Source of the DNA: Sulfurimonas sp. SAG-AH-194-C21
Lineage (GTDB): Bacteria; Campylobacterota; Campylobacteria; Campylobacterales; Sulfurimonadaceae
Assembly: GCF_029215985.1 (NCBI RefSeq)
Contig: NZ_JAEMVC010000005.1
Coordinates: 41,733 to 105,732, forward strand
Length of the DNA: 64,000 nucleotides
Direction of reading: 5' to 3'
Both the position numbers and the translations under genes were made by a program. How positions within the stretch are numbered: the first letter of the stretch is position 1; the number at the start of each line of letters is the position of its first letter. Below the pieces are notes generated by a model. It was not told the origin of the DNA. It ran no database searches and saw nothing but the letters and a program-made list of their open reading frames with translations. Positions 1 to 64,000 of this stretch are shown here, piece by piece.

Positions 1-12
1 AGCCTAAACTGT

Positions 13-951
13 ATGGATATAGAACTTTTAAATACTCTTGGCAAGAGAAGAGAACCTTTTGTATTTATAAGCGACTTTAAGGGTGAAAATGTCAAGGTTA
101 TTCTTCTTAAGGATTTAGATAATTCAGATGTGAGTTTCTCTATAGATGAAAACTTTACTTATAAAAAACACCCCTATTCTTTAAAAACTAAACCTATAGA
201 ATTCTCGGACTATGCATTAAAGTTTGATAAAATAATACAAAAGATAAAAGAGGGAAAAACATATGTTATAAACCTCACTCAAGCTACTCCTATAAAGACA
301 GACTTGTCTTTAAAAGAGATATATACTAGTGCAAATGCGCACTATAAACTACGATATAAAGATGAGTTTGTCTGCTTTTCTCCTGAAAAATTCATACAAA
401 TAAATGATAATGTAATTAGTACATTCCCAATGAAAGGAACAATAGATAGTGCTATACCTAATGCTGAGGCAAAGATTTTAGGCGATTCAAAAGAGACAGC
501 TGAACATATTATGATAGTTGACCTACTGAGAAATGACCTCTCCATAGTTTCTAAAAATGTAAAAGTGAAAAGGTTTCGTTATCTTGGTGAAATAAATGCA
601 GGAGATAAAAAACTTTTACAAGTTAGCTCAGAGATAAGTGGTGACCTTGAAAAAAACTGGCATGAAAATATAGGGAGCATTTTAAATGCACTGCTGCCTG
701 CTGGAAGTATCAGTGGTGCACCAAAGAAGAGTACTTTAGAAATAATAGAAGAAGTCGAAGGTTATGAACGTGGTTTTTTTACTGGTGTTTTTGGTGTTTT
801 TGATGGAAAAAGTTTTGATAGTGGCGTTATGATTCGTTTTATAGAAAAAACAGATAAGGGTTACTTTTATAAAAGTGGTGGTGGGATTACTTTAGATAGT
901 GATGCAAGTTTAGAGTATAATGAGTTACAAAATAAAATATATTTACCATAA
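13..951 (+). CDS. pabB: aminodeoxychorismate synthase component I (chorismate-binding, PabB-like)
   Basis: 312 aa ORF; chorismate-binding motifs (FSPEKFIQ, LPAGSISGAPKKSTLEIIEEVEGYERGFFTGVFG, YKSGGGITLDSDASLEYNE). Confidence 0.85.
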   Translation: MDIELLNTLGKRREPFVFISDFKGENVKVILLKDLDNSDVSFSIDENFTYKKHPYSLKTKPIEFSDYALKFDKIIQKIKEGKTYVINLTQATPIKTDLSLKEIYTSANAHYKLRYKDEFVCFSPEKFIQINDNVISTFPMKGTIDSAIPNAEAKILGDSKETAEHIMIVDLLRNDLSIVSKNVKVKRFRYLGEINAGDKKLLQVSSEISGDLEKNWHENIGSILNALLPAGSISGAPKKSTLEIIEEVEGYERGFFTGVFGVFDGKSFDSGVMIRFIEKTDKGYFYKSGGGITLDSDASLEYNELQNKIYLP

Positions 952-960
952 TGGAATAAA

Positions 961-2250
961 ATGATAACTAAAGAAAATTTTTTTACAAGTGCTTGGAATT
1001 TTAATGAGTATGAATCTGATCTAAAAAGTAGATTTCAGATGATAAATATAGCGATTGCCTTATCTACATTTGGTCTCTTAACTGGAATAACAGCTAATAT
1101 ATTCAAGGATATATCAGGTCTAGTTCCACTTGAACTTAGTTTACTCTCCATAAACGTACTTTTATTTTTCTTGTTGCGTTATAAAAAGGAGTCTTTAAAA
1201 TTTGTTTCACTAGTTGAAACAGGACAATTTACATTACTTTTTTTAGTATTGATATATGTGAGTGAACCTTCGCAACTTAAACATATTTGGATATTTACAT
1301 ATCCTATCCTTTTACTCTATTTTCAAAATGAAAATAACTCTGTGTATTGGGTTGTCTTTATGCTTTTTATGCTTTTAGTAGCACCTATGCAACCCTTTAT
1401 TGATATTCTTTATACACAATTTCAAGTTGTTTACATATCGATAGTCTTGATTATTATTAGTCTGATTGTCTATTTTTATCAAAATAAAATGGATGAATCA
1501 AAAGCTATAATTAACAGACAAGTAAGTGAACTAGTAAATAAAGATAGACTTATAACCCTTCAATCAAAACAAGCAGTTATGGGTGAGATGATTAGTATGA
1601 TTGCACATCAATGGAGACAGCCTCTCTCAACGGTTACACTCAGTATAAGTGATCTACAATTGAAAAAAATGTTAGGCAAAGAGATTGATGATAAGTATAT
1701 GAATAAATCCTTACAAGATATTAGTGATACTATCATCTACCTTTCAGATACTATTGATGATTTTCAAACATATTTCGCACCAAATAAAAGTATGAGTGAA
1801 GAGAATATTTGTGAGATAATAAATCGTGCAATAAACTTTACACAAGGACGGATTAATAACGCTGGAATTACCTTGAAATTTACTGAAAAAATTGATGGCT
1901 TAATTCAAACATATTCGAATGAACTTGTGCAGGTGGTTTTAAATATACTTAACAATGCAATCGATGAACTCGTTGAGCATAAAAAAGAAAAGTCAATAAT
2001 TATTGTTAAAGTTTTAGAGAGGAAAAATAGTTTTGAAGTCCTAATAGAAGATAATGGTGAAGGGATACTTGAAAATAATCTAGAGTCTATTTTTGAACCC
2101 TACTATAGTACAAAAGGGAAGAATGGGACAGGACTTGGTCTGTATATGTCACAGATGATTATGCAAAAACAGTTTAATTCAAAGATAGAAGTACAGAGCT
2201 TAAAATATGGAACACAGTTTCGCATAGAAGTTCCTAAAAAACTCGTATAA
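961..2250 (+). CDS. membrane sensor histidine kinase
   Basis: N-terminal TM helices, H-box (MIAHQWRQPLST), N-box (NILNNAIDEL), G-boxes (DNGEGI, GTGLGLYMSQ). Confidence 0.85.
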   Translation: MITKENFFTSAWNFNEYESDLKSRFQMINIAIALSTFGLLTGITANIFKDISGLVPLELSLLSINVLLFFLLRYKKESLKFVSLVETGQFTLLFLVLIYVSEPSQLKHIWIFTYPILLLYFQNENNSVYWVVFMLFMLLVAPMQPFIDILYTQFQVVYISIVLIIISLIVYFYQNKMDESKAIINRQVSELVNKDRLITLQSKQAVMGEMISMIAHQWRQPLSTVTLSISDLQLKKMLGKEIDDKYMNKSLQDISDTIIYLSDTIDDFQTYFAPNKSMSEENICEIINRAINFTQGRINNAGITLKFTEKIDGLIQTYSNELVQVVLNILNNAIDELVEHKKEKSIIIVKVLERKNSFEVLIEDNGEGILENNLESIFEPYYSTKGKNGTGLGLYMSQMIMQKQFNSKIEVQSLKYGTQFRIEVPKKLV

Positions 2251-2299
2251 TTTATATTTTCTTCGTTATAATAGAGTAAAAATTAAGTAAAGGTATGGA

Positions 2300-3280
2300 A
2301 TGTACATAGAAGATTTAAAGTTTTCACTCTGGGCAGATTTTATTGAGCGTGACTATTTAGATAATGAATTTAAAGAGCTTATTGATAAAAAAATAATAAA
2401 TGGAGCGACTTCTAATCCTGCTATATTTAAAAATGCAATTTTAACTTCTTCTGCATACAAAAAACAACTAAAATCTCTAGGTAATATACCTGCAAAAGAG
2501 AAGTATGAAGCTCTTGCTATTTATGACATAAGTAAGGCTGCTGATATTTTAAGACCTCTGTATGATACGAAGGATGATGGGTATGTAAGTATAGAAGTTG
2601 ATCCCTCTCTCTGTGATGATGCACCTGCTACTATAGCAGAGGGTAAAAGACTTTTTAAAACTATAAACCGTCCAAATGTGATGATAAAAGTACCAGCAAC
2701 AACAGCAGGATATATTGCGATGGAAGAACTTACTTCTGTTGGTATTCCTGTAAACGCGACACTTGTTTTTAAAAAAGCACAAGCAATTGCTTGTGCAAAT
2801 GCTTTTAAACGCGGTGTATATAGGTACGACAAGATAGTTGATACTGTGGTTAGTATATTTGTTTCTCGTATCGATAGAGCACTAGATAAAGAACTCGCTG
2901 CGAAGGGAATAGATGTAGCACTGAGCGGTATTTATAATACAGCAAGTATTTATGCAATAATTGAGCAGATGGATGTTAAAGGATGTCGTGCTTTGTTTGC
3001 GAGTACTGGTGTAAAAGATGATAGTTTAGCCGCTGACTACTATATAGAAAATCTTCTTGCATATAACAGTGTAAATACAGCTCCTGTAGATACAATCATG
3101 GCGTTTACAAAAAATAGTGTGACTACAAGTGCCTTACCAATAAAAAAAGAAATTATTGATGCACATTTTAGTAAAATACAAGAGGCAGGCATTGATTTTG
3201 AGGCTCTTTTAGATACCCAAGTAAAAGTAGGGCTAGAAACTTTTAAAGATGCATTTAAAGAGATACTGGAGTCGATATGA
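2300..3280 (+). CDS. tal: transaldolase
   Basis: 326 aa; GATSNPAIFKNAI and MIKVPATTAGYIAMEELTSVGIPVNATLVF motifs. Confidence 0.9.
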   Translation: MYIEDLKFSLWADFIERDYLDNEFKELIDKKIINGATSNPAIFKNAILTSSAYKKQLKSLGNIPAKEKYEALAIYDISKAADILRPLYDTKDDGYVSIEVDPSLCDDAPATIAEGKRLFKTINRPNVMIKVPATTAGYIAMEELTSVGIPVNATLVFKKAQAIACANAFKRGVYRYDKIVDTVVSIFVSRIDRALDKELAAKGIDVALSGIYNTASIYAIIEQMDVKGCRALFASTGVKDDSLAADYYIENLLAYNSVNTAPVDTIMAFTKNSVTTSALPIKKEIIDAHFSKIQEAGIDFEALLDTQVKVGLETFKDAFKEILESI

Positions 3281-4461
3281 AGACAGAAGTTGATGTAAGT
3301 AAATTAACATTTGAGCAGTTACAAAAAATACGTGTTCATTTAAAGAAAATGATTGAAGTTGGAGGGAGTGACCTTCATATTAAAGCAAATGCTGTCATTC
3401 GTGCCCGAATTAATGGTAATATTGTACAGTTTTCAGGTGGTATTTTTTCAAAAGAAGATGCGATGACTTTTGCAAAAGAGCTACTAAAAGGTCGTTTTGG
3501 GGAATTTGTAGAAAAAAAAGAGCTTGACTTAGTCTATCCTTTTGACGAGAACAACCGTTTTCGTGTAAATATCTTTTTTCAAATGGATGGTGTTTCAGCT
3601 GTTTTTCGTGTCATTCCTGTCAAAATTCCTTCTTTTGATGAACTCCATCTTCCTGATATTGTGAAGAGTTTTACAAAAAAAGACAGAGGTCTAGTTCTTG
3701 TAACTGGAGTAACGGGTTCTGGAAAATCAACAACACTAGCAGCTTTAATCAATGAGATAAACTTAACAAGAAAACAGCATATTATTACTATTGAAGATCC
3801 TATTGAGTTTGTGCATAAAGATAGGAACTGTATTATTAATCAACGCTCAGTTGGACAAGATACTCTCTCCTTTGGTTCGGCACTTCGAGCCGCTCTTCGT
3901 GAAGATCCAGATATTATTTTAGTTGGAGAGATGCGTGATAAAGAGACGATAAACCTTGCACTTCATGCAGCAGATACCGGACACTTAGTTTTCTCAACCC
4001 TGCATACAATTGATGCTAAAGAGACTATTAACCGTATTATTGGGCAGTTTCCATCAGAAGAGCAAAATCGTGTACGACTCTCAGTCGCAGGGGTACTCCA
4101 AGGTGTAATCTCCCAGCGTTTAGTTCCTACCGTTGATGGTGGCCGTCGTGCTGCGATGGAAGTTCTTGTAAAAACTCCTAGAATTGAAAAACTAATTATG
4201 GAAAATCGTGATTATGAAATTAGAGATACTATTGAGGCTGGAAAAGAGCACTATAAATCACAAAGTTTTGATCAGTCTATTCTTGATTTGTACAATGATG
4301 GGATTATTTCAAAAGAACAAGCGATGAAAAATGCGACATCTTCATCTGACTTGGAACTTAAAATCAGTGGTCTTACAAGTGGTAAGGCAAGTGATAAAAC
4401 TAATACTAGCCAAAGTATACAAATTGAGCATGATGATACAGACATCTTTGACTTAAAGTAA
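3277..4461 (+). CDS. pilT: PilT-type twitching/retraction ATPase
   Basis: Walker A GVTGSGKSTTLAALI, Asp/His boxes, AIRAGK-like C-terminus; overlaps tal stop by 4 nt. Confidence 0.85.
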   Translation: MKTEVDVSKLTFEQLQKIRVHLKKMIEVGGSDLHIKANAVIRARINGNIVQFSGGIFSKEDAMTFAKELLKGRFGEFVEKKELDLVYPFDENNRFRVNIFFQMDGVSAVFRVIPVKIPSFDELHLPDIVKSFTKKDRGLVLVTGVTGSGKSTTLAALINEINLTRKQHIITIEDPIEFVHKDRNCIINQRSVGQDTLSFGSALRAALREDPDIILVGEMRDKETINLALHAADTGHLVFSTLHTIDAKETINRIIGQFPSEEQNRVRLSVAGVLQGVISQRLVPTVDGGRRAAMEVLVKTPRIEKLIMENRDYEIRDTIEAGKEHYKSQSFDQSILDLYNDGIISKEQAMKNATSSSDLELKISGLTSGKASDKTNTSQSIQIEHDDTDIFDLK

Positions 4462-4516
4462 TATTTAAAGCATAAATGGGTATAATTTCAACCATTTTTA
4501 AACACAAGGAAATAAT

Positions 4517-5053
4517 ATGTTAGAAGGTATCGTTAGAGAGAGTATGACAACAGGAGCTACAAAAGCGCTTCGTCGAGATGGTTATCTAATTGCAAATATC
4601 TACGGAAAAGGTCTTGAGAATATCAATGCTGCATTCAAATCAAATGAGTATATCCGTACTGTTCGTAATAAAGAAACTATAGCATTCCCAGTTACAGTTG
4701 CTGGTAAAGAATTAAATGTAGTTGTTCAAGGCTATGAGTCTCATGCAGTTACAGGAAACTTACTTCACGTTGATTTAATGGTTACTCAAACAGGAGTTGA
4801 AGCTAAATTCAATATTCCTATAGTAGCAGTTGGTGAAGCATTAGGTCTTAAGAACAAAGGTCTTGTTCATATGGCTAAAGAGCGTTTAACAGTTAAATGT
4901 ACACCAGAAAACTTAATGAATACAATAGAAATAGATGTAACAGAGATGGATACAGGTGCTTCTAAACTAGTACGTGATCTTCCAGAACTTGCAAATATTA
5001 CAATTGTTGATTCTGATCGTGTTGCTTTAATAAGTATCATTAAAGCGAAGTAA
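4517..5053 (+). CDS. rplY: 50S ribosomal protein L25/CTC
   Basis: 178 aa; L25 N-terminal domain plus TL5-like C-terminal domain. Confidence 0.85.
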   Translation: MLEGIVRESMTTGATKALRRDGYLIANIYGKGLENINAAFKSNEYIRTVRNKETIAFPVTVAGKELNVVVQGYESHAVTGNLLHVDLMVTQTGVEAKFNIPIVAVGEALGLKNKGLVHMAKERLTVKCTPENLMNTIEIDVTEMDTGASKLVRDLPELANITIVDSDRVALISIIKAK

Positions 5054-5065
5054 CACTATGTTAAA

Positions 5066-5112
5066 CACTATAATGAGCAGAGCCCATTATAGTGGCAGGG
5101 ACATTTGTCCCT
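5066..5112. repeat. two adjacent intergenic hairpins (cactataatg-9nt-cattatagtg; agggac-attt-gtccct)
   Basis: Perfect inverted repeats at 5066-5075/5085-5094 and 5097-5102/5107-5112 between rplY and pth. Confidence 0.7.
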
Positions 5113-5167
5113 ACAACCCCCTAAAGTTACAAAAAAAAACTTTTTTTGAAATTTTAAAGATTAAAAT

Positions 5168-5731
5168 ATGCTTTTAGTCGGTCTAGGGAATCCTGGTTCC
5201 GACTATGAGAGTACACGCCATAACATCGGTTTTATGGTTATAGATGAACTTTCTCGTAGACTATCATCCTCAAATGTCTCCAAAACCGCTTTTTTAGGCA
5301 AAACTTACAAAACAAAAAATCATTTTTTATTAAAACCACAAACTTTTATGAATCTCTCTGGTGATAGTGTGATTAAAGTCAAAAACTTTTATAAACTCGA
5401 AGATGTAGTTGTAATACATGATGATTTAGATTTACCATTTGGAAGTCTGCGTTTTAAAAAAGGCGGGGGACATGGTGGTCACAATGGTTTAAAATCAATA
5501 GATGCAAATATTGGTAAAGAATATATACGTGTGAGAATGGGTATTGGGAAACCTGAGCATAAAGGAGAAGTGACTTCTTATGTTTTAGGTAAGTTTAGTT
5601 TGGAACAACAAAAATATCTAGCTGAGTTTATAGATATAACTTGTGATTCTCTTATGTATCTTTTTGAACATACTATGCAAGAAACAAGTGCAAAGTTTTC
5701 ACAAAAAGAACAACCAAAAAAGATGGCATAA
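5168..5731 (+). CDS. pth: peptidyl-tRNA hydrolase
   Basis: LLVGLGNPGSDYESTRHNIGFMVID and KGGGHGGHNGLKSI motifs. Confidence 0.95.
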   Translation: MLLVGLGNPGSDYESTRHNIGFMVIDELSRRLSSSNVSKTAFLGKTYKTKNHFLLKPQTFMNLSGDSVIKVKNFYKLEDVVVIHDDLDLPFGSLRFKKGGGHGGHNGLKSIDANIGKEYIRVRMGIGKPEHKGEVTSYVLGKFSLEQQKYLAEFIDITCDSLMYLFEHTMQETSAKFSQKEQPKKMA

Positions 5732-6801
5732 TGCTTGCTTTTAAATATATAGCCTTTCATTATTTAAAATATTTTTTTGTAATTATGACAGCACTTGTGC
5801 TTTTTATGGTTGGTTTTGACTACATGGGAAATGCTGAAAGTCTCTCATCTTCTGCGAATCTGATTTTAATTTATCTTGTCTATAAAGCATTTTTTGCCAT
5901 AGACATGTTGCTTCCACTAGCCCTTGTTTTTGCGATGATAAGTACAAAAATATTTCTTATCCGCTCAAATGCTTTAGTCTCCTTCTTTTCTTTAGGATAC
6001 ACAAGAGTTGATGTTCTTCGTCCTTTTGTTGTGGTCTCAACTACAATTATTGTTCTGTTTATCTCTTTGCACTCATGGTCAAGTTTTGCAAGGGCCGATG
6101 AATTTTCAAATAATATTCGAGAAAACAACCAGTACTTAAGTCCTACAAGAGACCTTTTTTTTACTTACAAAGGACAGTATGTTTATTTCTCTAAAATGCT
6201 TCCTTTGCAAGAAAAAGCAGAAAATATTCGTGTGTTTAGTGTGAAAAACAACTCCTTAAAAGAAGTTATTATCGCTAAAGAAGCAGTATACAGGGATGAT
6301 TATTGGTTTATTAAAGAAGCAGATATTATCACTAAACCCGATGATTTGAGTTTTTCATCAAGTGGAATTGTTGTGACACAAACAAATGATCTAAAAATAT
6401 TAAAAGGATTCCGTCCTAAAATTCTCGATCAAGTGTATGAGGGAAAAGTAAATTTTACTATTAAAAATGCGATTGATGCAATTGTACTTCTAGAAGAGCA
6501 AAATATGAATACGAGTAGTATTAAAGGTGCCCTGTATAAAATATTTATCTATCCATTTTTTGTGCCATGTTTGATAATTATTATATTCTTTTTTGTCCCA
6601 ATTAGTGTGCGTTTTTTAAATGTTTCACTCTTTAGTTTTGGAGCAATTTTAGCAACTTTACTCATTTGGGGTGTTCTTTTTATGCTCATCGAACTCTCAA
6701 ATAATAAAACTATTTCAAGTGAAGTAGGTGTTATAGCTCCTATTGTAATACTTTTTTTGATAGCATTTAGACAGTGGAAGAAATATCGGACAGCTACTTA
6801 A
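5731..6801 (+). CDS. LptF/LptG (YjgP/YjgQ) family LPS export permease
   Basis: 356 aa; TM topology and FFSLGYTRVDVLRPF motif typical of the family; overlaps pth stop (TAATG). Confidence 0.8.
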   Translation: MLAFKYIAFHYLKYFFVIMTALVLFMVGFDYMGNAESLSSSANLILIYLVYKAFFAIDMLLPLALVFAMISTKIFLIRSNALVSFFSLGYTRVDVLRPFVVVSTTIIVLFISLHSWSSFARADEFSNNIRENNQYLSPTRDLFFTYKGQYVYFSKMLPLQEKAENIRVFSVKNNSLKEVIIAKEAVYRDDYWFIKEADIITKPDDLSFSSSGIVVTQTNDLKILKGFRPKILDQVYEGKVNFTIKNAIDAIVLLEEQNMNTSSIKGALYKIFIYPFFVPCLIIIIFFFVPISVRFLNVSLFSFGAILATLLIWGVLFMLIELSNNKTISSEVGVIAPIVILFLIAFRQWKKYRTAT

Positions 6802-6856
6802 CGCCTCTATAAGTACATTTTAGATAGAATCATTTAAAAAAGAATTTGGAATTTTT

Positions 6857-8068
6857 ATGATTGATTTTAAAGCGATAACGCAAGAGTACAAAACCCCCCT
6901 ATACATTTATGATTTTGATTATATGACTGCTCAGTATAATGAACTAAAAGCGGCATTTAAAGGTAGAAAATCTATCTTAGCCTATGCAGTAAAAGCAAAC
7001 TCAAACCTTAGTGTTGTAAAACATTTTGCAAAAATGGGAAGTGGAGCTGATTGTGTTTCCATTGGTGAGGTTAGACGTGCATTTTTAGCAGGTGTTCCCG
7101 CTTATAGAATTATTTTTTCAGGTGTTGGTAAAACTGATGATGAGATTCGTGAAGCGATACAAAAAGAGATACTCTACATCAATGTTGAGAGTGAAGCTGA
7201 ACTTGGTCGAGTTGAACTTATAGCCAAAGAGTTAAACAAAGTTTCTCGTATAAGTATTCGAGTAAATCCAAACATAGACCCTAAAACACATCCCTATATC
7301 TCAACAGGTCTTCATGACAATAAGTTTGGTGTTGATTTAAGTTCTGCGAAACGTATGTACATTAAAGCAAATAACTCAGATAATTTAGACCCAGTAGGTA
7401 TCCATTTTCACATCGGTTCTCAGCTTACAGAACTTCAGCCTATTCGTGAGTCTGCTGAGATAGTTGCTGATTTAGTGCGTTCGCTTTCTACAATAAATAT
7501 AGAACTCAAGTTTTTTGATATTGGTGGTGGTTTAGGTATAAAGTACGATGATGAAGTGACAATCAAACCTTATGATTATGCACAGGCAATTCTTGGCTGT
7601 TTAAATGCACTTGACCTTACTATTCTTTGTGAACCAGGACGCTTTTTAACTGCAAATGCAGGGTACTTCGTAAGTAAAGTTTTGTATGAGAAGCAAAATG
7701 GTGAGAAGAAATTTGTAGTGATTGATGGTGCAATGAATGACCTTTTACGTCCAGCTCTGTATAGCGCATATCACAAGATAGATGTTATCACAGATTCTAA
7801 AGAAGAATCTCGCCCTGTAGATATTGTTGGACCTGTATGTGAGAGTGGAGACTTTTTTGCAAAAGATTATCCATTACCTCCATTAGCACACAATGACTTA
7901 GTCATAGTAAATAGTGCAGGTGCATATGGTTTTGGTATGGGTAGTAACTATAATACTCGTGGACGTAGTGCAGAAGTTGCTATAGAAGATGGTAAGGTTA
8001 GACTTATTCGTAGACGTGAAACTTTTGAAGATTTGATTGCGTTAGAGACAGAATTTTTAGAAAAATAG
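6857..8068 (+). CDS. lysA: diaminopimelate decarboxylase
   Basis: PLP site AYAVKANSN; GIHFHIGSQ; CEPGRFLTANAG; GAYGFGMGSNYN. Confidence 0.93.
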   Translation: MIDFKAITQEYKTPLYIYDFDYMTAQYNELKAAFKGRKSILAYAVKANSNLSVVKHFAKMGSGADCVSIGEVRRAFLAGVPAYRIIFSGVGKTDDEIREAIQKEILYINVESEAELGRVELIAKELNKVSRISIRVNPNIDPKTHPYISTGLHDNKFGVDLSSAKRMYIKANNSDNLDPVGIHFHIGSQLTELQPIRESAEIVADLVRSLSTINIELKFFDIGGGLGIKYDDEVTIKPYDYAQAILGCLNALDLTILCEPGRFLTANAGYFVSKVLYEKQNGEKKFVVIDGAMNDLLRPALYSAYHKIDVITDSKEESRPVDIVGPVCESGDFFAKDYPLPPLAHNDLVIVNSAGAYGFGMGSNYNTRGRSAEVAIEDGKVRLIRRRETFEDLIALETEFLEK

Positions 8069-8081
8069 AGGAGAGTAAAGT

Positions 8082-8858
8082 TTGTACTTCATAGATGTTC
8101 AAGGTACTTTAATCAGTGATATCGATAAGTCCCCAATAGAGGGAAGTGTCGAGTTTATATCACATCTTAATGCCCAGAAGATCCCGTATATGATAGTAAC
8201 AAACAATACAAAAAAATCCTCTAAAGACTTTTATGAGTATCTTCGCTCAATAGGTTTTGATATTAGTTTTGACAAGTACCTTGACCCTTTGATGCTTTTA
8301 AAGACAAAAGTAGATAAAAAGTCTGTTGCGGCATATGGAGCACCTGAGTTCTTAAAGACTTTAGAGTCAATGGACTTTAGCCTTGACTTTGTAAAACCAA
8401 AAACAGTTCTTATCGCGATTAAAGAGGACTTTACTGCGGATGAGTATGCTCAAATGATAGACTTTTTACTTGCTGGTGCTTCTCTTGTTGGTATGCACGA
8501 GACATCTATATATGCAAAAAACTCCAAACGATATCCTGGTGTTGGAGCTATTCTCAAACTACTAGAATTTGCTACAAGTGTTTCGTATGAGGTAGTAGGT
8601 AAACCAAGTGATGCATTTTACACCCAAGCACTCAAACAGTTACAAAAGCAAGATACAAGTGCACAGTTTAACTCGATTACGATGATTAGTGATGATGTTA
8701 AAGGTGATCTTGGTGGGGCTAAAGAGCTTGGAATGAAGACGATATTTGTGACAAGTGGCAAGTATAAATCAGCACAAGAGATAGTTCCCCTCTTGGATGA
8801 AAATTTAAAACCAGACTTAGTATATAAAAATATGCAAGAGATAATGGAGAAAATATGA
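8082..8858 (+). CDS. HAD-IIA family sugar-phosphatase-like hydrolase
   Basis: FIDVQGTLI, TNNTKKSS, GDLGGAKELGMKTIFVTSGK motifs; TTG start. Confidence 0.75.
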   Translation: MYFIDVQGTLISDIDKSPIEGSVEFISHLNAQKIPYMIVTNNTKKSSKDFYEYLRSIGFDISFDKYLDPLMLLKTKVDKKSVAAYGAPEFLKTLESMDFSLDFVKPKTVLIAIKEDFTADEYAQMIDFLLAGASLVGMHETSIYAKNSKRYPGVGAILKLLEFATSVSYEVVGKPSDAFYTQALKQLQKQDTSAQFNSITMISDDVKGDLGGAKELGMKTIFVTSGKYKSAQEIVPLLDENLKPDLVYKNMQEIMEKI

Positions 8859-9958
8859 AAGAGCAAAGTGACTGGCCAACCTTAGAAGATTGTAGAGATG
8901 CGATAGACACAATAGATACTGATATTTTAGCACTTTTAAATAAGCGAATGAAAGTAGTTGAGAGAGTTGGTGAGATTAAAAGTGATACCGGTGGTGCTAT
9001 TTATAGACCTGAGCGTGAAAAGGCTATTATCTCTCGGCTGACAGGTATTAGTGAATCACAAAAAGGTCTTTTAAATGCTAATGCTATTGAAGCTATATTT
9101 TTAGAAGTTTTTGCAGTTTCTCGTAATCTTGAACTCCCTGAGCGTATCGCGTATCTTGGTCCAGAGGGAAGTTTTACTCATCAAGCAGCTGAGAGCCGTT
9201 TTGGGGCTATGAGTGATTACCTTTCTCTTAATTCTATTGAAGCAGTATTTAAGACACTTGAGGCAAAACAAGCTAAATTTGGTGTTGTCCCTATTGAGAA
9301 CTCCCGAGATGGAATAGTGGGAGAAACACTAGACTTACTCTCAAAATCATCAGTAAAAATTGTTGCAGAACTTTATATGCCAATTCATGTAGTGTTTGCA
9401 ACCAAAGCACAAAGATTAGAAGATATAACAAAAATATACTCAAAAGATAAAGGTTTTGGTCAGACAAGAGAGTTCTTAAGTGAACATGGTTTTGAAAATG
9501 TAGAGCAAATTCCTGTTGAGTCTACAGCAAAGGCAGCAATACTTGCATCTAAAGATGAAAACGCTGCTGCAATTTGTGCGCATATAGCAGCAAAACTTTA
9601 TGGTGTCCCTGTAATGTTTGAAAATATTGAAGATGAGGCAGATAATTCGACTCGTTTTGTAATACTTAGTGATTTTAAAAATGGAATGAGTGGAGATGAT
9701 AAAACTTCTATACTTGTGCGCTTAACAGGTGCTTTAGAAGCTGGTGCCCTTGTTGGTTTTTTACAAGACTTTGATGCTGAGAATGTAAATCTGAGTAAGA
9801 TTGAGTCTCGACCATCAAAAGATAAAGATGGTGGATTTGATTATTGGTTTTATATAGACTTTTATGGGCATATAGATGAAGAAAAAATCCAAAATGTACT
9901 TAAAAAACATGCAGATGAAGTAACATGGCTTGGATCTTATGTGAAGGGTGAAAATTAA
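8855..9958 (+). CDS. pheA: bifunctional chorismate mutase/prephenate dehydratase
   Basis: N-terminal CM domain, [30 protein letters not shown] domain ESRP. Confidence 0.9.
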
Positions 9959-9960
9959 AA

Positions 9961-11055
9961 ATGAAATTTAATAAAAAATTAGAAAATATAAAAACATATG
10001 AGGCTGGAAAGCCAATAGAACTTGTTGTTCGTGAGTTTGGTATAGCGCCAAAAGATATAGTAAAACTCGCTTCAAATGAAAATCCTTATGGCTGTGCACC
10101 AAAAGTACAAGAAGCTGTTATAAAGATAGTATCAAACATGGCACTTTATCCTGATGATAGTATGGGAAAATTAAAAGCAGGATTAACTGCAAGATTTGAG
10201 ATTAATGAAGAGAATTTAATTATCGGAAGTGGTAGTGATCAGGTGATAGAGTTTATCATGCATGCTAAAGCGAATACAAACTCTAAAATTCTTATAAATA
10301 GTGTCACTTTTGCCATGTATGAGATATATGCCAACCATATAGGCTCTGAAATAATTAGAACAGCTTCACAAGAACATAATTTAGATGAGTTTTACGATTT
10401 GTATAAAAGTGAAAAACCTGATGTGATATTTCTCTGTACTCCAAATAATCCAACAGGTGATGCAATAGATGCTCTCTCAATGATGGATTTTATAGCAAAA
10501 ATTGATGATAACACTCTAGTTGTTGTTGACGGTGCTTATATGGAATATGCAGCATTTAAAGATGAGAAAAAATCAGTTTCACCAAAAGAGCTCATAGAAA
10601 AGTTCAATAATGTAATCTATTTAGGGACTTTTTCTAAGGCATATGGTCTTGGTGGTATGCGAGTAGGATATGGAATAAGTAGTCCTAAAATTATAAAAGA
10701 ATTATATAAACTACGCCCTCCATTTAACATTACTACACTCTCTCTTGAAGCGGCATCAGTCGCCGTTCGTGAGAAAGAATTTGTGAATGAGTGTATAAGT
10801 TTATGTTTTAGTGAGATGAAACGCTACGAAGAGTTTGCAACTAAGCAAAAAATAGATATAATAGAGAGTTATACAAATTTTGTTACTTTATGCCTAAATA
10901 AAAACAGTAATTCTACTCAAATAGCCGATGCACTTCTGCGTCAGGGCATGATAGTGAGAGATCTTAGTGGTTACGGTATGAATGCATTGCGTGTAACAGT
11001 AGGAACACCAGCACAAAATAGTCGTTTTTTTGAATTAACGGCTGCGTTACTATAA
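9961..11055 (+). CDS. hisC: histidinol-phosphate aminotransferase
   Basis: [33 protein letters not shown] motifs. Confidence 0.9.
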
Positions 11056-11073
11056 AAATTAAACGGGAAATTA

Positions 11074-12783
11074 ATGGACTTTAAGGTACTTTTTTCACAA
11101 CTGGTTGTCCTCTATGACAAGTTAACAAAACAGCAAAAAACAATTATAGCAGCTGCTATTATAGGTATTGTTGGTTTTTTAATTTTTTTAGTTGTATTTA
11201 CATCCACAAAAAATGCGAAAGACTCTTATGAAGTTCTTTTTGATTCTCTTAGTTCTAGTGATGCTGCAAAAGTTGTTGCACAACTTGAGACAGATGGTGT
11301 GCCATATAAAATTGAAGCCAATAATGTTATAAAAGTTCCCAAAGGTGTTGTATATAAAGAGAGAATAAATATAGCTTCTTTAGGTATTCCAAAAGATTCA
11401 GGTGTTGGTTTTGAACTTTTTGATAAACAAGAGTTTGGTGCTACTTCATTTGATCAAAAAATTAAACATCTTCGTGCCCTAGAAGGTGAGCTTTCGCGTA
11501 CTATTAATGCACTTGGACCAATTGAGAGTGCGACAGTTAGTTTAGCACTTCCAAAAGATACTCTTTTTGTTGCAAAACAGATAGATCCTACTGCGTCAGT
11601 AATGGTTGAAGTAGTGCAAGGAAGATCTCTTTCATCAAAGCAGATAAGAGGAATAAAAAATCTTGTTGCAGCAGCAGTACCTAAACTAACATCATCAAAT
11701 GTAATGCTTGTAAGTAGTGATGGTAATACTCTTGGTGATGAGGATGAAATGGCTCAGATGGGTGAGCTTTCAGTAGTGCAACAACGCTATAAACTCAAAG
11801 AAGAGAAGAAACGTCAACGAAAAATTCTTGAAGTGATATCTCCTTTTGTTGGTGGAGCTGAAAAAGTTGTTGCACAGGTTACAATTGAGTTTGATTTTTC
11901 TATTAAAAATTCTACAAGTGAAACATATGATCCTGAAAATGTTGTAAGAAGTGAGCAAGTAAGTGAAGAAAAAAGAACTGGAAGCAAACCTTCTCCTGTA
12001 GGTGGTGTTCCTGGTACTGTGAGTAATATTGGCCCAGTACAAGGTCTTGCTGGTAATAAGACTAGTGAAGAATATATTAAAAATTCAGGAACAACAAACT
12101 ATGAAGTAGGAAAGACGGTTAGTACTACTAAAAGTCAATTTGCGAGAATTACAAGAATTACAGCTGCGGTAGTAGTTGATGGTAAATATAAGGCTTCACT
12201 TGATGATAATGGTGAAGCTACAGATATCGTAGAATATGTAGCACTTAATGAGACAGATATTAATGCACTCTCTTCTTTAGTTAGTCGTGCTATAGGTATA
12301 AATGAAGATCGTGGTGATCAAATCACGGTTCAAAATTTACAGTTCGATAGAGTCAAAACTGCACCATCAATAGATGGTGTTACTCAAAGTAAGATGTTTA
12401 TTTCAACATATTTAGCTCCTTTTTCTGGAGCCTTTAAATATCTGTTTGTTATTATACTATTACTGATTCTTTACAAAAAGGTTATTTCACCTTTTGCAGA
12501 TAGAATGCTTGAAATTTCAAGAGAAGAAGATTCTCTCAGTGCTCCTGTATTAGATATAGAAGATGATGCAGAAGAAGATTTAGTTGAAAAAGTACAGCAG
12601 ATGCGTAAAAAAGTTGAAGATCAACTCGGTGTTGGTGAGAACTTTAATGAAGATGAACTTAAATATGAAGTTATCTTAGATAAAGTGCGAGCAATGGCTG
12701 ATGCAGAACCTGGAGATATAGCATCTCTTCTTCAAGCACTTTTAAGCGAAGAGGCAGATGCAAACCTCCCTAGAGTGGGATAA
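11074..12783 (+). CDS. fliF: flagellar MS-ring protein FliF
   Basis: 569 aa, two TM segments, YscJ/FliF domain; upstream of fliG. Confidence 0.95.
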   Translation: MDFKVLFSQLVVLYDKLTKQQKTIIAAAIIGIVGFLIFLVVFTSTKNAKDSYEVLFDSLSSSDAAKVVAQLETDGVPYKIEANNVIKVPKGVVYKERINIASLGIPKDSGVGFELFDKQEFGATSFDQKIKHLRALEGELSRTINALGPIESATVSLALPKDTLFVAKQIDPTASVMVEVVQGRSLSSKQIRGIKNLVAAAVPKLTSSNVMLVSSDGNTLGDEDEMAQMGELSVVQQRYKLKEEKKRQRKILEVISPFVGGAEKVVAQVTIEFDFSIKNSTSETYDPENVVRSEQVSEEKRTGSKPSPVGGVPGTVSNIGPVQGLAGNKTSEEYIKNSGTTNYEVGKTVSTTKSQFARITRITAAVVVDGKYKASLDDNGEATDIVEYVALNETDINALSSLVSRAIGINEDRGDQITVQNLQFDRVKTAPSIDGVTQSKMFISTYLAPFSGAFKYLFVIILLLILYKKVISPFADRMLEISREEDSLSAPVLDIEDDAEEDLVEKVQQMRKKVEDQLGVGENFNEDELKYEVILDKVRAMADAEPGDIASLLQALLSEEADANLPRVG

Positions 12784-12792
12784 GGAGAAAAA

Positions 12793-13821
12793 ATGGCAAA
12801 TTTATCACAACAACAACGTGCAGTCTTTGATGAGATGAATATGTCTGAAAAGATTGCAATTTTACTTCTTCAACTTGGAGAGGAAACAACTGCGGGGATA
12901 TTCTCAGCATTGACTGTAGAAAGTATTACAGAAATTTCAAAATATATTGCAACAAATCAAACGATTGATAGAGGTGTCGCTACGGCAGTTCTTGAAGAGT
13001 TTCATGCAATTTTTCAATCTGGTCAGTATCTTACATCTGGTGGTTTAGAGTATGCTCGAGAACTTCTTTATAGAACACTTGGTCCAGAAGAAGCAAAGAA
13101 AGTACTTGATAAACTCAGTAAAAATATGCAAGATACACAAAATTTTGCCTATCTTTCAAAAATCAAACCACAACAGCTCTCTGACTTTATTCAGCATGAG
13201 CATCCTCAAACTATTGCTCTTATTTTGGCACATATGGATGCTACTGAAGCGGCAGATACTCTACAGTTCTTTCCAGATGAGTTACGAAGTGAAGTTGCAA
13301 TGCGTATGGCAAGACTTGGTGATATTTCGCCATCAGTTATTAAACGTGTATCAGCAGTACTCGAGTCCAAACTTGAGTCTCTTGCTTCATACAAAGTTGA
13401 AGTTGGTGGGCCTCGTGCAGTTGCTGATGTGTTTAACAGACTTGGTGCAAAAAGTTCTAAATCTACACTTGCTACGATTGAGCAGGTAGATGAAGAGTTA
13501 GCATCACTCATTAAAGAGATGATGTTTACATTTGAAGATATAGTAAGTCTTGATAAAACAGCGATTACAGAGACTCTTAAAGCCGTTGATAAGGGCGAGT
13601 TGATGTTAGCACTTAAGTCTTCACCAGAAGAGTTAAAAGAGAAGTTCTTCTCTGCTATGAGTGAGCGTGCTCGTGATGCATTTGAAGAAGAGATGCAGTT
13701 CCTTGGTGCTGTTAAAATGAAAGATGTTGAAACAGCTCAGAGAAAAATTGTTGAAGCTGTTAATGGTCTTGCAGAGTCTGGTGTAATCCAAATGGGTTCA
13801 ACAGAAGAGATGATAGAGTAA
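12793..13821 (+). CDS. fliG: flagellar motor switch protein FliG
   Basis: 342 aa; EHPQTIALILAHM motif. Confidence 0.95.
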   Translation: MANLSQQQRAVFDEMNMSEKIAILLLQLGEETTAGIFSALTVESITEISKYIATNQTIDRGVATAVLEEFHAIFQSGQYLTSGGLEYARELLYRTLGPEEAKKVLDKLSKNMQDTQNFAYLSKIKPQQLSDFIQHEHPQTIALILAHMDATEAADTLQFFPDELRSEVAMRMARLGDISPSVIKRVSAVLESKLESLASYKVEVGGPRAVADVFNRLGAKSSKSTLATIEQVDEELASLIKEMMFTFEDIVSLDKTAITETLKAVDKGELMLALKSSPEELKEKFFSAMSERARDAFEEEMQFLGAVKMKDVETAQRKIVEAVNGLAESGVIQMGSTEEMIE

Positions 13822-13824
13822 GAT

Positions 13825-14601
13825 ATGGCACAAGTGATTAGAGAAGATAATCTAGAAAAACATAATGTAAATAAATATAATTTTAAAGTTATATCTACTG
13901 GAAATAAAAACTCAGATGAGAATGTCTCTACTGTTGGTGAAGAACTTACACCTCGTGCCAAGATTCAAGATGTAGATTCGAGTGCTTTAAGTAGTAGTTC
14001 AAAAGAGTCGTTGATTGAGTCTTTGATGCAAAAAACAGATGAAATGTCATCAAACTTTATCAAGTTACAGATGAAGTTAGAACAAAAAGAAGAAGAGTAT
14101 GCACTTTCACTCACAAAAGCTAAAGAAGAAGCTTTTGCAGAAGGTATGGAAGCTGGAGTTGCTAAGGCTAAAGAAGATGTAAGTAATAATACATCTCAGA
14201 GCATGGAACTTTTTGCATCTTCGGTTAAAAAGCTTGAAGAGAGTGCTAATGAGTTTGAAGTATCACTAGAGGGTATTAAACGCGAATTAATTACAGCTGC
14301 TTTAGATATTGCTAAAGAAGTTGTGCGAGTAGAAATAGGTGTGAGCGCAAATGAGATTGCAAAAATACTCTCTTCTGAGTTACTAAAAGATTTACAAAGT
14401 GCCTCCAAAGTTACACTTAAAGTAAATCCAAATAATCATGGAACAATTTCAGAGCATGTTGGAAAGTTAGAACATATAAGTGTAGTAAGTGATAGTGCAA
14501 TAAGTGAAGGTGGAGTTATAGTACTTAGTGATGCAGGTAACATTGACTCACAAATAACTAAAAGATTTGAGAGGGTAAGGCGAGCAGCTTTAAGTGAATA
14601 A
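13825..14601 (+). CDS. fliH: flagellar assembly protein FliH
   Basis: Position after fliFG; coiled coil plus FliH C-terminal domain. Confidence 0.85.
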   Translation: MAQVIREDNLEKHNVNKYNFKVISTGNKNSDENVSTVGEELTPRAKIQDVDSSALSSSSKESLIESLMQKTDEMSSNFIKLQMKLEQKEEEYALSLTKAKEEAFAEGMEAGVAKAKEDVSNNTSQSMELFASSVKKLEESANEFEVSLEGIKRELITAALDIAKEVVRVEIGVSANEIAKILSSELLKDLQSASKVTLKVNPNNHGTISEHVGKLEHISVVSDSAISEGGVIVLSDAGNIDSQITKRFERVRRAALSE

Positions 14602-14606
14602 AACGA

Positions 14607-15515
14607 ATGAATATAAAAGATAAAAATACGAAAGAACTAGAAGTTGTCTGTCAAGATATTAGAAATGAGATACTCAGAGTCGTAAGTAAAAATGGTGGAC
14701 ACCTAAGTTCAACATTAGGTGCGACAGAACTAATAGTAGCGATGCATAAAGTGTTTGATATTAAAAAAGACCCCTTTATTTTTGATGTGAGTCATCAGTC
14801 TTATGCACATAAACTTTTAACAGATAGATGGGATGAATTTGATTCTCTGCGTGAATTTAACGGTATGTGTGGTTACACTAAACCAAGTGAAAGTGATGCT
14901 GATTATTTTGTTGCAGGGCATAGTTCTACTTCTATCTCTTTAGGTGTTGGTGCGGCAAAGGCAATCGCCATTAAAGGTGAGCAAGAGAGTCGTATCCCAG
15001 TTGTAATGATTGGTGATGGTTCTATGACAGCGGGTATGGTATATGAAGCACTAAATGAACTTGGCGATAGAAAGTACCCTATGGTAATTATTTTAAATGA
15101 TAACGAAATGAGTATTGCTAAACCTATTGGGGCAATTAGTCGAATGTTAAGTTCGGCTATGGCTTCACCTTTTTACCAACGTTTTAAAAAAACAACAGAG
15201 AGTTTTGTTGATAACTTTGGCGAGGGTGCTCATTATATTGCTAAACGCATGGAAGAGTCTCTTAAACTTATCACTCCGGGGCTTATGTTTGAAGAGATGG
15301 GTATTAACTATATTGGTCCAGTTGATGGGCATAATATAGAACAACTCATAGACATTTTAGAAACTGCAAAAAAGATGGGACTACCAGTAATTGTACATGC
15401 TCAAACTCTTAAAGGTAAGGGGTATGCTATTGCAGAAGGTAAAGAAGAAAAATGGCATGGCGTTGGTCCTTTTGATTTAGATAGTGGGTCTAGTTCTAAA
15501 AAAAAGTACAAGTAA
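14607..15515 (+). CDS. dxs: 1-deoxy-D-xylulose-5-phosphate synthase, N-terminal TPP-binding part (frame broken)
   Basis: DXS N-terminal half (FDVSHQSYAHKLL, AGHSSTSIS, GDGSMTAGM, KGKGYAIAE...KWHGVGPFD); frame ends just after an A8 tract. Confidence 0.85.
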   Translation: MNIKDKNTKELEVVCQDIRNEILRVVSKNGGHLSSTLGATELIVAMHKVFDIKKDPFIFDVSHQSYAHKLLTDRWDEFDSLREFNGMCGYTKPSESDADYFVAGHSSTSISLGVGAAKAIAIKGEQESRIPVVMIGDGSMTAGMVYEALNELGDRKYPMVIILNDNEMSIAKPIGAISRMLSSAMASPFYQRFKKTTESFVDNFGEGAHYIAKRMEESLKLITPGLMFEEMGINYIGPVDGHNIEQLIDILETAKKMGLPVIVHAQTLKGKGYAIAEGKEEKWHGVGPFDLDSGSSSKKKYK

Positions 15516-16422
15516 AAGTGCTACACAAATTTACACGGAAGCACTTCTAAAACTTTGTGAGACAAATGATTTGATAGTAGGGGCAACTGCTGCTATGCCA
15601 ACAGGAACAGGGTTAACAGCACTGCTTGAAAAGTATCCAAATAGATTTTGGGATGTAGCGATAGCAGAACAACATGCTGTAACTTCAATGAGTGCTTTAG
15701 CAAAAGAAGGGTTTAAACCTTTTTGTACAATTTACTCTACTTTTTTACAACGTGGTTTTGATCAGGTTATACATGATACTTGTCTTATGGATTTACCCGT
15801 TGTTTTTGCACTTGACCGTGCTGGAATAGTTGGTGAAGATGGAGAGACTCATCAGGGTGCGTTTGACATAAGTTTTCTCAGAGCTATCCCTAACATGACC
15901 CTTTTTGCTCCTCGTGATGAAAAAAGTTTCCATCATGCAATGGAGTTTGCTTCTACTTATGAGCACCCATGTTCACTACGTTACCCTCGTGGTTCTTTTA
16001 AAGAAACACCTCTAGTTGAGTCAACACCATATGTTTTAGCAAAGTCTCAACTACTGCAATCAAGTGAGAGTGATATCCTACTTATAGGTTATGGTCAAGG
16101 AGTAGGTCGCGCTTATGAGACAGCACAACTTCTTGATGAAAAGGTGAGTATTTTAGACTTGTGTTTTGTAAAACCTCTTGATGAAGAGATGCTTAGAGAT
16201 ATGGCAAAGAAGCATAAAAAATGGTTTATCTTTTCTGATAGTGCTAAAATGGGTGGTGTCGGTTCTGCTATTTTAGAGTTTTTAGCAAAAGATAAAATTT
16301 TACATGTAGAGTTAACTAGTTTTGAGTATGAAGATAATTTTATAACACATGGAAATACTTTACTCATAGAAGAGTCATTAGGAATTCTTCCTTCACAGCT
16401 CGTTTTAAAAATAAAAGGCTAA
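15484..16422 (+). CDS. dxs: 1-deoxy-D-xylulose-5-phosphate synthase, C-terminal transketolase part (frame broken)
   Basis: DXS C-terminal half (FWDVAIAEQHAVTSMSALAKEG, DRAGIVGEDGETHQGAFDIS, RYPRG) in the +1 frame relative to the N-terminal ORF. Confidence 0.85.
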   Translation: MGLVLKKSTSKSATQIYTEALLKLCETNDLIVGATAAMPTGTGLTALLEKYPNRFWDVAIAEQHAVTSMSALAKEGFKPFCTIYSTFLQRGFDQVIHDTCLMDLPVVFALDRAGIVGEDGETHQGAFDISFLRAIPNMTLFAPRDEKSFHHAMEFASTYEHPCSLRYPRGSFKETPLVESTPYVLAKSQLLQSSESDILLIGYGQGVGRAYETAQLLDEKVSILDLCFVKPLDEEMLRDMAKKHKKWFIFSDSAKMGGVGSAILEFLAKDKILHVELTSFEYEDNFITHGNTLLIEESLGILPSQLVLKIKG

Positions 16423-16504
16423 TACTATAGTAAATTACTATGGTTACTTGACTTTAAAACTATAACTTACTATTATTACGAAAATTTAATAATGAAGGTA
16501 GGTT

Positions 16505-16939
16505 ATGAATAATAAGTCTTGTCCAATTTCTCTTATATCTGTTGATTCTAATGTCGCAAGGATTAATGCATTTTTTACAGGGATGTTAGTTATCACTTAC
16601 TTTCTTACACTTCAAACCCCAATTTTATATTTTCTAGTGCTTGACTTCTCTACGAAGCTTTTTTTAAAAAAAGAGTATAGTTTTCTTTTTATACTCTCAT
16701 CTGCTACAAAAGATATTTTGAAGTTTCCATCTGTAAAAGTTGATGCTGCTCCAAAAAGATTAGCAAATTATTTTGGACTTTTATTTGCAATTCTTATCAC
16801 AATTGCTACACTTTTAGAATTTTCTACATTTATGTATGCACTCTTAATAATCCTTTTCTTATGTATCTTTTTAGAGGTTGTTTTTAACTACTGTTTAGGG
16901 TGTGAGGTTTACCATCTTTATAAAAGATTTTTGAGCTAA
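16505..16939 (+). CDS. DUF4395-like membrane protein
   Basis: 144 aa; CPISLISVDSNVARINAF start and CLGCEVYHL end resemble DUF4395. Confidence 0.6.
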   Translation: MNNKSCPISLISVDSNVARINAFFTGMLVITYFLTLQTPILYFLVLDFSTKLFLKKEYSFLFILSSATKDILKFPSVKVDAAPKRLANYFGLLFAILITIATLLEFSTFMYALLIILFLCIFLEVVFNYCLGCEVYHLYKRFLS

Positions 16940-16941
16940 AT

Positions 16942-17346
16942 ATGGTTAGTATCTCTACTAAGGGTATTTATGGAGTAGCAGCTATGCATGCTCTTTATAA
17001 GTCTCCAAATGCAAAACTTATGCAGATAAAAGAGATTGCAGCAATGACTCAAATCTCACACGGTTACTTAGAACAGATTCTATCAAGTCTGAAAAAAAGT
17101 TCTTTAGTTGTGAGTATTCGAGGGGTTAATGGCGGTTATAAACTAGCACATGATGCACATGAAATACTTGTTTTAGATATAGTTGAAGCATTAGAAGGAA
17201 AACTATTTGTTCCAAGTGAGAATGTAGGGGCAAGTGTAGTCTTAGACTCTTTTTGGGCTGATATGCAAGAACAAACTCGTAAGGTCTTTAGTGTGAAACT
17301 CTGTGATTTAGATAAGTCGTATCAGACTTTCTTTTATGAGATTTAA
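16942..17346 (+). CDS. Rrf2 family transcriptional regulator
   Basis: ISTKGIYGVAAMHALYK, EIAAMTQISHGYLEQILSSLKKSSLVVSIRGVNGGYKLA. Confidence 0.85.
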   Translation: MVSISTKGIYGVAAMHALYKSPNAKLMQIKEIAAMTQISHGYLEQILSSLKKSSLVVSIRGVNGGYKLAHDAHEILVLDIVEALEGKLFVPSENVGASVVLDSFWADMQEQTRKVFSVKLCDLDKSYQTFFYEI

Positions 17347-18068
17347 CTAAGCATAAGCAGACCGCAAAACCTACCTGTTTGACCCTCTGCTCTGTATGAA
17401 AAAAACTCTTTTGTATTACATGATGTACATAAGGAGGAAAACTCTATATTTTCTTCTTTAACACCATTTTGTACAAGTTGTTTATGCAGTATTTGAAAGA
17501 TGTTTAAAAAGTAAGAGTTCTCTTTTTTACTTATTGCAAAGTTAAGTTCTAAACTTTTAGCCTGCTCATAAACTTCACTACCAACTTTATAACAACACTC
17601 TTTAATACTAGGTCCAATACTTACATAAACATCGTCTATATTTGAATCAAAATCATCTTTAAAACTATCAAGTGTAGCTTTAACTATATTTTTAAATGAA
17701 CCTGCTCGACCAGCATGAACAACAGCGATTACTTCCTTTTTTACATCATAAAAGAGGAGGGGTGCACAGTCTGCTACCATAACCATAAGAGGGATATTTT
17801 TTTTGTCAGTTATAAGTGCATCACAAGTTAGTGGAGTATAAAAATTATCCCTCGTTTTTACGATTTTTACTTCTGTTTTGTGAACTTGTTTCATGTGAAC
17901 TAGACTATCAAGCTTATAAGATAAAAGTTTTGCTAGTTTTTTATGGTTTTGAATGACTTTTATTTTATTGTCATTGACATGAAAGGCGATGTTTCCATTA
18001 TCCTTAGTTGTAAAACCCTGTGTCAAGTTGGGAAATTGATTTAATAAGTTACTTTGAATAATTTTCAT
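17343..18068 (-). CDS. YfiH/PgeF (LACC1) family multicopper-oxidase-like protein
   Basis: HMKQVHKTEV, DALITDKKNIPLMVMVADCAPLLFYD, AVVHAGRAGSFKNIV, GPSIKECCYKVG. Confidence 0.85.
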   Translation of the reverse strand: MKIIQSNLLNQFPNLTQGFTTKDNGNIAFHVNDNKIKVIQNHKKLAKLLSYKLDSLVHMKQVHKTEVKIVKTRDNFYTPLTCDALITDKKNIPLMVMVADCAPLLFYDVKKEVIAVVHAGRAGSFKNIVKATLDSFKDDFDSNIDDVYVSIGPSIKECCYKVGSEVYEQAKSLELNFAISKKENSYFLNIFQILHKQLVQNGVKEENIEFSSLCTSCNTKEFFSYRAEGQTGRFCGLLMLS

Positions 18069-18100
18069 ATAATCATTATATCAAACTAAAAGGTAGATTA

Positions 18101-20203
18101 TTGAGTAAACTAAGTAAATACACTGTTTCACTTGATGGTGAAAATGTGCTTGCAAAGCGCTTAGAGATAAAAGAGTATTTTAACAATACTAATGATTTAT
18201 TTGAGAAAGTTTTTGAAGTTTTAAAAGATGATAGTGTATTTTATAAAAAGTCAGAAATAACTCGCCACCCAATGATATTTTACTTCGGTCATACTGCTAC
18301 ATTTTTTATAAATAAGCTTATGAGTATGAAGATTATAACTGAGCGGATAAACGCAGAGTATGAATCTGTTTTTGCTGTTGGTGTGGATGAGATGGCTTGG
18401 GATGAGATGGATGGTAGTAAATATAACTGGCCATCAGTTAAGGAAGTTCGAGCTTATAGAAAAAGGGTAAACACTCTTGTAAATGAACTCATAGAGGATT
18501 TACCTTTAACACTTCCAATCACAAAAGAGTCTCCTATGTGGGTTGTCCTTATGGGAATTGAGCATGAGAGAATTCATCTAGAGACTTCTTTAGTACTGCA
18601 CCGTCAAATGCCAATAGAGTTAGTTAAAGATGTAGAAGAGTTTAAAGCATGTACTCATAGCGGACTCGCACCAGAAAATGAGATGATGGATATAAATGCA
18701 GTAGATATTCGACTTGGAGTTGATAACTCACATCCTGTATACAGTTGGGATAATGAATATGGTGTTTATAATGAGTGTGTAGCGAGTTTTAAGGCTGCTA
18801 AATACCTTGTCAGTAATGGTGAATACCTCGCTTTTGTAAAAGATGGTGGGTATGAGAATGAAGAGTTTTGGGATGATGAAGGTAAAGAGTTTTTAAAAAA
18901 TACTAAAGCTTTTCATCCATCATTTTGGGTAAAAGAGAATGATACTTATAAGTACAGAACACTTTCTAATATCATAGATATGCCACAAGACTGGCCAGTG
19001 GATGTCAATGCACTTGAAGCAGAGGCATTTTGTCGTTATAAAAGCCAAAAAGATGGCATTACATACCTCTTACCAAGTGAAGCAGAATATAGAGCTATTT
19101 ATGAACAAGCAGGGTTAAAAGATATACCTGTATTTCATGAGAGTAGGGCAAATCTTGATTTCTATCATTTTGCATCATCATGTCCTGTAAATGAATTTAA
19201 TTTTAACGGAATTTATGATGTAGTTGGTAATGTATGGCAGTGGAGTCGTACACCTATGAGAGCGTTTGAAGGATTTAAAGTTCATGAGGCATATGATGAC
19301 TTTTCAGTACCAACATTTGATGAGAAACATGCTCTAATACTCGGTTCATCATGGGCAAGTAGTGGTAATCTTATCACAAAACATTCGCGTTATGCATTTA
19401 GAAAACACTTTTATCAAAACGCAGGTTTTAGATATGTAATAAGTCAAAAAAAGGAAGAAGAATTGTCAGATGATATATATGAAAGTGATGAGTTAGTTTC
19501 ACAATACTGTGAGTTTCAATATGGAGCTTCGCATTTTGGAGTAGAGAATTTTGCACAAAGTACAGCAAGAGTTGCAAGTGCATTTGCAGTTAATAATAAA
19601 AAAGCACTTGATTTAGGTTGTGCAACTGGACGAGCAACATATGAGTTAGCTCGTGAGTTTGACACGGTTGAGGGAATAGACTTCTCAGTGCGTTTTGTTC
19701 AAGCTGGAGCGAAACTAAAAGAAGATGGTTATCTCGCGTTTAGCACTAAAGAAGAGGGTGAAATAGCTGTACAAAAAAAGATTACTATCGAAGAGTTAGG
19801 ATATGAAAAACTCAAAGAAAAAGTCTCTTTTTGGCAGGGTGATGCTTGTAACTTAAAGCCAAACTTTACGGGATACGACTTAGTAATGGCAACTAATCTG
19901 ATAGACAGGCTTTATAATCCTAGACTATTTTTAGACACAATTGATGAGAGACTAAACGAAGATGGTATATTAGTTATCACTTCTCCATACACTTGGCAAG
20001 AAAGTTCTACTGCAAAAGAGTTTTGGCTTGGTGGTTTTACTAACGAGAAGGGTGAAGAGGTAAAAACAATTGATTCACTTACTACTATTTTAGGTGAAAA
20101 ATTTGAGCTTATTCATACTCAAGATTTAGAGTTTGTTATCAAAGAGACTGCTAGAAAGTATCAGCATACTATCTCTGAAGTTAGTGTTTGGAAGAAAAAG
20201 TAA
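18101..20203 (+). CDS. ovoA: OvoA: 5-histidylcysteine sulfoxide synthase fused to 4-mercaptohistidine N-methyltransferase
   Basis: 700 aa three-domain protein: DinB-like iron site (HPMIFYFGH, GIEHERIHLET), FGE-sulfatase domain (NGIYDVVGNVWQWSRTP), SAM methyltransferase (ALDLGCATGRATYELA). Confidence 0.82.
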   Translation: MSKLSKYTVSLDGENVLAKRLEIKEYFNNTNDLFEKVFEVLKDDSVFYKKSEITRHPMIFYFGHTATFFINKLMSMKIITERINAEYESVFAVGVDEMAWDEMDGSKYNWPSVKEVRAYRKRVNTLVNELIEDLPLTLPITKESPMWVVLMGIEHERIHLETSLVLHRQMPIELVKDVEEFKACTHSGLAPENEMMDINAVDIRLGVDNSHPVYSWDNEYGVYNECVASFKAAKYLVSNGEYLAFVKDGGYENEEFWDDEGKEFLKNTKAFHPSFWVKENDTYKYRTLSNIIDMPQDWPVDVNALEAEAFCRYKSQKDGITYLLPSEAEYRAIYEQAGLKDIPVFHESRANLDFYHFASSCPVNEFNFNGIYDVVGNVWQWSRTPMRAFEGFKVHEAYDDFSVPTFDEKHALILGSSWASSGNLITKHSRYAFRKHFYQNAGFRYVISQKKEEELSDDIYESDELVSQYCEFQYGASHFGVENFAQSTARVASAFAVNNKKALDLGCATGRATYELAREFDTVEGIDFSVRFVQAGAKLKEDGYLAFSTKEEGEIAVQKKITIEELGYEKLKEKVSFWQGDACNLKPNFTGYDLVMATNLIDRLYNPRLFLDTIDERLNEDGILVITSPYTWQESSTAKEFWLGGFTNEKGEEVKTIDSLTTILGEKFELIHTQDLEFVIKETARKYQHTISEVSVWKKK

Positions 20204-21378
20204 TGGCTTATGACTTCTCTCGTAGTGCTTGTAGAAAAGATACAAATGCAGAGAAGTATACTCTAAGAAAAGAGCTTTTTGGTACAGAGGATGTGCAACC
20301 CGTTTGGGTGGCAGATATGGATATAGATACTCCTGATTTTGTATTAAACGCAGTGAAAGAACGACTAGAACATCCGATAGTGGGATATGAAGAAGTACCA
20401 ACTAGTGCTTTTAATGCACAACGTGCTTGGATGAAGAAAGAGCATGGATTTGAATTTGAACTAGAAGATATGTTTTACTCTCATTCTGTAGTGGCTTCTA
20501 TGTGTGTGGCTATTGAAGCTTTTAGTAAAGAGGGTGAAGGTGTGATAGTACAAACTCCTGTTTATTCTCCTTTTTTTCATTCTGTACTTGGGTTAAATCG
20601 TGAACTGATAAAAAATCCTCTTAAAGTAAATGATGATGGTATTTACAGTTTTGATATAGAAGATTTAAAATCAAAAATAATACCAAGCACAAAACTTCTT
20701 TTACTCTGTTCTCCTCATAATCCTGTCGGACGTGTATGGAAAAAAGAGGAACTTGAGGCTATTTTAGAAGTTTGTATCGAGTATAATATAGTTGTTTTTG
20801 CAGATGAGATACACTCTGACTTAGTATATGTACCAAACAAACATATACCTTTTGCTACTCTTAGTCAAGAAGCTAAAAAAATTACACTTACAGCCATCGG
20901 TGTTGGAAAAACATTTAATATGGCTGGCTTTGCTATGAGTAGCGTAGTCGTTGAAGATGAAGATTTGAGAAAAAAGTTTAAAGTGGCTTACGATAAAGTA
21001 CACTTTGCACAAGGTGCAGTACTTTCGCATGTAGCATATGAAGCGGCATATAAAGAGGGAAAAGAGTGGGTAGAAGAGTTGAGAATTCATCTATATAAAA
21101 ATTATGAGATGCTTAAAAATGTATGTGAAAAATATCCAAAACTTATAAAAATCACACCTATTGAGGGAACATATTTAGCTTGGCTTGATTGTCATGGTTT
21201 AGCGCTTCGTGATAAAAAGTTAAGAGAATTTTTTATAGAGGATGCTAAACTTGGACTAAACGCGGGAATAAGCTTTGGACGAGAGGGCTCTAGCTACATG
21301 CGTTTGAACTTTGCAGTATCAAGTGAAAAAATGTTAGAGATAATTAAGAAGTTAGACAAAGCACTTTCGCTAAAATAA
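20203..21378 (+). CDS. MalY/PatB-type PLP C-S lyase (candidate OvoB)
   Basis: VWVADMDIDTPDFVLNAVKERLEHPIVGYE, CSPHNPVGRVW, ADEIHSDLVY; ATG overlaps ovoA stop (TAATG). Confidence 0.82.
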   Translation: MAYDFSRSACRKDTNAEKYTLRKELFGTEDVQPVWVADMDIDTPDFVLNAVKERLEHPIVGYEEVPTSAFNAQRAWMKKEHGFEFELEDMFYSHSVVASMCVAIEAFSKEGEGVIVQTPVYSPFFHSVLGLNRELIKNPLKVNDDGIYSFDIEDLKSKIIPSTKLLLLCSPHNPVGRVWKKEELEAILEVCIEYNIVVFADEIHSDLVYVPNKHIPFATLSQEAKKITLTAIGVGKTFNMAGFAMSSVVVEDEDLRKKFKVAYDKVHFAQGAVLSHVAYEAAYKEGKEWVEELRIHLYKNYEMLKNVCEKYPKLIKITPIEGTYLAWLDCHGLALRDKKLREFFIEDAKLGLNAGISFGREGSSYMRLNFAVSSEKMLEIIKKLDKALSLK

Positions 21379-21403
21379 CACTTACAATAATAAGGATACT
21401 AAT

Positions 21404-21625
21404 TTGACAAGAATTGACTGGGATGAATACAAAGAACATAAAAAAATGAGTGTAAGAAATGACAACTTTGAAAAACTTATAGAGTTTATGAAGAGTTACT
21501 ACAACATGCATAATCCAGATGAACTATTTGAGACATTAAAAAGTGATGATATAGCTGAGATGATGTTAAGTAAACGCTCTATTACAGACTCATCAAAAAT
21601 GGAAAAGTTTTTAGAAAGATTTTAG
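21404..21625 (+). CDS. hypothetical protein
   Basis: 73 aa ORF in tight array with neighbours. Confidence 0.5.
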   Translation: MTRIDWDEYKEHKKMSVRNDNFEKLIEFMKSYYNMHNPDELFETLKSDDIAEMMLSKRSITDSSKMEKFLERF

Positions 21626-21628
21626 ATT

Positions 21629-22054
21629 TTGAATGATTTAGAGAGCATAGAAGACTTTATTAAACGCCATCATGTGATGAGTTTAGCTACATCAATTCCC
21701 TATGAAATAAGTGTCTGTTCTCTCTTTTTTTCCTATGACAAAAAAACAAAAAGTTTTATAGTTGCAAGTAGTGACGAAACTCTCCATATAAAACATATAC
21801 TTCAAAACAAAAACATAGCAGGGAATATCTTACTTGAGACAAAAAATGTAGCTGAGATACAAGGTCTACAATTTAGAGGAGAGTTTAGTCCTTTAGAAGA
21901 TAAAGATTTAGAAAAGCACTATTTTCAAGACTTCCCTTATGCAAAAGAAATGTCACCTAAACTCTGGCAGATAAAAGTAAAACACTTTAAACTGACAGAT
22001 AATACTTTAGGGTTTGGTAAAAAGATACTCATTGACTTAGAAAAAATTAGTTAA
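21629..22054 (+). CDS. pyridoxamine 5'-phosphate oxidase-like (YhbP-type) flavin/split-barrel protein
   Basis: 141 aa; IEDFIKRHHVMSLATSIPYEISVCSLFFSYD fold pattern. Confidence 0.6.
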   Translation: MNDLESIEDFIKRHHVMSLATSIPYEISVCSLFFSYDKKTKSFIVASSDETLHIKHILQNKNIAGNILLETKNVAEIQGLQFRGEFSPLEDKDLEKHYFQDFPYAKEMSPKLWQIKVKHFKLTDNTLGFGKKILIDLEKIS

Positions 22055-24143
22055 GACTCAATCCAACTTTGTCTTTATCTATAGAGACTACTTCAATTTG
22101 GGGAAGGTATTGATTAAGTGAAAGCACTTCTAACGGGTGTTTAATTCTTTTGGCACTCATTTTTGAGATATGAATCATACCATCGTTTTTAAGCCCAATA
22201 TCCACAAACGCACCAAAGTCAGTTATGTTACGTACAATTCCTGACACAAAACTACCCTCTTTAAGCATTTTTATATCTGTAAGTCCTTCTTTAAAAGGGA
22301 TGATAGGCAGGTCTTCTCTAGGGTCAAAACCTGGTTTTTGCAACTCTTTTATGATATCTCTAAGTGTTGCTTCACCAGTACCTAAAGCTTGTGCAGTCTC
22401 TTTAATGTTTAAAGTGTCTAAGTCTAGTTTGACTAAACTCTTAGCTATCTCATAACTCTCAGGGTGGATTCCACTGTTATCAAAAACATTTTTTGTATCT
22501 TTGATACGTATAAATCCTGCTGCTTGCTCATAGGCTTTTTTACCTAAACCTTTTACTTTTAAGAGTCCATTTTTACTAGTAAAGTTTCCATTCTCATCTC
22601 TATAAGTGATGATGTTTTTTGCGATTTTCGCACCAATTCCTGCTACATGAGAAAGAAGGGATGCTGAAGCGGAGTTTATATCTACTCCTACTCTGTTTAC
22701 AAGGTCACTAGTCACATCATCGAGTCTTTTTTGTAAGAGTTTTTGGTCTACATCGTGTTGGTACTGTCCTATTCCAAGAGATTTTGGGTCTATTTTTACA
22801 AGTGTTGCCATTGGGTCACGAAGTCTTTGGGCTATTGAAATCGCCCCTCTTATAGTTACATCCAAGTTTGGGTACTCATCTTGGGCGAGTTGAGAAGCTG
22901 AGTAAACTGATGCTCCTGCTTCAGAGACGACTGTGTACTTGAGGTTAGTTTTTTCTTCTTTGTTTATTTTTGCAAAGAACTCTTGTGTCTCTCGTGAGCC
23001 TGTACCATTACCTATGGCTATCCCAGTTATATTGTACTTCTGTGATAGTCTCAAAACAACTTTTTTAGAGTTTTCATAGTCATTTCGTGGTTGTGTGGGA
23101 TAGATAACTGCAGACTCTAAATAGTTTCCATTTTCATCAATGACGGCTAGTTTACAGCCACTCACAAACGCAGGGTCTACACCTAAAAGTACCATTTTAG
23201 TCACCGGTGGAGTCATGAGAAGTTGAGAGAGGTTTTTTCCAAAAACAGAGATAGCTGCAATGTCGGCTTTTTCTTTGAGTTCGTTTTGCACTTCTCTCTC
23301 AATGGATGGAAGAAGTAAGCGTTTAAGTCCATCTTTGTAAGCTAAAAAGAGTAAGTCTTTTGAACTTGAAGCATCTTTAGGGATTTTATAGCGTTTGATG
23401 TTTTCTAAGATTCGTTCTGTATCTACATTTATTTTTACTGACAACTCTTTTTCTTTAACCCCTCGCATGATGGCAAGGTATCTATGAGACGGAATATAGG
23501 CTACTTTTTGAGAACTAGGAGCTAGGTTTTTATAAACGCCAGACTCATTAAAAGTTTTTGTTTTTTTTGTCTCAATCAAACCATACTGTAACATTGAGTT
23601 TCGTATAGCTTCTCTTTCCCTTACTTGTTCAGCATATCTTTCAGCAAGAATATCTTGTGCACCTTTTATAGCTTCATCAACAGAAGTCACATCTTTTTTT
23701 ACAAACCTTTTAGCTTCGTTCATGAAGTCGTTTTTTGAAAGTCTTGCACTTTGTAGGATGTTTGCTAAAGAACTTAAACCCTTTGCCATGGCAACAGTTG
23801 AGCGAGAAGACTTTTTCTCTTTGTAGGGTCTATAGATACTCTCTAAAGTCCTAAGATCATCAGCCACTTCTATACTTCTTTTAATACTATCTGTTAAAGT
23901 GGCACGTTCGGCTATCAAACGCGAGACTTCTTCTTTTCGCTCTAGTAGTTTTTTAGAACTAAGGTAAATAGTCTCAAACTCACGAAGTACTTCATCATCA
24001 GCTCCACCCGTCATCTCTTTACGGTATCTAGCGATAAAAGGAATAGTTGAACCCTCGTCCAAAAGTTTTAAGATATTTTGTATTAGTTGAGATTTGAGTG
24101 AAGTTTTTTTTACTAGGGCTGAAACTAAGTTACTTGATGACAT
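22047..24143 (-). CDS. tex: Tex-family transcription accessory/RNA-binding protein
   Basis: 698 aa; IPFIARYRKEMTGG, GVDPAFVSGCKLAVID, HhH motifs, C-terminal S1 domain (VRNITDFGAFVDIG). Confidence 0.92.
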   Translation of the reverse strand: MSSSNLVSALVKKTSLKSQLIQNILKLLDEGSTIPFIARYRKEMTGGADDEVLREFETIYLSSKKLLERKEEVSRLIAERATLTDSIKRSIEVADDLRTLESIYRPYKEKKSSRSTVAMAKGLSSLANILQSARLSKNDFMNEAKRFVKKDVTSVDEAIKGAQDILAERYAEQVREREAIRNSMLQYGLIETKKTKTFNESGVYKNLAPSSQKVAYIPSHRYLAIMRGVKEKELSVKINVDTERILENIKRYKIPKDASSSKDLLFLAYKDGLKRLLLPSIEREVQNELKEKADIAAISVFGKNLSQLLMTPPVTKMVLLGVDPAFVSGCKLAVIDENGNYLESAVIYPTQPRNDYENSKKVVLRLSQKYNITGIAIGNGTGSRETQEFFAKINKEEKTNLKYTVVSEAGASVYSASQLAQDEYPNLDVTIRGAISIAQRLRDPMATLVKIDPKSLGIGQYQHDVDQKLLQKRLDDVTSDLVNRVGVDINSASASLLSHVAGIGAKIAKNIITYRDENGNFTSKNGLLKVKGLGKKAYEQAAGFIRIKDTKNVFDNSGIHPESYEIAKSLVKLDLDTLNIKETAQALGTGEATLRDIIKELQKPGFDPREDLPIIPFKEGLTDIKMLKEGSFVSGIVRNITDFGAFVDIGLKNDGMIHISKMSAKRIKHPLEVLSLNQYLPQIEVVSIDKDKVGLSLN

Positions 24144-24221
24144 TATTATTCCTTACTATATATGTTTGTATTATACTTGCTATAAACAGTAGTTTCATTA
24201 ATAATATAGTATTATTCTAAC

Positions 24222-25241
24222 ATGAACATAGATGATAGTATAAACGCAAGTGCACACATAAATATAAGAAGTATAGTTGAAGATGTTTTTGAGCATAATG
24301 ACACTCAAAACGCAGTAGTAGTCTATGACACAAACTCTAGTCTCTCTAACATTTTATATAAGGCTTATAAAGCTGTACTCCCACAAGCTACTTTCATCGA
24401 CTTTGATACAACTCCGCCAGAAGAAATCCTAGAAATATTAACAGCCTTAAACGAGTCAGACTTTGTTGCTCTTATCCAGTCGACGAACTTTCGTTTAAAT
24501 GCTTTTAGAATACGAGTAGAACTTTTTAAACGTAAGATAAAAGTCATAGAACATCCTCATGTAAGTCGTATGAGTGAGGAGGAGATTCCTGCATATATAG
24601 ATTCTTTACTCTATGATAAAGAGTATTATAGAGGTGTTGGGTATGCACTTAAAGAAAAAATAGATAATGCTAATGGTGGCGTGATAGAAAGTGATGGTGA
24701 GTATCTTTATTACGACTCTGCGTTTGAGAGTACGAAACTCAACATCGGAGATTATTCTCAAATGGCAAACACAGGTGGACAGTTTCCTATAGGTGAAGTT
24801 TTTACAGAAGCAAAAGACTTAGAAGCACTTCACGGTAGGGTGAAAATATCGGTCTTTAGTAACACTACATATAGAACCAACAAACCAGATACTTCGGCTA
24901 TCCTCATCATAGAAAAAGGGAAAGTGATAGCAACTGAGAACACAACACCTGCGTTTGATGAAGTCCTTGATCTCATTCGTGAGGGTGAGGGAAGTATACA
25001 AGTACGAGAACTAGGCTTTGGTCTCAACCGTGCGTTTAGTAAAACGCGAGTAGTAAGTGACACGGGAACTTATGAGAGAATGTGTGGTGTTCACCTCTCG
25101 CTTGGTCGAAAACATGGAATGTATGCAAAACCGGGTATAAAAAGAGGTGAGGGAAAGTTTCATGTAGATGTGTTTGTGGATATAACAACAGTGAAACTAG
25201 ACGATGAAATTATTTTTGAAAATGAAGCTTGGGTTGTATAG
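24222..25241 (+). CDS. possible M29 aminopeptidase / NicX-like metal-dependent protein
   Basis: 339 aa; GGQFPIGEVFTEA and C-terminal FHVDVFVDITT pattern resemble M29-like proteins; weak. Confidence 0.4.
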   Translation: MNIDDSINASAHINIRSIVEDVFEHNDTQNAVVVYDTNSSLSNILYKAYKAVLPQATFIDFDTTPPEEILEILTALNESDFVALIQSTNFRLNAFRIRVELFKRKIKVIEHPHVSRMSEEEIPAYIDSLLYDKEYYRGVGYALKEKIDNANGGVIESDGEYLYYDSAFESTKLNIGDYSQMANTGGQFPIGEVFTEAKDLEALHGRVKISVFSNTTYRTNKPDTSAILIIEKGKVIATENTTPAFDEVLDLIREGEGSIQVRELGFGLNRAFSKTRVVSDTGTYERMCGVHLSLGRKHGMYAKPGIKRGEGKFHVDVFVDITTVKLDDEIIFENEAWVV

Positions 25242-25242
25242 T

Positions 25243-25470
25243 CTAAACTTCTTGTAGCTTTTTTCTTAGAAGTGCATTAATAAGTGTTTGATATGGAACT
25301 TTTTTTTCACTTGCCATCTTTTTGAAAAAAAGAACTATATCATTGTCTAGTCTTAGTGAAACAGGTATCTTTTTAGGTTCATAAAATCTACCACGAACAC
25401 CACCACTAAAGTCATACTCATCAAGCATCTCATAGTCATCAAACTTTTCTCTTTCTTTAATGTTGCTCAT
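25243..25470 (-). CDS. brnA: BrnA-type antitoxin
   Basis: RGRFYEPKKIPVSLRLDNDIVLFFKKMASEKKVPYQTLINALLRKKL; start taken at MSNIKE rather than the longer ORF-track start. Confidence 0.8.
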   Translation of the reverse strand: MSNIKEREKFDDYEMLDEYDFSGGVRGRFYEPKKIPVSLRLDNDIVLFFKKMASEKKVPYQTLINALLRKKLQEV

Positions 25471-25741
25471 AAAAAATCCTTTCTTTTTGATTGGCTTTTC
25501 TTGCACTTATGATTCTGATGATTTCTTCACCGTTCTCATCAAAAAACATGTTAGCAACTACTAAGATTTTATCTTTTGAAGTTGTTCCTAATGTTATCCA
25601 TCGTTCTTCAAAATAATCAAAGCGATGGTCAAGTTTTGAAATATGCATAGGATCTAAAAAAACTTCTTTTGCTTCATCAAAACTAACTTGATGATTTTTA
25701 ATGTTTAAGATGTTTTTCTCATCATTCCATTCAACTTTCAA
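25457..25741 (-). CDS. brnT: BrnT-type ribonuclease toxin
   Basis: MKVEWNDEKNILNIKNHQVSFDEAKEVF...RWITLGTTSKDKILVVANMF...IRIISARKANQKERIFYE; TTG start. Confidence 0.88.
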   Translation of the reverse strand: MKVEWNDEKNILNIKNHQVSFDEAKEVFLDPMHISKLDHRFDYFEERWITLGTTSKDKILVVANMFFDENGEEIIRIISARKANQKERIFYEQH

Positions 25742-25768
25742 AGTAAGCCTTTTATCTATATACTTTAA

Positions 25769-25798
25769 TTATAGCAAAATTGTATTTACAATGTCAAT
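25769..25798 (-). promoter_or_regulatory. consensus sigma70 promoter of brnTA with embedded inverted repeat
   Basis: Minus strand TTGACA-18 nt-TATAAT; spacer and -35 edge hold ATTGTA-AA-TACAAT (25780-25793). Confidence 0.75.
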
Positions 25799-25892
25799 AT
25801 ATATGCAGTGAGTATAACATTCGTCATTAGCGATAATTTTCCTTCATGTGAATTAATCACTCCTCGTATTTATTGTGTGTTTCATATCACTT

Positions 25893-26903
25893 TCAATCTT
25901 TATCTAACTCTTGAATCAAGATGTCAAAATCACTTTTATATGATTTGTCTTGAATGACTTTATATTTTTCAAATTCACTGATAGCAAACTCTTTTGCAAT
26001 TACGGCTGTAACCTTTCCTGCATCTTGTAGAATATCTCGTTCGTTAAATTGTAAAAAAGCATTGAGTTTTTGACTCCAATCTTTCATAGTCATAGGTATA
26101 TTTCTCTCAGCTTGGTCTTGCGCATAATCTAGATACATAGTTACAATTCTATTTAATGTATTTAGCTCTTTTTCTTGTAAATAATTTTTTGCAATAATCA
26201 CATCAGTTTTTCTAACTCTTCCCTTTGGTGCATTTTTCCAAGTGGTTAGCCCCATATTTTCATTTATATGATTTGCTCTTGAGTATATTATCTCCGCTGC
26301 TGTTTATTTTGTGATAGCCCAATGTAGTTTATTTTGAACAGTTTCGAAAAACTCTTTTGTATCTAAGGAGTTTTTATCATAGTCAATACTACACTCAGCA
26401 TAAATATCCGTAATCTGCTGATAAAACCTTCTCTCACTAGAACGAACATCTCGTATTCTCTTAAGTTATTCTCTAAAATAATCTTTTCCAAATACCTGCT
26501 CTGGATTTTTTAAGAGTATATCATCCATGGTAAAACCCTTAATGATATACTCTTGAAGTCGCGAAGTTGCCCACTGTCTAAATCGTACACCTTGGATAGA
26601 TTTCACCCTATATCCAACTGAAATGATAGTATCAAGATTATAATAATTTGTAGGTTTAGTAGAAAAATCGGTTTTTCCGATTTTTCTCATAGATACATCT
26701 TTTTCTAGCTCTCCATCTTTGTAAATATTTAAAATATGCTCATTTATAGTTGAACGACCTTTTCCAAAAAGATCCGCCATCTGCTCTATAGTAAGCCATA
26801 TGTTTTCATCTTGAAGCAGAACATCTACTTTGACGTCATTATTATCTGATTTATAGATTAAAAACTCTACTGTTGAGTTTCTTATGGTTAGTTTTTTATT
26901 CAT
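25893..26903 (-). pseudogene. RhuM family protein, interrupted by two in-frame TAA codons
   Basis: ORFs 26466-26903 and 25893-26255 are in one frame; stops at 26466-26468 and 26304-26306; intervening translation aligns with the intact RhuM at 30618-31631. Confidence 0.85.
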
Positions 26904-27369
26904 TTAATTTTCCTGCAAACTCTGGTATAAATTTTCTATTTTCAGTTCTAAGTCTGATTGAGGTTGTGCTAATGTGTTTTTAAAATTATTGATACTTTTG
27001 CCATCTCTATGAAATAAAGCTATTTTGATTTTTATCATCATATAGATTTAGTCCACCTTTGAGTTGGACTAAATCTATAGAGTAAAATTCATAAATTTTT
27101 TTAATATAAAATAGATTTGTTCTTGAAAAACCTTTCAAAGCAGGAAACTCTTTTTTTAAGTCATTTGCCATCTGCTCTATAAACTTACTACCCCATTTAC
27201 TCTCTTTTTGTTTATGCGAAATCATCTCACCCAGTTCCCAATAAAACATAATAAAAGCACTATTTACAGTTGATGCTATTTTAATTTGAGAGTGTGTTAT
27301 TTTAGATTTTATATCTGTTATGAATGTTTTGTATTCGTTTGTAGTGTTTATACTTGCTAGTTTATTCAT
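26904..27369 (-). pseudogene. DUF1016/YhcG-like PD-(D/E)xK nuclease, internally deleted
   Basis: N-terminal domain ORF 27007-27369 plus out-of-frame HRDGKSINNFKNTLAQPQSDL just downstream, which resembles the family's C-terminal region. Confidence 0.65.
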
Positions 27370-27544
27370 AATTTTATATTCCTGAAACTCTTAGTAGTTG
27401 TAAATAATGGAAATCCTATTATATTATCAGCAACTTTTAATGTAATAGTTTGCATTGAAGTTCCTTTTTAATTTAATGTATTTTGCTTGTATTATATCAA
27501 GTATATAGCTTTTTTTGTTAGCCATAAATTGTTATAAAAATATG

Positions 27545-30500
27545 TTAATTATCAATAAACTCACTAGCCAACAACTCACTCTGCTCTAACACTTTATCAG
27601 CTTCAAGTTTAGCCATATCGGGTGGATAACCATACCTCATTAAGACTTTTTTAACTAACAATCTCAACTTAGCTTTGACATCATCTCTTTTTTCCCAATC
27701 TACAGTTGCATTTTTTCTAATAATATCAACTATTAAATGTATCAATTCTTTCATTTTATAATCTTCTAAAAATTCTGTAGAACTATTTTGTGAAAGTATC
27801 ATATAAAAAGCATACTCTTCAGGTGTAAGTCCTAATTCATCTGATTTTTTATCTTCAAGTTTCATTTCTCTTGCAATATTTGACAACTCTTCTATTACTT
27901 GGGCTGTATCTATTTGATTGTTATGGTATCGTTTAATTACACTTTCCAACATCTCAGAAAACTTTTTACCTTGCACTATAGATTTTGCCTTTCTAATAGT
28001 TACTTCATCATTAATTAGTTTTTTTAATAATTCAAATGATAAGTTTTTATGTTCCATATTTTTAACTTCAAGTAAAAATTCATCTGACAATATATCTAAA
28101 GATGGTGCTTTGATTCCTACTTCATCCAATATATTAACTACACCATCAGTAGTTAAGGCATCATCAACTATCTGTTTTATAGCTGTATCAATTTCTATAT
28201 CACTTTTAAAACCACTTGGAGTAAATTTATTTATTCTTGATTTTATAGCCTGAAAAAATGCGATACCATCTCTTAATTGTTCAGCTTCTAAGCTTGGTAC
28301 TGACATAACATATAGTTTTGTCAATGATGTAAGCTCACTCAAAAATCTATTTTTCAACTCTTCATCACTTAATATAAAGTTTGTAGCTTTCATGAGAACT
28401 TGTAGTTTTTGGCTTATATTATCAGTTTTGAAATATTCTAGATAATCAAAAGTATTAAATATCTGCTCTATTACTTCAAACTTACTTTTCATACCTGCAA
28501 TAACTTCTGTCTTTTCTAAAGTAGCTTCACCTTTTCCGCCAGCTTGAACATAAGTCATCATAGCATTTCGCAAATCTTGACCAATACCAATATAATCAAC
28601 TATCAATCCACCTGGCTTATCTTTATAAACTCTATTTACCCTAGCAATTGCTTGCATCAAGTTTGCACCTTTCATTTTTTTATCAATATACATAGTGTGC
28701 ATAGGAGGACAATCAAAACCCGTAAGCCACATCGACTGAACAATCACAAGTTCTAGTTCATCATGTATATCTTTAATTCTTCCCGATAATAGTTTTCTGT
28801 CTTTTTTAGTTGTGCTATGAGGTTGATAAGATTCAGGATCATCAGTTGTACTAGTCATTACAACTTTTATTTTTCCCTTATCTAATTCATCATTATGCCA
28901 ATCACCTCTTAGGTTTATAATCTCTTTGTATAAATCAACAGCAATCTGTCTTGTCATACAAACTATCATTCCCTTACCCTCAAATAGTTCTTGTCTTGCT
29001 TCAAAGTGAGTAACTATATCATTTGCTACATCTTTTAATCTATCAGGATGTCCTACTATCGCATTTATCTGAGTATTTTTACTTTTGTATTTTTCTATTT
29101 GTCCCTCTGTAGTGTTATCTATACCGTCTATTAAGTCATCAATTTTATCTGTCACTTCTTTGTTTAGTTTTATCTTTACAAGTCTACTTTCATAATGTAT
29201 AGGTACAGTTGCCCCATCTCTTACAGCTTGTGATATATCATATATATCAATATACTTTCCAAATACAGCAGGAGTAGATTTATCATCATTTTCAATTGGT
29301 GTTCCAGTAAATCCAATAAAACTTGCTTTCGGTAGCGCATCTCTTAGGTACTTAGCACTTCCATATTTTATATCTCCATCTTTATCCACTCGACCAGTAA
29401 AACCATATTGACTACGATGTGCTTCATCTGCGACTACTATGATATTATCCCTATTACTTATCTCACCAGTTTCATCACTAAACTTTTGAATAGTAGTAAA
29501 GACAATACCACCACCACTTACATTTAATTTCTTTTTTAAATCTTCTCTACTTGTTGCTTGTATAGGTGTCTGTCTTAAAAGTGATATACAATTTCCAAAT
29601 GTACTAAATAGTTGATCATCTAAATCATTTCTATCTGTAAGTATTATGATTGTTGGATTTTTCATAGCTTTATTTACTACTAATTGCCCTGTATAAAATA
29701 CCATAGATAAAGATTTTCCACTCCCTTGAGTATGCCAAACTACACCAATCTTTTGGCTATTTCCCATAGCTTCAATAGTTTTGTGTATAGCTTTTTGTAC
29801 AGCATAATATTGATGGTAAGCAGCAACTTTTTTAATAGTTACTATTGATAAAACTTCCGTTTTTTCATCTTTCATCTCTTCTTTTTCGAATACAGTATTA
29901 AATCTTATTAAATTTAACAATACTTTTTTATCAAGCATTCGCTCATTCATTATCTGTAATTCAGGCAATACTCCATTTTCTTTTTTATCTGGAGATTTCC
30001 AAGCTAAATACCTTGAAAATGGAGCAGACAGTGAACTAACTTTTGCATCAATACCATCAGATATAATAGTTAGTGAGTTATAGTAAAAGATACTAGGTAC
30101 AGCTGTTTTATAGTTTTGAATTTGAGTGTAGGCACGATGAAGTGTAGCTTTTTCGTCAAGGGCATTTTTAAGTTCGATAATTACTAAAGGCAATCCATTT
30201 ATAAATAGTACGACATCAAGTCGTTTTTCATTATTATTTTCTTTTATTATAAATTGATTGACTACTAAAAAATCATTTAACTTAATAGTTTCTAAATCTA
30301 TAAGCTTTACATTTATACCTTGTGTCTCTCCATCTTTTTCATACTCGACAGTAACTCCATCACATAAAAGATTATGAAATTTTTCATTACTAGCCATCAT
30401 ATCTGATGAGCCTACATGTAGAACTTGGTTGTAGGCTTCATTTCTTGCATATTGTGGAAGTTTTGGATTTAATCTTTTTAGCGAATCTTTAAAAATATCA

Positions 30501-30616
30501 TCTAATACAACACTATTCTTATCTCTTTGTAAATCAGAGCCATGAAGGTATTTATAATTTTGTTTTTTTAGTAGTTCTATTAAATTTTGCTCGATTAAAT
30601 CTTCATTGATAGCCAT
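27545..30616 (-). CDS. hsdR: type I restriction endonuclease R subunit
   Basis: 1023 aa; nuclease motif VIIELKN, Walker A HTQGSGKSLSM, DEAH box VVADEAHRSQYG, GFTGTP. Confidence 0.95.
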   Translation of the reverse strand: MAINEDLIEQNLIELLKKQNYKYLHGSDLQRDKNSVVLDDIFKDSLKRLNPKLPQYARNEAYNQVLHVGSSDMMASNEKFHNLLCDGVTVEYEKDGETQGINVKLIDLETIKLNDFLVVNQFIIKENNNEKRLDVVLFINGLPLVIIELKNALDEKATLHRAYTQIQNYKTAVPSIFYYNSLTIISDGIDAKVSSLSAPFSRYLAWKSPDKKENGVLPELQIMNERMLDKKVLLNLIRFNTVFEKEEMKDEKTEVLSIVTIKKVAAYHQYYAVQKAIHKTIEAMGNSQKIGVVWHTQGSGKSLSMVFYTGQLVVNKAMKNPTIIILTDRNDLDDQLFSTFGNCISLLRQTPIQATSREDLKKKLNVSGGGIVFTTIQKFSDETGEISNRDNIIVVADEAHRSQYGFTGRVDKDGDIKYGSAKYLRDALPKASFIGFTGTPIENDDKSTPAVFGKYIDIYDISQAVRDGATVPIHYESRLVKIKLNKEVTDKIDDLIDGIDNTTEGQIEKYKSKNTQINAIVGHPDRLKDVANDIVTHFEARQELFEGKGMIVCMTRQIAVDLYKEIINLRGDWHNDELDKGKIKVVMTSTTDDPESYQPHSTTKKDRKLLSGRIKDIHDELELVIVQSMWLTGFDCPPMHTMYIDKKMKGANLMQAIARVNRVYKDKPGGLIVDYIGIGQDLRNAMMTYVQAGGKGEATLEKTEVIAGMKSKFEVIEQIFNTFDYLEYFKTDNISQKLQVLMKATNFILSDEELKNRFLSELTSLTKLYVMSVPSLEAEQLRDGIAFFQAIKSRINKFTPSGFKSDIEIDTAIKQIVDDALTTDGVVNILDEVGIKAPSLDILSDEFLLEVKNMEHKNLSFELLKKLINDEVTIRKAKSIVQGKKFSEMLESVIKRYHNNQIDTAQVIEELSNIAREMKLEDKKSDELGLTPEEYAFYMILSQNSSTEFLEDYKMKELIHLIVDIIRKNATVDWEKRDDVKAKLRLLVKKVLMRYGYPPDMAKLEADKVLEQSELLASEFIDN

Positions 30617-30617
30617 T

Positions 30618-31631
30618 TTATTTTTCCATATCTAGTAATAATTTATCAAAATCAGATAGATAGTTTTTATCTTGTACAATTCTATACTTTTCATATTCTG
30701 TATGTGCTTTTAGCTTTGCTTCTAATGATGATACTTTACCATTGTCTAGTAGTATTGGATAGCTTGAAAGTTCTAAAAACTTATATAAAAACTCTATCCA
30801 ATCTTTCATATTCATAACTATACCTTGCGATGCTCTAAGCTCTGCTAATTCTAAATATGCAACGACAATTCTATCTAGCTTCTTTATATGTTTTTCGTTA
30901 AGATAATTTTTAGCAATACTTACATCTGATTTTAATATCTTACCATTAGGAGAATTTTTCCAAGTTTTCAGACCCATATATATTTTAGTAGCATCTGCTT
31001 CACTATAAATAATCTCAGCAGCAGTTTTACCACAAATAGCCCAGTGCATTTTATTTTGTACGGAAGTAAAAAAGCTTTTAGTAAGTGCATCATTTTTATC
31101 ATAATCAGCACTAAGAGCATAAATATCTGTAATCTTTTGATAAAATCTTCGCTCACTAGATCGTATCTCTCGTATTCGTTCTAGTTGCTCTTCAAAATAA
31201 TCTATGCCAAAGTGTTTCATCTGTTTAAGTCTCTCATCATCCATTGTGAAACCTTTGATGATATACTCGTGTAAAACTTCTGTTGCCCATTTTCTAAACT
31301 CTATGGCACGATGAGAGTTTACTTTATAGCCTACTGCCGTTATAGCTTTAAGATTATAAAAATTAGTTTTGTATTTTTTACCATCTTTGGCAGTTGTTTC
31401 CATTTTGGAAACAACTGTATTCTCACTAAGTTCATTTGTCGTAAATATTTTTTTAAGATGTTTAGACACAGCAGGAATGTTTACCTCAAAAAGCTCTGCT
31501 AGTTGTTTTTGAGTAAGCCATAAAGTTTCATCTTGAAATTTTACATCTATATTTACTTTTGAGTTTTCTATTTTAAATATTACAAAGTTTGAGAATTCTT
31601 GAGGTTGATTTAGTTGTAGTTGTTTATCCAT
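30618..31631 (-). CDS. RhuM family protein (intact)
   Basis: 337 aa; RhuM signature FYNLKAITAVGYKVNSHRAIEFRKWATEVLHEYIIKGFTMDDERLK. Confidence 0.85.
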   Translation of the reverse strand: MDKQLQLNQPQEFSNFVIFKIENSKVNIDVKFQDETLWLTQKQLAELFEVNIPAVSKHLKKIFTTNELSENTVVSKMETTAKDGKKYKTNFYNLKAITAVGYKVNSHRAIEFRKWATEVLHEYIIKGFTMDDERLKQMKHFGIDYFEEQLERIREIRSSERRFYQKITDIYALSADYDKNDALTKSFFTSVQNKMHWAICGKTAAEIIYSEADATKIYMGLKTWKNSPNGKILKSDVSIAKNYLNEKHIKKLDRIVVAYLELAELRASQGIVMNMKDWIEFLYKFLELSSYPILLDNGKVSSLEAKLKAHTEYEKYRIVQDKNYLSDFDKLLLDMEK

Positions 31632-31740
31632 TTTGAAAACCTTGAACTCTTAATTCTACACTCATAAGTTTTGGTAAAAGTATTTCTCTTATATTTGATA
31701 GAGTTTTAATTTGATATATCAATATATGTAAAGTATTCAT
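31624..31740 (-). pseudogene. hsdS 3' remnant (38-codon ORF)
   Basis: Not in ORF track; reverse-complement translation MNTLHILIYQIKTLSNIREILLPKLMSVELRVQGFQNG matches the usual HsdS C-terminus (L..IRDTLLPKLMSGEIRV). Confidence 0.7.
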
Positions 31741-31742
31741 GC

Positions 31743-32753
31743 TTAATCCAACATTCTTTTAATACTTAGTTTTAAATCAAGAGGTATTGTATCTTCAAAA
31801 TCATCATATAAAGTACTTATAAATTGTCTTACATTTTCTTCAGACAATGCAAGTGAAATTTGTTCATTTTCTTTAAGTACATTAAAAATTTTCACTATTT
31901 CATCATTTGATAAAAAATTAATGTAATTGCTAAGTTCTTCAATAGTACTTTTTGTTAACTCAATATTATCAGATTTAATCAGATTGTTAAAACTAGTGCG
32001 ATAATTACTGATATTTGTAAAAGCAATTATTTCACCTGAATCTACTTCAATTACATACTTTTCAATATCTATTTTTAATAAAATAATTGCATTTTCAATG
32101 TTATTAATCCAGTAGTCAACTATACTATTTTTCGTAATGTTATCTAGTTGTAACTCTTCACTGATTTTCTCTAAAAAATAACTTTCTTTATATTGATTAA
32201 TGTTATGCTTTTTAAAATCATCATAATCTTTAATAATTGTTATACTAGATTCATGTTGAAGAGCTTCTTTTAGCTTCCCATCATTTGTACAGATAAATAC
32301 ATTTTTCTCAGTTAAAGATTGTACATATTCTAAAATAGTAAAATATATATATGCATCTTTAAATCCTTTATCTGTACTGTCTCCAGATTCAAATGGTGGT
32401 AGCTTTTTTAATGCTAAGTCCTTCATCTTTCCAAGAATAGAATAATCTGACAATGTAATTTGTGTGTATTTTAATGTTTCTTTACATTCTAAAAAATCTA
32501 TATGACCCTCAATATCAAAATCCTTTATGTCATCTTCATTTAACTTTTGTATCGCATGAAAAGGGTTAGATAAAAAAGCATCTTTATTCTTTTGTAGTTT
32601 CCTTTTTTTCTGATTTCTCATTTCTTCAATTACAATGTCAGGGAAAATGAGCTCAGCAACTTTATAAAATTTCTCAAGTTCTAGTCTTCCTCCAAAGTAC
32701 TGTTTTACATCGACATTACGTATAGCATTAGTATCAAAAATAACTTTTTGCAT
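31743..32753 (-). CDS. PIN-domain (DUF4935-like) putative ribonuclease
   Basis: 336 aa; PIN acidic motifs FDTNAIR, VIEEMRNQ, GDSTDKGFKDAYIYFTILEY, VFICTNDGKLKEAL; about 150 aa C-terminal extension. Confidence 0.72.
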   Translation of the reverse strand: MQKVIFDTNAIRNVDVKQYFGGRLELEKFYKVAELIFPDIVIEEMRNQKKRKLQKNKDAFLSNPFHAIQKLNEDDIKDFDIEGHIDFLECKETLKYTQITLSDYSILGKMKDLALKKLPPFESGDSTDKGFKDAYIYFTILEYVQSLTEKNVFICTNDGKLKEALQHESSITIIKDYDDFKKHNINQYKESYFLEKISEELQLDNITKNSIVDYWINNIENAIILLKIDIEKYVIEVDSGEIIAFTNISNYRTSFNNLIKSDNIELTKSTIEELSNYINFLSNDEIVKIFNVLKENEQISLALSEENVRQFISTLYDDFEDTIPLDLKLSIKRMLD

Positions 32754-34994
32754 TTATGATTCCCTTAACTTTTGTGAGATTTTGGATAATGTAATATTCT
32801 TCTCATTCTCTAGCATATTTGCATGTATAGTATTATTTTTTATTTTTTTAAAAATGGGCTTTATCAAATCTATAAAATCTTTCATTATTTCTTTATCGGG
32901 CATAATAAATGGGATTTGCTTAATCATTGTTGAATTAATTGCAGTTACAATTGAGGAAGTACTTCCCAAACTGTTAAAATCTAAACCATGTAAGAAAAGA
33001 TAGATAAATTCACTTTCTAAGTAAGAACCATCTTTAAGTTTCAAATGAGCGATAGCTTCATTTGTAAGCATATCTTCAGTGGCAATTGCCAATTTTCCTA
33101 CCGTCATTTTAAAGCTCAGTAATACTGTACCCTTTGGTACAATAGGAATATTAAATTTTTTTATTGCTTCATCTGTAATATATTCAGATGTATGTATAAG
33201 ATAGGTATTAGACCTTACCATATCTTTGATTGATGACCATTTTTTTCCTGTCGGAACATCAGAAAACCATTTTGGCTCTTTTCTAGGTGGAGTTCTTCCA
33301 ATTGTAATATCAAATTCCTCTCCCAGTTTTCCAACTCTCCAGCCTTTTGGAATTTCTCCTAATTGACTATCTATTTTGTTAATTTTTATGGACTTATAGT
33401 TAAAATCTATAAACCATTTCTTATATATAATTTGAGCAATATCTTTTAGTACAGTAGTCGATGTAAAATTTATATTATTCCAATCATATAAAGGAAAATA
33501 CTTTGATAATTTTTCTGAAATTTGTTTGTCTAATAAACTTTCTAAAATTGTATTTGATTTTAAAAATTCATTTATAATTTTAAATTCAACATCAAATGCT
33601 AAACGCTCCTGCCCTTTCTCTTTTCCAACATATCGGCCGGGAGTTAAAATAAAGTTGTGATTCTCCATATCTTCTAATGTTGCAGATTTACAAAAACCTT
33701 TTACATCTTCATAATTATCATCTTTTTTCCAATTGTGATAGATACTCTCTATGTTTTGTATCTCTTCATCTGTAAAGTCTCGATGAACTTTTGTCTTCAT
33801 GTACCCCATCTTTGAAGCGTCAATAAAAAGTGTTTTATTATCAGATAACTTTCTACCTCTTCTAAGTATCCAAATCGTTGCAGGTATCCCAGTATTGTAA
33901 AACAGCTGTTTTGGTAAAGCGATGATACACTCTACTAAATTATCTCTAACTATCTTTTCTCTTATAAGTCCTTCTCCACTTGTCTGTGAACTTAAACTTC
34001 CATTAGATAAAACTGTAGCCATCACACCATCAGTTGCTAGATGATAAATCATATGTTGCATCCAAGCAAAATTTGCATTTCCATTTGGTGGAGTGCCGTA
34101 CTTTTTCCATCTCCCATCTTCTGCTAATATATCTGCTCCCCAGTCCGACTGGTTAAATGGTGGATTTGCTAAGATAAAGTTAGCTTTTAAGTCTGGATGA
34201 GCATCTTTTAAAAATGTTCCCTCAGTATTCCAAGCTACAAATTTAGAATTTATATTTCGTATAGCAAGGTTCATTTTAGAGAGTTTCCACGTAGTCTGGT
34301 TTGATTCTTGTCCATAGATAGTTATATCTTGTACATTCCCACCAAGTGTATTTTCTATAAATTTTTCACTCATTACAAACATACCACCACTACCACAAGC
34401 AGGGTCATAAACTCTACCTTTTTCAGGTCGTATCATCTTAACCATAAGTTCTACTATGGATTTTGGAGTATAAAACTGCCCACCTTTTTTACCCTCTGCA
34501 TTAGCAAACTCACCCAAAAAGTATTCATAAACACGACCGAGTAAATCTTTAGAATTTTCACTATGTGCTTTTAGTTCAATATCAGATATTACATCTATAA
34601 GTTCTCCTAAAGATGCTTTATCAAGATTTGCTCTTCCATATACTTTTGGAAGTACATTTTTAAGCTCTCTATTTTCTTTTTCAATAGCACTCATAGCATC
34701 ATCTATATGTACACCAATCTCAGGAAGTTTTGCTTTAGCTTGTAACTCAGTCCATCTTGCCTCACGAGGAACAAAAAAACAATTTTGGGCTATATACTCA
34801 TCTCTATCTTCCGCATCACTATATTCATCTTCTGATAATTTTTCAAATAACTCTTGAAATGAATCAGAAATATATTTTAAAAATATAAGACCTAATACTA
34901 CATTTTTATATTCGGCTGCATCTATATTTTTTCTTAGTTTATCTGCTGTTTTAAAAAGTGCTTGTTCAAAATCTTTGTTATTTTCTTGTGACAA
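32754..34994 (-). CDS. HsdM-HsdS fusion: type I N6-adenine methyltransferase with a single C-terminal target-recognition domain
   Basis: 746 aa; MTase motifs VYDPACGSGGMFV and NPPFNQSDW, HNFILTPGRYVG end of HsdM, then HsdS spacer/TRD (IAQIIYKKWFIDFNY...SQLGEIPKGWRVGKLGEEFDITIGRTPPRKEPKWF). Confidence 0.88.
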   Translation of the reverse strand: MSQENNKDFEQALFKTADKLRKNIDAAEYKNVVLGLIFLKYISDSFQELFEKLSEDEYSDAEDRDEYIAQNCFFVPREARWTELQAKAKLPEIGVHIDDAMSAIEKENRELKNVLPKVYGRANLDKASLGELIDVISDIELKAHSENSKDLLGRVYEYFLGEFANAEGKKGGQFYTPKSIVELMVKMIRPEKGRVYDPACGSGGMFVMSEKFIENTLGGNVQDITIYGQESNQTTWKLSKMNLAIRNINSKFVAWNTEGTFLKDAHPDLKANFILANPPFNQSDWGADILAEDGRWKKYGTPPNGNANFAWMQHMIYHLATDGVMATVLSNGSLSSQTSGEGLIREKIVRDNLVECIIALPKQLFYNTGIPATIWILRRGRKLSDNKTLFIDASKMGYMKTKVHRDFTDEEIQNIESIYHNWKKDDNYEDVKGFCKSATLEDMENHNFILTPGRYVGKEKGQERLAFDVEFKIINEFLKSNTILESLLDKQISEKLSKYFPLYDWNNINFTSTTVLKDIAQIIYKKWFIDFNYKSIKINKIDSQLGEIPKGWRVGKLGEEFDITIGRTPPRKEPKWFSDVPTGKKWSSIKDMVRSNTYLIHTSEYITDEAIKKFNIPIVPKGTVLLSFKMTVGKLAIATEDMLTNEAIAHLKLKDGSYLESEFIYLFLHGLDFNSLGSTSSIVTAINSTMIKQIPFIMPDKEIMKDFIDLIKPIFKKIKNNTIHANMLENEKNITLSKISQKLRES

Positions 34995-35203
34995 TATATT
35001 TCCTCTTTTTGTTTATTTATAATTATATCTTTTTACCTCTAGAAATAACCCTTTATTAACTATCATTGTACTATACAAACCTAAATAGATAAAAATAAAA
35101 TACTTACTATTTATTCGACTTTAATGTTATCGCTCTAAAAAATGGGTATTTATATAAAATGAAGACATACACTTAAAAAATTAAGTGTATATTTAACGCT
35201 GAG

Positions 35204-35836
35204 TTACTTTCTCTTTTTAATCCACTCAGAAATCATACTTAACTCATCTCTGTCTATACTATGGTCTTTGTCATAAGTAACAAACTCTATGTTAAAACCA
35301 CCATCTTGAAGTTGTTGGATTTGTTCTTTAGATGTCTCATATGCTAAAACTGGATCGCTAGTTCCGTGAGTACATAACCAGTTCTTCGCATTTACATCTG
35401 GGTCCATCTCTTCTAAGAGTAAAGGTACATCATAAATGTAACCACTGATAGCGATATAACCCGCGAGAACTTTATGATATCTTGCTCCAAACTCAAAAGT
35501 AAGTAGTGAGCCTTGAGAAAAACCAAAAAGGAAACTCTCGTCTGCATTAAAGTCACTCTCAAAAAGAGTATCTAAGTCTTTTGTAAGTAGTGTTCTTGAG
35601 TACTCTATACCTGGTAGTTGTTGGGGAGGGAGTTGATACCATGAGTTACCACCCATGTACTCAAAAGGTGCATCAAAAAGTATGTAGTTCATATCATCAA
35701 GTGCTAAAAATGGAGGAAATCCAACAAATCCGGAAGAAGAGTCTCCACGACCATGTAAAATAATCATTAGTTTTTTAGATGGTGTCTTTGAAGGGATAAA
35801 GATATTTTCTAATTCTAGGTTTTCATAAGATGTCAT
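35204..35836 (-). CDS. phospholipase/carboxylesterase family alpha/beta hydrolase
   Basis: LMIILHGRGDSSSGF, FLFGFSQGSLLTFE, THGTSDPVLAYE. Confidence 0.8.
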   Translation of the reverse strand: MTSYENLELENIFIPSKTPSKKLMIILHGRGDSSSGFVGFPPFLALDDMNYILFDAPFEYMGGNSWYQLPPQQLPGIEYSRTLLTKDLDTLFESDFNADESFLFGFSQGSLLTFEFGARYHKVLAGYIAISGYIYDVPLLLEEMDPDVNAKNWLCTHGTSDPVLAYETSKEQIQQLQDGGFNIEFVTYDKDHSIDRDELSMISEWIKKRK

Positions 35837-36789
35837 TTGTTTCTCTTTCTTTTTAAATTTTCACTTTTCACTAAAAACTCTAAATTACTTACATGTTTAA
35901 CACTTATCTCACCACTCTTTATGAGTCGTTCTAAACTTATCTGCGTAGGTTCATCAAAAAGTAGTTTTGTATCTTCGCGTGTAAGGGGGCGTTTATCAAG
36001 AGTGTTGAGTATTTCTTTATCAGTATAGTAAGCATTGTTAGGTTCTGCATGTATTCTTGAAGCTATGTGTATAGGAAGGGCAGTATCAAACACCATTGCA
36101 ATGGTGTGTAGCTCTTTATAACTCACACCCATAACAGGATAAGCAGGAGGTCTATCTATCGTTCCTAGGTCAATCCTCACTGCGTTTACTTCAAGTAAAA
36201 CATCATTGAGCTTTTGTATCTCTTCTTTAGTGTCATTTAACTCATGCACAAATAAAATCTCGATGAAGAGTTTGCCCTTATACTCTTTAGAAAAGGCGAT
36301 AACACTCTCTACAATATCTTCTACTTTTATACTTTCATGTGGTCTATCTATTTTTCTAAAAATGTCAGGGCTTATAGCATCGAGTGAAAGTTTTACTTGG
36401 TCAAGTTTTAAAAGTGCTTTATACACATTTGGGTCTATAAGTGTAGCACTGTTTGTCAGGATAAGTGTCTCAGTTTTACCTTTAACTGCGTCAATAGCAT
36501 CTATAAGTTCACTCAACTGTGGATAAAGAGTTGGTTCTCCATTTGCAGTGAGGGTGATGACATCTATCTTAGCGTTGAGGTGAGTTTTAAGTTCTTCTAT
36601 GATTTCTTCAACTGTTATAGTATTGATTTGTTTGTCCATAGTAAGGGCAGGGGCAAGTTCGCAGTAGAGACAGTCGAAGTTACACTGTTTGAGTGCAGGG
36701 GAGAGATCAATCCCTAAACTCATGCCAAAACGGCGTGAGTTTATAGGTCCGAATATTATATTATTTTTTGCTGACACGCTGACACTCAC
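35833..36789 (-). CDS. radical SAM protein (COG0731-like)
   Basis: CX3CX2C-like cluster motif [26 protein letters not shown]. Confidence 0.85.
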
Positions 36790-37801
36790 TTACGAAGTGT
36801 TTAGCATTCTCAACTGGAACATCAGGAAGTATTCCGTGACCAAGGTTAAAGATGTGACGTTTACCATTCATAACTTTTTGGATTTTTTCTACTGAAGTAG
36901 TTGTTTGCTCTTTTGAGTAGAGACGACATGGCTCCATATTTCCTTGAAGAACATACTTGTCGCCAAGCTTTTCGTTTGCAAATTCCATCGGAGTAGCCCA
37001 GTCAACACCAAAAACATCAAAGTTTCCGTATACCTTGTCATAAAACGCGGGAATACCTTTTGGAAACATGATAATAGGAATATGAGGATACTTTGCTTTA
37101 ATGTACTCAGCTATCTCAACCATATAGCTCCAAGAAAACTCATCATAGTTATCAACTTCAATAGCAGCTGCCCAAGAGTCAAATATCTGAACAACATCTA
37201 CTCCAGCTTCTATCTGTTTTTCTAAGTATAGTTTTAAAACTTCTGTTACTTCTCTTAAAATGTTATGTAAAAGTTTAGGGTTAGAATACATCATCTTTTT
37301 ACAGATGTTATACGTTTTTGTTCCTTGTCCTTCTATCATGTAAGTAGCAAGAGTCCAAGGTGCACCAGCAAAACCGATAAGGGCAATGTTGTCGTCGCGT
37401 TCATCTAGTTCTTTACGAAGGATTTTAATAGTGTCAAAAACATAAGTAAGTTTACTTGCTGCTTCGTCTCCACCGATGAGTCTATCTAAGTCAGCTTGTG
37501 AAGTTAACGGGTCTGAAAATTTAGGACCTTCACCCTTAACAAAAGAGAGGTCCATTCCCATTTCATCAGGAATAACTAAAATATCTGTAAACAAAATAGC
37601 CGCGTCAACACCAACGATATCTAAAGGTTGAATAGTTACAGCCGCTGCTGCCTCTGGGTTATGACAGAGGTTAAGAAAGTCTCCTGCTTTTGCACGAACT
37701 TTCATATACTCTGGAAGATAACGACCAGCCTGTCTCATCATCCATACTGGAGTGTATGGTGTTTCTTTACCAAAACATGCATCTACAAATATTTTACCCA
37801 T
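36761..37801 (-). CDS. hemE: uroporphyrinogen decarboxylase
   Basis: [47 protein letters not shown]. Confidence 0.95.
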
Positions 37802-38346
37802 TAATGTTTACCTACCTTTCCTAAAAAATATAATCCAACTGCAACAGCTGTGATTGAGAGTGCGAAATAGAGCATATCTAAAGCACCGTCATACTGAGTA
37901 TGTCCAACTTTTTGAAAAAATCCTACTACAAGAACCATAACGATTACTTTGGATATTTTGTCTTTGAGCTGATCTAGTGAGTGAATCGCTAGTACCTTAT
38001 TCTCTTTACCTGACTCATCTTTAGCCGCCTCAATCTCAGAGATAAATAACTCGTATAAACCAAAAGAAAAAAGAAGCATAACTACACCGATAAGGTATAA
38101 ATCAACTGCACCTATAATACCACCAACTACATCTTCGTGGAAGTTATGGGGATGCACACCGCTGACATAAGTGTTAAAAACGAACTTAGCACTATCAAAT
38201 ATATCAATTGAAGCAACTATAAAAAGAATTACAGCACCAAGAAGACCAAAAATAACAGCCAAAATAACCATAAATCTTGAAGCCCAAAGACTACTTTCAA
38301 ATATTTTTTCCATACTTATACTTCCTCTTCTTGAAACTCTATCCAT
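37801..38346 (-). CDS. YqhA/UPF0114 family membrane protein
   Basis: 181 aa; [22 protein letters not shown] and [25 protein letters not shown]. Confidence 0.8.
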
Positions 38347-39362
38347 TTTTGAGCAATTCTTACGGCGTTTGTAGCAGCTCCTACTCTAAGGTTGTCAGCA
38401 ACTACAAAAAGATGTAAGATATTTTTAGAGTAAATATCACTACGGATACGGCCAACAAAAGTCTCATTTTTATCTACACAGGTTGCAGGCATTGGGTAGA
38501 GTGCTTCATCCGGATTATCAAGGATGACAAGATTAGGAGCTTTAGCTAAAACTTCTCTTGCTTCATCTGCATTTACTTCAGAGTCAAAAGTAAGAGTAAG
38601 TGCTTCTGCATGACCACGAAGTGTAGGAACGCGAACACATGTTGCAGAAAGTGCTACATCTTTGTTCATGATTTTAGTAGTTTCATTTACCATTTTCATC
38701 TCTTCTTTAGTGTAACCATTATCAGTAAACACATCAATCTGAGGGATAACATTAAGAGCGATTTGTTGGTTAAAAGCTTTATGCTCTGCATCAGCTAGAG
38801 TAAATGCAAAGAATGCTTGCATCTGGTGTACTAACTCTTCCATAGCAGTCTTTCCAGCACCTGAAGTTGCTTGGTAAGTACTAACATCAACACGTAAAAT
38901 GTCATAAGCTTCATCAAGTGGTTTAAGTGTTTGTACCATTTGAATAGTAGAACAGTTAGGATTCGCGATGATTCCTGTCTGTCTCCATTTTTTAATATCT
39001 TGTGGATTTACTTCTGGAACAACTAAAGGAGTGTTCTCATCCATTCTAAACTCAGATGTATTGTCAATAACTACAGCTCCTGCTTTTACAGCAGATGGAG
39101 CAAATTCTGCACTCACAGATCCACCAGCAGAAAAAAGTGCGATTTCTATTCCATACTCAGCAAATACATCATGAGTTAGTTCGATAATAGGTAAAGACGC
39201 ACCATTGTACTCTACACTTTTACCAACACTTCTTGAACTCGCTAGAGGGATAAGTCTCTCTAGTGGAAAGTCTATCTCAGCTAAGACATTAAGTATCTCT
39301 TCTCCAACTGCTCCATTTGCTCCAACTATTGCTACATTATATTTTTTACGATTTTCGCTCAT
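38316..39362 (-). CDS. asd: aspartate-semialdehyde dehydrogenase
   Basis: VAIVGANGAVGEEIL, ANPNCSTIQMV, TYQATSGAGKTAMEEL. Confidence 0.93.
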   Translation of the reverse strand: MSENRKKYNVAIVGANGAVGEEILNVLAEIDFPLERLIPLASSRSVGKSVEYNGASLPIIELTHDVFAEYGIEIALFSAGGSVSAEFAPSAVKAGAVVIDNTSEFRMDENTPLVVPEVNPQDIKKWRQTGIIANPNCSTIQMVQTLKPLDEAYDILRVDVSTYQATSGAGKTAMEELVHQMQAFFAFTLADAEHKAFNQQIALNVIPQIDVFTDNGYTKEEMKMVNETTKIMNKDVALSATCVRVPTLRGHAEALTLTFDSEVNADEAREVLAKAPNLVILDNPDEALYPMPATCVDKNETFVGRIRSDIYSKNILHLFVVADNLRVGAATNAVRIAQKWIEFQEEEV

Positions 39363-39384
39363 ATTTTTTCCTATATTTAATTAT

Positions 39385-40524
39385 TTATTTTCTAACATTC
39401 AAAAAGAGTTCATCTTTTTGTATTTCATTTGTTTCACTTAAAATTACTGAACGTTCTACTACAGAGATAAGTTCTCGTATGTTTCCTGGCCAATCGTAGT
39501 CAAGAAGTTCACTTTTTGCTTCACTTGAAAAACTCTTTAACTCAAAGTCGTACTTTTCACAGTTACTCTTACAAGTTGCTTCTGCGATTTGTAGTATCTC
39601 ATCTTTTCTCTCTTTAAGAGGAGGGATATGAAGAGGAATAGTATTTAAACGGTAGTATAAATCCTCTCTAAAGAGGCCGTCTTTTATCTTCTCATCTAAG
39701 TTCGCATTTGTAGCAGATACTACGCGTATATCTATTTTTATACTTTTTGAAGCACCTAAACGACGTACCTCTTTCTCTTGAAGTGCACGTAAAAGTTTTG
39801 CTTGAACGCCATAAGGCATCTCACCTATCTCATCTAAAAAAAGTGTACCACCTTGCGCAAGTTCAAACTGTCCTGCTTTGGCTTCACTTGCATCAGTAAA
39901 GGCACCTTTTTCAAAACCAAAAAGTTCACTTTCTATCAGATTATCAGGAATTGCCGCCATATTTATAGCGATAAATGGTTTTTTAGCCCTAGGTGAATTT
40001 TTATGAATATATGAAGCGAAAACCTCTTTACCTACACCACTCTGACCTAGAAGTAAAATACTAGCATCTGTTTTACAAGCTTTATCAGCAATACGAAGTA
40101 CTTTTGTTAGGACATCACTTTTGCCAAGAAAACCAGTATCACTTTTTTTATTTTTTTTGACAGTTTTTTGTACTGTTTGAACCTTACTCTCGCGTTTTAT
40201 TGCACCGATAAGAGTATCTATATCAAAAGGTTTGAGTAAAAAGTCTTTGACACCAAGGTGAATAGAGTCTATTGCTTTAGAAAGTGTCGCATTTCCTGTC
40301 ATTATGATGACTTCGTAACGACCATTTAACTCTTTTATTAACTCAATCCCATCCATACCAGGCATATTTATATCTGTGATAACTAAATCAAAGCTAGAAT
40401 CAAGACCTTTAAGTGCATCTTTGGCATGTTTAAATGTTTTAATTTCAAACTCTTTATAGTCGCCCATAGCGAGTTCAAGAGATTTTCTCATATTAATATC
40501 ATCTTCAACGATTGCAATTTTCAA
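39385..40524 (-). CDS. flgR: sigma54-dependent response regulator FlgR
   Basis: Receiver domain plus AAA+ (GQSGVGKEVFASYIH, GAFTDA); gyrA-flgP-flgQ-flgR-asd neighbourhood. Confidence 0.8.
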   Translation of the reverse strand: MKIAIVEDDINMRKSLELAMGDYKEFEIKTFKHAKDALKGLDSSFDLVITDINMPGMDGIELIKELNGRYEVIIMTGNATLSKAIDSIHLGVKDFLLKPFDIDTLIGAIKRESKVQTVQKTVKKNKKSDTGFLGKSDVLTKVLRIADKACKTDASILLLGQSGVGKEVFASYIHKNSPRAKKPFIAINMAAIPDNLIESELFGFEKGAFTDASEAKAGQFELAQGGTLFLDEIGEMPYGVQAKLLRALQEKEVRRLGASKSIKIDIRVVSATNANLDEKIKDGLFREDLYYRLNTIPLHIPPLKERKDEILQIAEATCKSNCEKYDFELKSFSSEAKSELLDYDWPGNIRELISVVERSVILSETNEIQKDELFLNVRK

Positions 40525-40543
40525 TGGATGTCCTATTTTATGC

Positions 40544-40890
40544 CTATTTTAATGGTGAAATTCTAACAAAGTTATCATTAAAATCGACTTTGAAGCAAGT
40601 TGTTTTAAGAGTGAGTATAGTTGTTGATGTATATTGAAAGTTTATAGTGCTGTCACTATGCTCTAGGCTAAGTCCTAGTTTATGTATGTAGTCTATAAAA
40701 TTTTCATTATTACTAGAGAGGATCTTTCTTAGATTTTTATCATCACGGGTTTCAAATATAATTGGATTATAAGGAGTTCCATCACATTTTTTCATAGCAT
40801 GTGCAATCTCTAGTTTTTCATTATATAGTATGGCATTTTTGACAAGGTATCTGTAGGATATAAGGTATTCACTTGCGTTTAATGCAAGTG
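40544..40890 (-). CDS. FlgQ-position small secreted protein (5' boundary uncertain)
   Basis: Track ORF 40544-40795; frame stays open upstream and encodes a signal-peptide-like SLFFLLSSLALNASEYLISYRYLVKNAILYNEKLEIAHA. Confidence 0.5.
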
Positions 40891-40911
40891 AAGAAAGAAG
40901 AAAAAAAAGGC

Positions 40912-41397
40912 TTACTTGAACTGAGCGTGAGATATTACAATCTCCATCTCAACTTCACAAAGTCCTTCTTTAAATGTTGTTTCAACAATACTAGCATTTC
41001 TAATCATTGCAGCAACTGATGTTCGAACAGTTGAACGTTTAACCATCATGTTTTTGATAAGGTCTTGACCATCTATACGGACACCTTTTACTTTTTCTGC
41101 TATAAGTCTATATGCATCAGCAACAGCCGCACGTTTTGCAAGAGCATATGCCTGTGCAGGTGAAGATGTGTTCAAAGGTGCTACACCTTGGCCCACTACA
41201 CTAATATGAATCTTTTCCTCTAAATGAAGTGTCTGCACTTGTTCTTTTTGTACTTCTTGTACTTGCACAGTATTAACTTCAGGTGCAATTACTATTGTTT
41301 GCATTTCCATGGGAACAGTTTCCTCTATCATTTCAGCTGTCTCTGCATTCAAAGACAGAGAACCCAGAATCGTTATTAAGACGAATAAATATTTCAT
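40912..41397 (-). CDS. flgP: LPP20/FlgP-like protein
   Basis: VVGQGVAPLNTSSPAQAYALAKRAAVADAYRLIAEKVKGVRID...; position between gyrA and flgR. Confidence 0.7.
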   Translation of the reverse strand: MKYLFVLITILGSLSLNAETAEMIEETVPMEMQTIVIAPEVNTVQVQEVQKEQVQTLHLEEKIHISVVGQGVAPLNTSSPAQAYALAKRAAVADAYRLIAEKVKGVRIDGQDLIKNMMVKRSTVRTSVAAMIRNASIVETTFKEGLCEVEMEIVISHAQFK

Positions 41398-41459
41398 ACA
41401 ATATCCTTAAAGGGTATATAGTTGTACCCGTTGTTTTATTGAAAGAGACAAAGCAAATA

Positions 41460-43940
41460 CTATTCCAGTATTAGTGTCTCAGAGCCTTCTTCAGTTTCAT
41501 CTTCATCTTTCTCTTCTTTTGGACAGCGAGAGATTGATGCAACATCATCACCCTTAACTATATAAACGCCAGATGTGTTACGACTTGATTTTGAGATAGT
41601 TTGCATATCTACTCTTATCATCTTACCTGATTTCGTTAATGCCATCATGTCCATTTCTTCATCTACCATAAGACAACCGATGATGTTTTTACCAGTTTTA
41701 GCAGTCATTTTCATAGCGATAACACCAGAACCACCACGGTTTGTAAGTCTGTACTCACCAGCATCAGTACGTTTACCAATACCTTTTTCAGCAATCATGA
41801 GAATCTCTTGTTCATCATTTGCAATGATGTTAGCATCAACTACTACATCACCCTCATGTTTGAACTTAATACCACGAACACCACGAGTTGAACGACCTTG
41901 TTCACGTGTTTTCTCAATCTCAAATTTAATACACTGTGCAAATTTAGTTACAATAAATAAGTATCTAATATCTTGGTTTGCAATTTTTGCTGTGATTAAA
42001 GCATCATCATCATCAAGAACAATAGCTCTTACTCCATTACTTCTGATGTTTGAAAATTCACTTAGGTTTGTACGTTTAACAACACCATTTTGTGTAAAGA
42101 AAACAAGACCTTTGTCTTCACTAAAGTCAGTAGTAGGAATGATAGAACGGATTTTCTCATCTGCTACAAGGTTGATAAGGTTTACAACAGCCTTACCTTT
42201 AGCGATACGGCTACCTTCAGGAATACGATACACTTTTAACCAGTGAAGCTGACCACGATCAGTTACAAAAAGAAGAGTATCATGAGTATTACATGTAAAG
42301 AAGTTCTCTATAAAGTCATCTTCGTATGTAGTAACAGCAGTTTTACCCTTACCACCGCGTTTTTGTTTCTCGTAAGAAGCAAGAGGCACACGCTTGATAT
42401 AACCACGGTGAGTAATAGTTACTACCATTGGCTCATTTGGAATAAGGTCTTCGATGTCGATGTCATCATAATCATCTTCAACATCAGTACGACGCCCTTC
42501 AGTATATGTTGCAGACACTTCATCAAATTCTTCAGAGATGATACCAGTAAGTATTTCTTCGCTTTTAAGGATAGACTCAAGGTAGTTGATAAGTTCTACA
42601 AGTTCAGCTAACTCTTCTTCGATTTTTTTGATTTGTAGACCAGTTAAACGTCCAAGTCTCATAGCAACAATACTTGCCGCTTGAATATCTGAGAAGTCAT
42701 ACTCGTGAACCAAGTTGTTTTTAGCATCTTCTTCATCTTCTGACGCACGAATAGTTTTAATTACTTTATCAATAATATCTATCGCTTTTCTAAGACCCTC
42801 TAAAATATGTGCACGAGCTTTTGCTTTTTCAAGGTCAAAAATAGTTCGACGAATAATTACAGTTTTACGGTGGTTGATAAACTGTTTCATTATTTCTATA
42901 ATTCCAAAGATACGAGGTTCTTGGTTTAAAATAGATAACATGATAATACCAAAAGTAGTCTGCATGCTAGTCTGTTTAAAAAGATTGTTAAGCACTATCT
43001 CACTCATCGCATCGCGTTTAAGTTCGATTACAACACGCATACCATCACGGTCAGACTCATCACGGATAAGTGAAACACCATCTATCATTTTGTCTTTTAC
43101 AAGATTTGCGATGTTCTCAATCAAACGCGACTTGTTTACTTGGTAAGGAAGTTCATCAATAACAATGATCTCTTTTTTAGCAGTCTGCTCAATATGTGTC
43201 TTTGCACGAACTTTAATACGTCCACGACCAGACTCATATGCTTCAGTGATACCTTTTTTACCAAAGATAATTCCACCCGTTGGAAAGTCTGGAGCTTTTA
43301 CATGTTCCATAATCTCAGGAAGTGTGATATTTGGGTTAGCAAGTAATGCTTTAAGTGCATTCATAATCTCAGTCGGGTTATGAGGTGGAATGTTTGTAGC
43401 CATACCAACTGCGATTCCTGATGAACCATTTATAAGGAGGTTAGGAACACGAGTAGGCATAACATCAGGCTCTTTAGTTGTGCCATCATAGTTATCTGTC
43501 ATGTTAACAGTATTTTTTTCTAAATCTTTAAGAAGTTCACCCGCATACTTAGTCATACGAGCTTCTGTATATCTCATAGCTGCCGCAGAGTCACCATCGA
43601 CAGAACCAAAGTTTCCTTGACCGTCTACAAGTTCCATTCTCATTGAGAAGTCTTGAGCCATACGAACAAGTGCATCATAAACAGAGTTGTCACCGTGAGG
43701 GTGGTACTGCCCGATAACATCACCGACGATACGTGCAGATTTCTTAAACTTTGCACCATGAGAAAGGTTAAGTTTATCCATCGCATATAGTATACGTCTA
43801 TGTACAGGTTTTAGACCATCTCTTACATCTGGTAAGGCACGTCCAACGATAACACTCATTGAGTAGTCAAGGTAAGAGTTTTGAAGAGTTGTTTCTATAT
43901 TTATCTGTTGTATGTCGTCATTATTTAGCAAGTCGCTCAT
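41460..43940 (-). CDS. gyrA: DNA gyrase subunit A
   Basis: 826 aa; [40 protein letters not shown]; GyrA-box region. Confidence 0.97.
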
Positions 43941-44145
43941 TAATACACCCTATTAGAATTAAGAATAATTTTGATTATAATAGCTAAAAATATCTTAAGG
44001 ATATATATATTTCAGTCAAAATTTTAATTATTGAATAGGAAAATAGGGTACTTTATTTGGTGATTAAATATTAGGCAATATAAAAAATAATTATGAAGGC
44101 TTTTATGTCATACTTCAGACTGAAATTATATAAAAAAGGATTCAC

Positions 44146-45447
44146 ATGAAGAAATGGCTTGTAGCACTAGCGCTTGCTTTACCATCTTTAGCATTTGCTG
44201 AAGATACACTAGATACGGGGGATACTGCATGGATGATGATGTCTACTGCATTAGTATTACTTATGACACCAGCAGGTCTTGCACTATTTTATGGTGGAAT
44301 GACAAGAAGTAAAAATGTATTAAATACATATGCTATGGTATTTGGAGCATTTGTAGTTGGATTTATTGTTTGGATTATCGCAGGATATTCAATCGCATTT
44401 GGTACGGCTGATGGCGCGATGAACAAAGTTATTGGTGGATTTGGTAATATATTACTAAGTGATATTAAATGGACTGACTTAAGCGCGATGGGTGCATTCC
44501 CTGACTTCGTATTTGTTGTATTCCAAGGTACTTTTGCTGCTATTACTGTTGCTATCGCTTCTGGTTCAGTTATTGAACGTATTAAGTTCTCTACATGGTT
44601 AGTATTTGTAGCGTTATGGGTTCTTGTAGTTTATGCTCCAATCGTTCACTTAGTATGGGGTGGAGGTTATTTATTTGATCTTGGTGCTTTAGACTTCGCT
44701 GGTGGTACTGTTGTTCATATGAATGGTGGTTTAGCTGGACTTGTATTAGCATTCTTAGTTGGTAAACGTGTTGGTTATCCTAAAATTGCAATGAAACCTG
44801 CAAATGTTATGCTTACTGCTTTAGGTGCTTCTATCCTATGGTTTGGTTGGTATGGATTTAACGGTGGTTCTGCATTTGGTGCAAATGCAATCGCTGGTTT
44901 AGCTTTCTTAACTACAACTATTGCAACTGCAATGGCTGCTATCACATGGATGGTTGCTGAATGGGTTATTTACAAGAAACCAACTCTTTTAGGTCTTGCT
45001 TCAGGTGCTGTTGCCGGTCTAGTTGCTATTACTCCTGCTGCTGGTTTCGTTGATGTTACTGGTGCATTTATCTTAGGAATCGTTGGTTCACTGTTTGCAT
45101 TTTGGGGTGTTACTGTACTTAAGAAGAAACTTGGTTATGATGATTCTTTAGATGCTTTTGGTATTCACTTCTTAGCGGGACTTTTTGGTTCTCTTGCAAC
45201 TGCATTCTTAGCTGTAAAAGATAACGATTTACTATGGGACGGACCACTTAAAGAGTCTGGAGACAGAATGGGTCAATTCATGGTTCAGCTTGAATCAGTT
45301 GTTATTGTTGGTTTAGTCACATTAATTGGTACTGTTGTAGTTTACTACATCGCTACTGCATTAACTGGTGGTTCACGTGTTGACGAAGAGAGTGAGACTA
45401 TGGGTCTTGACGAATCAGTTCACGGCGAGAAATACACTAACTCTTAA
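44146..45447 (+). CDS. amtB: ammonium transporter
   Basis: 433 aa; signal peptide and AmtB TM pattern (GGTVVHMNGGLAGLVLAFLVGKR, WFGWYGFNGGSA). Confidence 0.93.
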   Translation: MKKWLVALALALPSLAFAEDTLDTGDTAWMMMSTALVLLMTPAGLALFYGGMTRSKNVLNTYAMVFGAFVVGFIVWIIAGYSIAFGTADGAMNKVIGGFGNILLSDIKWTDLSAMGAFPDFVFVVFQGTFAAITVAIASGSVIERIKFSTWLVFVALWVLVVYAPIVHLVWGGGYLFDLGALDFAGGTVVHMNGGLAGLVLAFLVGKRVGYPKIAMKPANVMLTALGASILWFGWYGFNGGSAFGANAIAGLAFLTTTIATAMAAITWMVAEWVIYKKPTLLGLASGAVAGLVAITPAAGFVDVTGAFILGIVGSLFAFWGVTVLKKKLGYDDSLDAFGIHFLAGLFGSLATAFLAVKDNDLLWDGPLKESGDRMGQFMVQLESVVIVGLVTLIGTVVVYYIATALTGGSRVDEESETMGLDESVHGEKYTNS

Positions 45448-45479
45448 GAGTTCGGTGTAAAATTTAAAATAATTTTTAA

Positions 45480-45827
<348 letters not shown>

Positions 45828-45844
45828 TTCTAAATCTCTACATC

Positions 45845-45867
45845 TGCGTATGCTTTTTGCATGCGCA
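45845..45867 (+). terminator. candidate terminator after glnK
   Basis: tgcgtatgc-ttttt-gcatgcgca, 9 bp stem with one wobble, then ctttctt. Confidence 0.6.
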
Positions 45868-45935
45868 CTTTCTTAAACCTCTTATTTTTAATTCTCTTAA
45901 CACTTTTGTAACACTTATTTTGATAATATTTCTTT

Positions 45936-46640
45936 ATGATAAGACACTCTAATTCTTTTATATTTTCTATTATTATTCATATGATTATTTTTATAGGTCT
46001 GTTTTTTTCATATAAACATATTACAGCAGGACTACAAGAGCAAAAAGAAGAACCACTTTTATGTATACAACTCTCTACTAGATGTACTCCAGTAGTTTCA
46101 AAATTATCTCCTCAAATAAATAAAAGTTTAAATAAAGTAAAAGATAAAAAGGTGAAAGTCAAAAGAAAAGAAGTAAAGCAAAAAACAAGTAAGAAAAAAG
46201 TCTATACAAAAGAAGTTATTGCCGTAAATAAAGTTGTTATCGTAGAGAAAGTTTTTGAGAAAAAAAGCCCTAGTGAAAATAAAGCTACAGTGAATGTCAT
46301 AAAGAAGAAAAAAGTAACTCTTAAAATCAATAAAATTACAAAAGCTAAAATAACACCACAGCAAGAGTATATAGATGAAAATATAAAAAAAATAATTGCA
46401 TTACTCCAAGAAAACTTACATTACCCCCGAAGAGCAAGAAAAAGAGGTATACAAGGAGAAGTACTAGTGCGTTTTACGCTCTCCCTTAATGCACAGATAT
46501 CAAATATTGAAGTGCTCTCTTCTTATAGTGAAGTATTAAGTCGTGGAGCAATTCAAACTATAAAAAATATAAATAAGAAGCTACCAAAACCAAAACAAAA
46601 TATTACTTTTAATGTACCTATTTCTTATACACTTCATTAA
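45936..46640 (+). CDS. TonB family protein
   Basis: N-terminal TM, Lys-rich linker, C-terminal TonB domain (YPRRARKRGIQGEVLVRFTLSLNAQI). Confidence 0.8.
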   Translation: MIRHSNSFIFSIIIHMIIFIGLFFSYKHITAGLQEQKEEPLLCIQLSTRCTPVVSKLSPQINKSLNKVKDKKVKVKRKEVKQKTSKKKVYTKEVIAVNKVVIVEKVFEKKSPSENKATVNVIKKKKVTLKINKITKAKITPQQEYIDENIKKIIALLQENLHYPRRARKRGIQGEVLVRFTLSLNAQISNIEVLSSYSEVLSRGAIQTIKNINKKLPKPKQNITFNVPISYTLH

Positions 46641-46762
46641 GATTTTTATCTAAACTGATATATATTTTAAGTATACATAAAAGTAATCATGAAAAAGTAT
46701 TATTTTATAAGTTTTTATGATACAATATTCTTGATTCAAAATTAACATCGCAAGGATTTATT

Positions 46763-47191
46763 ATGGGTATCTTACTTATCGCACTAGCATCAGCTTTAGT
46801 ATTTGGGCTAGTTGTTTTCTTTATTTGTGAAGAGAAGTCATTAACTAATGCAAACTTTTCAGATATGAAAGGTCTGTTTACAGAAGAGTTAAAATTATCA
46901 GAATGTATCGAGCAATTTAGTACAGTTCGTTATATGTTAGCATATGTTGCTGCTCTTTTCTTTTTTGATCTTGTTATAGCACAGACAGTATTTATACCAA
47001 ATGGTTTAGGTATGGCTCAGGTAATGGCTTACATCTTTATGCCATCATTAGTTGGATCATGGATAATTCTACTTGTTAAATGGACATATCAGCCTATGAT
47101 TAAAGTAATATCATCATTTATGTATGGTGCAGGGTATATAGGAGCAGCAGTATTTGCTTTTGGACTTACTTATGTTACATCAGTAGCATAA
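46763..47191 (+). CDS. hypothetical membrane protein
   Basis: 142 aa, about four hydrophobic segments. Confidence 0.55.
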   Translation: MGILLIALASALVFGLVVFFICEEKSLTNANFSDMKGLFTEELKLSECIEQFSTVRYMLAYVAALFFFDLVIAQTVFIPNGLGMAQVMAYIFMPSLVGSWIILLVKWTYQPMIKVISSFMYGAGYIGAAVFAFGLTYVTSVA

Positions 47192-47207
47192 CTTTTTAGA
47201 ACTTAAG

Positions 47208-47227
47208 AAGGGCAATATAGTGCCCTT
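47208..47227 (+). terminator. candidate terminator
   Basis: aagggca-atatag-tgccctt stem-loop followed by tt. Confidence 0.5.
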
Positions 47228-47286
47228 TTAAGACTCCATCTCTTTTCTCCTCAACTCTTTGTACTTTTTCCTGATATAATATACTA

Positions 47287-47688
47287 ATGAAAATAATAAT
47301 ACTTGATGACTCCGTAACTATACAAATGATAATAGAATCTTATCTTGAAGACCTTGGGGTGAAAGAAGATGAGATGTTCTTATTTAGCAATGGAGTTGAA
47401 GCCTTAGATTTTATTAAGAAGCAGGGTGCTAGTATTATTTTTAGTGATATAAATATGCCGATAATGGAAGGTTATGAGTTTGCTACTAAAGTATTTGAAA
47501 TTCGACCAGATTTAAAAAACTCATTTTTTGCTGTAAGTGGTGATGAAAATCGTGAAAGTTACTTAAAAATGAAAGCAAGTGGTGCACACAGATTTTTGAA
47601 AAAACCTATTAACGCAAAACATTTTAACCATTTTGTTTCATTGGAAATATCTAAGTGTAGAGCTATGGAGTTTACTACTGATTTTTAA
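47287..47688 (+). CDS. CheY-like single-domain response regulator
   Basis: 133 aa receiver domain: ILDDS, FSDINMP, KKPI. Confidence 0.85.
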   Translation: MKIIILDDSVTIQMIIESYLEDLGVKEDEMFLFSNGVEALDFIKKQGASIIFSDINMPIMEGYEFATKVFEIRPDLKNSFFAVSGDENRESYLKMKASGAHRFLKKPINAKHFNHFVSLEISKCRAMEFTTDF

Positions 47689-47773
47689 GTGTAATGTTGT
47701 TTATGTGTATAAGAAAGATTGTTTTGGTATTGTTTTAGTTTGTGTATTAAATAAAATGTAGTTTTAAAAAAAG

Positions 47774-47848
47774 TGGTGACCCCGAGGAGAATTGAACTCC
47801 TGTGACATGGATGAAAACCATGGATCCTAACCGCTAGACGACGGGGCC
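47774..47848 (-). tRNA. tRNA-Glu (anticodon TTC)
   Basis: Cloverleaf ggccccg...ggttTTCatcc...gttcaattc...cggggtc-a-cca; 7 bp acceptor and encoded CCA. Confidence 0.93.
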
Positions 47849-47864
47849 ACTCTTGTAGTTGTTA

Positions 47865-47940
47865 TGGTGTCCTGTGATGGATTCGAACCATCGGCCACAT
47901 CATTAAAAGTGACGTGCTCTACCAGCTGAGCTAACAAGAC
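47865..47940 (-). tRNA. tRNA-Lys (anticodon TTT)
   Basis: Cloverleaf gtcttgt...cactTTTaatg...gttcgaatc...acaggac-a-cca; 7 bp acceptor and encoded CCA. Confidence 0.93.
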
Positions 47941-48080
47941 TTAGTCTCTTATTGTTAAGAGGTCGAAATTATAGACAAATAGGCAAAGGATGTCAAGATA
48001 AATAGAGTTAAATTATGACATTTGTAAAACTAGCCGCTATATTTACATAAATAAGAATTAATTTTGATAAAATATACTTA

Positions 48081-48995
48081 ATGAATTACTATAGTTTTGA
48101 ATACCCATACCTTATTCTTTTACTCATTCCTATTATCTGGTGCTTGTACAGATGTAGAGAGTACCTCAAACAACGATACTTCGTGCACTTAGAGTTTTTA
48201 CCTGTTAAACGCAGCTTCATAAGGATAGAGTGGATTGTAAAAATCCTTATTTTTATACTCCTGTGTATTGCTCTGGCTTCACCTATCATAGTTGACAAGT
48301 CAAATCCTCTTAATCGTAATGGAAAAGATATTGTTTTAGTTATAGATGCTAGTGGCTCTATGAACGCTTCGGGTTTTGACATAGAAGATGAGTTTAGCAA
48401 GGGTAAAAGACTCTCAAGGTTTTCTCTTACTAAAATTGTAGCTAAGCAGTTTATACAAAAACGCGAGAGTGATAATATTGGTATAGTCTTATATGGAGAC
48501 TTTGCTTTCATCGCTTCGCCTATAACATACGAGAAAGAGATAGTTGTTGATATGCTCTCTTACCTTAGTGAGGGAATGGCTGGACAAAACACGGCTATAG
48601 GAGAGGGGATTGTTATGGGTGTGAGAGCCTTTAAGCACTCAAAAGCAAAAAATAAAGTAATGCTATTACTAAGTGATGGAGAGCATAATAGTGGTGCTAT
48701 ATCACCAAAGGCTGCTTTAGCCCTTGCCAAGAATGCCGGTATCAAAATTTATACTATTGCTATTGGTGAAGCAGATTCTGCCCTAATGGAAAAAATCGCA
48801 AAAGAGAGTGGGGGCATTTATTACAGTGCTGTAAGTGCTAAAGAGTTACAAAATATATATAGTGTAATAGATACACTGGAGTCATCAAAAATTAGCTCAA
48901 AAGAGTACAAGGTAAAAGAGTATTATTTTCAAAGTTTACTTCTTTTAGCCTGCGGACTTTTACTATTTTTACTTTATAGAGAGATAAAAAGATGA
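48081..48995 (+). CDS. BatA-like vWA protein (module 1)
   Basis: TM segments at both ends; MIDAS VIDASGSMNASG. Confidence 0.85.
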   Translation: MNYYSFEYPYLILLLIPIIWCLYRCREYLKQRYFVHLEFLPVKRSFIRIEWIVKILIFILLCIALASPIIVDKSNPLNRNGKDIVLVIDASGSMNASGFDIEDEFSKGKRLSRFSLTKIVAKQFIQKRESDNIGIVLYGDFAFIASPITYEKEIVVDMLSYLSEGMAGQNTAIGEGIVMGVRAFKHSKAKNKVMLLLSDGEHNSGAISPKAALALAKNAGIKIYTIAIGEADSALMEKIAKESGGIYYSAVSAKELQNIYSVIDTLESSKISSKEYKVKEYYFQSLLLLACGLLLFLLYREIKR

Positions 48996-50437
48996 GTATC
49001 TTAAACCCTGAGTATCTTTGGCTTTTACTCTTTTTAATAGTCGCGTTTGTAAAAAAAGACTTTAAATCTCTGCAGTTTACATCATATGGTTATATCCTGA
49101 CTTTTGTGCTTGTAGTTTTAGCTCTCACCCGTCCAGTCATAGAAAAAGAACCTGTACAAACACAAGAACTTTTAAATGATGTAGTGATTGCAGTAGACCT
49201 CTCGTACTCTATGCAAGCACAAGATATCTCTCCATCGCGTTTAGCATATGCTAAAAGAACTTTAGAAAATTTAGTAAAACTAGAGCAAAAGAGTCGTTTT
49301 GGGGTCTTGGGATTTACTATAAACGCCATTATTCTCTCACCACTCACACAAGATACACATCTGCTTCTACACCTTTTTAATATGCTAGATGAAAAACTTA
49401 TCATGACAAAAGGGAGTAGTGTTATGCCAGCACTGATTCTTGCTAGGAAAATGTCAAAGTCTCCAAAAGTGAGTGTCGTTTTACTGACAGATGGTGGGGA
49501 TGAGTTTAACTATGAAGAAGAAGTAAGATATGCAAAAGAGCATAAACTACAAGTAAATATTATGATGATAGCAACAAAAAGTGGAGGAACACTTAGACTT
49601 GAGAATGGCGATTTACTTAAAGATGAAATGGATGACATTGTTGTGAGTCGTGAAAATAGTGCTATTGGTATCATAAGTGAAATGAGTGGAGGTATTTATA
49701 CTGATTCTCTAAGTGAAATTATCTCAGTACTACATGCTCAAAGAGATGACGAATATAAAAGTAATGTCACGATAGTGCAAAATATAGAGTTGTTTTATTA
49801 TCTTGTAGCATTAGCCCTTTTTACATTTTTAGTGAGTGTGAGTACACTTAAACGCTATGTCATTATGCTTTTATTATTTTTTGGACTTTCTGTTGAAGCA
49901 GGTGTTTTGGACTTTGTTAAAAATGAAAATAGATTAGCCTTTGAGAAGGGTGTGACTTTTTATAAAGATGGAGAGTATGAAAAAGCACTGGATTCTTTTA
50001 GTCGTGTTAAGTCTCAAGATGAGGCTATAAAAGCTACTATTTACTATAATATTGCAAATAGTTATGTTCGTTTAAAAGAGTTTCCAAAAGCAAAAATAGC
50101 ATATAAAAAATCTCTCATTTTACATTACTCCATAGAAGCAGATGAAAATCTAATGTATATAAAAGATGTAAAAGCACAACAAGAGATGAGTACAGGACAA
50201 CAAAAAGCTCAGAAAAAATCTAAAATAGCAAAACAACGAAAAAATACTCAAAAGAAAAAAGAGGGTGGCAGCTCAAACATGAAAGTAACTGCTGCTGCGA
50301 GTGGAGGCAAAGAGAGCAAGTCTAAAAAAAATAAAACTGCTTCTAAACTAGACTTAAACTCTGCAAAAACAAAACTAAGTTCTAAACAGTATGAACTTAT
50401 AAACAAGAGGAGTACAGATGAAAAAAAGCCTTGGTAG
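48992..50437 (+). CDS. BatB-like vWA protein with C-terminal TPR (module 1)
   Basis: MIDAS AVDLSYSMQAQD; TPR region KGVTFYKDGEYEKALDSF; Lys-rich tail ending DEKKPW. Confidence 0.83.
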   Translation: MSILNPEYLWLLLFLIVAFVKKDFKSLQFTSYGYILTFVLVVLALTRPVIEKEPVQTQELLNDVVIAVDLSYSMQAQDISPSRLAYAKRTLENLVKLEQKSRFGVLGFTINAIILSPLTQDTHLLLHLFNMLDEKLIMTKGSSVMPALILARKMSKSPKVSVVLLTDGGDEFNYEEEVRYAKEHKLQVNIMMIATKSGGTLRLENGDLLKDEMDDIVVSRENSAIGIISEMSGGIYTDSLSEIISVLHAQRDDEYKSNVTIVQNIELFYYLVALALFTFLVSVSTLKRYVIMLLLFFGLSVEAGVLDFVKNENRLAFEKGVTFYKDGEYEKALDSFSRVKSQDEAIKATIYYNIANSYVRLKEFPKAKIAYKKSLILHYSIEADENLMYIKDVKAQQEMSTGQQKAQKKSKIAKQRKNTQKKKEGGSSNMKVTAAASGGKESKSKKNKTASKLDLNSAKTKLSSKQYELINKRSTDEKKPW

Positions 50438-51515
50438 GTTTATACTTCTTTTTCTTTTTACAACACTAACACAGGCTTCAGAATATGAGTGGAGTGTGCA
50501 GTCAAATAAAACAGAAGCCCATGTAAATGAAGCTATACATCTGAAGTACACTTGTAACTATGCTGACAGTGCAGAACTTTATGTCATAGAATTTAATCCT
50601 ACAACTGATAATAAAAATTATAAAATAGTAATACTAAGAGAAGATGAAAAAATTGTAAATGGAAAAAAGATAAATGAGTATGAGTTTGTTCTTTTTGTAA
50701 AAAACAGGGGTAAATTTGTTTTATCACTTGATACACTCATGAAACAAACAAATAAAGACTCCATTGAGAATGGAATGCTCGGACGAGATAATGCTAACTA
50801 TGAAGAGTTTTCGCTATATCCATACAAACAAAAAAGTGTAGAAGTAAATATCTTAGAGACGATGAGTTCTATGGTTGGAGAGTTTACTCTGAGTATAAAA
50901 AAAGATAAGACAGAGCTAAAAGCATATGAACCCTATCACTTAGAGTTTCTTGTAAGTGGATTAGGTGACTTTCAGGTTTTTAAAGATGTGGCTTATAAGA
51001 TAGAGGGTGTTAAGGTTTTTAGTGAAGAGGCTAAAGAAGAGATAGTTTTAACTGCTGATGGTTATAAAGGGACTTGGAGAAAGAAGTTTGCTTTTGTGAG
51101 TGATAAAAACTTTAGTATACCTTCTTTAGAAACAGAGTATTTTGACCTCAAAGAAAACAAAATAAAAACACTGCGTTTTGATGGTTTAGATATAGTTATA
51201 AGTCCAGCAAAGTTTGAAAAAAAGCAACTACTTGATCCATCAGAAGAGATACTGGTGTGGGATAAAAGTTATCTTTATTATATATTACTATTTTTCGCTG
51301 GTTTTTTAGTGGCAAAAATAAAGTTTATCAGACCTAAAGTTCAAGATAGTGATGAAAAACTTTTTTGTAAACGAGTCAAAGAAGTAGATTCTTTAGAGAA
51401 ACTGAGCTTCATTTTAGTGACGCAGGATGCGAAAAAGTATAAAGAGCTTATTTTTAAAATTGAAAATAAAGAACTTAGATCCTTAAAAAATCTTAAGAAC
51501 TTGATATGCAGTTAA
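50418..51515 (+). CDS. BatD-like protein, tandem copy 1
   Basis: 365 aa; signal peptide, GEFTLSIKKDKTELKAYEPYHLEFLVSGLG, C-terminal TM. Confidence 0.75.
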   Translation: MKKSLGRFILLFLFTTLTQASEYEWSVQSNKTEAHVNEAIHLKYTCNYADSAELYVIEFNPTTDNKNYKIVILREDEKIVNGKKINEYEFVLFVKNRGKFVLSLDTLMKQTNKDSIENGMLGRDNANYEEFSLYPYKQKSVEVNILETMSSMVGEFTLSIKKDKTELKAYEPYHLEFLVSGLGDFQVFKDVAYKIEGVKVFSEEAKEEIVLTADGYKGTWRKKFAFVSDKNFSIPSLETEYFDLKENKIKTLRFDGLDIVISPAKFEKKQLLDPSEEILVWDKSYLYYILLFFAGFLVAKIKFIRPKVQDSDEKLFCKRVKEVDSLEKLSFILVTQDAKKYKELIFKIENKELRSLKNLKNLICS

Positions 51516-52603
51516 CTAGTATTGTTTTTTTACTACTTATCCTACTTGATTTAAGTGCTTCTACATATAAATGGAGTGCCTCAACAGATAAAAAAACAGC
51601 CTATGTAAATGAGGCAATTTTACTGACATATGTGTGTGAGTTTAGTGATGCAAGTGAGCTGTACACGATAGACTTTAATCCAATTCAAGATAATGAGTCA
51701 TTTAGTATAAAACTTTTAAAAGAGAGCCAAGGATTAAAAAACTTAAAAAGAGTTAACTATTATGAGTTTATAGCCTATGTAAAAAAAGAAGGCAGCATCT
51801 CTTTTGATTTTGATGTAGTTATGAAAAAGACAACACAGGAGTCTATTGACTCTACAACCAAAGGGCACTATGATGATTCGAAGAGTGAATCATTTATCTT
51901 CACTCCTTTGAAACAGATACCTCTTTCCCTTGAAATTAAAACTACTCCTTCAGCACTTATTGGAGAGTTTGAACTAAAAATAAAACACGATAAAACTTCC
52001 CTTAGTGCCTATGAACCCTACCATTTAGAGTTTCAAATCCATGGTCTTGGAAAATTATCAAGTATAAGTCCTGTGAATTTTACTATTGATGGTGTAAAGG
52101 TTTTTACACAAGGTGTAGTTTTAAAGAGTGAATTAACTAAATCTGGAGAAAAAAGTGTTTGGAGTCAAAAGTTTGCTTTTGTGAGTGAGCAGTCTTTTGT
52201 AGTACCTGAGGTCCAAATTGAGTACTTTGATGTAAAAACAGATAGTTTACAAACTCTAAAGTTTAATGAAATAAATATAAGTGTAGATAAGGTCGCGTTT
52301 AAAAAAGAGGATTTGCTTGATATGGAAGAAAAAGAGAGTCTTTTCTTCCAAAAAGAGTATCTATATGCTTTGTTGAGTTTTTTAGCTGGTTTTTTAGTAG
52401 CAAAAATAAAACTAAAGAGACCTAAAGCTGACAATACACAAGAGAAACTTTTTTGTAAACACATAAAAGAAGCGAACTCCTTAGAGAAACTGAGTTTTCT
52501 TTTGGTAAATAAAGATGTGAAAAAGTATGAAGAGATTATCTCTAAAATAGAGTCAAAAGAACTAACATCTTTAAAAAAAGCTAAGAACTTAATATGTAGT
52601 TAA
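51506..52603 (+). CDS. BatD-like protein, tandem copy 2
   Basis: 365 aa; GEFELKIKHDKTSLSAYEPYHLEFQIHGLG; colinear with copy 1. Confidence 0.75.
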   Translation: MQLTSIVFLLLILLDLSASTYKWSASTDKKTAYVNEAILLTYVCEFSDASELYTIDFNPIQDNESFSIKLLKESQGLKNLKRVNYYEFIAYVKKEGSISFDFDVVMKKTTQESIDSTTKGHYDDSKSESFIFTPLKQIPLSLEIKTTPSALIGEFELKIKHDKTSLSAYEPYHLEFQIHGLGKLSSISPVNFTIDGVKVFTQGVVLKSELTKSGEKSVWSQKFAFVSEQSFVVPEVQIEYFDVKTDSLQTLKFNEINISVDKVAFKKEDLLDMEEKESLFFQKEYLYALLSFLAGFLVAKIKLKRPKADNTQEKLFCKHIKEANSLEKLSFLLVNKDVKKYEEIISKIESKELTSLKKAKNLICS

Positions 52604-52649
52604 ATACTATTTAACTACAATAAATTAAAAATACAGGAAATCATTATAT

Positions 52650-53648
52650 ATGAAAAAATATTTACTGCTAGTATTAGGAATAGTATTACTTTTTAGTGGA
52701 TGTGCTCAGAAAGTAGGTATGAAAGCATTAGAACCTGCAGAGGTTGATAGAGTATCAAATACAAAGAAGGTTACAGTAGCTAACTTTAGTCACGATAGAG
52801 TTGGATTATCAAGAAAGATAGAATCAAATCTTGCAAAGTTTCGTATAAATGATAAAAAGTATTTTACACTAGTCAGTCGAAATGACTTTGATAGACTTTT
52901 AAAAGAACAGCGCATTCAAAACAGTGGATTAGTTGATCCTAAAACTGTGGTAGAAGTTGGTCAACTCATCGGTGCAGAGGCAATCATAAATGGTAATGTT
53001 GGAAGAGCTACAGCACAAGACACTTACTTTTATGAAGGAAGAACAAGATGTGCAGATAAAGAATGTAAAAAAATAGTCAAGTATAAGGTCCGATGTAAAA
53101 AAAGAATCATAGGTCTCTCCAGTGAACTTCGTATAGTAGATGTACAAAGAGGCGATGTGATATTTGCTGATACTTTTAGTGATACTGCAGTATATAAGCA
53201 GTGTAGCGATGACCAAAGAGTTATACCATCAACCGAAATGGCGGCACAAAGACTAGCCATAAATATGGCAAATAAGTTTACCTATAAACTCACACCACAC
53301 TATAGATACTTTAAAGTAGCATTACTTGAAGACCCTGACTTAGATTATACAGATAAACAAGAAGAGCTACTCGAAGTCTCTTTAAAGTATGTAGAACAGG
53401 AACGGTATACTAAGGCAGAAAAGTTACTTATGCGTTTAGTTGACTCTACGGGATCTAAGTCTTATGTGCCTTTTTATAACCTTGGTGTTATCTCTGAAGC
53501 ACGAGGAAAGTATATGGATGCAAAAGAGTACTATGAGTATGCAGACAACTTAATGATAGCTCCTGTAGAAGAGATAAATGAGGCAATTACAAGAATAGAT
53601 AGACTTATTACAAAGCGTGCTATAACACGAGAACAAATTAATAGATAA
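52650..53648 (+). CDS. CsgG/LpoB-like lipoprotein with TPR-like C-terminus
   Basis: Lipobox LLFSGC; VTVANFSHDRVGLSRKIESNLAKF...FTLVSRNDFDRLLKEQ...GQLIGAEAIINGNV. Confidence 0.7.
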   Translation: MKKYLLLVLGIVLLFSGCAQKVGMKALEPAEVDRVSNTKKVTVANFSHDRVGLSRKIESNLAKFRINDKKYFTLVSRNDFDRLLKEQRIQNSGLVDPKTVVEVGQLIGAEAIINGNVGRATAQDTYFYEGRTRCADKECKKIVKYKVRCKKRIIGLSSELRIVDVQRGDVIFADTFSDTAVYKQCSDDQRVIPSTEMAAQRLAINMANKFTYKLTPHYRYFKVALLEDPDLDYTDKQEELLEVSLKYVEQERYTKAEKLLMRLVDSTGSKSYVPFYNLGVISEARGKYMDAKEYYEYADNLMIAPVEEINEAITRIDRLITKRAITREQINR

Positions 53649-53658
53649 GGCTTGTGAA

Positions 53659-54660
53659 GTGAAGTATATATTTTTAGGATTAGTAACGGTAATATTTATT
53701 TTAGGTGGCTGTAGTAGTAAAAAAGTACAAGTTGTTGTGGAAAAAACGACTTTGCCTTCTTGGTACACAAACCCTCCACTTTCTAACGCAACAGAACTAT
53801 ATGCTTTGGGAGAGGGAAAAGATAAAAAAGAGGCATTGGCTGAAGCACTCTCTTTTATGGCATCAACACTGAGTGTCTCTATATCTTCAAACTATAATGC
53901 TAGAACTGAGGTTAGAGAAGGTCGTGTAAATAGCTCTGATGGAGTCTATAAAAGTGATATTACAAGTAAAGTACAAGAAGTTCGTATAAGTAGTTATGAA
54001 GTGTTAAATGCAAAGTCCTTGGGGTTTAATCGTTATGCTGTTTTGATTAAATCTAATAAGACAAAACTCTTTAAAAGTATGGTGTACGAGTTAGACCAGA
54101 AGTTCAGTTACATTCAAAGTAGACAAGCCGCACTTAAAGGTGCAAATGCTCTTGATAAACTTTTCTTTTATAAAATTCAAAATAAAATTTTACAAAGTAT
54201 ACCAACCACTCTTACTGTTATGAATGTACTCAATCCATCTTTTGAAGGTGATGAATACATCCGTAAAACTCAGAAGATAGGCATGGTTTATCAAGATATA
54301 GTGCAAAACATTAGTTTTTCTATAAAGTCAAATAAGCTTGGCACAAATCTAAAAGCACCCCTTGCAAAAGCTATTAGTGCGAAAAGATTGAAAATTAAAG
54401 AGTCACAAAATTCACAACACTTTAGTATTTATATATCAAATAGCATAGAAAAAGCACAAGCATACGGTTTTTGGTTGGCTCGTAGTGAGATAACTATAAA
54501 AACAAAAGATTATAGAGGGGTTATAGTTGGTTCAAATACTTTTCAAATAATCGGTCAGTCTTCACAAAGTTTTGCCATAGCTAAACAAAATGTAGCCTTT
54601 AAACTTAGTGCTCTTATACAAGAAGAGGGTATTTCTAAAGTTTTAGGAATAGCTATTTAA
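53659..54660 (+). CDS. LPP20-like lipoprotein
   Basis: Lipobox FILGGC; LPSWYTNPPLSNATELYALGEGKDKKEALAEALSFMASTLSVSISS. Confidence 0.7.
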   Translation: MKYIFLGLVTVIFILGGCSSKKVQVVVEKTTLPSWYTNPPLSNATELYALGEGKDKKEALAEALSFMASTLSVSISSNYNARTEVREGRVNSSDGVYKSDITSKVQEVRISSYEVLNAKSLGFNRYAVLIKSNKTKLFKSMVYELDQKFSYIQSRQAALKGANALDKLFFYKIQNKILQSIPTTLTVMNVLNPSFEGDEYIRKTQKIGMVYQDIVQNISFSIKSNKLGTNLKAPLAKAISAKRLKIKESQNSQHFSIYISNSIEKAQAYGFWLARSEITIKTKDYRGVIVGSNTFQIIGQSSQSFAIAKQNVAFKLSALIQEEGISKVLGIAI

Positions 54661-54739
54661 CAATTACTTATAAGCCGTTTCACAACGATTAACCACAAAT
54701 GATTATACTTACACCATAAATAAATAGAGGTGTTATGTA

Positions 54740-55687
54740 ATGATAAGTAAGATTCAAAAAGTTAAAGAAGAAGTAGCTAAAGTAGTTGTTGGTCAGGAGA
54801 AGATGATAGACTCACTTCTCATCGCTCTTTTATGTGAGGGACATATCCTTATAGAGGGTGTTCCAGGACTCGCAAAAACAACTACAGTAAATGCTCTAAG
54901 TAAAGCACTTGGGCTCAACTTCAAACGTGCTCAGTTTACTCCAGACTTACTTCCATCAGATATCTTAGGTGCTGAGATATATGATCCTCAAAACAACCAG
55001 TTTAAAATCAAAAAAGGTCCTATCTTTACAAACCTTTTACTAGCAGATGAAATTAACCGTGCTCCAGCAAAAGTGCAATCAGCTTTACTTGAAGTGATGC
55101 AAGAAAAACAAGTAACTTTAGGTGATACTACTTTTAAACTCGACCCTCCATTTTTTGTTATGGCTACACAAAATCCAGTCGAACAAGAGGGTGTATATCA
55201 ACTCCCCGAAGCACAACTTGACCGTTTTATGCTTAAAATTTTAGTTGATTACAATACTAAAAGTGAAGAGCTTGAAATTGCCCGTCGTATATCAAGCGGT
55301 AATTTTGAAGAGATAAACGCAGTGTTAAGTGCTGGTGAATTAGATGAACTCAAAGCTAGTATAGCAAGTATTCATGTGGATGCTGAGGTTGAAGAGTACA
55401 TGATAGAACTGGTAAACGCAACCAGAAACCCAACTGAGTATGGACTTGAAGAAATTGCTGAGTTTATCCAGTTTGGAGCATCTCCACGTGTGAGTATAGA
55501 TATGTTTAAAGCAGTTAAAGCGATGGCATTTATGCGAGGTAAAGATTTTGTCACGCCTATAGATGTTGCCTACATTGCAAAAGAGTTAATGAGACACCGT
55601 ATAGTTCTTACATATGAAGCAGAAGCAGAGGGTGTTACAACAGATGAAATCATCCAAAAAGTGCTAGAAACTGTAGCAATTCCATAA
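54740..55687 (+). CDS. MoxR family AAA+ ATPase (module 2)
   Basis: Walker A GVPGLAKTTTV, LLADEINRAPAKVQSALLEVMQEKQVT, ATQNPVEQEGVYQLPEAQLDRFM. Confidence 0.93.
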   Translation: MISKIQKVKEEVAKVVVGQEKMIDSLLIALLCEGHILIEGVPGLAKTTTVNALSKALGLNFKRAQFTPDLLPSDILGAEIYDPQNNQFKIKKGPIFTNLLLADEINRAPAKVQSALLEVMQEKQVTLGDTTFKLDPPFFVMATQNPVEQEGVYQLPEAQLDRFMLKILVDYNTKSEELEIARRISSGNFEEINAVLSAGELDELKASIASIHVDAEVEEYMIELVNATRNPTEYGLEEIAEFIQFGASPRVSIDMFKAVKAMAFMRGKDFVTPIDVAYIAKELMRHRIVLTYEAEAEGVTTDEIIQKVLETVAIP

Positions 55688-55696
55688 GGTTTTCTT

Positions 55697-56527
55697 TTGA
55701 GCAAACTACAAAAAATTCTAGTCAGAGCCAGACGCCAAGTATTTTCTGAAATGGTGGGAAACAATCCTTCTATTTTTCAAGGTGAAGGGTATGACTTTAT
55801 CGAACTCAGGGAATATATGCCGGGGGATGACATCCGTCATATTGACTGGAATATCACAGCAAAATTACAAAAACCTTATATAAAAGTGTTCCGTGAAGAG
55901 CGAGAGTTAAACATAGTTGTGGTCTCAGTGCTAAACGGAAGTGTACATTTTGGGTCAAAAAAGTTTAAACAAGAAGTTATTGCAGAGGTATCTGCACTTC
56001 TAAGTTTTTCTACTCTTAAAAATGGGGACTTACTCAGCTCATACATCTTTACAGATAGAATGATAAGTCATAGTAGACCGAGTAAAAAACTCCATCAGAT
56101 TCAAAAAAATGTAGATGAGATTTTAAACTTTGATGCCATCGGTGAAAAAGTAGATTTTAAAGCACTCTCAGATACTCTTTTTAAACGGCTTAAACGCAAG
56201 TCTCTTATCTTAGTTGTAGGTGATTTTTTTGAGATACCTGACTTTAAACTTTTAGCAAAAAAGCATGAGGTTATTGCACTTATCGTTCGTGACCATTTAG
56301 AAGAAAAACCACCAAAAATGGGATTTTCTTCTTTAGTTGACCCTGAGAGTGGGGCTACTTTAGAGGGTGACTTTAATGCTTCAAGTGTTGAAACTTATGC
56401 TAAAAAAGTTCATGCACATGATAGAGCACTGTATAAACAGTTGAGAAAAGACCAGATACGATTTACAAAGATTTATACAGATACAAATGCGAGTGTAGCA
56501 CTTCGTAGACTTTTTGAGGGAAAATAA
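55697..56527 (+). CDS. DUF58 protein (module 2)
   Basis: FSEMVGNNPSIFQGEGYDFIELREYMPGDDIRHIDWNITAKLQKPYIKVFREERELNI. Confidence 0.92.
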   Translation: MSKLQKILVRARRQVFSEMVGNNPSIFQGEGYDFIELREYMPGDDIRHIDWNITAKLQKPYIKVFREERELNIVVVSVLNGSVHFGSKKFKQEVIAEVSALLSFSTLKNGDLLSSYIFTDRMISHSRPSKKLHQIQKNVDEILNFDAIGEKVDFKALSDTLFKRLKRKSLILVVGDFFEIPDFKLLAKKHEVIALIVRDHLEEKPPKMGFSSLVDPESGATLEGDFNASSVETYAKKVHAHDRALYKQLRKDQIRFTKIYTDTNASVALRRLFEGK

Positions 56528-56926
56528 ATGCAAAGCACAGATATACCACTCCATGATATTAAACCTCTCATAGAGATACAAGAGTACTCTTTTTACTACT
56601 TTGTTTCTCTTGTTATCGCTGCAACTATTATAGTTTCAGTAATTATTTACTTACTTTATAAGTATATTAAAAATAAAAATAGTTTTAATATTCGTGCTGA
56701 ACATTTAAAACTTTTAAAAACAGTTGATTTGAGCCAAACAAAAAAAGCTGCTTATGAGATTACTCTGTATGGCGCTTCATTTGAGTTAGATAGTGAGCAA
56801 CATAAAGAACTATACAGCTCTTTAGTCGAAGAGTTAGAGACTTATAAATACAAAAAAGATGTTGATAGTTTTAGTGAGGAGACAAAACACAGTATAGAGA
56901 ATTATGTGGGAACTTTAAATGTTTGA
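56528..56926 (+). CDS. DUF4381-like membrane protein (module 2)
   Basis: 132 aa with one TM; position between DUF58 and BatA genes. Confidence 0.6.
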   Translation: MQSTDIPLHDIKPLIEIQEYSFYYFVSLVIAATIIVSVIIYLLYKYIKNKNSFNIRAEHLKLLKTVDLSQTKKAAYEITLYGASFELDSEQHKELYSSLVEELETYKYKKDVDSFSEETKHSIENYVGTLNV

Positions 56927-57851
56927 TGGTATTTATTTCGAGTATCCTTATATTTTTTTTCTCATAACACTTTTTATAGTCTGTGAGTATTTTTGTAAGA
57001 TGAGACTGCCTTCGTTTTATTTTCCTCATGCAGCACAGTTTATGCAAAAGGGAGTGAGTAGTTCTAGTTTGCCTCTTATCTTAAAGTACTTAGCCATTTG
57101 TATGATGCTACTTGCACTAAGTTCTCCTGTAAAAGATGAACCTTATGAGTTAGAACCAAAAAAAGGGCATGAAATAGCCATCATAATAGATGCCTCACAG
57201 TCGATGCAAGCTCGTGGTTTTGATAGAAGCAACTCTAGCATAAACCGTTTTGATGTTGTAAAACTCATAGTAGGCGACTTTATCAAAAAACGCAAGAGTG
57301 ACAATATGGGACTCGTAGTTTTTGGTGCTTACTCTTTTATAGCTTCACCTCTTACTTATGATGAAAATATCTTAGCACGAATAGTAAGTCAACTCCAAAT
57401 CGGTATGGCAGGAAAATATACAGCACTCTATGAGTCACTTGCGCAAGGTGTAAACTTACTTAAAATGAGTGAGTCAAAGTCGAAAATAGCGATTTTACTT
57501 ACCGATGGTTATTCCTCACCCAATGTAGATAAAATTCCCCTTGATGTGGCAATAGATATGGCAAAAAAAGAGGGTGTCAAAGTCTACCCTATAGGTATTG
57601 GTAACCAAAACGAGTATAACGCAGCTGTACTGCTCAAAATTGCTAAAGAGACTGGAGGAGTGGCATTTGGAGCTTCTAATGGTGATGAGTTAGAAGCTAT
57701 TTATAAAAAGATAGATGAACTTGAAAAGGTAGATATAAAAAATGAGTCTTATACATATCTTAATTATTATTACATCTATCCACTCTCTTTAGGATTACTC
57801 TTTTCAATGTTATATGTCTTTGTAAGAAATAAAAATGGGAGAAAGAATTAA
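56919..57851 (+). CDS. BatA-like vWA protein (module 2)
   Basis: MIDAS IIDASQSMQARG; TM segments at both ends. Confidence 0.88.
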   Translation: MFDGIYFEYPYIFFLITLFIVCEYFCKMRLPSFYFPHAAQFMQKGVSSSSLPLILKYLAICMMLLALSSPVKDEPYELEPKKGHEIAIIIDASQSMQARGFDRSNSSINRFDVVKLIVGDFIKKRKSDNMGLVVFGAYSFIASPLTYDENILARIVSQLQIGMAGKYTALYESLAQGVNLLKMSESKSKIAILLTDGYSSPNVDKIPLDVAIDMAKKEGVKVYPIGIGNQNEYNAAVLLKIAKETGGVAFGASNGDELEAIYKKIDELEKVDIKNESYTYLNYYYIYPLSLGLLFSMLYVFVRNKNGRKN

Positions 57852-59683
57852 TGAGTTTTTTACATCCTGAATTTTTCTACTATGGTTTAGTTCCTGTCTT
57901 GTTACTGTTCGCTTTTGTGCTTCGTCAAAAATCATCACAAGAGAATTACTTTAGCAGTGAAGTGATGGAAAAGCTCAGAGTTAGTGCAAATACTTTAAGC
58001 TTAAATATGAGAAATTGGCTCTTTTTAATGATAGCTATTTTGATACTTATCGCACTTAGTGGGCCTATTATAGATGAGGGAACTATTGAAGTTAAAGCTA
58101 AAAGTGCTGACATTATGGTGGCACTTGATATATCTGACTCGATGCTCGCTGAGGATGTATATCCAAACCGTTTAAAACTTGCCAAACAAAAAGCACTTGA
58201 GTTGTTAAAACTTGCACCCACTGAAAGAATCGGTGTGATAGCATTTGCAAAAAACTCTTATCTTGTCTCGCCTCTTAGTTTTGATAGTAATGCAGTGGCA
58301 TTTTTACTAAGAGAACTTAGAACTGACTCTATCACTGAAAAAGGAACAAACTTCCTTTCCATGTTAGCAGTAGTTGATAAAAGCATAAAAAAAGAGTCTA
58401 AAAAGTATCTGCTTATCTTAAGTGATGGTGGCGATAAAGAAGATTTTGCTAAAGAGATCGAGTATGCAAAAGAGAATAGTATAGTCGTTTTTGTTTTAGC
58501 TCTTGGTACTTCAAAAGGAGCTCCTATAAAAAGAGAAGATGGTTCGTTTTTAAAACATAATGGCAAGATTTTAATCTCAAAACTCAATGAAAATATCAGC
58601 ATGCTTGCTACTAAAACAGGTGGCGTTTACATTGAAAGTGTTAATTCAAATGCAGACATACAAGCGATGTTAAGAGAGATAGAAGCACATAGTGAAAAAA
58701 AAGAGTTAAAGTCTCAAGAGATTAAACGCTATATCCCACTTTTTTATTTTCCTTTAGCTTTGGCACTATTTATCTTGCTTATCGCTACATCTTCTGTAGG
58801 AAAAAAGACAAAAAAAAGTGTAGTTAGTATTTTTATACTTGTATTTGCACTTGGGTTTTCACAAGATGCAGAAGCGGGAGTAACTGAATTTATGCTTTTA
58901 GACAAGGCAAAAGAGGCATATCAAACGCAGGAGTATGAGAAGGCACAAAAGTTATATGAACAGTACTCAAGTATGAGTCAAAGTGCAGAAGTTGATTATA
59001 ATATTGCCAATACACTTTATAAACGTGAAAAATATAAAGAGGCACAAGTTGCATATGAAAAACTTAGTTTTGATGAACCTCAAAAACAGGCAAAAAACTA
59101 TGCAAACCTTGGGAACTCTTATGTTAAAGGAAAAACGAAAGAGGGACTTCAAAAAGCTGTTGAAGCTTATGAGAACTCTTTAGAGATACAAGAAGATAAA
59201 GATGTTAGAGATAATCTTGAAGCTGTGAAAAAAGCGATACAAGAGCAAGAAAAAGAAGAAGATAAAAAAGACAAGAAAGATAAGAACGATAAGCAAGACA
59301 AAAAAGATAAATCTGATAAAGAAAAGAACAAAGATAAAAACAAGTCTGATAAGAAAGATAAATCAGATAACAAAGACGATAAATCAAAAGACGATAAAAA
59401 GTCAGATAAAAAAAGTGAAGATGAGAAGAAAAAGGACAAAGACAAAGATAAGTCTCAAGAAGAAAAAGATAAAGACAAAAAGAAAAAAGATGAGACAAAA
59501 GAGCTAAAAGATACTAATGCTAGTAAGCAAGAACAGTCTCAAGCTAAAGATAAAAAAAACATGATGAGTGATGAAGAAGAGAAAAAATGGCTAAAACAGC
59601 TCTCAAAACAGCAGAGTACTTTTCTTTATAGACTAAATGATGATAATAAATTTGAGGATAACACAGATGAAAAACCTTGGTAA
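57851..59683 (+). CDS. BatB-like vWA-TPR protein with long Lys/Asp-rich tail (module 2)
   Basis: MIDAS ALDISDSMLAED; TPRs; DKKDKKDKNDKQDKKDKSDKEK... low-complexity region; ends DEKPW. Confidence 0.85.
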   Translation: MSFLHPEFFYYGLVPVLLLFAFVLRQKSSQENYFSSEVMEKLRVSANTLSLNMRNWLFLMIAILILIALSGPIIDEGTIEVKAKSADIMVALDISDSMLAEDVYPNRLKLAKQKALELLKLAPTERIGVIAFAKNSYLVSPLSFDSNAVAFLLRELRTDSITEKGTNFLSMLAVVDKSIKKESKKYLLILSDGGDKEDFAKEIEYAKENSIVVFVLALGTSKGAPIKREDGSFLKHNGKILISKLNENISMLATKTGGVYIESVNSNADIQAMLREIEAHSEKKELKSQEIKRYIPLFYFPLALALFILLIATSSVGKKTKKSVVSIFILVFALGFSQDAEAGVTEFMLLDKAKEAYQTQEYEKAQKLYEQYSSMSQSAEVDYNIANTLYKREKYKEAQVAYEKLSFDEPQKQAKNYANLGNSYVKGKTKEGLQKAVEAYENSLEIQEDKDVRDNLEAVKKAIQEQEKEEDKKDKKDKNDKQDKKDKSDKEKNKDKNKSDKKDKSDNKDDKSKDDKKSDKKSEDEKKKDKDKDKSQEEKDKDKKKKDETKELKDTNASKQEQSQAKDKKNMMSDEEEKKWLKQLSKQQSTFLYRLNDDNKFEDNTDEKPW

Positions 59684-61097
59684 AATACTAACACTTCTAA
59701 TACTTTTTTTAAGTTCACTAAATGCCAGTGTTACGGCAAGTGTAACACCTAATGATGTATATGCCGGAGATATGACAAGCTATGTCCTTACTATCTCAGG
59801 TTCAAATGTAGATAAACCAGTTATTAGTGATATTTGTGGTAATACTATCACAGCAACAGGTTCACAAACAAGTATACAGTCCATCAATGGAGAGTATAAA
59901 AAAAGTTATAGCCTTACATATCAGTTTACGCCTAAAGAGAGTTGTACTATATCGGCAGTTGGCGTTATGATAGATGGAAAAACAGAGTACTCTAACAGTG
60001 TATCTGTAAATGTTTTGCCTAGAACACAGGACTTAAGTGCAGACTTTGTCCTTGAGTTTGAGACTTCAGCTAAAGAGCTATATGTTGGAGAGCCTTTTAG
60101 TATAACTCTTCTGCTTAAGCAAAAAAGAGGAGCACAAGTTGTGGACAGTAAGTTTACTGCTCCTGCGTTTAAGGGTTTTTGGATTAAGTCTGAGTCAAAG
60201 GCACAAAGAACACAAGATAGTGAGTATCTGACTACTAAGATTGTGTATGAACTAGCAGCACAAAGAGAGGGTACTCATAGTATAGATGCTGCTGAACTTA
60301 AAATCGCATCAAGAGTGGGTTCTAATAATTGGGCCGGGAGACTTCCACAAATAAGGTGGAGAACTTACTACTCAAATCAAGTGGACTTTAGAGTAAAGGC
60401 TCTTCCTCAAAATGTAAAAATAATTGGTGATTTTACAATTAAAGCTAGTGTAGAAAAAGGAGAAATAAATCCAAATGAAGCATTGAATTTAAAGATAGAG
60501 ATTAAAGGCTCAGGAAATTTTGAAGATATTGAGAGTTTTAAGCCTTTTGTATCGGATGTAAATGTTTTTGATGAGAAGATTCAACTTTTAAAAGATTCTT
60601 TGAGTCAAAAGATTGTTTTTGTTAGTGAGCAAGACTTTATAATCCCTGTATTTACACTAAAGTACTTTGATATAAATACAAAAGAAGTAAAAACAATACA
60701 AACAGAACCGATAGAGATAAAAGTAAAAGGAAATGTGTCAAAAAAAGAGTTAAGTATCACTCGTGATGAAGCTATCGCACCAAAAATAGTAGAGACAGCT
60801 AAAACAGTAGTAGTTGAGAAAAATAATTATTTATATCTCTCTTTAGCATTTATTTTAGGACTTGCTATGGGGATAGTTGGGATGTTCTTAAAAAGTAGAA
60901 ATTTTTCTAAAAAGTCTAAAGGATTTGATATAAAAGATGAAAAAGTACTCTTGATTAAACTCTTACCTTTTAAAGATAGAGACCAAGATGTCGAAGCATT
61001 AGTGAAAGTTTTAGAAAATAATATTTACTCTAAGGAAAAAGTACCATTGGATAAAAAAAGTTTAAAAGCCGTTTTTAAAAAGTACGATATATCTTAA
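59667..61097 (+). CDS. BatD-like protein (module 2)
   Basis: Signal peptide MKNLGKILTLLILFLSSLNAS; Ig-like repeats; C-terminal TM. Start set at MKNLGK rather than track start 59637. Confidence 0.8.
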   Translation: MKNLGKILTLLILFLSSLNASVTASVTPNDVYAGDMTSYVLTISGSNVDKPVISDICGNTITATGSQTSIQSINGEYKKSYSLTYQFTPKESCTISAVGVMIDGKTEYSNSVSVNVLPRTQDLSADFVLEFETSAKELYVGEPFSITLLLKQKRGAQVVDSKFTAPAFKGFWIKSESKAQRTQDSEYLTTKIVYELAAQREGTHSIDAAELKIASRVGSNNWAGRLPQIRWRTYYSNQVDFRVKALPQNVKIIGDFTIKASVEKGEINPNEALNLKIEIKGSGNFEDIESFKPFVSDVNVFDEKIQLLKDSLSQKIVFVSEQDFIIPVFTLKYFDINTKEVKTIQTEPIEIKVKGNVSKKELSITRDEAIAPKIVETAKTVVVEKNNYLYLSLAFILGLAMGIVGMFLKSRNFSKKSKGFDIKDEKVLLIKLLPFKDRDQDVEALVKVLENNIYSKEKVPLDKKSLKAVFKKYDIS

Positions 61098-61102
61098 GAC
61101 TC

Positions 61103-61121
61103 GAGACCAAGTGATGGTCTC
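61103..61121. terminator. candidate terminator between convergent genes
   Basis: gagacc-aagtgat-ggtctc hairpin between batD and the minus-strand lipoprotein gene. Confidence 0.4.
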
Positions 61122-61147
61122 TCCTCTTTGAGCCTCTCTAAAAAAAG

Positions 61148-61432
61148 CTATCTTACTATATGAGCTAATGACCCGTTATCCACTAAACATACTTTTTTAG
61201 TTCCATTAGAGTCAGAGTAAACCTCTATCATTGCATTATCATCATCTTTAACTATAGTATCACCTGCTAGAAGTGTCTGGTAATTATCGATATCTATACT
61301 ACTTGCATTTTCTGCACAAAGAGTACTTGTTAAAGCTATATTGCTCTTTTTCTCTTCTTCCCCTCCACACCCTGTGAGAAGAAGAGTTCCTAAGAATAGG
61401 ATTTGTATAATTGTTTTGTTTTTCATTGTCAT
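61148..61432 (-). CDS. small lipoprotein
   Basis: 94 aa with lipobox LLLTGCGG. Confidence 0.65.
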   Translation of the reverse strand: MTMKNKTIIQILFLGTLLLTGCGGEEEKKSNIALTSTLCAENASSIDIDNYQTLLAGDTIVKDDDNAMIEVYSDSNGTKKVCLVDNGSLAHIVR

Positions 61433-61444
61433 ATTTTCCTTATC

Positions 61445-64000
61445 TTATATGTTTAAATTTTGAGTTAAGCTAACTCTAGTCTTAATAAAAATTCTATTTT
61501 CTATTCTAAGCACATCGGTTTTACTTCCTGCTGGGAATCTACTGTTTCTACTTAAAGTACTATGAAGTACTCTAACATCACTAGGATCACTTTTTGAAAC
61601 TCTAATAAACTCTGAACGCATCTCTCCGTCTGCTCTTGTTCTAACAACAGCTTTTGTCATATACCCAGGCTCTTCTTCAAGTTCCCCTGCTGTCATTTCA
61701 ACTTCTCCATCAGTTTTTACTACTGTAGTAGAACCAGCGATTTGAGAGGAGACACTTGAAGTTATATCTGCATTTCTAACATTACTTTGAGATGTTCCAT
61801 CTGCTTTACTTGTTACGGATATCAAACTATCTATCTTCACACTTAAAGATGTTCGAATTTCTACATTTCCATTAGTGTCTCTAGTGATTTGAGTAAGTGC
61901 ACCTATAAAGTCTGAAATCACTTTTGTGATTAAGTCCGCTATGCTTAACTCAGATGTAGTTGTTCCAGTTGCAGAGTTCGTTACACTTAAGGCCATATTA
62001 GCATCATTATAGCTTGTAGAGACACCTTCTGATGTAAACTCTGTAGTTGCATTACTAAGCTCAGATATAGTTTTTACACTAACACCAGCTACTTGTATCT
62101 CTTGTGTAGATGTTCCATCAGTGTTCTCTTGTATCTGAAGACTTAAGTCGTTTTCTAAAGTAAACTTAGTTGTTGTACTCTCTTGAGTAGTAGTTATTTC
62201 TGATGTAGCAGATTGTTCTACATTATCTCCCAATGCAAGTGCTATGATATTGAGATTAAATGTTTTTGAACTATTATTCTCTCCATCATTTGCTACAACT
62301 GTGATATCTGTACTTCCAGATGCTCCACTAAGTGAAGAAATTGTCATTATGTTGTTAGTAAAAGTTATACCTGATATAAGTGATGGGTCTACTGCAGTTG
62401 CTGAGTATGTAATAGCATTACTATCTATATCAGTTACCACAAGTGTAATGTTTTGGTCACTAAAGTTTTTATACACTACAAGTTGAGGGATATCCTCTAG
62501 TATTGGTGCATCATTCACTGATGTAACATTGATTGTAAATGTTTTTGTGATAGTTTTCACACCATCATTAAGTGTTACCGTAATAGTTGCTACACCATTA
62601 GCATTTTCTGCTATTTTCAACTTAAAGGCTAATGGGATGTCTGAATACTCTCCAGTATTTAGTGTGTTTGCAAAATCTTGTGTAACACTCACTAGAGAAG
62701 GTTGGTCTGACTCTACTGTGATACTTAGAGCATCACCATCTATATCATTTACATTCATATTTAGAGTTAAGATATCTGCATCTTCTAAGACATTTACTGT
62801 ATTTAACTCTGTACTGACAATTGGAAAGTCATTAACACTTGCTACATTTATGATAAAGCTCTTAGTCACACTTGCTACTCCATCTGACACTTGAATAGTT
62901 ACAGTAGCTGAACCATAAGCATTAGCTCCTAGTCCTACATTAAAACTTAATGTTTTTCCTGCATAACTCAAAGAAGAGAGTGAGCTAGCAAAGTTTGGAG
63001 TTACACTTACTAATGCAGGATTATTTGAAGTTATAGATACGGATAAAGTATTACCCTCTATATCTCCAATGTTCATATTAACAGCAAAACCGGGAGCATC
63101 TTCTAAAAGGTTAAGTGTATTAAATCCAGTAGTAATTACAGGTGCATCATTAACAGCAGAAATACTCACAGTGAAAGTTCTTGAAGCACTCTTAGCACTT
63201 GCTGTTACTGTTGCTGTAACTTGTATGGTACCAGAAGCATTTGCTACTGGTGAGATTGTTAATGCATTACCTACTAAAGATACTCTTGCGATATTTGTAT
63301 TTGAAGAACTCGCTGTATAACTTAGAGTGTCTCCATTCACATCATTTCCAGCAAGTTGAATTGTTACAGGAGAGGCATCTTCTGCTAAATTCATATTTGA
63401 TATTGCTGCTAGTGTAGGTGGGTTGTCTATGACATTTATAGTACTTGTGTACGATAGTGTTGAGTTGTTCTCTCCATCATTCACTTTAAAAGAAAAGCTT
63501 GTATATGGAGATGCCACGGCATCAGCTACCGGTGTAAATACTAAGTTTGAGATAGAACTAGTGTTTATCTCTTGGTTAAGAGCTACATCTACACTATTAA
63601 GCTGTAGAGTACCAGCACTTGGTAAACTTGTGATATATATGTTTTTTAAACTATCTGTTGGGTTAGGGTCTCTAAATGTAAAGTCACTACTTGTAAATGT
63701 TTTACTTGTGTTTTTACTCATTGTAAAGCTTACATTTTCTGTCAATGGTGCGACTATATCGTGGGGTAATATTAATCCTGTTAATTGACCATAGTTATTA
63801 CGACCAAATCCAAAAAGTGTTCCATCACTCTTTATGGCTAAAGTGTGATTGCTTCCTGCAGTAATACTAGACCAATTTATAGCAGCTCCTATCTGTTTAG
63901 GTGAAGAGCTATTTACAGTTGTTCCATCTCCTAGTTGACCATAAGTATTAGCACCCCAAGCCCAGAGTGTTCCATCAGTTCCTATGGCTATAGTGTGATA
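61445..64000 (-). CDS. large RCC1-repeat plus cadherin/Ig-like repeat surface protein (partial, 5' end beyond window)
   Basis: Frame is open from 64000; RCC1 repeats ([49 protein letters not shown]) then about 100 aa repeats ending INV.SVNDAPI. Confidence 0.8.

Follow-up and report, generated by a model that had tools for sequence, protein, structure and literature searches.

A predicted PIN-type ribonuclease as probable exchangeable cargo behind hsdS in type I restriction operons

Ribonucleases embedded in type I restriction-modification (RM) loci are already known from PrrC, whose orthologues are invariably linked to type Ic RM systems (PMC2610378), and such embedding has been generalised in the published hypothesis of immunity-suicide coupling (PMC3506569). 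PIN-domain proteins are likewise known near type I RM genes, although in another architecture (PMC7641849). We here describe a gene for a PIN-domain protein in a type I RM operon of a 64,000-nt stretch of DNA, referred to below as the window. The likeness to PrrC of the EcoprrI type IC RM locus is that of a toxic RNase, in our case a predicted one, inside a type I RM operon with no separate antitoxin. However, PrrC combines an ABC ATPase part with an ACNase active site whose fold is different, whereas the window protein is a PIN protein without an NTPase; Pfam, NCBIfam and PADLOC gave neither an ABC ATPase domain nor a match to the Arg-Glu-His ACNase triad in it. The rlo and mlo genes (R-linked and M-linked ORFs) of Campylobacter jejuni hsd loci are, in the part of the published account used here (PMC5183652), intervening ORFs between hsdS and hsdR of a Campylobacterota type I operon, as in the window, but they comprise RloC-type genes and others, and that same part describes no hsdS-tied PIN_12 gene. 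In the RptR island of EPEC, DarTG2 sits as a toxin module in exactly the same slot between hsdS and hsdR, a site called a potential recombination hotspot (PMC12255303); it is, however, a toxin-antitoxin pair acting on DNA, unlike the single PIN gene of the window with no shared antitoxin gene. PIN-GNAT-EVE systems also feature a PIN RNase associated with HsdR/M/S operons, but differ in architecture and partners (GNAT, EVE, ASCH) (PMC7641849). Finally, DS-3 and DS-5 are PIN RNases that act in phage defence without a classical antitoxin (PMC13092281), and PDC-S70 is a PIN candidate obtained from guilt-by-embedding (PMC12988326). What distinguishes our protein from DS-3/DS-5, PDC-S70 and the PADLOC candidate PDC-S34 is that its PIN part matches no PADLOC model convincingly: none of the PADLOC models matches the window protein, the best being QatB with an E-value of 0.039. 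The literature searched yielded no description of an hsdS-linked PIN_12 clade.

On the minus strand of the window, a fused hsdM-half-hsdS gene is followed by the PIN gene, a 117-nt hsdS remnant, RhuM, hsdR and decayed DUF1016 and RhuM pieces:

32754..34994, minus strand: hsdM fused to half an hsdS, 746 aa, TTG start (Pfam HsdM_N, N6_Mtase, Methylase_S)
31743..32753, minus strand: candidate PIN effector, 336 aa (PIN_12 nuclease 1-186, clade-specific beta-meander domain 190-245, C-terminal helical module 250-332)
31624..31740, minus strand: leftover HsdS C-terminus (QIKTLSNIREILLPKLMSVELRV), its stop overlapping the RhuM start; recombination scar
30618..31631, minus strand: RhuM-family protein, 337 aa, second cargo gene (PF13310, 352 bits; PADLOC PDC-S05)
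27545..30616, minus strand: hsdR, type I restriction/translocase subunit, 1023 aa, intact (TIGR00348 hsdR, HSDR_N, SWI2_SNF2)
27007..27369, minus strand: DUF1016 protein N-terminal fragment, decayed cargo (PF17761, 1-80/137)
25893..26903, minus strand: broken second RhuM copy (two ORFs, two in-frame TAA)

The initial annotation had placed a PIN-domain ORF with retained acidic residues directly behind the HsdMS stop, and both points were borne out: at 31743-32753, on the minus strand, lies an ORF of 336 codons whose ATG abuts the stop codon of the HsdM/HsdS gene upstream (TAA directly followed by ATG; ATCATAAATG). The profile search proposed there for DUF4935/PIN matched PF16289 PIN_12 (formerly DUF4935) to residues 4-160 at 57 bits, against a Pfam cut-off of 32. 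None of the acidic PIN residues D7, E44, D128, D133 and D158 is substituted in six aligned relatives, and a seventh keeps them too. The AlphaFold2 model is confident (mean pLDDT 86, pTM 0.71); in it the PIN domain is followed by a beta-meander (211-247) and a helical C-terminus. Ranked by E-value, the top PDB structural matches of this model are led by the PIN protein Nmd4 (probability 0.99), with the VapC2 toxin lower (0.87), and a viral PIN-like protein matches it as well (E 8e-7); a search by sequence for remote homologues in the PDB gave none that was meaningful. The reading as a PIN nuclease with intact catalytic residues is thus supported, and RNA cutting is predicted for it.

The upstream gene, initially termed HsdMS, proved to be complete only in its HsdM part, which could be aligned to the HsdM of Sulfuricurvum. 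The fusion comprises a complete N6 methylase (residues ~1-499) followed by the HsdS central conserved region, one target-recognition domain and a C-terminal helix; this HsdS portion is only the second half of the subunit, as its alignment to a relative of 423 aa covers residues 183-410 only, and the first recognition domain is absent. Relatives such as L004 and L116 have a full-length hsdS. The 117-nt remnant on the other side of the PIN gene shows 71-74% identity to same-genus HsdS C-termini (E ~1e-7), and its match of 36.6 bits compares with at most 24.3 in 100 shuffles. With an HsdS body and an HsdS tail flanking the PIN gene, recombination inside hsdS is indicated. HsdM and HsdR are complete and HsdS is half-length, and the only other HsdS-like gene found in this genome, which is 88% complete, is a weak match elsewhere. 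As a dimer, the half-HsdS fusion could recognise a symmetric target; alternatively, this restriction system may be inactive. A promoter scan gave no excess over shuffled sequence.

Used alone as a query, the PIN protein retrieved four relatives from 84,980 species genomes, and alignment searches added two; the window and these six relatives make up the clade discussed below, the retrieval having been by the PIN protein and not by context. The seven loci come mostly from metagenome-assembled genomes and are distributed over Campylobacterota (two), Bacteroidota (three) and Patescibacteria (two), the phylum of L038, L116 and the window being judged by gene content or by the group that was sampled. 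The co-occurrence of PIN and RM genes that had been proposed from the window recurs throughout: in 7/7 clade members the PIN gene lies directly 3' of hsdS within an hsdM..hsdR operon, in three phyla, with hsdS-PIN gaps of -14, -4, 0, 1, 3, 3 and 18 nt. As controls, an hsd gene was beside none of eight other PIN_12 genes, and RhuM, cargo of a like kind, adjoins hsd genes in 9 of 30 loci (one genus, 1.5 kb on each side, some flanks being cut by contig ends). The seven loci have nothing in common beyond M, S, PIN and R, so there is no conserved antitoxin gene, and no conserved small antitoxin gene was found next to PIN. The larger arrangement hsdMS-PIN-rhuM-hsdR, which had been put forward for survey, recurs in its hsdS-PIN part; as a four-part conserved unit it was rejected, RhuM being present in only two of the seven loci, the window and L005. 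For the same reason RhuM was rejected as a dedicated antitoxin. The same pairing in seven distantly related bacterial loci looks like a swappable second-line antiviral defence. The clade is rare, with one member in 397 genomes of the window's class and two in 396 of a Bacteroidota sample, counts from scans with short peptide patterns, which miss distant members. On plasmids, phages and viral contigs no full-length relative was found, and only the C-terminal module gave matches. In one Bacteroidota locus (L038:5716-9033), NsnA/ATPase/NsnC-like genes follow the PIN gene in the same type I operon, suggesting that several effectors can stack in one slot.

Comparison of related operons shows the PIN gene to be part of an exchangeable block, moving with the hsdS portion of the operon while hsdM and hsdR on either side are conserved. 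Between the window and Sulfuricurvum, identity amounts to 81% for HsdM and 87% for HsdR but 40% for PIN; between two Flavobacterium-genus loci, it is 91% for HsdM and 95% for HsdR but 49% for PIN and 29% for HsdS. At the 3' end of hsdM, window and Sulfuricurvum identity runs through 95, 65 and 37% in successive 75-residue segments, and in HsdR it is 65% over the first 75 residues and 96% in the next segment. Strict co-evolution of PIN with M and R was rejected, the correlation being loose (r 0.72-0.75, Mantel p 0.015-0.019) and driven by deep splits, and with S there was no correlation. Within the window's genus the same slot holds HamA plus a helicase (Hachiman), a PtuA-like ATPase (Septu), a Cap4-like nuclease and Abi_C, as well as AbiEii, Schlafen AlbA and a KAP ATPase. 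The PIN gene is thus one of many effectors using the slot, and embedding alone does not imply that the Hsd proteins hold the effector. The Hachiman-like pairs of HamA and helicase were seen between hsdS and hsdR in two same-genus genomes (L071:4425-7670 and L074:5768-8799).

Outside the nuclease domain, the PIN proteins carry two further parts. The beta-meander occurs in 7/7 hsdS-linked PIN proteins and in none of 2,722 other ORFs searched, non-hsd PIN_12 loci included. The C-terminal module (250-332) is present in five of the seven, L005 and L038 being without it; the L005 protein is truncated at its C-terminus and ends in a short hsdS-like stretch, EGFDNE, too short to be claimed as a scar. 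This module recurs in PIN_12 proteins encoded by a P1-like phage and by related plasmids from E. coli, Salmonella and Klebsiella, in a PIN protein from a Xanthomonas plasmid, and in PDC-S34, which the PIN relatives match there only. The PIN gene of phage JL22 is flanked by mat and lxc, at exactly the place of the type III restriction genes res-mod in phage P1, and no Hsd partner adjoins it; the P1-like gene is likely a defence gene swapped into the phage restriction slot. Not all module-bearing PIN_12 proteins would therefore need Hsd, since these have no adjoining RM genes. The P1-like phage/plasmid loci with a PIN_12 gene between lxc and mat are L120:5299-6249 and L123:5299-6249. On a Phocaeicola plasmid (L122:6089-7195), a HAD-phosphatase-like protein ends in the same C-terminal module of ~65 residues (E 4e-9), from which it follows that the module is attached to different enzymes.

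We consider it probable that the window protein is a latent PIN-type ribonuclease which acts as a second-line (abortive-infection) effector and which the type I restriction operon carries behind hsdS as exchangeable cargo. It would be made together with HsdS through the coupled start, and it travels with the hsdS portion of the operon as a cassette flanked by the conserved hsdM and hsdR. When infection or a failure of restriction is sensed, the nuclease would cleave RNA and translation would stop. Since no gene beyond M, S, PIN and R is common to the seven loci, either the Hsd complex, bound perhaps via the beta-meander, or the PIN protein itself would have to silence the nuclease. The half-length HsdS of the window may count against this explanation, in that the RM complex there is perhaps altered. 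Also against it stand the fast divergence of PIN beside near-constant M and R, the two clade members without the C-terminal module, and the module-bearing PIN_12 proteins that have no RM genes as neighbours.

The two ways of silencing lead to readings of close standing. A strict parallel to PrrC, the model put forward in the initial annotation, is a specific form of our explanation, in which the HsdR/M/S complex would bind and silence PIN and phage anti-restriction proteins would release it. The PrrC precedent itself (PMC12707154, PMC2610378), the exclusive hsdS linkage in 7/7 loci with no conserved antitoxin gene, and the clade-specific beta-meander favour such Hsd control. PIN, however, diverges while M and R remain 81-95% identical, which speaks against close docking to either M or R, although docking on S, or sensing of phage proteins, would allow fast divergence. 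In addition, module-bearing PIN_12 proteins persist without neighbouring Hsd, unrelated defence genes occupy the same slot, and the PIN protein is without the NTPase sensor that PrrC has, so that we regard strict guarding by the Hsd complex as possible but rather unlikely. The alternative, that PIN is an auto-inhibited single-gene defence which senses infection itself, with the RM operon as a mere carrier (shared promoter, transfer), is tentative but tenable. Rapid PIN divergence and the free-standing relatives that share the module favour autonomy, the module being found on the P1-like phage PIN protein in the place of res-mod, the Xanthomonas plasmid PIN protein, the Phocaeicola HAD-like protein and PDC-S34; self-sufficient systems such as Hachiman occupy the same slot; and DS-3 is a validated one-gene PIN defence without antitoxin that has been proposed to be auto-inhibited (PMC13092281). 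Autonomy would nevertheless leave the 7/7 position behind hsdS unexplained, and two clade members do not have the shared C-terminal module.

PIN domains are typical of VapC toxins, and this, with RhuM coming after PIN in the window and in L005, could suggest an ordinary VapC-like toxin-antitoxin pair whose antitoxin is the adjacent gene, RhuM or another. The next gene, however, is a different one in nearly every locus (RhuM, hsdR, a 245-aa ORF of unknown family, an AAA ATPase, PDC-M04A or NsnA), and the PIN protein is about 2.5 times the size of VapC, which makes such a pair most unlikely. It is also very unlikely that the gene is a passive hitchhiker, caught between hsdS recombination points and with no role in defence: the hsdS scar, the exchange of cassettes and the C-terminal truncation of the L005 protein would fit, but the active-site residues are invariant despite 27-49% identity and the position behind hsdS has been kept in three phyla.

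Within the preferred explanation of an exchangeable, latent RNase, one could go further and envisage an undescribed family of restriction-linked PIN RNases in hsdS-PIN cassettes, in which the beta-meander docks the nuclease to the type I enzyme on its specificity side and a swap of specificity is at once a swap of the fail-safe RNase that reports the enzyme disabled. This would be an analogue of PrrC of independent origin, with another fold and no NTPase; we hold it to be doubtful in this full form. Should PIN turn out to rely on the Hsd complex, type I restriction would have a second RNase tied to it, evolved independently of the first, and a simple unit of four genes would allow the long-standing hypothesis of immunity-suicide coupling to be tested. 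Should it act autonomously, it would still be a compact PIN defence gene that the searched PADLOC library lacks, and exchange of specificity subunits would be shown to carry effector genes along.

The closest relative of the window HsdM (80%) belongs to a reduced operon that consists of hsdM, DUF1016 and part of a RhuM gene (L069:7370-10945), near a contig end, with neither hsdS nor hsdR seen there. In the window itself, the decayed DUF1016 gene and the split RhuM copy behind hsdR (25893-27369) are the remains of a second cargo set.
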